From: Dermatophagoides farinae | Taxonomy: Eukaryota > Arthropoda > Arachnida > Sarcoptiformes > Pyroglyphidae | Direction: 5' to 3' | Assembly (NCBI RefSeq): GCF_024713945.1 | Contig: NC_134677.1 | Location: 5,025,001 to 5,089,000, forward strand | Length of the DNA: 64,000 nt | Part shown: positions 1-64,000 of the stretch, piece by piece | Position numbering within the stretch: position 1 is the first letter of the stretch | How the letters are laid out: every line of letters starts with the position of its first letter | Program-made: the position numbers and the translations under genes | The notes under the pieces: model-generated | Databases searched by the model: none | What the model saw: only the letters and a program-made list of their open reading frames with translations | Told to the model about the DNA's origin: nothing

Positions 1-3000
1 CACATATACATAAAAAACATATAATAATGACAAATGACGGAATTTTCGGATAGAAAAATAAAAATAAAATAAGATTCTGCAAACGAAAAAAGCAAAAAAA
101 AACTGTCAACTGTTTTTTCTTTCTCTGGATTCACCAGTCTGTTTCCATCAAAAGAGAAAAGTGAATTTTTTATTTTCAAAAAACGAAAAAATCGTCATCA
201 TTGATATATTATATATGGAAATTTTAATAAAGCTAATTATGCAGAATGGGGAAAAAAATGTGAATATCAAGAAATGAAAAATGAAAGCAAACAACAAATT
301 TGAAATTGAAATGAATAAATGAATTTCAAGTCTTTCATTCGTTCGTTGGAAGTTTATATCTTTTTATTTTTTCCGGTCTTTCAGTATATAATGAAAAAAT
401 CAATGAACCAAAATATTAGTATATATGTGTGTGGGTGTGTGCGAGTGCATTTGACAGCATTGTAACCATATATAATAAATAGGCGTTGATAATAATGATG
501 ATGATGATGATAGAATCCTATCAAGTCGAGAATGACAAAGAAAACGATTTTTGTTCTTGAATTCAATTTATTTCATTTTACAGCTAATTTCGGTTCGGCC
601 AAAGATAATTTGTTCATTCATTTTCTTTTTATCGGATCAATTTTCTTTTTGTTGTTTGATCGATGTTTTTTCTGTTTGTTCGGTTGTTATTGTCCTTATT
701 ATTATCATCATTAATATTTTGCACAAAACTAGTGTAAGCAATGAACATCAGTTTATTATATTTTCATCTGATTTGTATTTTCCAAAATTTTTTTTTTATT
801 TTGATGATGAAAAAATCACCAAATAAACAAAGCATAAAAAACCAAAATATATAGAAAAAATTGAGAGCAAAGAAAAAACAAAATAAAAAGGAAAGAGAAA
901 TCATCATTTGAGGCAAAAAAAACCAAACCAAACCAAACAACAACGACAACCAAAATAAAAATTTGTCTCGTGTATGTATGAATGTATGTATGGATTGATT
1001 AAGATGAATTCGAATCCATTATGATAATGTCTTTTTTTTTCATTTGTTTGTTTCACTTTATTCGCGCATTTTTCTTTTTTATTTTATTCCCACTCAAATT
1101 GTATTTGTCGACGTTTTTTTTTCTCTTCACTATTATGCCATGTTGTTGCCTCATTCTCGTTTTTTTTTATTTGACAATTTTTTTCGATGCTCCCCAAATA
1201 GCTTTATGGTATGGTAGTATCATCAATTTGTTTTCTCTCTCTCTCTCATTCGTTCTCTCTGGCACTTCTTCTCTACAATCTCACTGACTTTTTTTTGAGA
1301 TATAAAGTGTAATAAATGAGAACGGTTTGTCGATTGGTCGGTTCGTTGACTGGATGTGATTCGATGTATGAATGGATGGATGGATGGTTGAATGATGAAA
1401 GTTTTTTTTTTCTTTTCAAACACAAGAATCTAAGCAAGAGAAAAAAATCTTTGTTACAATCTTTCCTTTTTGTTTTGTTTTTTTTACAAAATTAATACAA
1501 ATAACATCTAGATGATGAAACTTTATTTTGAGTCAAGATAAAAAAAAGCAAATAGAAAGAAAATTTATTAACATCACATTGAATTATCATCATTATTATT
1601 GACTATAGTTGAATGAATGAATGAATGAATAAAATGTTTCGAAATCACTGAGAACTTAAATAAATAGTTTGGCTAACTTTTACATTTGAGATTTGATAAT
1701 CAATCTGAATTAATTATAAATTGTTTATGATCAAAACAGTGATGATTTAAAAATCATGATAGTAATAATAATAATGATGAATTGAAATTGAATGGAAAAA
1801 CTTTTTGTTTTGATAAAAATAAATAGTTACATTGAACTTTGTTCCAGAGTAAAAAAAAACAAATAACAAACAATTGAAAACAAAAAAAGATTCCAAAATG
1901 AAAAACAATCATCCAATGAATTATTCGATAGCAAATTATCAATATTAACAAATATTTGTTTCATCTTCACCCTTTTAACTTCATATCATCATTTTTTTTG
2001 TTGTGGTTGTTGTTGTTTATGTTGATTGTACATTTAGCTCAAATAAAAATAAAAATCGTCTTTATGTTGCTTAAGTTTTATTTTCTTTTCTTTTTTGGCC
2101 AAGTTAAACAACACATTAAACGAAGAAGAAAATGAGATGATAATTTATGGTTATGTTTGCGTACATTTTCATTCATTTAACTTACGATATACGAAAGCAA
2201 AAAAAAAAACGAAGTGAAAAAAAATACCGTTCACATAAATGAAAGTGTTTGTGTCTCTCTCTGTGTGTGTGTGTGCATGCTTAGATCGATCATACTGTTG
2301 TGTGATTCAATAGCAATTTTTTCCGTTTCTTTTTTAATTGACGTCAACATTAGAAAACTAATTAATATTTGAAATGGTGAATTAAAAAAAAAGTAGAAAA
2401 AATACCTGAAATTTTTGGTATTGGCAAAAAGCAAAAAAAAAGAAAAAATTTTTTTCGTCTTTTTCAAATGATTCGGACACTTTTTTTTTGCTGCACATAC
2501 ACTGAAAAAATGACTCATGTTTAGAAAAAAAAACTTCAGTATAAATTGTCAAAGTTACGAAACCGAATTCAATTCCCTTTTATATCGCCCCCTCAACTAT
2601 ACTCTCTTTTTAACGAAAACAAAAAAAAAGCTATTTTTCAAAGAAAGAAGATAAAGTTTTGTTATCGTTTTTTTTCGAAAAAAATAACTTAAATTCTTGG
2701 TTTATATTGCATTGGTTTTTTTTAAATCAAAAGAATGCAGCAGTAACATCAACTACTAATGTTAGCAATTAAATGACCGTTATTTTTCAAGCTATTTATA
2801 GCACTCAACAGCTTTTGAAAAGTTTTCCATGACTAACAGTTTGATTTTTTTAAGGTTTTGGTTTTGAATCACAATTTCCACTATTACTACCATCGTTAAT
2901 TTGGTACATAGAATTTGGGCCGTTATTCTTATTTGATTATTATGGCTGTTTTTGCATCACTTTTTATCATTATATAGTTATTATTATTATTATTATTATT

Positions 3001-3419
3001 GAATATCCATCTTATTGTTTAACTTTTTTTTTACTTTATCCTATGAGAATAGAACTTATTTTTTGTTGTTGTCTTCAAGACAACCAGTGATGGGCTCATA
3101 AATTTTTCTTTGCTCGTGGTAAATAGACCGATGATCATCAAGAAACGAAAAGCTTTTACGGCAAAAAAAATAGCCCATCATTATCCATATCATCAGTTTT
3201 TGTTTTTTTTTGTTGTATTTCTTTTCATGTCATAAAAAATTAATCAATTTTCTTTATCTTTATTTCTTGTTCATATCATTATTTTTCTTTTTATCAAAAA
3301 TTTGTTATAAATCAATTCAGTTAATGTTGAAATGTTATGGATTAGTTTTACTAAGAAAAATTCACACACACACACACAACATGTAAAATGAAATTATGCA
3401 CTACGCATGTAACACTTAC
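1..3419 (-). other. Partial intron of the octopamine receptor (running off the left edge)
   Basis: Downstream of the exon 2 donor on the minus strand. No frame here resembles TM6-TM7 of an amine receptor, so the whole stretch reads as intron. It contains a (TTA)n run at 2978-3000, a (CA)n run at 3363-3378, many A/T homopolymers, and a candidate hAT-type fold-back element at 3085-3183. Confidence 0.6.
3085..3183. mobile_element. Candidate hAT-type MITE (fold-back, about 99 bp)
   Basis: The left end reads CAGTGATGGGCT, the common hAT terminal form. The right end reads AGCCCATCATTA, the reverse complement with its last bases degraded. Between them the two arms align imperfectly (ATTTTT, TTTGC, CGT in both) and meet at the exact palindrome GATGATCATC (3130-3139), which sits at the geometric centre. 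No transposase is present and no clear 8-bp target duplication could be read. Confidence 0.5.
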
Positions 3420-4149
3420 CTGAATGACATTATTTTCCGATGTATTTGAATGTTTTGGAGCATTCAATCTACTGGTTGCACCATCTTCATCGGCATTATC
3501 ATTATTATTATTATTATTATTATTGTTGTTGTTGTTATTACCATTATTATTATGACGATTCTTATGCTGTTGATGTTGATGATGATGATGATGATGATGA
3601 TTGGTTTGATTGGCCATTTGTTGTGTACGATAGATGAATTTTTCCTGTTTGATTGCTTCACGGTAAATTTTATAATATGCCCATAACATTATACTACATG
3701 GTAGCCAAAATGATATTGTAGATGATATCAATGCATATGGAATATTAACAATCCAATCACATTGATCTGTATATAATTTTCGTTGTTCCATTGCTTCGGC
3801 TGTGGTATAGATTCCAGTAAACACTGGTATATAGGAGATCATTGCCGATAGAATCCATACACAAGTTAACATTATTGCCACACGTTTACCGGTCACTTTC
3901 ATTGGATAATCCAATGGTTTTATTATTGCATAATAACGATCATAACTAATACATGATAGATGCATAATTGATGCTGTTGAAAATAATACATCACAACTGT
4001 TCCAAAAATCGCACACTAATGTATTAAATATCCATCTGTTGCTGATGACGACCGATGCATTAAATGTCATTGCAAATAACGCAACCAATATGTCGGCAAA
4101 TGCCAATGATACAATAAAATAATTGGTAGTAATTCGTAAACGATGATGC
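3420..4149 (-). CDS. Octopamine receptor, beta-adrenergic-like (Octbeta2R-type), exon 2: TM2-TM5 and start of ICL3
   Basis: Continues the receptor. The acceptor AG is at 4151-4150 and the donor GTAAGT at 3419-3414 (CAG|GTAAGT). The exon adds 243 residues (1865-2107). TM2 carries D1883 (2.50) in SLAFAD. TM3 carries C1910 (3.25), the amine-anchoring D1917 (3.32) and an intact DRY at 1934-1936. The second extracellular loop has the partner Cys in DQCDW, and TM5 has SSTIS followed by a Pro, the usual hydroxyl-binding serines. FAMTFNASV, FSTASIMHL and YDRYYAI are typical of beta-adrenergic-like octopamine receptors, which couple to Gs and raise cAMP in arthropods. Which of the Octbeta1/2/3 subtypes it is cannot be settled here. 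Loop 3 holds a His7 and a long Asn run before the splice donor. TM6 and TM7 lie off the left edge, so the gene is partial. Confidence 0.92.
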
Positions 4150-5166
4150 CTATATAGTAGTATTGAAAAAATATAAACAAACAATATCATGAATGAAATT
4201 GAAACAAAAAAAATTTCTCACAAACAAATGTCATGTCAATGTATGTGTTTTTCTCTCTATGATTTGGTTATCGAACAACATCACGGAAATAAATGTAAGA
4301 ACAAAAAATTTCGATGTTATCATTGTCTAAAAATTGAGTTTCAAAATTGACAATACAAGTATAATAAGACTATTATTTATATGGAATATTTTTCTTGTTT
4401 AGATTATATTTGTTCAATTCTTTTCATCATTGTTGTTGTCGTTTTCGCTTGTGTTTGTGTGTGTGTGTGCATATAAAGCAATGTCATCAATAGTCTCAAT
4501 CAATCCGGTCTATCTGTTTTACATGATGATGTCTCTTTCTTAATTTCCGATTCATGTCCACTCAATCAAACAAGCTGACGGTTACACACTGTAGAAAATA
4601 CACTCTCAATGTCGTTGATGTTTTAGTAGTTGTTGTTGTTATTCGTCATTGACAATGACGATAGCAACAACAAAGAAAGAGTAAGAATAAAAAAAAATCC
4701 AAAATCAGAATCTCAATCTCACATATAAACAAGCAGAAAAACGAAAAAAATGTCAGATATATCTCGATAATAAAAGAATAAAAATAAACGAAGTAACATT
4801 ACTTGAATGAACTTGGATTCTGTTGTCCTCCACTCTATCAAACTTGAATGCAATAAAATTCATGCTCTAATTATTTGAATGTTCATTTATATATCTATGC
4901 AATGAATAGTGGCCAATTGCTTGATTTCAATTTAATTCATTCATACAAATAAACGAATGAATGAATTGAATTGATTAACGTGATCGACATTCGTGGTAAA
5001 CATTTTTATAAAAACATATCAATATCATGTCATTATTATTATGATGAAGGAAATGAAAATTTATATAGAAAAACATAGAAAGAATTGGAAGCTTGTGGTG
5101 GGATAAATTTTGGAAAAAGAAGAAAGAGAGAGAAGGCCACCGACTGAACAATTCCGATATACTTAC
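4150..5166 (-). other. Receptor intron between TM1 and TM2 exons
   Basis: A 1,017-bp GT-AG intron (GTAAGT donor at 5166-5161, AG acceptor at 4151-4150). Phase 2: the junction codon CG|G gives Arg at the end of TM1. It holds a (GT)n run near 4450-4470 and a near-perfect hairpin at 4633-4673. No other coding sequence was seen. Confidence 0.85.
4633..4673. repeat. Hairpin / near-perfect palindrome in receptor intron
   Basis: The core TCGTCATTG-A-CAATGACGA (4643-4661) is a perfect 19-base palindrome around one base. It is extended by TTGTTGTT on the left (4633-4640) and AACAACAA on the right (4666-4673), with a small mismatch between. The central loop is too tight for a canonical miRNA precursor. 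Function unknown. Confidence 0.5.
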
Positions 5167-8100
5167 CGGAAGACAGCAATAATGACAAGAAGATTGCCAA
5201 ATATGGCCGAAAAAATTATGGTACCCAATATCAAAACCTTGAGCACAATAATCACAATGTCGACCCAATCATTGATCAATGGTTCAATCATATCATTACT
5301 ATCACTATTGATGATCATCATTGGTAATGAATTTGCAGTGGTTGTTGTTGTTATTGAAGCTACCGATGAAGTTGATAAATTCTTTGCAATCGAATCGATT
5401 GTTGTAGTAAACATTGCTGTGGCAGTGTCCATACTTGAATCTATCATATTTGATAATGATGGTAATATTGTCACCGCTGAATTAATGACTGATGATTGAT
5501 CATTACCAACAAGATGATTGTAGATAGTACCATTTGGTTTATGTAGTAAAAAATAATTATCACTATCATTAGTGAATGATCCCGGTAAATCAGTCGATTG
5601 TAAATTTGTTGGTATAATTGTTGTTGCTGTTGTTGTTTGATTAAGATAGGCAGTTGGTATAATACTTGCATTTAATGCTGCACGAAATAGTCGATCAATA
5701 ATAACTGATGGTAATGAACTCGATGATGATATTGGTAAATGTTTACGTTGTTTTTCATTATGATGATGATGATAGTGGTGATTTTTATTATGATGTAGAT
5801 TCAATAATGATGATTTAAAGAAAGAAGAATGATCATGATCACTTGTTGAAAAATCAGAATTTTTTGATTTGATGAGCATTTTTTGTGGTCGTTGCCATGA
5901 AGCGAAGGAATCTAAATTTTCATCATCGTCATTTAGAATGAATTTATTCATATTCACATCAATAATATCATCATAATTTTTATCATTATATAGAACATCA
6001 TTATCATCGCGAACAATAGCAGTTGATGATGATGGTGATGATGATTGAGATCGTCGTTCATTATTAGCCGTTATCATTATTGGCCGCATAACTGTACGCA
6101 TTAAACGTATTAAATGTCCATCATCATCTGAACGTATCATACTACCATTGCTTGCCATTATCATGGACGGTGAGAATTTACTGGTATCATCTTCTGGTAA
6201 ATGTATTACAGTGCCTTCATTTTCAATTTCAACATAATGACTAATATTGTTGTAATTTCTGGATGACTTGTCTGAATCAATTTCATCATCATTTAAATTC
6301 TGGTGGTTGTCATTATTATTATCCAAAATATCATCATCAAAATCAACATCACTGAAAACATCATCATTATAATCATTGTTGTCATCATAATCGGTATTTT
6401 TTATGAATGAAGTCATGGACGGCGATTGAAGTGGTTGATTCAAATAACGACGTGATGGTATTCTATGCGATGAAGACGATGATGAATATCGAAGTAAACG
6501 CTTAAATAACGATTTAGGTATCAAACTTGTGAACATATTCGATATGACACTATTATTTTTATCGATATTACTACTATCGTCGGGATTCACAACATTTTTT
6601 TGGCTTATCAAATTTTCACTTATCGTTGATGATATTGTAGGTTGCTTGGAAGCTACACTGATATTTGAAAGTTGAAAAATTTGACCAGAATTTAATGACA
6701 AAGATGATGTATAAAAATCAGGATGATAGTAATGATGATGAGGATGGAAATCATTTTTTGAAAAAGGAGAAAAAGTAGTAGAAGAATCACCCGTTATAAT
6801 ATTTGAAGCTAAAGAAGTTATTTGCGATGATGTTGAAGAATTGACAATATTGAGCGATATTCTTTGAATCCGGACGTTTGGAGTAATAGAAGATGGAGAA
6901 GATTGAGTTAAAAATAATTCTTTGTCACTGATGTCACTGTTGATGCTATTATTATCATCATCATCATCGCCAGTAACATCATCATCGTCATCATCGTCAT
7001 CATAAGGAATTTCAACATCAAAATTATATTCAACATCATCATAATCATCATCACCGATGAATGTTTTGGCCATAGGTAATGAAAATGGTGACGATAATGT
7101 TTTCATGTCATCCATCATTCTTGGCATTGTCAGCGACATTGAACTATTTGATGTTGGTGTTGATGATAATTTGAATGATAAAGATTTCAAAGTAGGTTTC
7201 AATTGATTTGCATTAATCAATTTTGATAACGATGATTTTTTATTATGATATTGTTGATTATAATTGTGTTTATTATGATAATTTTGTTGGTCATATTCAT
7301 GATGATGTTTTCGAACAAACACTAATGAATTTGAATTATGTTTATTATGATTATTCTCATTATTATTATTCAAGCAATTTATATATTCATCATCTCTATT
7401 GTTTAGATCGATATCATTATCAATATTGTTTTTCACGATTAGCTCTGAATTCTGTTTATTATTATTCATTATTGATGAAGATAAAATTTTCGGATTACTA
7501 TGATGAACATAGTCTCTATTGAATGGCGAATATGGATATGATGGTTGTTCAATAGTTGTGGATTTAGTAGATTTTTCACTTTTCATTTTCACTCGTTTCC
7601 ATTTCGAAATCATTTTTGTTTCTGTTTTTGTTACTCTCACTAAATTTGCCTCTACATTTGTATCTATCATTTTCACTGGATTCGTTGCCGACATATCGTT
7701 ATCGACAACCGATTTTGTTGCTGTTGTCGTCGTCGTCATAGTCGTCATCATCGCTGTCGTTGCATCAATGATTGAAGCATTTTGATTCTCTTTGATTTCA
7801 TTCATTGTCGACGACGATGTTGTTGTTGTTGTTGCATTCAACAATGATGTTCTAGTATCAGCAGTAGTTTTATCCATCATTTTATGATTTGTTGAATTAA
7901 ATGTTTTGGCCATTGATGGTATTAATAACAACGACAACGATGATGATGATGATATTGAATTTGGCATTGCTAAAATAGTCGTTAATGTTGAGGCTGTTGA
8001 TGATGTTGAGATTCTTGATTTCGACAATTTTTGAATTAATGTCGATGTCAATGTTGATGAACAGGCGAATGGTGAAGTAAAGAATGTGATAATTAATATG

Positions 8101-10757
8101 AATATTAATAAATAGAACCAAACATGTTCAAAGTTTGATGATGATGAGCATGGACGTTGTATTGATGATTTTAATGCTGGACGTTTGAATGTTTCGAATG
8201 AAAAATAATTTTTTGATGTTGATAATGATGATGAAGAAAAAGAGTTTTGATGTTTTTGGTTATTGCCATCAAATCGGCATACAGTTGGATTATTTTTATT
8301 AAAATTATGATCAATGGAAGCAAACGTCAATGTCGAAGATGATGTATTCGATGAAGATGATGGATTATGATGAATATTTCGGTTAGTTTCGTTATCTGTT
8401 GCGAACAATTTATATTCAGTTTTCGTTGTGGTTAAATTTGAAATCGTTGTCGATTTTAAATTTAATGAAGATGGAGATGGTGATAATAATTGAACAGACG
8501 ATGATGAAGTTTTATTCACATTAATCCCATTGAATATATTCGATGATTCAAGAAATGTCAAATATTTTGATGTTGAAGAATGTGGTTGTAAATAGCATCG
8601 GCTTTCATTGATGATGATTTTAGCTGTTGCCTTTGGCTTTAATTCGAATTTCAAATGTTGTTTCAATGTATGAAACGTGATTAGATTGAATTTTCTATTT
8701 TTCTCATGTCCATCATCACCATGAGAATCATCATTTTGATTAGTATTATGTGTATAATAGTAGTGAAAATAATAATCATCTTTTGATAATGTGATTGTTT
8801 TGACAAACGTACCACCGTCGTTATTTTTGTGGTTTAGATCATCAAATTCATCATTAAAATTATTATTTAGATTTTTAATATAGAATTTATTTCTAAAATT
8901 AACACAAAAACTATTATTATTTGTTGATTGCACTGATGTTTTCAGTTGTTTATGTTGGTTATTCTTATCAACACAATAATCATTCTGAATGTAAACAGTT
9001 TTTATGTTAAAAACAGGGAATTCCAGTAATTGTAATTTCAGAAACAATGGCGCTTCATCATCCTCCACATCATCACCTATGGTCACGAAAATTGAATTGT
9101 CATAATCAAAAAACTTTTCACCAAACACACAATCACAATAACCATCACGATGACAATGACAATAATTATTGAAAAATAATAATATATTTGATGATTTATT
9201 ATCGATTATTTCATTGTTGTCATTATCATCATCATCATCATCATCGCTGATGTAAAATTGTTTATTATATTTAAAATTATCCTCATCAACATAATCATCA
9301 TCATCATCATGATTAATGTTGTTTATCGAAGTTAATGATGATTGTAAATATTTTCTTCGTCGTCTATGTTGACGATAGTGGAGACAAAATTTTTCTATTT
9401 TTCTTTCTAATCGTTGATGTTGTTGTTGTTGTTGTTGACAAAATTCAAAATCATTTCCATGGTCATAGTTGTTTAAATCAATTTGATTATTATGATGAGA
9501 ATTTAGATGGCCAAATTGATTTGGTAGAAATTCTTGAGGCTGTCTGAAATAATCATAATTATTATTATTCTTATCATTAATGTTGATAATTATTTTGAAT
9601 CCTATCATGATAAAATCAACAGGATGACAATTTTGAAGAGATTTGCCATCATGATCATAATCAACGGAATTATCATTTAGTAGCCATTGATCGTCATCAC
9701 AAATTTCATCATTATCCCTGGCAAAATTTCTCTGACATTTTGAAACGTTCGTTGTTGTCGCCGTCGTTGTTAGTTTAGTGATTAATGATGACCAATAAAA
9801 CGTCTGATCAAATTGAATGGGCGCCAAATTTAATTCATCATAATAAATTGAATCATTTGAATTTTTGTTTTGTTTTTGTCGTTCAATTTTTGTTAAATGA
9901 ACATTATGGCAGTCCTCAAGTAATTGTATCCTATACGATTTTGATAATATAATACTACAATATCGATGATAATGATGATGATTCAGTTGATCGTATGAAA
10001 TCGTTGATTTTTTCATACAACACCGACAATAATGGAAATTTATGCCGTTACCGGCAACGACACTGAATCGAATCTGATCATGATCATTAAGATCATCATC
10101 ATCAACATAATAATCATGATCGTCTTGATCATGATCATCGTCATTCAAGTAACTGAAATCATATTTGGCGTCGGCGTCATTGACGGCGCTAAACTGATTC
10201 TGTTGTTTATGGTCGTAGCCGTATTTGTTGTGGTGGCCGTAGTGGCAGCTTTGGTTTTGATGTCGCTGGATACCGAAATCTAATGTAACTTTATCGTATT
10301 CGCCGCTACCATCATCATTATTATTATTGGAACTTTCATTACTATGATCCATGCTTCTTCTTTTTCGTTTTCGTTTGGTTTGTCGAAAATGGTACGAACA
10401 TTTATGCTTCGAATGCAGTGAATTCATAGTCACTGGTATGATACTTTGATTATATGGATTCATTGTGGGTGTATACAACGTTGACGACAATAATGATGTA
10501 TGGTTAATAGTAGAAGCATCGGGATGAAAATCGCCGTGATTCTTTAGATTTTTTTTCCATATATTTTGGCTTTCCGTTGACGGTACCGTTACTTTTGTTG
10601 GCCTAATAATAATTCCACTTTTGTGCATGATTTCATCCATTTCATGAAGAATCGTCCTTCGATGCTTTTGATAATGATGATGATGATGAATCGAGTTTGT
10701 CTTTGTACTATCATTATTATTCATTTGTTGTTGATGATCATTGTCCATAATTATCAT
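5167..10757 (-). CDS. Octopamine receptor, beta-adrenergic-like (Octbeta2R-type), exon 1: giant N-terminal region plus TM1
   Basis: This is the first coding exon of an amine G-protein-coupled receptor. The frame is open for 1,864 codons and ends in a TM1-like helix (about residues 1833-1860) with the family GN pair (G1854-N1855) and the sequence LLVIIAVFR. It then meets a consensus donor, GTAAGT, at 5166-5161. The last two bases (CG) join the first G of exon 2 to make Arg1864. An in-frame stop lies at 10892-10890 and the Met at 10757 is the first after it, so I chose that start. The region is rich in Asp, Asn, Ser, Thr and His. It has a basic cluster near residues 127-134, a Gln run near 440, Asp runs near 1249-1267, and a hydrophobic stretch at 879-898 ending in FACSS. 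Usual octopamine receptors have N-termini of tens to a few hundred residues. The frame is certain; translation of all of it is not. Confidence 0.75.
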
Positions 10758-13700
10758 TACATTAGATGAAAATAATGTGTGACAATGAAGAATGCCAATA
10801 GGTTTTCTATGTAAAAAATAATTTTTATTATACGATTCTTCGTTCGTTTGGATTTTGGTTAATGATTGATGTTGAATTTTAAAATGTATTCAATCTATAT
10901 TATTTTAGGACAATAAAAGAGAAAAAATGAAAAAAAGTGTAAAAAATAATTAGTATAAATCAGAATGAAATAAGAATAGTTTTTCATGTAAATGAATTTT
11001 TTTTTGCTTTGAATATTCGAATTCCTGACGATCATTCGTCAAAATATTTTTCTCTCAATCTCATCCTGTTAGTTGTATTAGTTTATATTCCTCATCATCA
11101 TTACCAATTGTATTATAGCATACATTGAAGTAAGTGTATAATTTTGGGAAAAAAAGTATTCGATGCTGATGATGATGTTCCTAGATGTATTATTGATGAA
11201 TATTATTTATTCTTTTTCCGTTATCAGGTCACATGGCCTTTTATTCATATGATTCTTATATATACTGAAAAAATTATTCAGTTTAGTGAATATTTGCTCA
11301 TTAAAATCTTGCATTCATTGTTTTGAATTTTCAAGAATTTGCTCATTTTTTTATGATTTATTTTCTGAATATCATCATCAGTAATAAAAGCTTCATTGAG
11401 TAATAATAATCATCATTATTATACAAATGTGTGGAAACTTAAAAAATGAAAATACAATATGCACATTTTTCATTCATCAATGGTTGATTCTCATTCACTG
11501 TATTTTTTTCAGAAGCCTTTAGATATGATGAAATCACAAAGATGAACGTCATTTCTTTTGATGTTTTGATCTTTGCGTTCAACGTATGTGGGTGAATAAA
11601 AGGTGCGTGTGTGTTGATGAAGGGATCCTAGGGATTTCTAGTTGTCTAGAATTTTTTCTAGCTACATAACACAATAGCAGATAAAAAGATGAAACAATTC
11701 ATTTCACTTCATTTTTTTCTGATAAAACTATCGTACTTTGAAATAATAAAAGTAAACGAATAAATTGTATTGCGATAGAAATTTTGCATATTGGAATGAT
11801 TGGCAAACAAACTGAATCAATAGCTGTGTAAAAAAATATAAAAAAAATAAATTCCTATATTTGATTCTATTATGAATACATGAACAGTATGAACCGTGTG
11901 AGCTAAAGATGAGTGAAATGTACAAAAGAAAACATAAAAAGAGGATAAATAACTGTAAAAAAATAAACGAATCAAAAAAAAAAATAATAATAATAATCCA
12001 TGAATCGACATTGTCAGTAATGATGATGATAATGATCGCCACGATGACGACCACTATTTGTAAATCATGCCATATTGAGCATTACTACTCCAGATACCAA
12101 AAACAAAACAAAAAAAAAAAAAATAAAGAATTAAAGAATTATATAAGCTTCATTCGATTAGTTGTTATACTTGGTTTTGTCGATCGGCGTTTATATTGTA
12201 CATTTTCAAATGTTGCCATTGTTGTTTAGAGATTTTTTCTATTTTATTTTTTGGTTTTGATCTTATCTGCTAAATCTATAATCTATTTAACTCATCAATT
12301 TTGTCTCTGAGGGTGTATAGAAAATTATCCCCAAATATGATTGATGGATTTTCGATACAATTTTTTTTGTTGGTTAAAGCTTATCGTTTATTATTGGTTT
12401 GTTGGTTGGATATATTTTTGGCTTTTCTCAGAATTTAATGTTTTTAGACATAATATATTCATGAACCATCGCTTTGAACGAAATTCTATTATTCTCTGTT
12501 GAATGAATGTGGAAAAGTCAGAATTTTTTCCGTTCATTGTAATTTATTATACAAAAAGTAAAAATACATTCTTGTTTGCCATCAGATCTTGGTTTCCTCG
12601 TCCATAGTCACGATGAAAACACGAAAAAAAAATATTTTGATTGTTTCTGATTTGATTTCAATGATCATTGATAGATTTTCGAAACAAAATTATTGATTTT
12701 ATAACGTTTGATCAGTTTGGCTGTTTTTCTTATTATTTTTGTCAATATATGTTAGATTTTATTCGATTCGATTTCTGGTTCAATGATTGATTTTTTTCCT
12801 ATTTCATTTGTCCACATGTTTTAGATCTATTTTTATGTTGATATCGTAATGACACATCGATACTATCAATATATTTATACACTACAGTTGCTTATTATTA
12901 CGAAAATTGAAAATATATTGAAAAATTTATTAAAAAAACCAAACTGTCATTCGATAATGTTATCTTGATTGTTAATTTGATTTGTGTAAATATTGACATA
13001 GTCGATAATAATAATAATACACACACACACACACATAAACACACGAACAAATCGACATTAGAAAAAACCTTTGGAGTGTATAAAAAGATCATTTAAATGG
13101 GGTAGAAAAGAGTATCTATCTACATTAGTTTATTCTTGTTGGAGAATATCAATTTCTTAATAATGATCATTATTTTCTTTGAACACTTGGTCATGAAAAT
13201 AAACACCAACGTCTATGATTATCATATGTTTAATGCAAATGATATCAAGTTTTGTTTTGTTTATGAAATAAACAAAAAAAAACGTGTGCATATACAAGTG
13301 ATTGGTTTATTCAATGAATTAAACTAATGATAAATTATCATCTTCAATCAATGGAAAGAAAAATAAAAATAAAAACAATAATATTGAATATATAATGCTG
13401 TGAAAAACGTATCAACATCATCAATTAAATTTGATTGATTGCAATGAATAGATTGTTTCATTTATCAATCAATCACTTGAATAATCGAATAAATAAATAA
13501 ATGATTTTGGATAAAACTCATTCAATGCTTCCATCGATTGATTGAATGATAAAGTTTATTTTTTTTTCATGTATATAATTTGGTTCAGTTTCCTTTTTTT
13601 TCACTGTTTATAATTTATGGTAAAAAAAACTTTAGAAAAATCCACGATACAATATATATTGATATTTATTTTGTTATGAACGACAACGGAAGCGATCAAA

Positions 13701-13880
13701 ATAATTATGTGCCCATAATTTATTAATAGTATGGTTATTATCAGAAAAATCATTAAATCTCTACCTTGGTTGATTGAAATGTTATTCAAGTCAATAAATG
13801 AGTCAATTCCGAGCAAAAAGAAAAAAATCCAAATATGAATGTTTAATCTCACCTAATCCGGAATGATTTATATCGAATTA
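10758..13880. other. Receptor upstream region / non-coding, AT-rich
   Basis: Upstream of the receptor's first Met on the minus strand, so it may hold its 5' UTR, promoter or a 5' UTR intron. I could not identify a start site. It has a (CA)n run at 13019-13036 and several A/T runs. The open frames here are short, of biased composition and unlike any family I know. No RNA gene recognised. Confidence 0.5.
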
Positions 13881-13946
13881 CAGTGACATTTTTGTCAAAA
13901 ATGACCATTTATTTCAAAATGGTCATCGTTAGCTGATGTATCACTA
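13881..13946. mobile_element. Candidate Tc1/mariner-type MITE (about 66 bp, TA-flanked)
   Basis: The ends are CAGTGA (13881-13886) and TCACTA (13941-13946), each flanked by TA (13879-13880 and 13947-13948), the target duplication of the Tc1/mariner superfamily. The exact stem ATGACCATTT / AAATGGTCAT (13901-13910 and 13917-13926) lies at the centre around a 6-base loop. Non-coding. A chance hairpin remains possible because the outer arms match only partly. Confidence 0.42.
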
Positions 13947-14182
13947 TAGAAAAAAATTTTAAATGAGGTTATTTTAGATGATGCTAAAGACAGAAAATAA
14001 ATTCAAGACAGTGACTAGACTTGACTATAAAATTGTTCACTAAAAATTCTTTTTTGAGGAATTATTATCCATTCCATATCTGTTTGTAAATATAGTCCTT
14101 GATATTTGGCAAAAAAAAAATAAAAATGAAAATGAAAATATTTACAAAAATCAATAAACAAAATTCATCGATTCATCATTAA

Positions 14183-14199
14183 CATTGCCATTGGCAATG
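14183..14199. repeat. Perfect 8+1+8 palindrome
   Basis: CATTGCCA-T-TGGCAATG. ATCGAT occurs on both sides at similar but unequal distance, so it could be the core of a decayed fold-back element. Confidence 0.4.
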
Positions 14200-16310
14200 A
14201 CAAATATCGATTTTTATTTAGATAATTTTAAGAATAAAAAAAAATTCCTGTTTTTCAAGTATGTGTGTATCAAAAAAAACAACTTTTTTTAATCAATCAT
14301 TATTAATCCGATAGATGATTTAATTACGATGTTGATTGGTTTAACAACTTTTTTTTATCATGTTGTTAGATTTTAGATTTTAGAACAGCAACGACAACAG
14401 CAACAACAACAAAAAATCGTCAGAACATTGGCCGAATAAATCTGTTGGCCTCATATAATGTGGAAAAAATCATCGCTTTATTAGCAATTAAAAAGCATAT
14501 ATAAATTAATGTAAAACCATTAATTTGTCATCAAGGAAAAAAAATTTGTTTCCCCTTGTTTTTTTTCCTTGTCATTTCTATGCTGATTTCGCAATATGTT
14601 GAAATTTTAATTTTTTTTTGGCTATAATCGACGCACCCGATTCTGGCAATGAGCAAAAAAAAAAAAAAATTTAGTTTTGAATTTCTCTTTTTCTCTGTCT
14701 ATCATTGTTGTTGTCACATTGGAAAAAAAACATACATTATCAATGAAATGCATACAACATAAAATCATAGCTGATAATATCATTACACAATATGTTCATT
14801 ATCATGATCTTCATGCTTATCACATTATCATTGAGTTTTTGTTAACATACAAAATATGTGAATTTCAAAAAAAAAATTAATTAATTACAAATCATATTTT
14901 ATTTGAAAAATTTTTTTTATATACATATTAATTGTGCAAGATCGATTTATGTGTTTACAAAACTTCAAAATTTTCAAATAAATTTTTTTGTTTGTTCTTT
15001 CTCACAGTTAATTTATTATTAGCAAATAATAATGTTATTCAAATTAAGTGAAAAATCTAAAATGATAATTGAATTCCATAAATCTCCTTGGTCAATAAAT
15101 GAATGAATGATTGATTGATTATAAACACATATTCATTGATTCAATCAATCGATCAATCTTTTTTTTCTGGGCAAACATTCAGATATATTAAAAGAAAGAT
15201 TAAGGACAACAATAAAATCAAATTGATTGATCATTCATTTGATTGAATGATTGATATATTCATTTATCTTTTTCTTTTTTTTTGTCTAAATTCCTTCATA
15301 ATACAATAATTTTTACGCACACACTAATTCAATTTATAGATTCATCAAATCTGTGAATTTGAATTCAGCAACTAACAATTTTAAATGGTTTTTACACATT
15401 CATATCGAAAATATCAATATCTGTATTTGGCAAATTTATTAATCCATTTTTGGCTACTATCATAACCCAAACATAAATCTATATTGAAATATAAAGAAAA
15501 AAAGCAATTAATCAATCATTTCAATTGAACTGACAATAGTTGAGAAATTGGATTCGATACTTCTTTCTTATTGAAAAAAAAATTATTTGAAAACTTAATA
15601 TGATGATTACGATCATCATTGTGGTAGTTAACGTCATTATTGTTCATGATAGAATGAGACCTTTCCGGCAATTTTCTTCCCATTTCGATTTTGTAATACT
15701 TTTCTTTTTTTTCAAATTCTTTGTTTGCCACCGGAAAACATTTATTGAATTTTTTCCTTTTTCATGTTCTTGAAATGTTTATGTTATTGGTCAACTAATT
15801 CGAAAGATTTTTTCCATATATATGAAATGTGAGAAAAAATGCGGAAAAGCAAAAAATATGTTGTTGTTTTTCCAGTAAACATAAATTTTTAGTGTTTTTT
15901 TTTGTTGATGTTTTTACATTTATACCAAGTAAATTGAATATACCGCATGTCTGTTTGTATGGCTATAGTGCCTTATATAACCAAATACATACAAATGTAT
16001 AGATTTATTCTTTTGTTTTTTTTTGTTTTGTTTACGGACCAACTACTGTCATTGGTTTTTCTTTGACCATTTTTTTTACCATTGATGTTTGTTTTGGGAT
16101 CTTGATTCTTGCTCTTATTCCATTTATTTATTTGTTTTGTTTTGTTATTTTATTTGTATCGGTCTAGTCTTTGGCTTGTTTTTGCTGTAAAATTTGTTCA
16201 TCATTGTCCGCTATTCTATTCTACTTTCACCAATAATAATAGATCGTTCGATAAGTCCTACCATCTTACTTTGTGCATAACATTCATGAAAATTTATATA
16301 TGTGTATGTC

Positions 16311-16338
16311 CGTGTGTGTATGTGTGTGTGTGTGTGTG
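16311..16338. repeat. (TG)n microsatellite
   Basis: About 14 TG units with one TA interruption. It is followed by a short GA-rich tract. Confidence 0.85.
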
Positions 16339-19300
16339 CGAAAGAGAGTTTCATATTTATATTTATTTATATACATTTCTTACTATGTTGCTATGATAGT
16401 TTGTTTCTTTTCTTGTATTATATTGTTGTTTTGCTATTTGTAAATATTGGTATAATATTGGCAATATGAATCCATTTGTTTGGATGGCATCTTTTTTTTT
16501 CATTTATTACATTTATTATATTTTGACATACTTTGATCTTTGTTTTTTTTTGTTGTATACCATATATATATGTGTGGTGAATATATGTGCAAGAATACAA
16601 TATTGTATCCATTTGTCAAAGAATATGAGTGATCAATATATTGGATATTGTTTGTTTAATATATACAGTTTCTTTTTTTTCATCTGATCTTTGTTCATTG
16701 TTATTATTATTGTCGTGATTCTTCATTGTTTTTTTGTTGTTGTTGTTGTTGTTTGATTATTTTAGTTCTATATTAACATTTTTATTGTGAGTTATATTTA
16801 TAATATAGAAACTAAATAATTGTCATTTTTTTCTGTTTTCAGCTAAAATATTAGTTTCAGGAATGAATGAAAAAAAATACTACTGTTAAGAATAAGAAAA
16901 ATCTATTCTTTAATATTTTGACTTGTTAGCAAAAAATAATAATATTTGCCGATCAAATCTAGTGATTGTATGCTATATAGTCATTAACGATTTGTTTAGC
17001 TTCATTTATCGGTATTTGAGATATATAAAACAATAACGATGATCATAATCATAATAATTATGATATTTTCTCAATCTTTTTTTTCTGGGAATATTCCTCT
17101 ACAAAACATTGTCGTAGCTAATGATTTGGCTTAGATATTTTTTTTTTGTTTTGTTTCTTGTTTCGGTATGTCCTTGGGATTATCATTTCATTCTATAAGC
17201 TTGTATTCACAAAATCTTTAATGAATAAAAGAATCGAAAAAAAGAAGAAGACTACTTCTACTACCATCATCAACAATATTATAAGATGGTAATAAATGAG
17301 TGAGATCTTGTTCGATTCGATGTGAACTTTCTTTCAATGATTATAATAATAATAATAATAATAATGAAAATGATGATGATGATGATGATCAAGGATTTAG
17401 AAGAAAAATTGCTCAATATTTATTGGCTCAAGTATAATCCGTATAGCAAAAAAAAGAAAGTGAGAGAGAGAGAAAGAGAAAAATTCATTGAATGTTATGC
17501 ACCATAATGATTATCAAGGGAATATTACAAAATAAACCTTTTGGAAATTGATTATGTCTCAATTCAAAAACTCACTTGTATTTTCCATTATTATTGTTTC
17601 AATATGCGTTGATATTAAGCTAAAATTTTCATGAGATGTGCCATATAAAAATAAAACAGGAAGAAACGAAAAAAAACATGCGTTGGCAATTAATTTAATT
17701 CAAAGTTTCGTTTTTTCATTGTTTCGTTTTTCAGTTGGTTGGCGTTGTATTCATGTTATTTTAATATTTATGCTGCTATTTCGAGTCGATTTTAGAATTT
17801 TTTCCTGTATCATTCATATAAATTCTTGTATAATTTGACAATTTTAATGATGTGTCGTTTTCTTTATTTTTTTCAAATTTTATCACCATATCATTTCAAA
17901 ATTGGTGGTGAATATGTTGACAATTTCATCACATAGACACAAACAGACACACAAACACACACACACACAAACACTTACAATAAAAACTTCAGTAAACACA
18001 CAGAAACAACTTATAAAGAATCAGCCAGAATAAACGTGAAAATGAAAACAATATTCGAATCGACCCCGTAGAGAATTGACTTGATTATGTTTTGATTTTT
18101 TTTTTTTTTTGGTTTGATGATGTATGATGTTCAAAACAAAGATCGAGTAAATAGGTGGATTTTTGATTTTAAAATGAAATTGGTATTGAATTTTTTGCTT
18201 TTCATTGCAAAGAGGGAGAGAGAAAGATTAAAGAATATATATTGAAATAAAAACACTTGAATTGAAAATTGAGCTAAATAAATCAATTGAAAGATGAATG
18301 AATGAATGAATTAAATGAGTGGGAAAAAAAAGTGAAGAAAAAAATCAAACACAACACTTTCATGATGATGTTGATCATTATTATTATCATTATCATCATC
18401 TCTTGAGGAATTTAAACAGAAAAAAAAAGTTTTAGAAAAGGAAATTCTTCATTTTTTCTTTCTGTATGTTTTTGCTTGATTCGTTTATATATTTTTGGCC
18501 CAAATCCTGTCCTGATGAATAGATAGTAAGTGAGAGAAAGAAAAAAAAAATTCAAAAACATGAAGACATAAGAATTAATTTAATGATAATGATGAGGATG
18601 ACTATAAGAAACAAAAACGATCTTGAAAATGAGAAAAATGAGGATGTATGTATGTTGTTGTTGTTGTTGTCGTCGTTGTTGTTGAGCAAATTAAATATAA
18701 GTGTGTGTGTATGTGTGTTATAATTTTTGGCTTTTTGTAATTTGTGTGTTCGTGCATATATGCATATATATCATCTTTATGATGATGATTATCGAAATCA
18801 TCATCAGCATCATGGTGTTTGTAATGATCATCATAATTTTGATCATGGCAACAACGCTATAATTCTGGCATCAAACATTATCTTTCTTACGGCCAAAATT
18901 CTGTCGTTTGTTGGAAAAAAATATATCAATGTTGATATTGTTGCCATATTTATAATATTGCTATTATCAATATTGTATCATATTGATGATAGTAGTCCAT
19001 ACGCTTTTTTACTTGTCATTTCAAAGAAAAGAATAATCAATGTGTTGTTTGTTTGTTTGTTTGTTTTAATTAATTTTCACTGTAAGACGTTTAGCTATAC
19101 TTTTTGTAATAGCGAAAAAATGATAATAATGTTAATTTGAAACAAGATTTTTTTTTCTTCGATAAAAAAGATGAAAAATATATAAAATTTTGGTGAAAAT
19201 AATTTTTTTTTTGTTATTTGATTTCTCTCAAGTGAATGAATAGCGTCAAAAAACGAATGATGTTCTCAATATATGACTGGATGGATGGATGAATGGATGA

Positions 19301-20206
19301 CTATATGAATAAGGTATGTCAATGTTTGGAGAAAAATATCAGCTAAATTTTTTTTTCGTATTTGAAAGATTTTTGTTGTTTGTTTGTTTGAGCCAAAAAA
19401 AAAAAAAAATAAAATTCGTTGCTTGTAGAATGATAGAATAATATCTTGTCTTTTGTATCTCTGATCCTAATGAATGAACGAGAGAAAAAAAAATGAGAGA
19501 AAAAAAAGTGATATTATTAGTCCCATTGACAATCATCATCATCGTCGTCATCGTTGTCGTCGTCGAAGTTTTCAGTTGTCGTTGTTGTCGTAGTCATCAT
19601 CATCATCATCATCATCATGTTCATCAATTTAAATGAACAAAAGCAAACGTTTTATGTGTATATATGAAACGAAATAATTATATAGACATTCATTAGATAA
19701 ATTTATTCTATGTGCTGTCCATTTAATTTTGCCATATTTTTAATCAATGATGTATTATATTATGTATTTTCAACCATGTTCTATATATTTTTTTTACTCC
19801 AATTTTTTATTCGTGTTTTATTTATCACTGTTATCATCATTATTACCATCATCATCATCATCATCATCATTTCCATCATCCGACATTTGGAGCATTTTTT
19901 ATGCCAAGTAGAGAAAAATATTTGTTACTAAAAATATCCAAAAAAATATGGTACCACACAATCAAACGATCGAACGAATGACTGACTAAATGATTACAAA
20001 AAAAAGACAACAACGGAAAGGATTCTATTTTTTTTTCACTCGTTGTTTGTGTGCATTGCACACGTTTTTTTTTTTTTTTGTTATTTTTGAAAATTTGTTT
20101 TTGTTCTTCTATGTTTGTTTCAATTTTCTATGCCAATGTAACAATAGTAATAATTTAAAGTTATACGAGAAAAAAAAATTCAAGGTTTTCAATGTCTATT
20201 TCAAGC

Positions 20207-20225
20207 ATTCGTTATCATAACGAAT
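20207..20225. repeat. Perfect 9+1+9 palindrome
   Basis: ATTCGTTAT-C-ATAACGAAT. The flanks are not symmetrical, so no longer element is suggested. Function unknown. Confidence 0.4.
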
Positions 20226-21560
20226 CATCATATATATATATAATTTGTTTATTTCTCATTCTAATATTTTTTTCCCCATTTAGATACATGGTTTCTGCAA
20301 TAAATTTTTTTTTTTTTGCTTTCATTTTGTTCAAACAACAACTATTTACATATTTTGCTTGTTATATGAACAATGATGATGATTAACCCTTTGGTTGGCA
20401 AAAATTAACTACATATATAACAAGAAATGAATTTTTTCAATTTTCTTTTTCCGTTCCGTCAAGACAGCAACAAGAATTTATTTTCTTTTGCTCAAGTTTT
20501 TTTCCCTTGTTTTGATTATTATCACGATTATTATATTGTTATTATTTGTGAAAACAAAATTTTTCCATCATTCAAATGAATTTAGTCATGCATCGATGAA
20601 ATAAAAGAAAACTTTTTTTTGTATGTATGAAATTCAATTTCGAAAATTTTTTTGTAATACAACTATATAGTCACACAAATTTGATTGTACATTATTTTTG
20701 GATGGCAGAATAGATGGTTCTTTTTTTCTGATTACTAAATTCAATTTGAAATTCATTATTGAATTCAGTAATAATAATCATTATCTATTCCATTGTCTAT
20801 TGAATGAGTAGAAACAAAAGAAAAATAAAATTAAAAATTTTAGAACCAAATCCCCGAAGGCAGTATTTACATGAATTAAACAGGAAAAAAATATCAACTT
20901 ATTCATCATAAATTATTTTAACTTTTTTTCCGGAACCGAACTTTATAATTCAATTTTAATCAACATTGTCATCAATCTCTGTAATATGTCTAATAATTTG
21001 TTATAATAGGAATTGAGTTATAATGTAAAGAAAATTAAACGATTCCTAAACATGAATACAAAAAAAGAATTTCATTGAAAGATGACGATCATATAAGAAT
21101 TGAAAACAATAAACTATGGTACAAAGTTTTGGTATTTCTGTTTGAAAATAAAATTCCTAAAAGATGAAAATGATAATTTTTTTATCATAAAAAAAGATGC
21201 AAAAAAAAAGTTTTTTTGCAAACTGATAAATTTTCTGACATTATGGGATCAGGTTGAAAATTCTTTCTAAAATTTTCTTATTCAATTCGACTGATATCAT
21301 GATAAGAAAATTTCAAATTCTACTAGGCAGCATATAATTTTCATTATTTTTTGTCAATAAACATTTTCTATATACAGAAACAGTTACCTTTTTTGAAAGG
21401 AAAATAATTGAGACACAGTGTCAACATGAAAAAAAAAACAAAAAAAAAAAAAAATTGAGCAACATAATATAATTATATATCATAATTATTGTCAACACTG
21501 TTATCTTTGTACATCATCATTATGAACAAAGTGTGAATCTATCAGAATCGGTGAGAAAAG

Positions 21561-21592
21561 AGAAAGAGAGAGAGAGAGAGAGATAGAGAGAG
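21561..21592. repeat. (GA)n microsatellite
   Basis: An imperfect AG/GA run of about 32 bases with single-base interruptions. Confidence 0.85.
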
Positions 21593-24500
21593 CGAGTGAG
21601 TGAAAAGAAATAAAATAAAAACTTTAGCATCCGGTAGTAAAATGAACGAACTTTCAAACCAAAAACTTTTCCATCCATTTTTCCATATTATTTTTCACTA
21701 TTTGTACATTCTTTGTATTTGTAAACTTTTTTTTTTTGGTAATAGCACAGAATTTTCTCTCCTTCTCTTCTGTTCATCATCATCATCATCAGAAATTCAC
21801 CGATGGCCGAACCAAAATTAATTTTGGAACAGGCAAAAAAAAACTTTAGTTTCCAAATTTGTCTAAAAACTATAGCAGAACCATACACACATACACACAA
21901 ATCACTACGGAAAATAAGCTCCATTTGATTATGGTCGAAAAACTTCATTCTCACAATCACCATCAGGCACAAGTAATACAATTTTTTTTTTGTTGTTTCG
22001 TTCGGACAATTGCGAGCAACATCAATGAAAATGTATGATAATGAGCATCGTTGCCATCATCATCATCATCAACATCATTCATTTGTACGTACGGAAAATA
22101 CGATTATACCGATTGCAATATGCCATGTGTATTTTATTTCATTAAAAAAAATTTTTTTTTGTCTTCTTCACTTTCACATTAAATTCAAAATAATTTTGAT
22201 GTATGTATGTCTGTTTTGTATGAACTTTTCCCTATATGAATACAATGACAATGAAATAATGTACGGCCAGAATATAATAAGAAGATTAATTCCAATGGTA
22301 ATGATTGTGGTAATAATATTCGTCACAATAATATTTTTATACTATTATTCATTCATATAATATGCATGTGTTATTTTGTTCATATCAAAACGATAATGTT
22401 TCCAGTGTATTTATTCTATTTGAGCTTCTTTTCTTTTTTGATACAAAATTCTTCATCATATTTGTGTTGTAAATTGATTTTTTTTTCATTTGATAGATTT
22501 TTGTAATGATAGTAATGTTCAACTATTGATTCTTATGAATTTGTATTTGATTTGTTTTTTTTTGTTTCTATCAGATTTGTATTCTTTTTTTTTTGGCTGC
22601 AAATATTGGTTAGTCTAAAATCAATAAGTGTGAGAGAAATTCTAATTAATTAATTTTAATGGTGATTATTATACTAACATTTTTATTTTGTTTATCAATC
22701 TCGCCATATCACCATTCATTTTAATATTTTTTTTATCGTCAGTAATTTAATAATAATGTTACACATGTCTATGCTTTATGTGTATATTACATTTCCTTTT
22801 TTTTCTCATTGTATTCTACATTATTTTATTATTTTTTCATGTTCATGATGATGGAATTTTAAGTACATAATGATGATCATAGATGGAGAGAAAGTTTTTT
22901 TTTGAAAGAATATATTAGTGAGTTATCAAAATAAATGAAAAAAATGAAATTTATATCTGGAATGATAATAATGGACAAGGAATCCAAGAAGAAAAAAAAA
23001 TGAAAGAAAATAATGCTGGTAATGAGAGTGCCATAATTTTTTTTTTTTGCAGTCGGCACACACATTCGTAAAATTGATAAAATTTTAAAATACCCTCTAT
23101 CGAAGTGCCCGTTTGTGGTTGAAACCTTTCAATACACACACACACATGCACTTTATTTTGATATAATTCAGAAGCGAATGAAAAATGAAAAATAACATTG
23201 CTTCAGGAATTTAATTTTATTTTCACTCTTTTGATGCTTTTATTCAAGTAATGCAATAGAAATCATCATAAACTTTCCTAGTCTGATGATTTTGTCTACC
23301 AGATGGATCTACTGAGTAAGAAAAAGTATACTTTTTTCGAAGTAATAGATTCATATATTTCTTATTTTATTAGTTTGTTTCGTTTTTCATTTTCAAAAAT
23401 TGTGCAATGTATTAAGTTTTGTCATTATGGAATTTTTTTTTGTTCTTTTAAAGAATTTTTTAACTACCTTTAATCAAAAGTTTCTGCTCTAATTTATCCA
23501 ATTACTAGATTTATTTGATTTTATTCAAGAGAAAAAATTCTTAGAGTTATTATATCCAAGTTTTATATTTAAATAAAGCCAAATGGTGCTCATAATGATG
23601 ACGATGATGATGCTGATGTTCACATCATTCTGAATTCAATACAACAATATTTACAAAAAAAAATCATGGCAAGAGTTTTTTTTTATTGCATTGTACGGCG
23701 ATTTCAGTATCATTATCATCATCAATATTATCAGAATCATTTGAAACAAACTGGCTCTTTGACTATCTATACATTCTGGTAGTCATTATATAATGATGCC
23801 ATGATGAGACGAAAAAAAAATTGTTTGAAAATGGACAATGTATGTATGTACAATGTACCATTAAATAAAATGTGATTGCCTGTTATTTTTTTTTTATTTT
23901 TTTTTGATGGTTTCTGTGTTCATATTTTGGTTAGCCAGAATCTTGAATGAACAAAAAAAACCTATATAAATAACCAGGAAGAAAAAACCAAATGGATATA
24001 TATATTCGTCATGGATCAATTTATTGCAAAAATTGCGTAATTAACACACACACACACAAACACACTGAGAGACAGACAAACAACCTACACCCGAACAAAT
24101 ACAGTAAATATGTGAATTGAAAATGATCATACTGAACGACCACAATTGGCTTTTTTTCATTTTTTTCCTACTATCTAAAAATATTCTTGTTTTTCATGAC
24201 AGAAGGTTATTTTTTCCATTGTCTACTGAATGAAATATGGCAGAATATATTGGTGAATTTTTAGTCTATATATATGCACACACAAAAACATGTGTGTGTG
24301 TTTCCATCGTAACCGGAATGAAAAAAAATGAGAATTTCTACCAAATTGTTGTCAGTATTTCCTTTTGCTTGTATTTATTTTGCTCTTAAATTTTTTTTTA
24401 TTCACAAAAATTTGTCAGCCCCCATCGTTTTTTCTTGCTATATCTTTTTTTTTGCCATTTTCGCTTGGAAAAATTTTCATATTCTCTTTTCGCCACCATG

Positions 24501-25745
24501 GCATCGTATATTAACATGATAATATGTTCACATCGCTTCCAATTCTTGCAGTATAACGAATATTTTCTCATTTGATTTTTTTTTTGAAAATACATTTTAA
24601 TGGAAACAAAAAAAAATGATTTATATTGATATTTCATAGTTTCATTTCAATCATTGATAATTAGGTTATGATGATATTGAAATTTACATTCTATATCTAA
24701 TGATTATTTTCAAATTTTTTTTAAAATGAATTAGAATCATCTGTTTAATTAGAATATGATTTTCCATTGAATAAAATGAACAAAAATTATATCTATTGCT
24801 ATAGGGATTTGATTAATCAATTTCATTTTTTTTCATCATTATTATTTGTCATTTTTTTCTATACTAAATCCCATTTCAAGTTATATAAAATACTACTGAA
24901 AATGAAAGTTTTTCCTCACTCACTTAGTTTCACATTTCTAAAAGAACAACAACAACAAAAAACATTGACAAAAGTAGTTATAATCCCTCAAATCCCGAAT
25001 AAATTGGCAAAACGGAAAAAGGTTTTGTTTACTGTTGTGTGTTTTTTTTTGTTTCTTGAATATTTTTCTCACTATCAAAATTATAACCGATATATATATT
25101 TTTTTTCAAAAAGTTAGAGATTTATTGGAAACCCCCAAGAGAAAGAGAATTCTATTTATTCATTTGATATGAATATTCATATGAATATAAAATGAGAAAA
25201 TGAAAATGAAAGAAAAATATAATTGCAGAATAAATGAATGAAACCATCCATCACCATTGATCAGGTATATTATGCATGTCAAATATATATATATTACTTT
25301 TATTTGGAATAATTTTTTTTCTCCATTCAACTCTTTTCATCCATTGGTGCACATATTATTTTCATTTCATTCACTTGTACATACATCAAAGCTGATAGAC
25401 GAAAAAAAAAATTTTTTTTTTTTACTTAGTATTCGTTCATGGAAACGGTATTAAATAGTCATCATGGATTTGCCATTTTCTCGATTCTGAACTGGTCGTG
25501 TTAGTTTGGACATTTGTCATTTTCCGATTCTAGCTTTGAAAGAACAACTCTTTTGCTATGCACTGGTGAAATATGTGTGTATGTATTTTTGATTTAAATG
25601 AAATAAAAAGATTAAATGTACGTATACGTATTATTTGTCTTCATTGTCAATTTGATGTTTTGGATGATTGGTTAATGGTTGGTTTGGCCGTTGTTGTGAC
25701 GCTTGGTTTAGTTTATATATTGTTTTGGTTGTCTTGGTAGTGGCT

Positions 25746-25880
25746 TTAACTTATTGGCTACCACCATTTGAAAAAAAATTCAATAGACCAGCGGCTTAAA
25801 AATTTCATTGGTATACGACTCATATATGAGACAATGGTCTATGGAAGAAAATTTAGGCCGCTTGGTAGTCAATGAGTTAA
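25746..25880. mobile_element. Candidate piggyBac-type fold-back MITE (135 bp, TTAA ends)
   Basis: The terminal inverted repeats TTAACTTATTGGCTACCA (25746-25763) and TGGTAGTCAATGAGTTAA (25863-25880) match at 16 of 18 positions and both end in TTAA, the piggyBac target. Further in, both arms carry a GCCGCT(T)GGT block next to an AATTT-rich block, and they meet near the exact palindrome CTCATATATGAG (25819-25830). The left arm has about 27 extra bases, which explains why the palindrome is off-centre. No transposase. Confidence 0.55.
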
Positions 25881-28800
25881 TCATACAAATATACGGTTCA
25901 CAAACCACCATCATCCAAATACCAACTTTAACAAACATCAATATCTATTTCAAGTGAAAATAACAAAAAATGAATGAAAATAAATTGCGTCCGACGACCG
26001 TCTCCTCATTTTCATTCATGCTGTATTTTTTCCATGGTTCAGTCGTTCATTTTTGGTTACCATCACGGTTTGCTCGTTTAACTTTCATGAAATATATCTG
26101 AAAATTTTCGGTTAGTCAATTCGTTTTCAGTTATATCTAGACATTCTATTCTAGTAACAGAATAAAATCCGTTTGAGAAAAAGAAAATTGTGAGAGGAGA
26201 TTTTTTTTTCTCTCCACCGTAAAATGATCCTATGTTTCATTTAAACACTACTACTCATATTCTATTTATTGACAATGTTTTCTATTGAATTTTTATTCAA
26301 TCGATCTGGCCTGAAAATAAAACATTTTTTTTTTCTTCTTCATTCAATGACTTTTTTTTGAAAACATCATTTCCAATTGAAACAGCCAGGCATGATGTTT
26401 ATTTGCTTGTTATATTATTGATAATAATAGTGCAAATGATGATGATATCACTAATCATGCTTGATGAGCAAATGCAAAAAAAAAAAAATATAAAGAAACG
26501 TGAAAACAGCACCAAAATTGAAATGATTCTCTATAAGTAGCAGTAGGTTTGTCATCATTCATATAGAATACATTGCATTTTTTCGTTTTTTTTTGAGCTA
26601 ATGATGCTAAAATATTTGTTCATCCTCAGAGACGATAACAATGAAATGGCCAAAGAGAAAAAGAGAAATCTTCTATCGATTATTATATTAGACTTTCTTT
26701 TTTTGTTTCGAATAGATTTTATTTGCTATCAATTTTTCGTTGTTCTTGATGAATATTTCTATTTTTTTTTTGAATTTTTATTTGCCTTTTCATTTCTACT
26801 GCTATTGTATAATGATGATAATTATTTTTCCTAAATATGAAGAACAGAAATGTTTTTTTTTTTTTGATTTGATTTCCAATAAACACACTTATAATAATTT
26901 CATCTGTATATTGTTGCTTTCGATTGTCGTACGTGTATACTTGAACGAGATGAGAAAAAAAAGCTTTTTACACTAGAGCCTAGATCTATTAGAATTTCAA
27001 GAAATCAAAAAAAGAATAAACTTTTAACATGTATATGATAGGCAATAAAATACTAAAATAACAAAAACAAAGATAAAGAGTTATTTACAATCATACTTGA
27101 GAATTTTTTTTCTCCATATTTAATTCGTTCTTTTTATTCTACTTCAAATTTGCGTATGAACTTGTTTTCAAGAGGATGAATTCAAAAAAAAAAAAAAAAT
27201 ATAGTGATTCTAGCAGCTACTTGGCACTTTAATTAAAACCTAAACATGATAGGCCTTCGTATAGTGTACATGGTATAGTGAAGTAAAAAAAAAAATTTCT
27301 TAAGTCAATTTGAATAAATCCATTGAAGTATAGTATACTTTACCGTTTGTAACTTACTATCTCAATTTTGTTTTCTCTGAAAAATATTTTTCCATCTTAG
27401 ATCACTATCATCAGATAAGTTTTTTGTCTATATCGAATGTGTTGTGTGTCTGTACTTGCATGCATGTATTTCAGACGAATCAATTCTGGAAATATGTGCT
27501 TGGTTTTAAAACTAGAATTTAGATGTGAATTTTATTTTCTTATATTGTATTCACATTAATTTTCTTCTCAATAATTGTACATACATAAAAAATGTTTTTC
27601 CTGATAGATTTATTATCGATTTTATTCTTATAAAAAATCAATTTTCTACCATTCCAGTGAATATGTAGATTTTATTTTTATTCTATGCATCATTAAATGC
27701 AATCATTTGACTGATTGATTGATTATTGTTGACATACCATATATATATCGATGGCCTTAAAATAAAAAATACGATTATGATGGTGATGATGATGGAATAT
27801 GATCATTGTGATTGTAGGCCCATTCTGAAAGACAAAAACAGATTTGTTTGTCAAATCATCTGATGGTTTCGATTTGATTGAATCGATTTTATCTATTTGT
27901 TTTTGTTTTTTTTTCTAAAACCACAAAAGCCAAATCAAATCAATGTTTGATTTTGTTTGTTTGTTTTCGGTGAAATGTTTTCATCATTTATTGAAGACTA
28001 ATCACACATAAACATGAAAACACAATCCGATTTCATGATGGAAAAAGAGGACAATGATAAAAAAAAAATCCCAAATAAAAATGATAAAAAACATTGTCAG
28101 TATGTCGTAAACCGGAAAAAAGAATAAGTAAAATTCTCTCTTCTCATCTTTCAGTCGAATTTATTCTCTCTTTCCAACATATATTTTGATGGATCATAAG
28201 ATTCTTCTTTATACAGTAACAGAAGACATTACAACTTTATCATCAATCACCTTGATTCCATTCTTGATTTCTCTAATACTTTGAAATGACAAACACATCA
28301 ATCATCTCTTTTCGTAGCCATCAATTTTTTACTACGATAAAAATGACCCAAAAAATCCAATCATCATCTCAAATAAATACTGACATTTCAGTGAGAAGAG
28401 ACAAAAATGAAATTAACTTTCAAATTACAATTATTAGAATCGTTGTAACCAACAAGGTTTTCACAAAATGTCGTTACAAATAAAGAATAAAAAAAACAAA
28501 AACAAAAAGCAATTGAGAAAATGAAAAAAAAAATTTTCTCATTTTAGAATTTATTTTCATCTTATTTGTAATTGTTTTCAGCATTCTTTTTCAAACGATG
28601 ATAATTCTATTTTGATATGAAATGTGAAATAGGAATAAACCATATATTGACAACGAAAATAACAACAACCAATTATATAATTAAATTAAATAATGGATTA
28701 GTTATTGTTGTGGTTCTGTGCATTTCGTTATTTTTATATGGCAAATTCTTTGTTTTTTTTCTATTCTTTCATTGTTGATTTTGTATAGGTATTTTCACTA

Positions 28801-31800
28801 TAATTATTGAAATTGACAGCTCATGAAAAGAAACAATGGTATCAATAAAATTCTTTCTTTAACAAGAATGCTTCGTATTTGTTTCTAAATTATTTTAATG
28901 TCAACATATTTGTTACGTTTCATATGAAATAGAAATAAATCAAAATTCCATCTACAAAAATAGCTGCATCTAAAGACTTTTTTGTCTGTTTATTACTACT
29001 ACATATTTACAAACATTTATCAATCATCTATTCAATGAAAAAAATTCTTTAGATGATTCATTGATTTGCTTTTGACTTTGACTAATTTTGTACACACACA
29101 CACACACACATACACACTATCATTGATTTCTATTTAGTTGGAAAAAATTTAGGAACAAATGATTCGTCGAATTATTTCTATTTTCATTGTCGTTTCAAGC
29201 ATTGGAGCGTAAACAAATAAACAAAAAAAAACCAAAAGCACTGTATTGTTCTATTTGAGGCCAAATCTATGGTTTCAGATGAGATAGATAGATAGAAAGA
29301 TAGAGAGAAAGAGAGAGGGCTACTACTATTAAATGATAATAATGTAAATGCGTCAAGAAAATCGAATTATTTTGAAAATGAGATGCATCAAATTTGTTGT
29401 CGTTATATTATTGTTGCATGAATAACTTTTCTTTTTGTTGTTGTCGATTGTTGTATTTGCATGTTGTTGTTGGTTCAATAAATCAGATTCACATAACTGG
29501 TCATATTAACATTCTGTAACATTGGATTCAGTTGTTTATTTGAGTAAAAATCTTGTTATTGCGCTACTATATTTTGTAGTTGATTTTATAGATATGTGAA
29601 ACAATAATTTGTTTTGTTTTTTTTGAATAAAATATACGAAAAAAAATCTCTGTCACATTAACATACTTTCATTTTTTTCCAACAAATTTATTAAAATTTA
29701 TTCTAACCTGAAAAACAACAGTAATCATATTTTTTTTTGATTGCAATTTTTTTCACTTAATAACATTTTGACATGAAAACATTTTTTTACTCACAATGAA
29801 TACATGTTCATGTGTCATTCATGATATATGACGACAACATTTCAATTCTGGATAATATATGTTTGTATGATCGTAAAAAATTGAAATGAAATTCGTTCAT
29901 TTGTATTGTACAAATGTTTTTTCCATGGAAATAAGCATACTAGAATAATTTGAACAATGATAATGACAACAAGTGCTGAAAATTGTTCAAAAAAAAAGAA
30001 AAATTTATACAATACAATACAATATAATGGTTGCAATTTGTAATAACAAAAGCTGACGGTTGAAAAAAATGAAAAAAATTTCACCCAGAAATTTGATCTT
30101 AAATAAGAAAATATTCTGATATGAAAAAAAAAATTCAAATGAATTGGACATACATACATTTGCTGCAATTTTTTTTATACAATACAATACGATAAACGAA
30201 TTGCCCCTTTAAAGTTAACTTCTCCTTCATTATTAGTTACAATTCAAGAATTTTGTGTTATGTGATATAATGTAAAAAAAATTCTTGATTTGCAGATTTT
30301 TTTTCTGAGTGATTGTCTTTCCAGTATCAAAAGTGATGCTATTATTCTTTTTATTCTCTTTTTTCATCTAGATGGTATTCATCAAATTCTTGAGAATTTT
30401 TTTTTTGTTTCTATTATAAACTCTTTCTTTCTAGATGTTACTTAGATATGTTTAGCAATGAAAAAAAGAGAAAATTTTTTATTTAAACCTGAAGATCTTA
30501 ACAAATAAATGAATAGAACAAGTCTGAGATATTGGACTTTCTAAGTGGAAATAAATCAAGCGGATAACTAGTGACTATGAACAAGTAACTTGACTTTAAA
30601 TAAGAATCCTTCAGGAATGTAAAAACTAACTTTTATTTTTTCTTGTCTTGCCTTTTAACCATGATTTTTGATTTGTTTTTTTTTCTAGTTTTTTCTGTTT
30701 GATGATTTTTTTTCATCCAAGCAAAATAACAAAAAAGCATTTTTTTATATCACTTAAAAATCAAGAGACCATGTAGCAATGTTTTAGTCCGGGCCATTTT
30801 TTTTGATTTATTTCATATCAAAAGAAAATGACAATTTTTTTGTTTCGAGCGAAATAAAATACCTCAAAGCATTATTCTATTTTGATGAAGCATTCGTTTT
30901 TTTTCATGCTATTTTTGAATTTCCGCTTCGATTTTTTTCCGATTTATTTTTACTTTAAAACTCATAAAACGTTAAAAATTTGTTCATAAATTTCCATTTT
31001 CTTTGTCAATGTATTGTTTTAATTTTTTAAATTAATTTATAACAAATTTTGCCTGTTTCGTGAAATTATTTTGAATTTGCTGCATATGAGTAACAAATTT
31101 TTACTAAATGTCATTCTCATCACGTTGATTGTTTTTAGTAGCCAGAATAATTGTTAGAGTTGACCGTTCTGTATGTTTGATGGAACGTTTTTCCATTGTT
31201 GAAACTTTCACATCATGTGAAAATTGTTAGCTCCGGCTGGTGCTTTAAAAAACTATAGTTTGTTTTATTCGTTTATCGATTTGTTAGCAGATATATTAGT
31301 TTTAGTAGGTCTCAAAAAATCGAAAATAAAGTTTAGCATTACGTAATTCCGTTTTTTTCGATAATGGGAATTGTAAACATCTTCATCATCAATGGCAACA
31401 ACAGTTTGTTAGTTTTATTTGTTTAGTTTCGTCTCATTTGATACCAAAAAAACAAAACAAATGGAATGAAATAAAATGAAACAGTTCGAATCAACAATGT
31501 TTATAAGAGTCAAAAAAAACGAATGATAAAAAACGGAATCAATAAACCAGATGGAAGAAAATTGTTTGCTAGTTGCTGGTCTACTACTACATTATAAATG
31601 GCATTTGAAGGTTTTTTTTCTTGTTCAACAATTTCCAATGGTGTGCACAGTAACAAAATGATTTATGGAATTTATTCTCTTGAAAATGAAACAAAACAAA
31701 ACAAAAAAATTTTTATTTCAACATCAAATGTTTTGGAATCGATAGTAACTTATTTGCCTGGCCACAATTATGATTTTTCAAAAAACAAATTGAATAATTT

Positions 31801-34800
31801 AAAATTGAAATTTTTTTTTATTATTAAATTATTTGTATGACATTTGGTATTTCAGTTTTTTTTATCATCATCTTCATAGTCATTTTGATTATAAAGCTTG
31901 AAATAATTTCTATTCATCACATTTGATTCGATATCAACAAATAATCTATTATTCATTTGGTAAAAATTATCATTATTGATAAAATTATAATAATCATTAT
32001 TATGTTATTATCGATAATGATTGGAAATAAGAGTGATGATAATGATATAAATACCACGTCACCACAAATTATTATCATTACACTGGTTAACTCAGTAATA
32101 TAAAAAAAAGTATCCACAAATCATCAAGAACTTTCTATCATCATTCATTTAAAATGTCATTCTATTCATTCAATCATGGAAAGAATATTGATAAGTTTAC
32201 TTTTTCTTTACAATACTCAAAATCACCAAAATCAATTTCATCCTTTTTTTTGTCAATGAGAAGATGAAAATAAAATCAAACAAACCACACATTTTTTTTC
32301 GTTGTATAGAGAAAATGGAAAACCATAACTTTTTCAGATAAAACCTCATACTAATAACAGTCGTATTTACACAGGAATAAGCAAGAAAAAAAATGTGAGA
32401 TAAATTAATACGATTAACTAATGTACGTCATCATCATTGTTGTTGATGAAGATGACCAAAGAATTTTTTTCCACCGGTTTTTTTCCACGGCAAAAATTCT
32501 GAATCAGATTTTGTTGGAACATTGGCAAAAAAAAAGAATATATTTTTTTTTTGACGGTGATTTTTCCATTATCAACATTCATGAATATGCTCAATCCTGA
32601 TAAGCTTTTGATGCATGGCTTGTTCATTACATTGCTTTGGTTATAAAAGAAAACAAAAAATTCTTGACATAAGACCAATCATGACAGTAAACTAAACGAT
32701 AATGAAAATGAATTAATGCTGTTTTTGTTGTGTTCTCTAGTGAGACCATACCGATTAGAATTGCAAGTATGATTTCATTTTACCAAATCTTTTTTTTTTT
32801 TTTTGAATTATCATTTCTATATACCTATTAAGCATAGCATTAAGTAATATTGATCATCATGATAATGAATGATGAAAATGGAAACATTTTTCATGACTAG
32901 TTTGATTATAAAAAAATATCTTTCCAGTTTATCACAACTATTAATATATTTAGTTGAAAATATATTCTGTAGTATAGTCGGAATTTCCGTTTTATGATTA
33001 TAAAGTAGTATATATGGTTGTTGTTGTTGTTATTTTCAATGTTGATGAAACTCAAAAAAAAAAAAAAAAAAATACCACAACCAACGTTATGGGATGTCAT
33101 TTTTTTTTTGGTTAACCTAGTTTTATCTACCAAGTTTTTTTTGCGTTATTTCATATGTGTAACGACAATTCTATGTACGGAAAACGCTCAATAAGATAGG
33201 AAATGGAACATTGTCTAATCGTGCGCGCACACACACATATTTGATAATGGGCAATCATTATAAACATACAAACCTCAATAATGATAGGATAAGATTTTAG
33301 TGGCTAGATATTTGGCCATCGTCAACCACCAATCTGAAACGATAATAAAAAATAAACAAAAAAAAATCAGTTTAGTTTTAGTAATATGATTTTTGTTTTT
33401 TATTGTCATTTCCTGCTTAGAAATTTTCGGAACAGAATTCTGTTTTTTTTTCTTTGATAAGCCGAAAACATTTTGTTTTTTATCTGTTTATTTTTTTCTG
33501 ATCATTTTCAAATCATTAATAAACATTTATTATTATTGTTTTGCCAATTTGTTGATAAGTATGCAAAAAACATCCAAAAACAAAATCGTATCGTTAACAA
33601 GATTTCATTGGAATTTTGTTTTTTGACTTACGTTTTACTTAACAACAAGGACTATGGTTGGATTTTCTTTTTTTTTCATTTGAAATGATTTTTAGTATTA
33701 TAACTTGGATTTTTGGAAAAGATGGTACATCGTTTGTTCAGTTGTTTTTCTGTTTATTTTGGATCTCATTATTGTCCTACGATTTCGAGAATTTTTCTTA
33801 TCCTTTTCATTCGTATACTATAGTTTGCGTGCATGTGTCGGATATTAGAGCAAAGAAAAAACTTTTTTTTTTGACCAATTTTTGCAACTACTAAGTCGTT
33901 TCTATCTTTGATTTTTTTCCCACTTTCAAGGTTTTAGATATTCTTATTAGCTGTAAACATTCATTCATGGACATTTGCTCTATTTTCTGTTGTTTAGTGA
34001 TTAATAGTGTACAAATACATTATGATCACCATCATTATTATCATTATTATCATCATCATCATGGATTTTTCTAAAAAGATGTTTGTTGATGTTTTTTTCT
34101 CTATTCCACTCAAACCTAGTTTTCATTATAAAGATAATAATGATGGATCCTATTTTTTTTATTCTTTGTTATTGTTACTCATTATTAGGTTGTTTGCTGT
34201 TGAGATTGGTCTTTCGGTCTGATTTCATTCTTTTTTTTTATTCTTCTTTTTTTACATATATATCTTTTAGACTCACTTTTATTATTAAACAAATATATGT
34301 ATTTGAGTATAAGATGAATGTTATAAATATGGCAAAAAAAAATATAGAATCTAATAGAAAAAAAAAGATTCAATTGACATTAACAAAATATAATTGCATA
34401 GCATTCGGTGTATAGTAGTTATAATAAATGAAAACCATCAATGACACTAAAAACATTTAATGTTGTTTCCATATCATTTTCATAAGGTTGTCTCATTTAC
34501 ATATATATTTATCATGGATGTAACTCTTAAATTCAAATATCAATTGAATGAAAGTGAAAAAAAAGACGATTTAAATCGAGAAAATTAGACAAGCCAAGTG
34601 TTTCGTGTATTGAATAGATTGAAGTGGAAAAAAAATCGATTTTTTTTTGTCATAAGCACAATGTGTTTGGTTAGCACCATTATTAAGGCTTTCTTATCAT
34701 ATGGAACAACCAATGGACTGTGTATGTAAGATTTTTGTCATTCATCTTCTTATTATTATATAATAACCAATCAAAAGCAAAAAAAAAAATGAAAGAAAAA

Positions 34801-37800
34801 AGACCAGAAAGGCCGATAGCTGACATTTTAGTGACAGACCAAAGAAAGAAGAAAGTTTTTTTTATATATAAAAAAACCACTCACAAGTTTTCTGATCCTT
34901 TCGTTTTTCGAATTGTATCACTGATGATCCAGAAAGAAACGTGAGGAATTCTAAAAAAAAATAGTTCAATAAAAAGCGCATGTTCTACAAAATCAGTGTT
35001 GTTATTGTATACAAATGTCTTTTGTTATATTATAAAGGCATTAAAAATCTACGACCCATATTTCAGACATTAAAATGGTTGGGCAAAAAAAAAACGGTCA
35101 ATGCTTAGAGTTTATAAAAGTTCTTCTTTCTATAACTTGGTGAATTATTATTCTTTATAAACTTGAATGCCATTTTTCATTACATCTATATGTCATTATT
35201 ATGTCAGTCATTCATGTCGATGACATGACGACAGCCTGAATTTAATTGACGTATTGTGTATTTGATATTGAAATCAATAAAATTTTTTTTTGTTCAAATC
35301 TTGATTTATCCAAAAGAATTGAATTTGATACAAAATAGAATTTTCTGCATTAAAAATTCTTTGTCCAGATAATAAATCATATGAAATTCGTGACCTTTAA
35401 AAAGAGCCCTGTAGGCTTGTTTTTTTTGCAAATTATTTACCGTTATAGAAATTTTGCTGTCATTCTTGACAAACAAAAACAATGGGAAAAAATAAGAAAA
35501 AAAAAACATAAACTAATTCGATGGGTAACTCAATTTTTTCCCCATCTTTTCCATGATTTTTTTACCAATCATATATAACAATGTATAGATGGAAAATTCA
35601 ATTCCATCAATTCCTAGGAAAAAAAATTCAGTTATAATCATCTTCATGAAAGTTCAAAAAGTTATGAATTTTTTTTTTCTTCCATATATACAACATTGAC
35701 AGCATTGATGTCCATACAAATTTTCAATTTATTTTCTTCTCTTTTCACTTGTAAATTTCAGATATTTTCATATCATTTAATGAAATTAAATTAGCTATAT
35801 GTTTTTTTTGATACATTTTTGAATCTATTTATTGAAATTTTCAACACGCATATTTCACAGGTTGTTGTTTATTTCTATATTCTTTTGAATTATTAGGTTT
35901 CAAAAATTTTACTAGAAAGAATTAATTTATTCGCAAATCATCAGCAAGTATTATGATAGTGTTTCTTGTTTGTTTGTTCCGTTATAATTCCGATATGCAT
36001 ATAGTATTTATGACGTGAATGTAAATTGGATCATCATCATCAACCTAGTTTCTATCGATTTTCAGTTTTCAACTACTATGTATGTTTGATCGAATTCTCT
36101 AGATCTCGGTTTCTTAAGAATTTGTTCGTCCAAAGAATCGATCTCCATTTGTCAGTTACGATCGTTAGTCGTTAGTTGAATCGCATGCATTGTAATCAAA
36201 GAAAAAACAAATGAAATTTTTTCTCATTTTTTCCTGTAGTAGATTATAGAGATTTTTTTCTCTTCATCTTATATAGTTTATAATCAAATTCACTTCAACC
36301 ATAAAATATTCTAGCCGTCATGATGAATCTTTTAAAACGATGAGAGACAGGAAAAAAATTGAAATTTTTTTTTTTGGAAACAGGCTCAAAACTCACAAAA
36401 AAAAATTTCAACGAAAAAAGAAAGGTTCATAGGGATTATTATTATCATCACCATCATCATCGTCATCGGCATATAAATTCCACTTCATGGCCATTGAAAA
36501 AGTAATCGATTTTTCTTTCACTCATTTCTTCGGCCTCTCGATCGAATAGAATATTTTTTTCACTCTCTCCCTCCTATTTTTATTCTTAGACCGCATAAAA
36601 ATTTGATTATGGAAAAGAAATTTTCGTTTCTGTATTGGCGAATTCCATTCAACTATTTGACAGTTAATTTTACTGATATTTTTATTCTCACAATATTCTA
36701 AGAGATAACCTCGACTCTTGAAATACAAAAGCCATATTCAAGAAGAAAAATGTTCAAATAAATAACTCTGTGAAAAAGTAACCTAAGAAGCTTTAATTTT
36801 GATTAATAGCTTTGGATTTAGTTTGGGTCAAATGTTTACAAACAATACATTTTCTCGAATGTCCATGCTGAGAAATGGGAAAATTCTCAAAAATACTTTT
36901 GTTCTATTGTTTTATTCTTCAGTTTAGTTTTTATTCTGTTTTGGTCATATATCCATTAAAGCAAACAACTATAATTTTAAATTAAATCCTAGTCACATAA
37001 ATAATGACCATTGACTCGAAAACCATTTTTGAAAACAATTTTGGTACATGAAATTAAAAATTGAAATCGATTAAATTTGTAATCAATTTTGACAAAACAG
37101 ACTAACCAAAAACAAAATAAAATTGAAAATAACTATGGAATCATAGGATCCAAAATGATGAATGAGAATTCAAATAGAAATTCTATGAACAATTTATTAA
37201 GCAAGATAAATCGAAAAAACAAGCAATTGAATAAAATTTTCAAATGGGGTAGGTGTAAAACTTATGGCTTGTCATTAGTTCATTTCCGAATGAATCAACT
37301 TTTTTTTTGTTTGGAACAAATATATTTTGTGTTGTTATCGGCACACGCACGAACACAAGTTATTGCAGAAAAAAAAACAACCAAGCAACCAAATGAAAAA
37401 AACAACAATAATAAGATGGAACTATGCGAAAAAAAACATTTCGTTTTGGTCTAAGAATTATGATGTTTTCAATTTTTATATCCGCATCGGTTGGGATAGC
37501 TTGTATGGTTATATATAAAAAAAATAGATCAAGACATGGACAAATCACTTTTTCTTAACTATCAAATACGCCAAAAAAAATTCTTCTCATCTCAACAAAT
37601 ACTGGTATTTTCTTTATATATACATGTTTTTATTGTTTGTTCAATCTCGTTAGAAAACAACAACACCAACACTGATCAACCATAACAAAAATGGCATTAT
37701 CTTCAATGTCTTATCACAACTGAACAAGTTTTTTCTTGATGTTTTGTTTGTGCAGGAATTTCTAATTTGTAGCCAAAAAAAAAAAAAAAAAATAGCCAAA

Positions 37801-40800
37801 ATCTACGATTATAATAAAACATTTAAATTGTTTACTTCTTACATGTAATCAACATTATGTGATCACAATATTATTTTTATTTTATTTTTTTTTCTTCTAT
37901 GTCTGCATATAAGGAGGAATCATTTTGTTTAATGAAGTCTGTATAACAAGCGAAAAAAATATTCTGATGTTTTTGAAACATACACTTGGTTTCATTTGAT
38001 TAAATTTTCTAATCAACTAATGAAATCCGACAAACAATAAATTGAACGATGAACAAGAGACGATGAAATTATTTTTTTTTTGTTTTGTTTTCTTCCATCA
38101 ATGATTATCATTTTTGGATTATTGTTAAGATGTCTTAAATAAGAGAATAAAAAACATTACAGAAATGTTCATCCATGATCATTATTATCGATACATTAAC
38201 ACCGGTTTTTGTTCAATGTAGTAGGAAAAATTTTTGAATAAATAATTGGCAAACAAAAAATAATGAACAAAACTTTTTGTACTGTTTTTTAGCATCTATT
38301 ATTGCAAATACCATTTTTTCGTGAATGAAAAGTTGTAAAAATTAAATCATCACATCACTAGCTGATTTTTAATCTTTTATATTCTCACTTTCTTTCATTT
38401 TAATTTCGCATAAGGTCGTCATAAAATGCAATTTATTATAGATTTTTTTTTCTATTCTTTTATGTTTTTTTGGCACTATGCCTGATTAGGGTCACTTGGT
38501 TAGTTAATCTACAGCCATTATTGATGAGGCTTGAATTGATCGTCTGATGGTAGGCATTTTTAACACTACTTTTTAGTAGTTCATTTATTCATAGAGAAAA
38601 ATTCTGTTATGAAAAAGCTTACAAACATTTTTCATCTTTTTTTTTTAGATATTCTTGGCACACATACATTGAAATTTGTGACGACAATTACTATTAGTGA
38701 AAACGAATGAGAAAAGGAAAAAAGCAAAGTTTTTTCTCCTTTTTTTGCCGTTGTTTTTTTTCACTGTATTTGTTAGTCTAGCAGTGTAGCTTTGCCGTCG
38801 TTATCAAATGACTTTGAAACTTTTATTCCTTGCCCCAAGTTTCATCATGGAACGAATGATTCAATTCATATATTAGTATTATTTTTTTTGTATTGTTAGT
38901 TGTGTGTGGATTTTATAAACCGATGATTGTATAATGGAAAAGAAAAAAAAAATCTTCTTGGATCCGATGAAAGGATAGCATACGAATTCTGTTATTATTC
39001 TTCTCGTTTATCGTTTTAAAGAGAAATATATATATATATATTTATTATCAATACACACGGAAGGAATAAATATGAAAAGATGGAAAGAAAAAACCAAAGT
39101 ATAAAAGTTTGAGTTAATTTCTATGCAACTCAACTCTACTATAATATAAATAACTAGAAACGGTAATGTAATAGTATAGTTTGTATTCTCTACTTTTTTT
39201 TCATTCACCAGAATCATCATCATCGCTGTCGTAGTCGTCGTCGTCGTCGTCTTTGTCATTGCCCGTTCACGTGAAACAGTGGCTAAATAAAAAGCCACTC
39301 AAATTATATTGTAAATTATTAATTAAAATTGTCGACACTAAATATATATCTAAACCGTAAAATTCTTCCAACATCCAAATGTGTGATTCCCCTTTTGTTG
39401 TTGTTGATGTTGTTGTTCTATTCCATTTCCATACATTCAAACACACGATGATGCTGATGATGATGATCTGATTGCTACCTTTACACTGTGTGTGTGTGTG
39501 TGTGTGTGTGGGTTTGTATGTTTGGATGAAACATTATCAATCTACGACCAGAAAAAAACAACCTCACGAAAAAAAATTGAATTCAATCAAATTTTTTTTT
39601 GTTGACTAAAGTAAACTACTCTTTTTTTTGTATAAATGTTGATTCTGATTAATAGTTGATGAATGAGAAATCATATAGAATCATACATCCATAAATGAAT
39701 ATACTTTCACACACATAGTGTAGATGAAATCAACCAGAAAAAAGATTGAATAAATTGATTTACAGTTACGAATATTTTTTTTTTTGTTTGAATCAGATTT
39801 CTTGTTCATTCTATCCGTAGCGGACATGAATCCTAAAGCCATTCATCATGATTTATGTGGATAGCTTCAACTTTCTGACAATTCCATTTTATTTATCGAG
39901 ACAAACATAACCGGATATTTTTGTCTGTACACTGTCCATTTCTTTTGCCGGAAAATGTACGACACAGTAAATGCAAAACAATCTATTCTATTCATATGGT
40001 TTTATTTTTGTTTTTATATACAAACACACACACACACACACATTCTAATAAATAATAATGGCCAAACACGAAATTCTTAGTCATTTATTTTCAACCAAAC
40101 TGACATATCATTTTTAAAAAGATTCATTATGATTAAATTGTAAATGGTATATTCGGTTGTGAGTTTTGTTTAGAAAAATACTGTACTTTGTCTATATAAT
40201 TTCGTGGATGTAAATGTGTTAAATAAAAAAAAGCAAAAATTTATTTAATTCCACATCAATTCATTTCAATTGAAGTCAACATTTAATAAATTACCTAGAT
40301 ACTTGAAAGAATAGGATAGGATTTTATTGTTGATATTTGTATAATTTTTATTCACCATAATTTCAATATTGATGATGAAAAAGGTTAGACATAAATTTAC
40401 AACAAATATATGTTGACCAAAGCATTTCTATTTATATGTTCGAATATTTTTTCCATTATATTTAGCACATCATCCTAGTACAATGAACTTATATGAACAG
40501 GATCCGTTGATTCTCTATTGGGATTTTGCAATATTTGAAAGAATGGAGATAAAATTCATCCATGCATCAGAGATTCTTTTTTTTTCTTTCTTTTCATCTA
40601 CTCATGTGTGTGTCTGATGTATCAAAATGGTAGTTATCAGGAATACACAAAGATAGCAATTCAGAAAAAATCATTGCCATATCCTTATTATGTTGTTGAG
40701 AAATATAAATATTCTTTTATTATGGCATAATTTTAGACACATACACATATTCATGCATGTTAAACTTGAACACAGCGATAGACATGAATGAAATGACAAA

Positions 40801-43800
40801 ATAGAAAAATGAACATTGAATAAATCTGAATATAATATAGACTAAATTAGGTTGATTTTTTTTTGTTCATCTGTTGAAAATGAGCATATATTGTGATTAA
40901 AGGAATAAAAAAAAAACCACAAAAAAAGCCAAACTCAAATTTGAGATGAATATTGGTTTTTAACAATAAAAAAAAAATCATTTATTCATGTGAATTTAAC
41001 AGTCAAACTGTACTGATGATAGAATTAGAATTTAACATCACAAGGATGATTTAAATAATTAAATGATCATCATCATCAGCAATGGCAACAACAATAATTC
41101 AACTATATACATCAAACAATCAACAAAGTAGATTTAATTTGTTGTACCACAAGTGGGATGAAGATAAAGACTGATAGAGCAAAAAAAGTAAAAAAAAAGA
41201 AATCCAGACGAATACATAAAAAAAAATTTTTGCTGATCAAAGCAAATCATAAATATTGATGTTTGTTTATTATATTCATAAAGTTTATATAATCAATGAA
41301 ATACAAAAAATGAAAAAAAATCTATCTCTCGTTATTGGATTTTCAATCGTTTTTCAAATATTTTGCCCATTTGCCCATTTCGGTTGCTTGGTCAGCAATC
41401 CAAAAAAAAATACTTTATATTTGTGTATTTATGGAAAAAATTGAGGTTACCAGGTTTACAAACAAAACAAATCTTGTTATTTGGTTTGATTGTTTAAAAA
41501 AATTGTGGGAAAAAAATTAACACTGTCATGCAGATTATGAGATTTTTAATAGCTGAATGAAGCTTATTTAGTTTCAATCGTTTCATTTCATTTATTCCTG
41601 GAAATAACAAACAATTCAATTGCCATTTTTATTTCTCAATTCAAGCTCCAGAGTGAGTGTATGTGGGAAATAGAGAGAAAAAAAGATGAAAAAAAGTGGT
41701 ATGTACAAATCCAAACAAATTTCGTATTCCAATATGTTATGCTTCTTGCCTCCGGTCAATTTCGGTCTGTTTTAATTTTGTTGGAGAGAATTTGATCAGA
41801 TTTTCTTCATATGGTCTCTATTTTTGGCGGAATGTCTGCAACTGTTCTCTGACAAAGTAGTGAACAAGTAATAGAATAGTAAAACGAAATTTTTCATTGT
41901 GTATACAGTAGGTACATTTGCTATTTACACTCAGTATTTTAGAATGAATGATGACGATGAAGATGGAAAAAATTATGATAATTTCAGTGTTCAGTAATTA
42001 TGAAACAACCAATTTACCAAGATTGAATCAAAATGAAAAAAAAGTAGACCACAATCTTATGATTCAGTTTTCTGAATCTGAATCTGGAATGTTGTATATG
42101 TAGTATTCTGTTTTAATTTCAATGATAAAATGAAACGCTTAAAGTAAATTCAAATTATCTGGAAAACTTACTTTTCTTTGTCACATTGTGCCATTAAGCT
42201 TATGGAATATTGTCATAGCACAAATATAGAAAGCCAAAAAAAAATTGTAACAAATGAAGAAAAGATTTCTATATATAAATGATTCATTACCGTTAGTCAA
42301 TTTCTCCATTCATTAATCTATCTAATTTTTTCCAAACAAAAAAACTTTTACAATTTATAATGAGATAAAACAACATTGAACATAAATCTGAACATTTCTT
42401 TTCTGTTATTGTTGTATTTGTGTGAGAATCATTTTTTTTTTTGTTGTTGTAGTTCAAAAAAAGATGAAGAAATGAAATCAAAAAAAAAATATTCAACTCA
42501 CAATCCAATGAAAAGACAAACAATGTTTTTTTTCATGCTAGATAGATAAATACCCGTAAGGCTATGTGTATGTGAGTGGATGAGTGTCTATTTGTGAGTA
42601 TATAGGTATACTCATTTTGTTGTAATGGCTTGTTGTTGGAATGACCAGCAGTTTTGATCGTTTGTTTTGATAGATTGTTTGTTTTTTATTCATTTTTTTT
42701 TTTTGATTTTTTTGTTTGTTTTTACACTACAAGCATTTGTATATTGAATTTTTTTTTCTTTGATAGAAATTGGCAGTCAATTCAAAACAATTTCTATTCA
42801 CATCACAATCTATTCAAATATTTCAATATATCACACTTTTTATGATAAACAAAAAAATTAAATCATACTTTTGATTTTGATATATCAATATATCGTTCTA
42901 ACAAAAAGATGAAAATTTGGCAGCCGATTTTTTTTCCTATGCAACCATCGTCAGAAGAAAAAAACCTCAAAAAACTTTTTCTTATTTTTTTTGCCAATCA
43001 AAATTCGAACAACAAAATGTTATTCAATCGGGGCCAAATACGTACACCAATAAAATGACAAAAAAAAACTTTGAAAATATACACAAAAAAAAGTGGTGAG
43101 ACTATGTGTGGAATGGAAAAAAACTTTATTCTATGACATAAAATGAATAAATTCAAAAGATTGATGCATCTGTCATTCATTTTATTTGGCCCCTATTTTT
43201 CAATATTATCGCAACATGAGCTCCTGGTTTTCTAGTTTATTCTGTATATTTTTTTCTCTTGCTTGTGCCCAGAATAGTGGAATTATTTCTCAGTATTTTT
43301 TTTTTAATACTCATCATTCAATTTTCTTATTTTTTTCTGTTCATGTGTGTTTTATGTTTGCTTTTGTGGGAGTGCCACAAAAGGAAATAGAAATTGAAAA
43401 TTTCGATTGAATTCTTATTTCATTATTTCCATTGAATAATAGAAAATGTTGGCTTTACTACATGAATTATGAGTTTATTTCTTATTTATTTCTGCAACTG
43501 AACCAAACAATAAATAGTAAAAAAAAAAAGTTTTTGTGTTGGATTTTCTTTCACCTTATTATGCCAAACAAAAAGTATTCACATTCAATGTGAAATATCA
43601 AATTGATTAAGTTTTCACATATAATGTCCATGAAAGCATTCAATAAAGAACAATTAGATTCAATCCAAATAAACATTAAATTCAAGTATATCTCATCTAA
43701 AACCATTGTTGTTGTTAACCAATATGTGTAGCACATTTTTTATATAATTATATTTTAAATCAAGTCGCCAAAAAAAAAAAAAAGATTTCAGTTGACTTTG

Positions 43801-46800
43801 TTAGTCAAGAGACTGATTTTGATTTCCTGTGTTTTCAAGTGGTTTCTGAATTTACATTGTCATTTTTAATATATTTTATTTTTCCTTTTTTTCCCATCTG
43901 GAATGGATTTAGTTGCTCAATTTTTTATTTAAATTTTTTTTTCGACTGCTTAATGGCATACAAATCCATAGTGTTTTGGTTGTTGACTTTTTTTTTCTTG
44001 TCGATGATTGTGATAAATGCATTCGAAAGTGTAATCCAGGTGTTGAAACGGCTGGTTTCTCTATCAACCAAAGCGAAATTTTAAATTTTTTGTTCAAAAT
44101 AAAAGCATTCATCATCACATTGCTTTTACACTCTATATGCAAACACACACACACACACACTTTTTATCATCAAACATAAAGAACGAGAGTTAGACTTTTG
44201 AATGCAACATGATAATGTATTTTGGATTTCAATAGAATGGAATTTTTCACTTTTAGAGAATATTTTTTTTTTCATTTTATTTTTTGCTGTTCACCATGTG
44301 TGAAATTTTCTATAGAAAAAAACTGCTTCGGATGCTCTATGCTTATACCATTGTTATTTCAGTATCAAATATTTTACATTGAATTATGGATGGAAATCTT
44401 TGAAATTATAAATTCTTATCCATCAATCAATACTATCTATTAGGTTTCATGTGAATAGCTAAAACAATGGCAATTGTATTGTCATATGAAGATGAAAACT
44501 AATTAACCAAACTAATAGTTTACTTATTGATGTTATTTTTTCGAAAAAGCAAAAGCAGTATTCATAATGGTAAACACCTTAATTTGTTTTTTAATTTTTT
44601 CTCTCAACACTTTCTGTCCCATTGCCTTTGAAAAAAAGAATCTTCTCACTTCAACATAATTGAATTGTCATGATAAATTAAAATTGGTTACATCAAGTCC
44701 ACCTTATATACATACTTTTTATTCATATATAACATCATTGAATGATGATGATGATGATGATGATGATCAAGTGATCCATCTAAATGCTCTTTGAATTATC
44801 AATTTCTAATATTGTAAGCACTATATAGATAAGTTTATGCTTTATTCATGTTAATTATTAATATGAAAATAGCAATTATGATCAAGATAATTCATTCGTA
44901 AAGCAGAATTCATACTGAATCTTGGTACAGAAAAAAAATACTCTAATGGGCATTATATTCAATATTCATTAATTTTTTATATCATTCCATTATTATTTTC
45001 ATTCCTATGTCTATCTATTGTAGATGTATCTGATCCATAGATTGTTTAATATCAAACAAAATAATGTACGTGTTATTTTTCCACATTATTTCTTTTCAAT
45101 CATCGATAAAAACATTAGTTTATTAGTGTATAAAAATCTGTTTTCTTTTCTCTTTGTTTTGTATTCACCATTTCTAAAATTCTGTTCAGTATATCTAATT
45201 ATTGTAAAGTCATCTACATCAAAAAACAAAGGCACGCACACACGTAATCATAATGAAAAGAAATCAAATTGAACGTTTCCAATTTGCTTCCATTCAAGTC
45301 GTTTAAATTTTTTTTGTGTGCCTGTAACGAATTCGTTGATTAGCAATCACAGAATCATCTAAAAAAAACCATTCAAATTGACTGTGTGAAATTGGAAACA
45401 ATCACGAAATAAAAAAAAATACAAAACATATAATCAACTCTGTTATAGTGTATCATTCTACAAAAAAATAAATAAATAAAATAAAAAAAGAATCTGAATA
45501 ATTCATCTTAAACGTCGAAAAAAAAATTCCATTCCTCGAAGGAATGTTGTTGTCGTTTTGATGTCAAATTTTAAAATTCACTTCACTTTCATTCTACCTT
45601 CATTCTCTAGAGAGCATCACATAGTTTTCGTTTTTTTTGGTCATATATGTTCTATCCATCTTCATCGTTGTGTTGATTTTGCTGATTTTGTCAAATTTGT
45701 TTTCTCCATTTTATTGGGCGATGATTGGGCCAAACAAAATTTTTTTTCATTCGTTACATTCATTTGATCATTTACTTGATTACTATTGTTGTTTATACAT
45801 TTATAAATTTTGGATGTTTTCATTAGTTTGTCACTTCAGTTTTTTGTATTGAAAGAAAATTGGAACTGAATAAAATAAATCAGATGATTTTATTTTAAAT
45901 CATTGCTTCATTAGAAGTAGAGCGTGGTTTAGGATTATTATAACCCTTCTGGCTCATTATTTTATTTGTTTTCAATTATTTTATTCATCGATTGTGATTA
46001 TTGATCCAATCATCATGGCAGAATCGTCACCATTTTTTTCAAATTGAGAAAAAAAAATTCTGCCATAGCTTGGCATAGTGAAGATAAAATAATTTCGAAT
46101 TTCATTTTCCGGCATACGATAGTTCTGATGATCAAACATTGAACAGAATAAAAGTTTGTTTTGGAAAGCTTTTGGAAATCATAGCTTAATTTGAAAAGTT
46201 CATTGATTGACTTTTTTTTCTCATTTCTCTCTCCATAGCTTTCCATAGAATTCTATAATTAAACTCTTTCAATTTTTGCTACCTTTAATGATGATGATGG
46301 TGATGTTAGTTTTTTTTATTATTTGTACGATAATTAAGGGAAAAATAGAAATTCAAATTATTCTATATGAAAGTTGGCTTGATTTAATGAAAAACAAAAT
46401 TCCTTTACATAGATGCATGAACGGACATTAAATTAATCAATTAATCTAGACAACTTTTATTTTTTCTTGTTTGCAAATGTCATTTCAAATCAAAAAAAAA
46501 AAAAAAACATTCAAGTCAATCAACAAGATGTAATGCAGCATGGATCTAAAAGGTTCATCTAGTTAATGTCTAAGGCAAACAGAGTGAAAATTCTAAACAA
46601 AAAAAAATTCTATCTGTCAATCTGTGATACAATTCTGATTTTATTAGTTGAAAAGGCTAATTTTTCATTCCAATGAACTCGATTCGATTATTATTTGACG
46701 GTTTTTCAACCTTTCTTTCTCTTTTTTTTATAATAATTTATCTTTTCCCGGGTTTTCCTTAAATACTCAATAAGATGAATTCATTCATTTATTATGTCAC

Positions 46801-49317
46801 CAAAAACAAAAATTAGTAGAATAAATAAGTTGACTACCATTAAAACAAAGAGATGAGACAAATAACGAGAATTTGTTTGAGCTTCTCATTCTTTTAAGTA
46901 CAGGACGACATCGACAACAACGATTCATTTTAATTCAACTAAATAGACAAAGACATTATTTTGTCCTGAATTCACTGTTTACAGCCCAGAAATATATAAA
47001 GCTAATTAATAATTAATCAATCATTTTTATTTTCCACTATTTAGTATATGGACAATGATAGTCATAACGATAGCAACAACAACAACAACAAAATCTCACC
47101 AACACCAATTTTTCAAAATCAACGAGAATGAACAATTCTATGATAATCATCATCATTTCATCATACGATTCGACATACAAATGAATGGATATTGGTCTCG
47201 TAAATCACTCTTTTTTTGTGTTTCGAATTGCAAGTTCAATTATGCTCGTGGTTTTTTTTTCGGTGACTATTATCATTATTATCATTACTATTACTATCAT
47301 TATTGTTATTAGTATTTTAACAATGTTTTTAGTTGATTAATGGATTAATATGAACATTGAATTTGTTATAGAATAGTAGATATATAATATATATAAAAAA
47401 TGGCCATCATCATCATCACTTTTATCATAATGATCATGCGTAGATTTTTCTTTTTCTAATTTTTTCCATTTACCATTGTCAATGATATAAATAATAATCA
47501 ATAAAAAAAAAATAGAATAATAACGATTTTTTAAAGCAAAGATAACTATCATTATCATCATCATCATCATTGTTCATTGTTCGTCTTTGAGAATAGAGAA
47601 AATGGTTTTATTTTTCAAGCTACTGTTAATGTTATCCATAAATAGTATATATTATGAATAAATTCTAAATCGAGTAAAAATAATAAAATGAAATGAGATT
47701 TGCTTTTTTTCCTCCTATTTTTTCTTGTATACTATATAGGCGTGGTTGTTGTTGTTGTTGTTGTTGTTGTTATTTATTTGTCATTATCCCAAAAAAAACG
47801 ATCATATTCTAACAAAAAAAAAAAAAAAAACAATAACCATCAAAAAAAAATCTTCCATTTCTTTGAAAATGCCAATGAAAGGGATATCTAACGATATATT
47901 ATACGTTTACACTATTCAAAGTTGATATGTTGCCCAATGGTGAAGACAGTTGTTGTCATTTAGTTAATATAACCCGTCATTCAGTCAAATGTGTGTGTGT
48001 GTGTGTGTAATAGACCAACAAAATAACGTTTCAAAAAAAACAAGAAAAAAAAATAAAACACAAACATCAACATCAGTATCATCAACATCGACAGTATAGA
48101 ATCTGAAATTTCCTCATTTCATATTTTTGTTTTTGTTGCTGATGTTTCTGCTGTATTTTAAAAGAAAACAGGATATGTAGAGATGGAAAAAATTTTGGCT
48201 AGTTCTATGAGAATCACGTTTATATGAGAATAAAATGTTCATCGTTGTTGTTGTTGTTGTTATAGCTATTGGTATTCTGTAAATAATGATGGTGGTACAC
48301 AATTCACAAACGGAATTTTTTTTTCTTCATCCACAGCATGGTCTGTTTTTTATCGTGTATTTATTTTTCTCAAATTTTCTTCTCTATTCTAGCTTTTTTG
48401 ATTCAATTCGATATTTTTCGTTATCGTCATTGGTTTTCACTCTTTCTACTCACTCTAATGGTCTTAGGCCTTGTGGTAGAACCGTACAAAAAAAAAAAAA
48501 AAAATGAAAACAATGGCTCATTTTATCGTTCCAGCTTGAAGTTTTCATTATATTTGCCGTTCTTTTTCCATTATTAATTTACAATGAAATTTGCCTTTTT
48601 CTCATTATAGCGATTCTAAAATTAAATTCAATCATAAACTTTTGAGTTTGCATATATATATAGAATTGAATCAAATTTTACAAATAAAAAAATAAAATAA
48701 ACTTGGATAATTTGTTTCCTTCATTTGTGTTTTCTACTAATTCTTTGTTTATAAATTTTTTTTTCCAAATTGAAAAAAAATGGTATGCCACCGGAAATTT
48801 GAGCCAGTCGACTGCTTATTTTTCTATTTGTTATTATTCGGCCAAAAAAACTGATTTTATTGTTGTTGTTGTTGTCATTGAAAACAACATGGAATATTTT
48901 CATTGTAATGTTAACGATAATAGCAAAATGATAATAATTTCAACAAAAATAAAAAAAAAACTTTTTTTTTCTATTCTTGTTTGTTCATTTTCTATTTGAA
49001 AAAAATGCTAATGATGACAAAAATGGAAAAGAATGTTTGACTTGTTTGTTTCGATTTGTTCTACTTTTTTTCTTTGTTAATAGTTTGTGGTCGCCGCTAT
49101 GGTTGCTATCCATTTTTTTTCTGTTCATACTGTTAGATTCACTGTTTTCAACTATATTGTACTAGCTTTTTTTTCTTGGGCCACGAATATTTTTTTTTAT
49201 TTTCGTTCTGCCTTTTTTTTCATTTCATTACTTTCGATGATTTTTTTTTTTTTTTGGTTTCGTCATTTTAAATGTTCTTTCGTCATATGATTTTATTTAA
49301 GGATCCATACACATACG
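25881..49317. other. Long non-coding AT-rich stretch
   Basis: No gene recognised in about 23 kb. It contains (CA)n or (GT)n runs at 39487-39510, 40024-40042, 44143-44160 and 47991-48008, (GAT)n at 44742-44767 and (GTT)n at 48243-48261. Long A runs occur at 33054-33072 and about 37775-37792. TATACAATACAATAC occurs twice, near 30006 and 30176. A 7+1+7 palindrome is at 27326-27340, and a CATTCCT / AGGAATG stem-loop at 45530-45546. The frames present are short and low-complexity. Confidence 0.5.
39487..39510. repeat. (TG)n microsatellite
   Basis: Twelve uninterrupted TG units. Confidence 0.9.
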
Positions 49318-49340
49318 CACACACACACACACACACACAC
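49318..49340. repeat. (CA)n microsatellite, left member of an inverted pair
   Basis: About 11 CA units. A (GT)n run lies 200 bp to the right at 49540-49565. The two are complementary and both are bordered on the inside by CG and an A/T run. Confidence 0.85.
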
Positions 49341-49539
49341 CGTAATTGTTTTTTTTTCATAAATGAACAACTGTTGTTGTTTTTGACAACAACCAAAAAA
49401 AAAAAATTTACAAAAATAAATGATGAATGATTTTACAAAATGAGCAAAGTGAAATTTTTGTCATAAGAATTTGCTATACCAAAATATAAAAATGACTGTG
49501 TTTAATAAATGACAATGAAATGTGGAATAAAAAAAAACC

Positions 49540-49565
49540 GTGTGTGTGTGTGTGTGTGTGTGTGT
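49540..49565. repeat. (GT)n microsatellite, right member of an inverted pair
   Basis: Thirteen GT units, complementary to the (CA)n run at 49318-49340, so the two could pair in single-stranded DNA or RNA. Confidence 0.9.
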
Positions 49566-50879
49566 CAAGAACATAAATGTATTGTATTTTTATACAATTA
49601 CAATTTTGCTATTGCTAAACAGATCTGCTACTTCAAATGTAGCAATCAGAAAGTATCTGAAATTCTTTGAACAGGTAACAAAAAATATAACTATAAACTG
49701 AGAATAATAAAACAGATTATTTTTTGCAGCATATAAACAAACACTTATCAAAACTAATCAATTTGGATATAAAAATAAAAGGAAATAACTGAAATTGACT
49801 TTAAAATGTTGGCAACTTTTTTTCCTACGTTCAAATTGGTTTAAGCATTTTTTTTTCGTTATCATAATTATCATTGATTTGACAGTCGGTTGTCATTCTA
49901 GAAAAAACAATCAAATAAAAAGCAATAAGACAACAACAAAAAAAAAAAAAAATAAATTCCATGACTTTAACAAGGTCGAAAAAACAAAACAAAACAAAAC
50001 ATCCCAAATTCGATCAAATTCAATGGGACAGCGAAAAAAGATTTATATAAAATAAAAAAAACAGAATCATTCTCCACTATAGTCTTACATTTATTTCTCT
50101 GATCACAATTTCTGTATTGAAAGCAATAAAATACAGTCTTAAAAGATGAAATTGAAGTAAAAAAAGCATGCTCGCTACTGGACATGTGGACAATACCCAT
50201 AGCCAAGATTGGGCGATATGAAACATAGAAATTTTATTTTATTTTATTTTATTTTTATTTGTTTGTGTTCGTCATGTTCAAGAAATGATGATGATGATGA
50301 GGATGAAAAAAAGAAAAAAAAAAGAAGAATTGAATCTGATCGAAATTGGCAATAATCGGTTACAAAGCAATAGAAAAAAAAGAAGAAAAACTACTTTAAT
50401 GTTTCAATAGACATAAAATGACGGTATAGAGCGTATGGTTAAAATGTTTCGAATTTTTTTTTCAACAAACAATTCTTCTAAACGATTGATTCTAATATTT
50501 TTTTTTCGTTACATTTTTGTTCATATATCAGATGGTTGAGTGTTCAAATCACGTCCGGTCACCAATATGTAGTGACTCAATTGTTGACTACATACATTCG
50601 AATAATTATAAAGCATATTTACATTTACGGTTGGCTCGATTTAAGGTTCATCATTAATGATGTTACCACGTCATCACATTCTATTATTTAGTTTCAACGG
50701 AAATCATTTGATTCAGTTCATTACTGGTTTTCTATTGTTGTACAGGATTTTAAATCCATTTCAATCTACATGATTGGAAAAACACATAAACACAAGACAC
50801 ACACACATACACACACACGCACACGAAAAATTGTCTAACAATTTTTTTTCATTTTGTTTCAATAGCCCTTTTTTTCTAG
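49566..50879. other. Non-coding stretch with pentanucleotide repeats
   Basis: Contains (AAAAC)4 at 49981-50000 and, 230 bp on, an (ATTTT)n run at about 50231-50255. A weak tRNA-like remnant is at 50527-50563. No coding gene recognised. Confidence 0.5.
50527..50563 (+). repeat. Possible tRNA-derived remnant (SINE-like)
   Basis: ATCAGATGGTTGAGTG resembles a tRNA D-arm (A box). It runs directly into TTCAAATCACGTCCGGTCAC, which resembles a T-arm and acceptor end (B box). The anticodon arm and 5' acceptor strand are missing and the T stem does not pair well, so this is not a functional tRNA. A chance resemblance is quite possible. Confidence 0.2.
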
Positions 50880-51005
50880 ATACCCTAAAATCGCGACTAT
50901 AAGACGCAGATATTTTTTCCCCATATAAATTAACTATTATGCATATGGATATTTTTTAGCTTTTTTTTGTATAAGATGCATCTTATAGCCGCAATTTCAG
51001 GGTAT
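50880..51005. mobile_element. Candidate mariner/pogo-type MITE (126 bp)
   Basis: Two 29-bp arms, 50880-50908 and 50977-51005, are inverted copies with about four mismatches; each begins ATACCCT with TA at the junction. The shared core CTATAAGA and the TA edge fit a Tc1/mariner-superfamily (pogo/Tigger-like) non-autonomous element. Inside are two copies of GATATTTTTT and an exact 16-bp palindrome, ATAAGATGCATCTTAT (50971-50986), overlapping the right arm. No coding capacity. Confidence 0.6.
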
Positions 51006-52555
51006 TTTCATATTCACCTATGGGATTTACTACACTCAAACAAACGAAAAAATCCATACATTCATCGTTACAAATTTATTCAACGACAAAAAAAATGAAT
51101 GGATAAAAAAAAGAGAATAATATATAGTGAAAAAAAAATCAAAATGCTTGCCGGAATCGTACATATCAATAACATTTTTACACACTAGCAAAACAAAACA
51201 AGAAAAAAAACCAAATTAAAGATAGGCCAATAAAAAACAAATAGTTTGTTGTCTGACAGGATGTTGAATTTGTGTTTTGACTAACGTAATCGGAAAACTG
51301 TTTGATTGTTTGTGTATTTATGTTTCTCATTTTTATTTAATCAATGTATGTATTGTGAATATTGTCAACGGAAATTTTGAAAACTCACCAAATTTATTTT
51401 GAAAAAAAAATTTAAAATAAATAGTGTATTCGTTTGAAACATAATATAAATATATAATATATTTTGTTGAAGTGGTTGGCGTCAATTATATATGTCGCAA
51501 ATCTATGAATAATTTTTCAAAATTATCGCACACGTAGAGAAAATTTTGAATATTAAATTGAAAATTTGAATCAAAACGAATAGAATAGAAGAATAAACTG
51601 GAAGAAAATGAGAGGAAAAAATTATATGATGATGATGATGTTGGCTATAATAATTAATGATGATGATGATGATCACGATGATAAGAAATAAACTTTAAAA
51701 AATGAAAGATGGAAAAAAAATTATAAATGTGAATTTTTGAATTTTCAATGAGCACCAGAATAATCACATCAATAATGAATTTTTCATTACATTTCGTTCA
51801 TTTCTCATTTTCGCACAAGTCACAGAGAAAGACGTAATCATCAAATATATGATATTGAAATGATGATTTTTTTTTCTTCAAATAATTTTAGAATGAAAGA
51901 AGGGAAAAAATTATTTCATCATCAAAAATACCAAAAAAAATTTCAAATGAAAGAAAAAAAAATCAAATCAATATTATTCATGTGATAACGACTAGAATTG
52001 ATGATTATGTTGACAAATACAATTCATGAATATATCAAATGCATAAAACATACACATACAAACACAATTCACATCACCTACACAAACGTAGATGATTTCA
52101 TAGTGAAGAAAAAAAAAAGAATGAAGATAATAACCGTATCTACATTGACCATTAGAAAAATTAACAAAACCTTTCAAACAAATCAACCTGATGAATATTG
52201 TTTGATCATTGCATAAGACATGCAAATAATCATCATTATTATTATTTTAATTAGTTGTCAATCTCATTGATCAGCAAGCACATTTTCAACATTTAAAGAG
52301 AAAAAAAAACAACCAAAGAAACATAAAAGGCAGAAACAAAATAGAAAGATTTAATCTGATCCGTATATTCATTTTGTTATGCTAAACGATTGAAGAAAAT
52401 GAATCTACCGCCAAAGTGAAAACTTGAACGAGGATAAAAAGTTTTTTTTGGGCACAATGATGCTGATTATAATGATCATGATGTTGATGAAAATGTGTAT
52501 GTATGTGTGTTGTGTAGTTAGAAAATAGAAGAATATAAATGAAAAATAAAATCGA
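51006..52555. other. Non-coding AT-rich stretch
   Basis: No gene recognised. GAT trinucleotide runs lie near 51627-51672. The rest is A/T runs and short low-complexity frames. Confidence 0.5.
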
Positions 52556-53121
52556 AACTAAACAGCCCGAATCAGGTCCCAGCCACTACTTTCTTTCTCT
52601 TTCTCTCTCTCTGTCTTACTATCTTACTATTGGGAAACCGCGCAACGCATGAACACAAAATATTTGAAAATTTGGACCCAAGAATATAGAGAATCTGTTG
52701 TTGTCGTCAGTTGTCGACGCCGAAATGGATCCTCGAAGTATCGTTGCTTCTGCTGCTGTTGTTGTTCATGTTGTTGTTGATGTTGATGATGATGATGATG
52801 ATGATGAGAATATTGAATAGATAGAAAAGTTGTACGAGAAATAGAATTACGAAAAAATAGGGAGCTCGAGATTCAACATTCTTTGGAATCTTTTTTCTCT
52901 TTGTTGGGGGAAAGGAACAAGTAAACCGAACCGAATACAATCGAATGTCTATAAAATGTGTAGAGGTTCATTTCTTGAATGTCTGACGGGGCCTGATATT
53001 CGAACCGAAACGAAATCGCGCATTCGTCTCTAACCTATTCGTCGACTCTCCATAGCCATGAGGGTTGGGTTGATGAGGGTGGATTGTGAGGATCATCATC
53101 ATCATCATCATCTCAACCCAC
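52556..53121. promoter_or_regulatory. CpG-richer block, candidate promoter / first-exon region
   Basis: By eye about 25 CpG occur between 52560 and 53060, far more than in neighbouring sequence. A pyrimidine-rich tract (52588-52620) precedes GAAACCGCGCAACGCATG, and CpGs recur to 53045. On the + strand an ATG at about 52724 in a fair context opens a 31-codon frame, MDPRSIVASAAVVVHVV followed by Val/Asp and an Asp run, ending at a TAG. That could be a short upstream frame, a mis-spliced first exon or nothing. It may be the distal promoter of the minus-strand receptor or of an unseen transcript. Direction cannot be fixed from sequence. Confidence 0.3.
52784..52807. repeat. (GAT)n microsatellite
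   Basis: Eight GAT units inside the CpG-richer block. They encode the Asp run of the small + strand frame. Confidence 0.85.
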
Positions 53122-55595
53122 AACATCTTAGTTCGTTTTCTATTTTTTTAAGATTATTTAGCTTGTATGACTGTGCTTTTTTGTAAATATATGAGACAAT
53201 AGGATTCATTTCAATTCAGTATACCATTTGAATTTTGTATCCTTAGTTTCCTAGTTGTATATTTAGTTTCCTATTTTTATGCTGCTACCACACAAATATC
53301 AGAATAAACCAGAATATTTTCACTGTTTTGATAAAATGTCAGGCCATAGTCGAAAGAAGTTGATTCTCTTTTTCATCTCATTCAATTATGTGTTGTTCAT
53401 TCTTTGATCCATCAATTCTTTCAGATCTTTGTCATATTTATTCTTTCTTATTTTTTCTATCTTGATCAAAATTTGTGAAAAAATTTTGTTGATACTTTAA
53501 AATAGTGAAAGTTTCAATTGTAGCCCAAAACAAAAATAAACAGTTCTTCTTTTTGCTAATATAAAACCAAATAAAAAGTAAACAAGACATGTTGTTATTT
53601 ATTTTTGAAATTCAAAAAGAATTTCAAAAAATGTAAAAAAACAAAAGTTTCAGGAATATAATTATCATTAAAACAAAAACAAAAGAGACAATATTTGAAA
53701 CATCGATCAAATTTTCAAATTCACACACACGTACAATGTTCCGCCCGTATATCCATATTAATCCATATTAACAAAAAAAAAAAAAAAAAAAAATAAACCA
53801 AAGAGTTTTCCAAAAAATGGATATACAAATAAGACTTTGCATGCTTGTTCCTCTCCACTATTTCAGAAGTAAATGAACCCCGAAGACCAGTATTTATTAC
53901 ACCACATTTGTCATTATCATCGCTTGTCGCTATCTAAAATGAATGGGGTCCGAAAACAATGCGATGACAAGCCTATTTTTCATTCTTTTATTTCATTGTA
54001 ACTCTTGAAACACATATATATAAACACAAATGTACATTTTAAGCTATCATGCACGCTATATTTAACAATAATGATTGAAAATGTTGAAGAATAAATTCAT
54101 AGACAAGCAGAAGAAATAATAAGCAAAAAGGTTTTCATTCAACCTCGAGATAGATATAGAGAAAAATTGGGCCAAAATTTTCTTCTTTTTTTCATACAGA
54201 CCAAAATATATTTGAAAAATCATCAAAGTGTGTGTGTGTATGTATGTTTTTCTCATGCAACCCTTATATGATTATATTATATGATTCAGAATTCTTGTAT
54301 TCACATAGAATTGTGCAAATATAGAATTAGCTTTGAATGTGCATATATATGTATCGGACCAATAATCATGAATCCTGCTGTGAATACAGACATTGTTAGA
54401 GTTGATTTGTTATGGCATAACAGTTATGTTATGTAAACCACACGTCTAGATCACGATATCCTGTCGTTAGTCAATTTTTTTTAGTTAGAATTATCATTTT
54501 GATCATTAAAGCAATAAGTTTTATCAGTGTTTTTTTTTGTTGAATTGATTATACAAGATTATAAAAAAATTTTAACCAAGACAAAAAAAATTTTCAAATG
54601 TTTTTTTTCTTGCTTCAATAATTGTGGCTTTATTCATGTATTAACGAGCAATGTGAGGTTCTCAAAGTTTTAAATGACTAGCTCTGCTAACGAATCGAAT
54701 ATGAAATAATGATTCAGAATTCAGATGGAGAAGAAAAATTAAGTATTTTAAACACTTTCAAGATTATCATTTAATTATACAGTTTTTTCAAATGTATAAA
54801 ATATGTTGAATAGAAAAATAATAATCTGTTTTTCCAAAATGAAACAAAAGTACATTTTTTTCATATACATTGTAAATTGTCATAAGCATTCATTAGAAAT
54901 CAGAAAACATCCTGTTTGTTATCATTCACATTTCTAGCTTTTACGACAATTACATTAATTGAAAACAAACATTAATTTGTTGGATTTAGATTTTGGAAAA
55001 GTGACAAGAGAAGAAAAATGATTAATTTAAGAAAATTTATCGAAATTGTTTAATTTAACAAAAATTTTGGATTACACGAATAAAAAAAAAATTCGAACCT
55101 TGAGGAAAAAGGTTTACGAAACAGAACAAATATCATCATCATCAAAAGAAACATAATACTATAAAATTAAAATAATCAATTAATCAATCGAGAAATTCAC
55201 TTCTTTATCTAATTCATCATCTTATACATAATTTTTCAATAGAACTTAATGAAAAGAAAATGTCTCTCACAATCGATCTAAAAAAAATGCATACTTTCAA
55301 GTATAAAAAGTTTCTGATTTTTGAATCATTTACATTTACATCATCGGATTTATTTAAAATTTGATTTTGAAATTATGATAATGATACGATCATATCAATT
55401 TTTTGTTCATTTGAAATTCAGTTTTTTCCATTTATTAATGAAAAGCGTCATTGTTATATCCGTTATGGTAAGACGTATGATTATAACGTAACATCCTCAT
55501 TTTTGATGTCATATTTTCTGTCGATCCGGTGATTGTGGCAGTAGTTTAATCAAGAAAAAATTGAAATTTTGCATAGCGGAGTGAATATCAAAAAA
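53122..55595. other. Non-coding AT-rich stretch upstream of the reductase gene
   Basis: No gene recognised. A tandem duplication of ATCCATATTA (53751-53770) runs into a 21-base A run (53773-53793), which could be a retroposed 3' tail or simple sequence. CCCCGAAGACCAGTATTTA at 53878-53896 nearly repeats a block at 20852-20869. Confidence 0.45.
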
Positions 55596-55605
55596 TATAT
55601 AAATA
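55596..55605 (+). promoter_or_regulatory. Candidate TATA box of the fatty acyl-CoA reductase gene
   Basis: TATATAAATA lies 89 bp upstream of the reductase ATG, a plausible spacing for a short 5' leader. In sequence this AT-rich the match is weak evidence. Confidence 0.25.
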
Positions 55606-55693
55606 AGTGTTATTTTGTTAAAATTTATCAAAGTTTGTTTCGAATTCATGATTGTTTGATTGATAGTGTTAATTAATAAATACGTCGAAAAAA

Positions 55694-57400
55694 ATGTTGC
55701 CATATTTTTCAACCGATGATGGTTTTTCATCTTCATTAAATCCTGTGCCACCAATTGTTAATAATCATATCGACAAGATTAATATTCCTGAATCGTTTTT
55801 CATCACAGATTTCTACAAAAATAAAACGATATTCATTACTGGTTCAACTGGATTCATTGGTAAAGTTTTACTTGAAAAAATTTTACGTCAATTTCCTTCG
55901 GTTGGCAAAATTTATGTGCTGATCCGCTCGAAACAGTCTGAATCATGTCATGAGCGTTTAGCCAAAATGTTATCGACTTCACTGTTGTTCAAAAGTCACC
56001 AGGATAATATTGATTTAATCAAAGCCATTGATGGTGATATTACAGCTAAAGATCTGGGACTTTCCGAAGGTGATCGTCAACGATTGATTGAAGAAGTAGA
56101 TGTTGTTTTTCATTCAGCCGCTTCAATCCAATTCACAGGAGAATTGGGAAAATTCATAAAACAAAATATTCAAGGCACCGATTCAGTGATGCGTTTATGT
56201 CAGGATATGAAACATGTACAATCAATTGTTCACGTATCTACGGCATATGGAAATTGTCATATGAACGAAGTCAAAGAAAAAATCTATCCGGTTGTTAACG
56301 ATCAAGATGTTGAAGTCTACATCAAACAACTCATGGAAAAATATGCCGATTATGATCTATGTGAAGGTCATTCGGCCCTTCAAAACCGTCCAAATCCATA
56401 TACTCTTTCCAAATCAATTGCAGAATGGCTTATAAACGAAAAATATCAATCAACCTTACCCATCATTATATGTCGTCCATCAATCGTAATCTGTTCGCTT
56501 AAAGAACCGTTTCCTGGATGGTGTGATACAATCAATGGTGTATCAGGCTCGTTCATATTGTTAGGTTTGGGAATAGTACAAAAATTCATTGTTGACAAAA
56601 CAAAAACACCTGATCTGATTCCGGTTGATATGGTAGCAAATTCATTGATCGTTTGCGGGGCATATCGAGCATCGTCACATTATTCACCAGAAAGAAATGT
56701 TGTTCACATTACCACAAGTACAGTGAATCCAGTTTCTTGGAGTAAATTATTCGATTTAGGCATTAAATATGAAAACCGTATTCCTTCTATGAAACAGGTT
56801 CGTCCGATATCAAGGGATTATTCTAACAATTATGCAACATTATTCGATAAGATATGCTATAAATTCCATCAAATCATCGATCATTTATTATTTGCCATGA
56901 TATTCGATCTGATATGTATGATAATGGGCCATAAACCATTTATGATAAAAATAATGCAGCGTTTTCACAATTCAATGTATGAGATGAAATTTTTCTCCTT
57001 ACGACAATGGAATTTTGAGCATAAAAATCTACCATACATCTACAAATTGGTGAATAAAAAAGAGCGACCATTATTCAATTGTGATGTGACGACGATTGAT
57101 TGGGAAGATCACGCTGGCAACATGTGTTACGGGATACGTAAATATCTGCTCAACGACCCCGATTCAAATTATGAACAGGCTCGTCAAAGACGATACCGAA
57201 TCTATCTCGGATTCCGTCTATTTACCGTATTTAAATATTTCTTTTTTTATTTAATAAGCAAAAAATATTTGCTCGAAACAGTCTTAGGTGTTACATTCTA
57301 TGGTCTATCATTATCAATCATCGATTTGGCCACCTATTCATATTTGATTGCCTGTGTATTCACCGCATTCAAAACGTTTAACAAACCAAAATCACATTAG
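55694..57400 (+). CDS. Fatty acyl-CoA reductase (alcohol-forming)
   Basis: A single uninterrupted frame of 568 codons. The enzyme family reduces long-chain acyl-CoA to fatty alcohol with two NADPH, for wax, ether-lipid or cuticular hydrocarbon precursors, usually at the peroxisome or ER membrane. An N-terminal Rossmann domain (about 41-300) carries the dinucleotide motif TGSTGFIG (49-56), STAY (182-185) and the catalytic Tyr236-Lys240 pair in NPYTLSK, as in extended short-chain dehydrogenases. A FAR_C/Sterile domain follows (about 370-480, ending near DWEDHAGNMCYGIRKYLL). Hydrophobic segments near the C-terminus (about 490-555) are likely membrane anchors. Length is slightly above the usual 500-550 because of an N-terminal extension of about 40 residues. 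The Met at 55694 is the first in frame before the motif. The family is large in arthropods and the paralogue cannot be named. Confidence 0.95.
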   Translation: MLPYFSTDDGFSSSLNPVPPIVNNHIDKINIPESFFITDFYKNKTIFITGSTGFIGKVLLEKILRQFPSVGKIYVLIRSKQSESCHERLAKMLSTSLLFKSHQDNIDLIKAIDGDITAKDLGLSEGDRQRLIEEVDVVFHSAASIQFTGELGKFIKQNIQGTDSVMRLCQDMKHVQSIVHVSTAYGNCHMNEVKEKIYPVVNDQDVEVYIKQLMEKYADYDLCEGHSALQNRPNPYTLSKSIAEWLINEKYQSTLPIIICRPSIVICSLKEPFPGWCDTINGVSGSFILLGLGIVQKFIVDKTKTPDLIPVDMVANSLIVCGAYRASSHYSPERNVVHITTSTVNPVSWSKLFDLGIKYENRIPSMKQVRPISRDYSNNYATLFDKICYKFHQIIDHLLFAMIFDLICMIMGHKPFMIKIMQRFHNSMYEMKFFSLRQWNFEHKNLPYIYKLVNKKERPLFNCDVTTIDWEDHAGNMCYGIRKYLLNDPDSNYEQARQRRYRIYLGFRLFTVFKYFFFYLISKKYLLETVLGVTFYGLSLSIIDLATYSYLIACVFTAFKTFNKPKSH

Positions 57401-57514
57401 TATTATAATCACATCATTTATCATCAAAACAATTTATTATTTAGATTATTTTCATATTTGAACTTTGATTATTAATTATCTGTCTTAGAATTAATTTTTC
57501 TATCAGAATAGTGA

Positions 57515-57520
57515 AATAAA
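57515..57520 (+). terminator. Polyadenylation signal, reductase gene
   Basis: AATAAA 115 bases after the reductase stop codon, well before the next gene starts at 57856. Confidence 0.5.
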
Positions 57521-57618
57521 AAATTCATTGTTCTTACATTCTTTGATTTAATAGCGATGCATTTCAATTCTTTTTTTTTTTTGCAAATATAATTATGTCA
57601 CATTCATAAACTTTTAAT

Positions 57619-57712
57619 GACGCCATCTATTGTCCGTATCTGCATTGATTAATGACAATAAGACAGGAGGCAACAATGATATTTGATTCATATTTTGGAT
57701 GGATGGCGCTAC
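57619..57712. promoter_or_regulatory. Paired CGCCATC motifs upstream of the sirtuin gene
   Basis: GACGCCATCTAT (57619-57630) and its inverted relative GGATGGCGCTAC (57701-57712) share CGCCATC, the core of YY1/Pleiohomeotic sites. They lie about 145-235 bp before the sirtuin ATG in an otherwise CpG-poor gap, as expected for a core promoter. Function is inferred. Confidence 0.3.
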
Positions 57713-57855
57713 GTTCCTCCGAATTTTTTTTAACTCATTTACAATTATTCATCATTTATTATTATGCCATCAATTTATCAGAAAGAATTTTTTAAATTTA
57801 TTATTTTTGAATTTTTAAATCATTAAGAAATTTTCAATTGTCGATACTGAAGCAA

Positions 57856-58929
57856 ATGTCTGCTAATTATGCTAGTGGACTTTCTGAATATAAGAATAAA
57901 GGAACCTGCGGTACAAAAGAGGTATGTAACAATTTATACAGTAGTTTAATGTTGTTCATTTTTAAAAAATTTACAATATAGTTGATCGATAGCGATAAAA
58001 AATTGGCCCGAAATACAAAAATCTTGGCAGAATGGATTCGTGAATCAAAACATTGTGTATTATTTTGTGGTGCTGGAATTAGTACTGCAGCTGGTATTCC
58101 CGATTTTCGGTATGTGCATGACATGTTTCCAAATCATGTTGATCATATTTTTAAAAATTAAAGTGGCCCGAATGGTATATGGACATTGGAAAAACGTGGG
58201 CAAAAACCGGATGAATCAAAGGTGAAATCATTTGATCAATGTATTCCAACATTTTCACATCGTGCCATCATCACTATGATCAACAAGGGCTTCGTTAAAC
58301 ATGTTGTTAGCCAAAATATTGATGGGTTATTTTTAAAGGCTGATATTGATCGTGAAAATCTATCCGAATTACATGGAAACTATTTCGTAGATGAGTGTAT
58401 CGAATGTCATAGTCGTTTTATTCGCAATCGTCCAAGTCCGACAATGGGCTGTAAATTCACTGGTGATAAATGTGGCCAATGTGATGGCCTCATTCACGAT
58501 ACAATTTTGGATTGGGAACAAGAACTGCCTGATGATGAATTCGATCGTGCACAAATCGAATCTGAAAAATGTGATCTAGCCATTTGTTTAGGCACATCAT
58601 TACAAATAGAACCAGCCAATTTGTTGCCTTTAGAAGTGCTTAAAAAATCAGAAATTCAGTCTGAAAACACTGATGTTTATGATCCGAATGATGATCGTTT
58701 GAATAAATTGGTCATTATTAATCTTCAACGAACCAAATTCGATCGTCACGCTGACCTTATCATACATCATTATGTCGATAAAGTGATGGAAATAATTTGC
58801 CAACAATTAATGATTCAAGTTGGTCCTTATGAATCGGCATTAGATCCAACAAAATCCAGTCATGATCTTATACCATGGAATCGAAAAGATTTTAAACCAA
58901 CTAACAAATCTAGGAATGAATCATCATAA
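57856..58929 (+). CDS. Sirt6: NAD-dependent protein deacylase, SIRT6 type (class IV sirtuin), three exons
   Basis: Exons 57856-57921, 57982-58109 and 58164-58929 join in frame to give 319 residues. The introns are 60 and 54 bp (donors GTATGT and GTATGT, acceptors ATAG and AAAG). Exon 1 encodes MSANYASGLSEYKNKG, very close to the SIRT6 N-terminus. NAD-binding GAGIS (52-56) and PDFRGP (R65), QNIDGL (115-120), catalytic His135 in LHG, GTSLQI and NLQRTKFDRHADL are all present. Zinc ligands appear to be C143, C146, C168 and C171. SIRT6 removes acetyl and long-chain acyl groups from histone H3 and acts in chromatin, DNA repair and metabolic control. The protein is a little shorter than human SIRT6 (355) because the Pro-rich tail is reduced to a short basic end. 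The zinc loop is also short. A start further upstream is not supported. Confidence 0.93.
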
Positions 58930-58951
58930 GTTTTTTCATTTGAATTAAATA

Positions 58952-58957
58952 TTTATT
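58952..58957 (-). terminator. Candidate polyadenylation signal, egl
   Basis: AATAAA on the minus strand 168 bases after the egl stop. If used, egl and Sirt6 transcripts overlap at their 3' ends. Another AATAAA (59126-59121) overlaps the egl stop codon itself and would give a very short 3' UTR. Confidence 0.3.
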
Positions 58958-58968
58958 TGAATAATTTA

Positions 58969-58974
58969 AATAAA
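58969..58974 (+). terminator. Polyadenylation signal, Sirt6
   Basis: AATAAA 40 bases after the Sirt6 stop, in the 195-bp gap to the convergent egl stop codon. Confidence 0.5.
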
Positions 58975-59124
58975 ATCAAAATTCATTGTTTTCTACTATT
59001 GATGAGATAACAATTTGACAAATGAAAAAAAACGAGAAAATTGTCGAAAAAGAAAAAAATGCACAAAAAACAATTCATCAATAACAAAAGAAAGGCAGTT
59101 GAAATAAACATAGTAAGGGATTTA

Positions 59125-61776
59125 TTATTTCGACAATGGTCCATGCATATTATTTGCTCCATGATTTAGCTGATAGATTTTTGTGATGACAATATCACCA
59201 GTCGATAATGTCTGCGTGCCAATATCACATTTTGGCAACGATGATGATGATGACGATGATGATTGTGGTGATTGTGCTGGATGTGGCTCCAATGATAATA
59301 TTGGTGACAATGATGTTTGTCCATTCATTTTGTTTGCAGCAGATGATTTTCGATGACAATGACAATGGCAACATTGTTGTGATTCTAGCCCAATGCCTGA
59401 CGAATTGAATTCGCCCGAATGATCATATTCTCGACTGGATGGAGATAAACTGGATGTCTGTTTCTCCGAATAATAATAATCATCCATAAGGACACGATTT
59501 TCTGTATCAATATAACATTCGACATCAGAATCACCAACATCCGAATCACTTTCTCCAACACTTTTATTGTTTTCTTCACCATTAATTCCATTATGTTTGC
59601 GATTTTCAAAACGTTTCAATTTTTTCGCTACATTCATCGGACCTTCGATTTTATTACGAATTTCTTCAGTAATATCAATATACCTAAATAGAGAAAGAAT
59701 CATTCAGGTTCATTTAAAATACTATAAAACTCACCTTAAAAGTCGTATTTCTCGATTACTCAGAACAATTTTTTTCTTATCATTATTAAACAATTTCAAT
59801 TTCAGATCAGTCAATTCCAATTCAAATTTTCGCTGTCGTTTTAATTGTTTTATTTCATCGATATTTATGTAAGCGAAAACCGATTCATATACAAGTTGTT
59901 TGAAAAGTGGTTCATATTCTGTACGAATTTGACCACTTAAATTTTCATAAACAGTTGGATATAATGCATAAACTTCGGTAACAGCAAACTGTATCATTTC
60001 ATCGATTAGTGGACGATTTTTCCAATATTTATAATCTTTTCTATATATCTTATGTAGCCGATCTTTTTGTTTGGGATTCAAATTTAAGCCACCATAAACG
60101 TTACACAATGTATAGAATGAAATATATTTGGTCGGTTTATATGCTGGTCGTCCAGTAGATTGTTGCTGTATAATCAGATGTGCTACCTGAGTATCGAATA
60201 CATTTTTCAATGTAATTCCAAAACTTCGATAAAGTGAAACAGAATTCGTACGAACATCATGGCCAACTTTTACAATATCTTCAGATTCCAATAATCTTTT
60301 AAGGCCATTTTGTATCATGGTAGGATTTAAAAAAACATCGAACAAAACAATTTGAATGCTACTATTATTAGATCTATTGACAGTTCGTTTATATGATATT
60401 TGTATCAATGTAACTTCACCGCTCGTTCCCAGATTGACACCTTCAACATCAAATCCAATAACAGGACAATTTCCACCAATGGAAGAAGCAAAAATTTCAT
60501 CAACAATCATTTCACAATCTTTATTCTTGACGACAATTCGTGGTTTGATTAATTGTAAATCTATGCTATCATATTGATTGGAGTCATTCTGATTATCTAT
60601 CGATAATGGTTCATCATTGTTGTTTGGAAAATGGCGATAATTTTGATGATCACTTGCTAACAAAGATGATGTTGAGGGCGAATTATGGCATCCTTGTGAG
60701 ACAATTTTAATGATTTGAGATCGAATTCGTTGATTAACAGCTGATTGTTGTGATGAGGATGATGTTCTTGCCATTCGACCATTGGAAGACGAAGATGATG
60801 AAGAAGTGGCTACATTCTGTTGCTGCACTTTTCGGCTAGGTGATTGCTGTTGAATTTGTGATTGACTAGAATATTGATCGGGTTCAAGTTGTATCTGCTG
60901 TTTTTTATCACGTAGAACGGTTAACCGTTCATTAGTCAATGAGACCATCTGACCTTGTACGAGAAATATCCTTGAATTCATATGTAAAAAGGTTATTAAA
61001 TCGGTTGGCACTTTGATAAAATCATTCCATAAAGCTGGTAGTTGCTCCTTGGATTGCATAGCATTATATAATAGGTCGATAGAAATTTTATTTGAATAAG
61101 TTTCAGTCAGGCTATAGACCTTATCTTCAAGATCTTGAACCAATTGTTGCATCAAATATGGATCATGTTGAATTTCCTCAGGCATACGTCTTAATTGGTT
61201 ATTATGACCATCTTGTTCTAGCTGATCAAGTACGGATTTGAGTACTACATAATCATCACGAACAACAAAAATGGATGAATATTTTTCTAGAAATTCACGA
61301 AATTCTTTAACATTTTGGCCTGAAACATGACGAATTTCGGATGATGCTTGAGACCTATGACCAAATAAACTTTTCAAAGGTACTTCAGCTATGCCATATG
61401 AGTTAAGTTTTTCCGTAAAGAATTCGGTTGTTTCTTTTGTATAATCACGCACTGCCGATCCATCATGATCGCTAATCAATGGTGTGAGTAAAACCTATAT
61501 AAATTCAAGAATACAAGTGTTATCAGAATAAATTTCATCAATATTTAAAAAGGAACTTACAGTTTCACCATCGATAGTGAATAATGATGGGAATTTGAGC
61601 AGAAATTTTTTCAAACCAGCTTGGCTACCACCAGCAATTTGTCGCATTTCTTTTGTAAAACCTTTGGCTCCAAATTGACATGACAAATCATGTAGGGTTC
61701 GTGATTGACCTTTGCCGATCAGATGATCCAGAAAAAACATCAATGTTTGATCACGAATGACATCGAAATCTGCCAT
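59125..61776 (-). CDS. egl: Egalitarian homologue: BicD/dynein mRNA-transport adaptor with a 3'-5' exonuclease-like domain, three exons
   Basis: Exons 61776-61561, 61494-59735 and 59683-59125 join in frame to 844 residues. The introns are 66 and 51 bp (donors GTAAGT and GTGAGT, both acceptors ending TAG). The first ATG (61776, AATATGG context) is the start; the frame extends upstream only through a TTG. The N-terminus HDLSCQFGAKGFTKEMRQIA is characteristic of Egalitarian. Three related winged-helix-like units span about 1-75, 88-158 and 185-258. A Ser/Gln-rich linker follows, then an RNase D-like domain (about 410-590), a basic segment and an acidic/Ser-rich tail. The tail carries DIGTQT (812-817), which fits a dynein light-chain (LC8) site. 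In Drosophila the protein links localising mRNAs to Bicaudal-D and dynein. The exonuclease centre keeps D421 and E423 but has N489, F575 and E579 where D, Y and D are expected, so catalysis is doubtful. Confidence 0.9.
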
Positions 61777-64000
61777 ATTGGCGATAATATAATTCTGGTA
61801 AATATGATTCAAAGAGAAAATATAATCAAGATTTTCGAAAATGGCACTTTTTTCCCAATAACGTTGAATTTGGAGTAAAAACGATTTCTTATAACCACGA
61901 ATTTTTTAAAAACGAAATTTTATATAAAAGAACGATCGATTTTCATATATTTTTAAAGCTGAAATCAAAGAGCATGACCGGGCCAATGAACAATCGATTT
62001 GAATATCAGACTTTTAAATCATGTCCAATGGAAGAATAGAAAAAAATATTCACTTTTATCACATCAACACACAAACAAGTTCGTTTCGACGATATGTATA
62101 GGAATTCGGGCTTATTGCAAATAGTAAAAATTAAAAAGGAAGACAAGGCCATGCATTTCAATCACAAACAATTATCGGGAAAAAAATATAAACAATGACA
62201 GACATGCCTGTCGTCGTCATTAGACATGGCAACAAATAAACAAAACAAAAAATAGCCAACTTGTCCACGATGATGATCACCAATTTTTTTCACGTAAACA
62301 AAATAAAATTCAAAATTAACGATCCATTTTGGATGCATTCGGCCAACAAAACGAATCAAATAGTGAACCTGAAACAAACGCACTCGCACTTTTTTGATAA
62401 AAGAGAAGTATCAAGGATGATGATGATCAACAAAGCAAAATTTGTGATTGTGGTGGCGGTTGACGACAATGATGATATTATTAAACAGAATATATCATCG
62501 TCATGATCACAATAATCATGATCATCAGCGGTGCGAACATTTTATTTCAATGTGTGAGTTTGAATGAATGAATGAATGGAGAAAAAAAATGCCAACAAGA
62601 TGTACGTGTGTTCATATGTAATAACAGGATTTTTGTTTTTAAAATGATGACGACAACTCCTAATTTTACAGCCATATGGCTATAAGCCAACCAAGCCAAG
62701 ATGATGAAGATGATTTTTTTTCTTTAGTTTAATTGAATATATGACGCATGATTTTCAATGAAAAATTCCAATTTCAATGTTGGTGGTTCAATGATATTGA
62801 TTCAATTAATGGAAGAATTTGGAAACAGTAAATGAAAATTTGGAACGAAAAAAGGCACAATATACAAATCATTTTGGAATGCGTTGGACGCATTATTTTT
62901 GTCTATCAAGGTCGTCATCATCATTAGTTAATCATCATTTAAATTTGGTCTTCATTTATACACATATATGGATCAAAATTGATTTTGAAGTTGTATTTTA
63001 GATGATTTGGTTTGAATTATAATGCTATTATCTAATCGTAAATGAAGGTAATTAAATATTATGAAAATAATGCTGAAATGTTGTTGAACGGTAATATATT
63101 TTTTATTAATTTGTACAAAAAAAACGGTTGGGTAGCCGTCGCCGTCGTCGTCGTCATCATCTCAAGTCGCTAATAGGCCATGAACTTGTTGCTTCGAGGT
63201 TTCTTTGGCTTAAGCATAGACTTTCTTGTTTAGCATCTTCAAAAGCAAAGCAAGTTTGAAGAGGAAGAAAATGTTTTTCTATTTTTTTGAGCAACCACTA
63301 TACAAATACACCGACAGGTAGCGAGTTGAGGGATTGAGTGTGAGAGCTGATAGCTTGATATATCGACAGAAAAAAGAGACAAATAAAATGAATGAAGGAA
63401 TTTTTCTCTTTTAATACACACAACATAGACATGGATGTTTGAGACGACTATGACAACTATTTTTTTTCACAAGAAAAAAATTTTGCTATGAGAATGAGGA
63501 AAAATGATGAAAAACATTGATGATATGTTAAAATGTTTCTTATTACATACAAACATCACCTGGAAGTAAGTGTTCATCGATGCATTTGTTATATGATGTT
63601 TTTTTTTCTATTTGAATGCAATTATTTTTATTTCAAAATTGAACTTTTAGCTTGAAGGCAGATAGAGTGATAAAAGAGTTAGATATTTTGGGTTTTTCAT
63701 TTTTCAGTCGTTATCGATAATGTTCGATGATTAAAGTTGAATATAATATGAAATATCGTGCGACAAATTTGGACATCTGAGACTTTGAAAAAAGTTTGAG
63801 CCCAATGTTATAATCATTTGATCGTATAGACTATCTTGATGATCGAATTGAATAACCGGCTCTTTAGTATTTGAAATTATCTATCAATCGATGCTGATGT
63901 TGTTTGTTATTATTGACAATCATGATGATCAATATACTACTCAGTATGCTTCGATAAATAACACTTGGTTGTTCATCGATCAATACATCCACATCTTTGT
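61777..64000. other. Upstream region of egl and right flank
   Basis: Probably holds the egl 5' UTR and promoter nearest 61.8-62.2 kb; no clear TATA box or start site was found. An exact 12-bp palindrome AGCCATATGGCT lies at 62670-62681. A GC-richer patch is at 63125-63250. The frames here are short and match no family I recognise. Confidence 0.45.
63102..63250 (-). other. GC-richer patch with possible 3' end of a minus-strand transcript
   Basis: Between about 63125 and 63240 the sequence is noticeably richer in G and C than its surroundings and includes a (CGT)n run. On the minus strand one frame reads SMLKPKKPRSNKFMAY then stop, and another reads FAFEDAKQESLCLSQRNL and continues to a stop. 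A minus-strand AATAAA lies at 63107-63102. It may be a terminal exon or a retropseudogene fragment. I do not recognise the protein. Confidence 0.2.

Follow-up and report, generated by a model that had tools for sequence, protein, structure and literature searches.

A long open frame reading into TM1 of a probable Oct-beta2R-type receptor in the dust mite Dermatophagoides farinae, with an extra hydrophobic segment ahead of the receptor core

Several amine receptors of insects carry long N-terminal regions. According to the excerpts of the literature compared here, the N-terminus measures 532 residues, with 17 sequons, in Calliphora 5-HT2alpha (PMC3493529) and 286 residues in Drosophila 5-HT2A (PMC5425475), and its truncation in insect 5-HT2alpha/5-HT2A alters expression or affinity (PMC3493529, PMC5425475). 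The N-terminus of Calliphora 5-HT7, of 276 residues, contains an added hydrophobic segment, TM0, which the same source also places in Drosophila and Aedes 5-HT7, Drosophila TyrR and a cattle-tick tyramine/octopamine-like receptor (PMC3493529). On D. farinae and octopamine receptors, the titles and abstract openings seen deal only with essential oils or nematicidal compounds. The mite locus described here looks like an extreme form of these long front ends. As in the TM0-type receptors excerpted, a hydrophobic segment lies inside its N-terminal region and makes eight segments in total; however, about 1,830 residues are predicted ahead of TM1, compared with just 276 in Calliphora 5-HT7, and a leader of 880 codons before TM0 does not appear in those excerpts on TM0-type amine receptors. 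Insect 5-HT2alpha/5-HT2A share the long N-terminus, but at less than one third of the mite's length, and respond to serotonin rather than octopamine. If translated as predicted, the mite N-terminal region would exceed three times the longest (532 residues) in the excerpts compared.

In the window, that is, the whole 64-kb stretch of DNA analysed, an open-frame scan of the minus strand finds 1,908 codons from stop to stop that read into TM1 without interruption (Table 1), as the sequence-only reading had said of its 5.6-kb frame; the remaining five frames contain 118-308 stops over the same stretch. The earliest in-frame Met is codon 45. The exon ends in ..TTCCG/GTAAGT (slash, exon boundary) and exon 2 begins at ..tatatag/GCATCATCG; their junction, F-R-H-H-R-L-R, is in phase, which bears out the splice to TM2-TM5 proposed earlier. 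TM6-TM7 lie 13.5 kb beyond exon 2, outside the window. The genome belongs to D. farinae or a close twin of it, its Der f 2 agreeing at 113 of 114 residues.

Table 1. Features of the receptor locus, in positions of the window
Feature	Position	Strand	Remarks
Stop-to-stop frame, TM1 exon	5163..10889	-	1,908 codons; exon end 5167
Part A, codons 45-428	9606..10757	-	Asp/Asn/His-rich; 10 Cys; Met at 10757, 10748
Part B, codons 429-922	8124..9605	-	Asn/Ser/Asp/Phe-rich; 11 Cys; no Met
Hydrophobic segment TM0, codons 925-943, FYLLIFILIITFFTSPFAC	8061..8117	-	candidate signal peptide or signal anchor
Part C, codons 945-1872	5274..8057	-	Ser/Thr/Asn/Asp-rich; 1 Cys; 15 sequons; net charge -33; predicted outside
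Met 1857	5319..5321	-	start of a possible short form; TM1 Trp 18 residues on
TM1, codons about 1876-1898	5196..5264	-	hydropathy; alignment to solved structures
Exon-end base 5167 and donor GTAAGT	5161..5167	-	splice consensus
Exon 2: TM2-TM5 and start of ICL3	3420..4149	-	end CAG/GTAAGT
Candidate mini-exon, ATG and 13 coding bases	17570..17588	-	GTGAGT donor at 17575; consensus match only

Exon 2 matches PF00001 (E 9.3e-40) and contains DRY, and NPIIY is found in the TM6-TM7 exon (locus L004); we take both to be motif names of the receptor family. Among solved structures, the joined receptor is closest to the tick Oct-beta2R (9m55, E 9.5e-133), with TM1-TM5 and TM6-TM7 aligned and a score of 445 bits vs 225 for the beta-1 adrenergic receptor. 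By sequence similarity, the gene is probably the mite's Oct-beta2R-type receptor, and the octopamine-type assignment made earlier can be narrowed to the beta type. This nearest solved chain has about 22 residues before TM1 (from R128 3.50, PMC12696353, set against chain position 159 in 9m55), whereas the mite frame is open for about 1,830. That amine receptors usually carry short N-termini, as stated earlier, fits the tick orthologue but is too general for arthropods: the sources excerpted above give 276-532 residues in insects.

The upstream frame is not a product of chance. Using the lowest stop rate of the other frames (6.2%), the probability of 1,864 open codons is near 10^-52, and the longest open frame across 1,000 copies of this strand simulated by an order-2 Markov model is 167 codons; these figures agree with the earlier proposal that the frame is kept open as protein-coding. 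In 264 kb of genome read, comprising the window and twenty 10-kb stretches of a single contig, it is the longest open frame, the runner-up having 1,007 codons. Further long open frames rich in Asp/Asn/Ser/His are present in the D. farinae genome. Such frames speak for the alternative that the one studied here stayed open by chance or through drift of low-complexity sequence and encodes no protein, but at a probability of this order and a Markov maximum so far below its length we regard that explanation as very improbable.

When the 62.4-Mb genome was searched at the protein level, with all 13 first-look candidates scored, no second copy of the extension appeared at E <= 0.001. A DNA search with 601 bases returned the query and, apart from it, a single 56-base stretch on C6. 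The extension has no relative among Pfam families at E <= 1 (1,864 aa) or PDB chains at E <= 0.01 (1,828 aa), and an Rfam search of the extension or its surroundings gave no match for the extension. An adhesion-type receptor was considered and rejected, as Pfam and PDB reveal no GAIN/GPS or other known ectodomain, in agreement with the sequence-only reading.

Protein-coding statistics are strong for part C and weaker for parts A and B. Measured against stop-free simulated noncoding sequence, the codon score reaches z = 13.3 in part C, 6.6 in part A and 6.4 in part B; the 44 codons ahead of Met 45 give z = 0.9. All seven windows of part C exceed the 5th percentile set by windows from long exons, compared with four of seven 120-codon windows in A+B that fall under it, and the A+B score range is overlapped by wrong-frame ORFs (n = 36, mean -0.08, sd 0.20). 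Frame 0 ranks top among the six frames in 15 of 19 windows, all four misses falling inside codons 1-600. Runs of potential-stop triplets stand in a non-stop phase in 8/8 cases in A+B and 11/11 in C (P 0.04 and 0.01), and in 7/12 when the flank is read in a frame chosen arbitrarily; the expected share is two thirds throughout, and by itself this phase evidence is weak.

Rather than forming a uniform ectodomain, the extension is split by TM0. Codons 45-922 are Asp/Asn/His-rich with 21 Cys and codons 945-1872 Ser/Thr-rich with a single one, and Ser+Thr content passes from 16% upstream of TM0 to 25% downstream. TM0 has a mean hydropathy of 2.24 over 19 residues, a value surpassed by TM1 alone. Single-sequence AlphaFold models, built with no alignment, give a mean pLDDT of 30.9 for codons 45-922 and 32.4 for codons 917-1908, TM0 being among three stretches of the latter above 50; models of this kind say little beyond suggesting that TM0 and TM1 are helical. 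The earlier description of an Asp/Asn/Ser/Thr/His-rich, mostly disordered extension, by treating it as one stretch, misses TM0 and the change of composition that occurs there. A single tethered ectodomain is likewise not upheld, because only the roughly 928 codons downstream of TM0 are natural candidates for a predicted location outside. Repeats rich in Pro/Thr/Ser characterise mucin-like ectodomains. The suggestion of such a domain finds little in part C, which has 25% Ser+Thr and 4% Pro; the sole tandem array listed in the frame is a 3-base one (6954-7053), and sequons are not enriched, the 15 present being fewer than the 24.8 of shuffled copies. Lys and Arg around TM0 number one before vs two after within 15 residues, and four vs three within 30, so that the charges do not favour an N-inside orientation.

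These features have to be weighed against a receptor that lacks the leader and keeps the outer part, in which an upstream exon or promoter would provide a Met before TM0, TM0 would be a cleaved signal peptide, and A+B would belong to another isoform or to leader RNA. The change in Cys and Ser+Thr at TM0 and the weaker codon signal of A and B would suit such a form, as would the sequence A-C-S/S just after TM0, which we take to be a signal-peptide cleavage pattern. Three other receptors of this genome (L024, L025 and L039) have a signal-peptide-like segment soon after Met, 124-307 residues ahead of the TM1 match, TM1 being placed by match coordinates. Splice-site scans, which are crude consensus counts, find two minus-strand GTRAGT donors between 8 and 20 kb, at 17978 and 17575; the second is preceded by a Met stub (ATG 17588, four codons and one base) and is phase-compatible with a CCAG acceptor at 8176, 20 codons ahead of TM0. 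However, this acceptor is poor, with 10/19 pyrimidines vs 13/19 at exon 2, and the mini-exon uses one of two such donor sites in 12 kb, with a phase fit expected by chance in 1/3 of cases. Nor does the exon itself offer a start between codons 428 and 975: in-frame Met is absent for 546 codons (429-974), a gap equalled in 0/20,000 permutations. Between codons 428 and 925, no YAG reaches 13 pyrimidines and nine sites have at least 9. Over 5165-10950, 85 YAG sites were counted, 16 with at least 11/19 pyrimidines, and the two with 13/19 (6657 and 6462) lie within part C; as the exon-2 acceptor itself has only 13/19, no counted site can be discarded as an acceptor. Finally, the 878 open codons of A+B (P about 10^-20) would need a separate reason. 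We judge the leader-less form doubtful, though a serious possibility.

A short receptor would start at Met 1857-1867, 8-18 residues ahead of the TM1 Trp, leaving the upstream frame as leader RNA or another product. It would resemble the tick orthologue in N-terminal length, both Met residues are suitably placed, and YAG sites with 11/19 pyrimidines lie closely upstream of Met 1857 (5476 and 5359). We nevertheless consider it improbable, in that part C equals long exons in coding score and runs in frame into TM1, and a leader RNA of A-C would carry 144 next-frame ATGs (73 in A+B, 71 in C).

The same genome holds a muscarinic-type receptor, L024 (C5:10801-17000), in which a 334-codon leader (12 Cys, 10% Ser+Thr), a hydrophobic segment, a Ser/Thr-rich part (no Cys, 36% Ser+Thr) and TM1 follow each other in one exon. 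It shares the layout of the octopamine receptor but is smaller, with 581 codons ahead of the TM1 match, and its hydrophobic segment begins directly at a Met, unlike that of the octopamine receptor. The genome protein search gave no match between the octopamine extension and L024 at E <= 0.001.

The reading we favour, with a rough probability of 0.46 and thus somewhat short of even odds, is that the long frame encodes a leader of about 880 residues, TM0, an outer part of about 930 residues and then TM1 of the Oct-beta2R-type receptor; translation, start codon, topology and function are what we infer here. The 1,908 stop-free codons, the in-phase join and the layout of L024 argue for a continuous long protein; the weaker codon signal of A+B, the 546-codon Met gap, the short tick orthologue, the TM0 charges, the few sequons of part C and the candidate mini-exon with weak acceptors argue against it. 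Translation would start at the Met of 10757 or 10748 and give a protein with eight hydrophobic segments. The acidic, low-complexity leader would be produced first, in the cytosol, and TM0 would next engage the ER translocon, acting either as a signal anchor or as a signal sequence that is cleaved off. Most likely, TM0 sends the Ser/Thr-rich, nearly Cys-free part outside, up to TM1, which would then adopt the usual G-protein-coupled receptor orientation. In CB1, as excerpted, an N-tail of 117 residues already hinders reverse translocation (PMC7304349), so that export of an outer part of 930 residues should depend on a signal upstream of it, such as TM0. The outer part may form a flexible, acidic, perhaps glycosylated stalk, which could tune ligand access and surface delivery, as the long N-termini of other amine receptors do.

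In Varroa, the acaricide amitraz targets octopamine receptors, according to the part of the source seen (PMC8313232), and the true start of the mite Oct-beta2R consequently matters for expression constructs and annotation. As the layout occurs in two receptors of the same genome, it offers a clean test of membrane threading with an internal signal segment. More tentatively, and at present unlikely in our estimation, at least two dust-mite amine-class receptors (octopamine beta and muscarinic) may have eight segments, a large acidic domain in the cytosol being followed by a signal anchor and, ahead of TM1, by a long outer loop rich in Ser/Thr, so that both receptor ends are cytosolic. If true, this would be a GPCR design with a second cytosolic domain.

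The long open frame running into TM1 of the octopamine receptor gene, which the sequence-only reading had placed at 5167..10757 and taken for an octopamine-type receptor with a giant N-terminal extension, is confirmed, with both coordinates correct, and the interpretation is partly supported. By ORF reading of the window, the minus strand carries 1,908 codons without a stop; codon 45 is the first Met and codon 48 the second, the latter having the better start context by the Kozak rule. The exon ends at TTCCG/GTAAGT, and the in-phase splice to the TM2-TM5 exon, also claimed from the sequence, is borne out by a predicted join reading F-R-H-H-R-L-R. All splices of this gene were placed by consensus and homology. 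The best solved-structure match of the joined receptor is the octopamine b2 receptor 9m55 (445 bits), followed by the beta-1 adrenergic receptor (225). A group-2 allergen locus in this genome aligns with Der f 2 (1ahk) at 113/114 residues, better than with Der p 2, so the species would be Dermatophagoides farinae or a near twin.

Coordinates of the octopamine receptor gene and of other features (window positions unless a contig or locus is named)
Feature	Position	Strand	Remarks
Open frame	10889-5163	minus	continues into TM1
First Met	10757	minus	codon 45
Second Met	10748	minus	codon 48
Last base of TM1 exon	5167	minus
Met-free run	7968-9605	minus	codons 429-974
Predicted exon 2	4149-3420	minus	TM2-TM5, PF00001 E 9.3e-40
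Predicted third exon	starts C1:5014947		TM6-TM7, 13.5 kb downstream, beyond the window
Candidate mini-exon	ATG 17588, donor 17575		donor GTGAGT
Candidate acceptor	8176		CCAG, 20 codons before TM0
L024 exon	L024:494-2863, C5:11294-13663	minus	1,490 open codons, 581 before the match
L033, class-A TM1 exon	C1:8408301-8410000
Match to octopamine exon DNA	C6:1646464-1646519		56 bases, 83% identity
ORF with domain match	55673-57397	plus
ORF with domain match	58162-58926	plus
ORF with domain match	59737-61494	minus

The domains over the last three ORFs are male-sterility/fatty acyl-CoA reductase (NAD_binding_4, Sterile), SIR2, and an Egalitarian winged helix with a 3'-5' exonuclease.

The five other frames over the same stretch contain 118-308 stops. 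Taking the lowest stop rate among them, the probability of the whole open stretch is about 10^-52, and that of codons 45-922 alone about 10^-20; the longest open frame in 1,000 order-2 Markov copies of the strand was 167 codons. In 264 kb of contig C1 (the window plus twenty 10-kb stretches) this frame is the longest, the next having 1,007 codons. A codon log-odds score, derived from 32 long open frames, was expressed as z relative to simulated noncoding sequence free of stops. Part C (codons 945-1872) scored 13.3, part A (45-428) 6.6 and part B (429-922) 6.4, with 0.9 for the 44 codons ahead of the first Met and 6.0-16.4 for ten training frames scored in sample. Windows of 120 codons exceeded the training 5th percentile (0.049) in 7/7 cases in part C and 3/7 in parts A and B. 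The score of part C and its windows argue for predicted coding sequence there, a reading that is well supported. Parts A and B are inseparable by codon use alone from 36 wrong-frame ORFs inside long frames (mean -0.08, sd 0.20), because the score ranges overlap, and given their weak windows the case for coding hinges mainly on the absence of stops; this weaker signal counts as a weak point. Among the six frames, frame 0 scored best in 15/19 windows, all four misses lying within codons 1-600, compared with 102/113 training windows in sample. Where triplet runs could yield stop codons, they lie in a non-stop phase in 8/8 cases in A and B, 11/11 in C and 7/12 in the 9-kb flank, where two thirds are expected, which gives modest support for coding.

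The extension is split by a hydrophobic segment, TM0 (FYLLIFILIITFFTSPFAC, codons 925-943), second only to TM1 in hydrophobicity. The 878 codons before it hold 21 Cys, 16% Ser+Thr and 13% Asp+Glu; the 928 after it hold 1 Cys, 25% Ser+Thr and 4% Pro, with a net charge of -33 and 15 sequons against 24.8 +- 4.1 in shuffled copies. Single-sequence AlphaFold models of the extension had a mean pLDDT of 31-32, values above 50 being confined to TM0, TM1 and one five-residue stretch in codons 917-1908, and to 6 residues in codons 45-922. The 546-codon run without Met across part B and TM0 was reached in 0/20,000 permutations, the longest such run being 183 in four other low-complexity frames and 179 in the L024 leader (see below). 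In the next frame, part B alone has 41 ATGs, against none in frame over the run. The match on contig C6 is perhaps due to low complexity.

The main alternative is a receptor that begins at TM0 as an ordinary signal peptide, its Met coming from an upstream exon, as is necessary because codons 429-974 contain no Met. The one candidate from a consensus scan is a mini-exon of four codons and one base whose donor is in phase with an acceptor just before TM0. That acceptor is weak (10/19 pyrimidines, against 13 for the exon-2 acceptor) and the phase match is expected by chance one time in three, so the mini-exon is a lead and not a result. With this form, A and B, open for 878 codons, would have to be explained by another isoform.

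In a receptor without a signal peptide, TM1 must draw the N-terminus backwards across the membrane. A tail of 117 residues is enough to hinder such translocation in CB1 (PMC7304349). The alpha1D receptor carries an ER retention signal in its N-terminus, a stretch of 95 residues that undergoes cleavage (PMC7190626). By these precedents, a tail of 930 or 1,830 residues would be unlikely to cross by TM1 alone. Most likely, TM0 would serve as a signal anchor or cleaved signal from which part C is translocated forwards, TM1 would then halt the process in the normal orientation, and parts A and B would stay cytosolic or be removed; the charges flanking TM0 do not decide the topology. What the outer part may do is inferred from precedent. 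Attempts at full-length expression of Calliphora 5-HT2alpha succeeded only after removal of 468/532 N-terminal residues, and the shortened receptor showed roughly tenfold lower sensitivity than the gland (PMC3493529). For Drosophila 5-HT2A, N-terminal deletion is reported to increase the affinity for serotonin (PMC5425475, citing Colas 1997).

A weak point of the long extension is the short tick orthologue. R128 of is-oct-beta2R, where we take "is" to mean Ixodes scapularis, aligns at chain position 159 of 9m55, from which we calculate that some 22 residues precede the TM1 region of the native receptor, compared with about 1,830 predicted in the mite frame. The name and the numbering of R128 as the DRY arginine are those of the structure paper, in whose text a search did not find the word "truncated" (PMC12696353).

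Eight hydrophobic segments including a TM0, suggested to be a signal sequence, have been described for Calliphora 5-HT7, and a similar layout for Drosophila and Aedes 5-HT7, Drosophila TyrR and a cattle-tick receptor (PMC3493529), so that the kind is known. Neither an extension this long nor an 880-codon leader ahead of TM0 is described in the surveyed titles, abstract starts and cited passages. In Drosophila Oct-beta2R, 9/10 positively selected sites lie in the N-terminus (PMC12869069).

A PF00001 search of the mite genome (62.4 Mb, 22 contigs) gave 151 matches; among those listed, exon 2 of the octopamine receptor is present and its TM1 exon is not, and one (C5:11294-11920) lies in an open frame longer than 1,000 codons, at 1,490. 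Sixteen of the 151 loci, picked non-randomly for score or a long open frame, have 581, 325, 235, 233, 208, 192, 172, 170, 162, 118, 116, 70, 69, 64, 43 and 17 open codons ahead of the match, with upstream exons outside the count; L027 (233, an LRR-type receptor by our reading) and L029 (170, the match starting after TM1) are not comparable. At locus L033, the frame begins MIVMMMMMMMMVMIM, an ATG run being read as Met. The locus with 581 open codons, L024, is muscarinic by PDB matches (M3, E 1.8e-70) and has the same order as the octopamine exon: a 334-codon Asp/Asn/His-rich leader with 12 Cys (codon score z = 5.0), a signal-peptide-like hydrophobic segment beginning at a Met (MFYRLMFIFCLLIIINIFI), a part with 36% Ser/Thr and no Cys, and TM1. 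In L025 and L039, a signal-peptide-like segment follows a Met and lies 124 and 307 residues, respectively, ahead of the TM1 match; the frame is open for only 17 and 6 codons upstream of the first Met. By these counts and layouts, the octopamine receptor is the extreme of a series.
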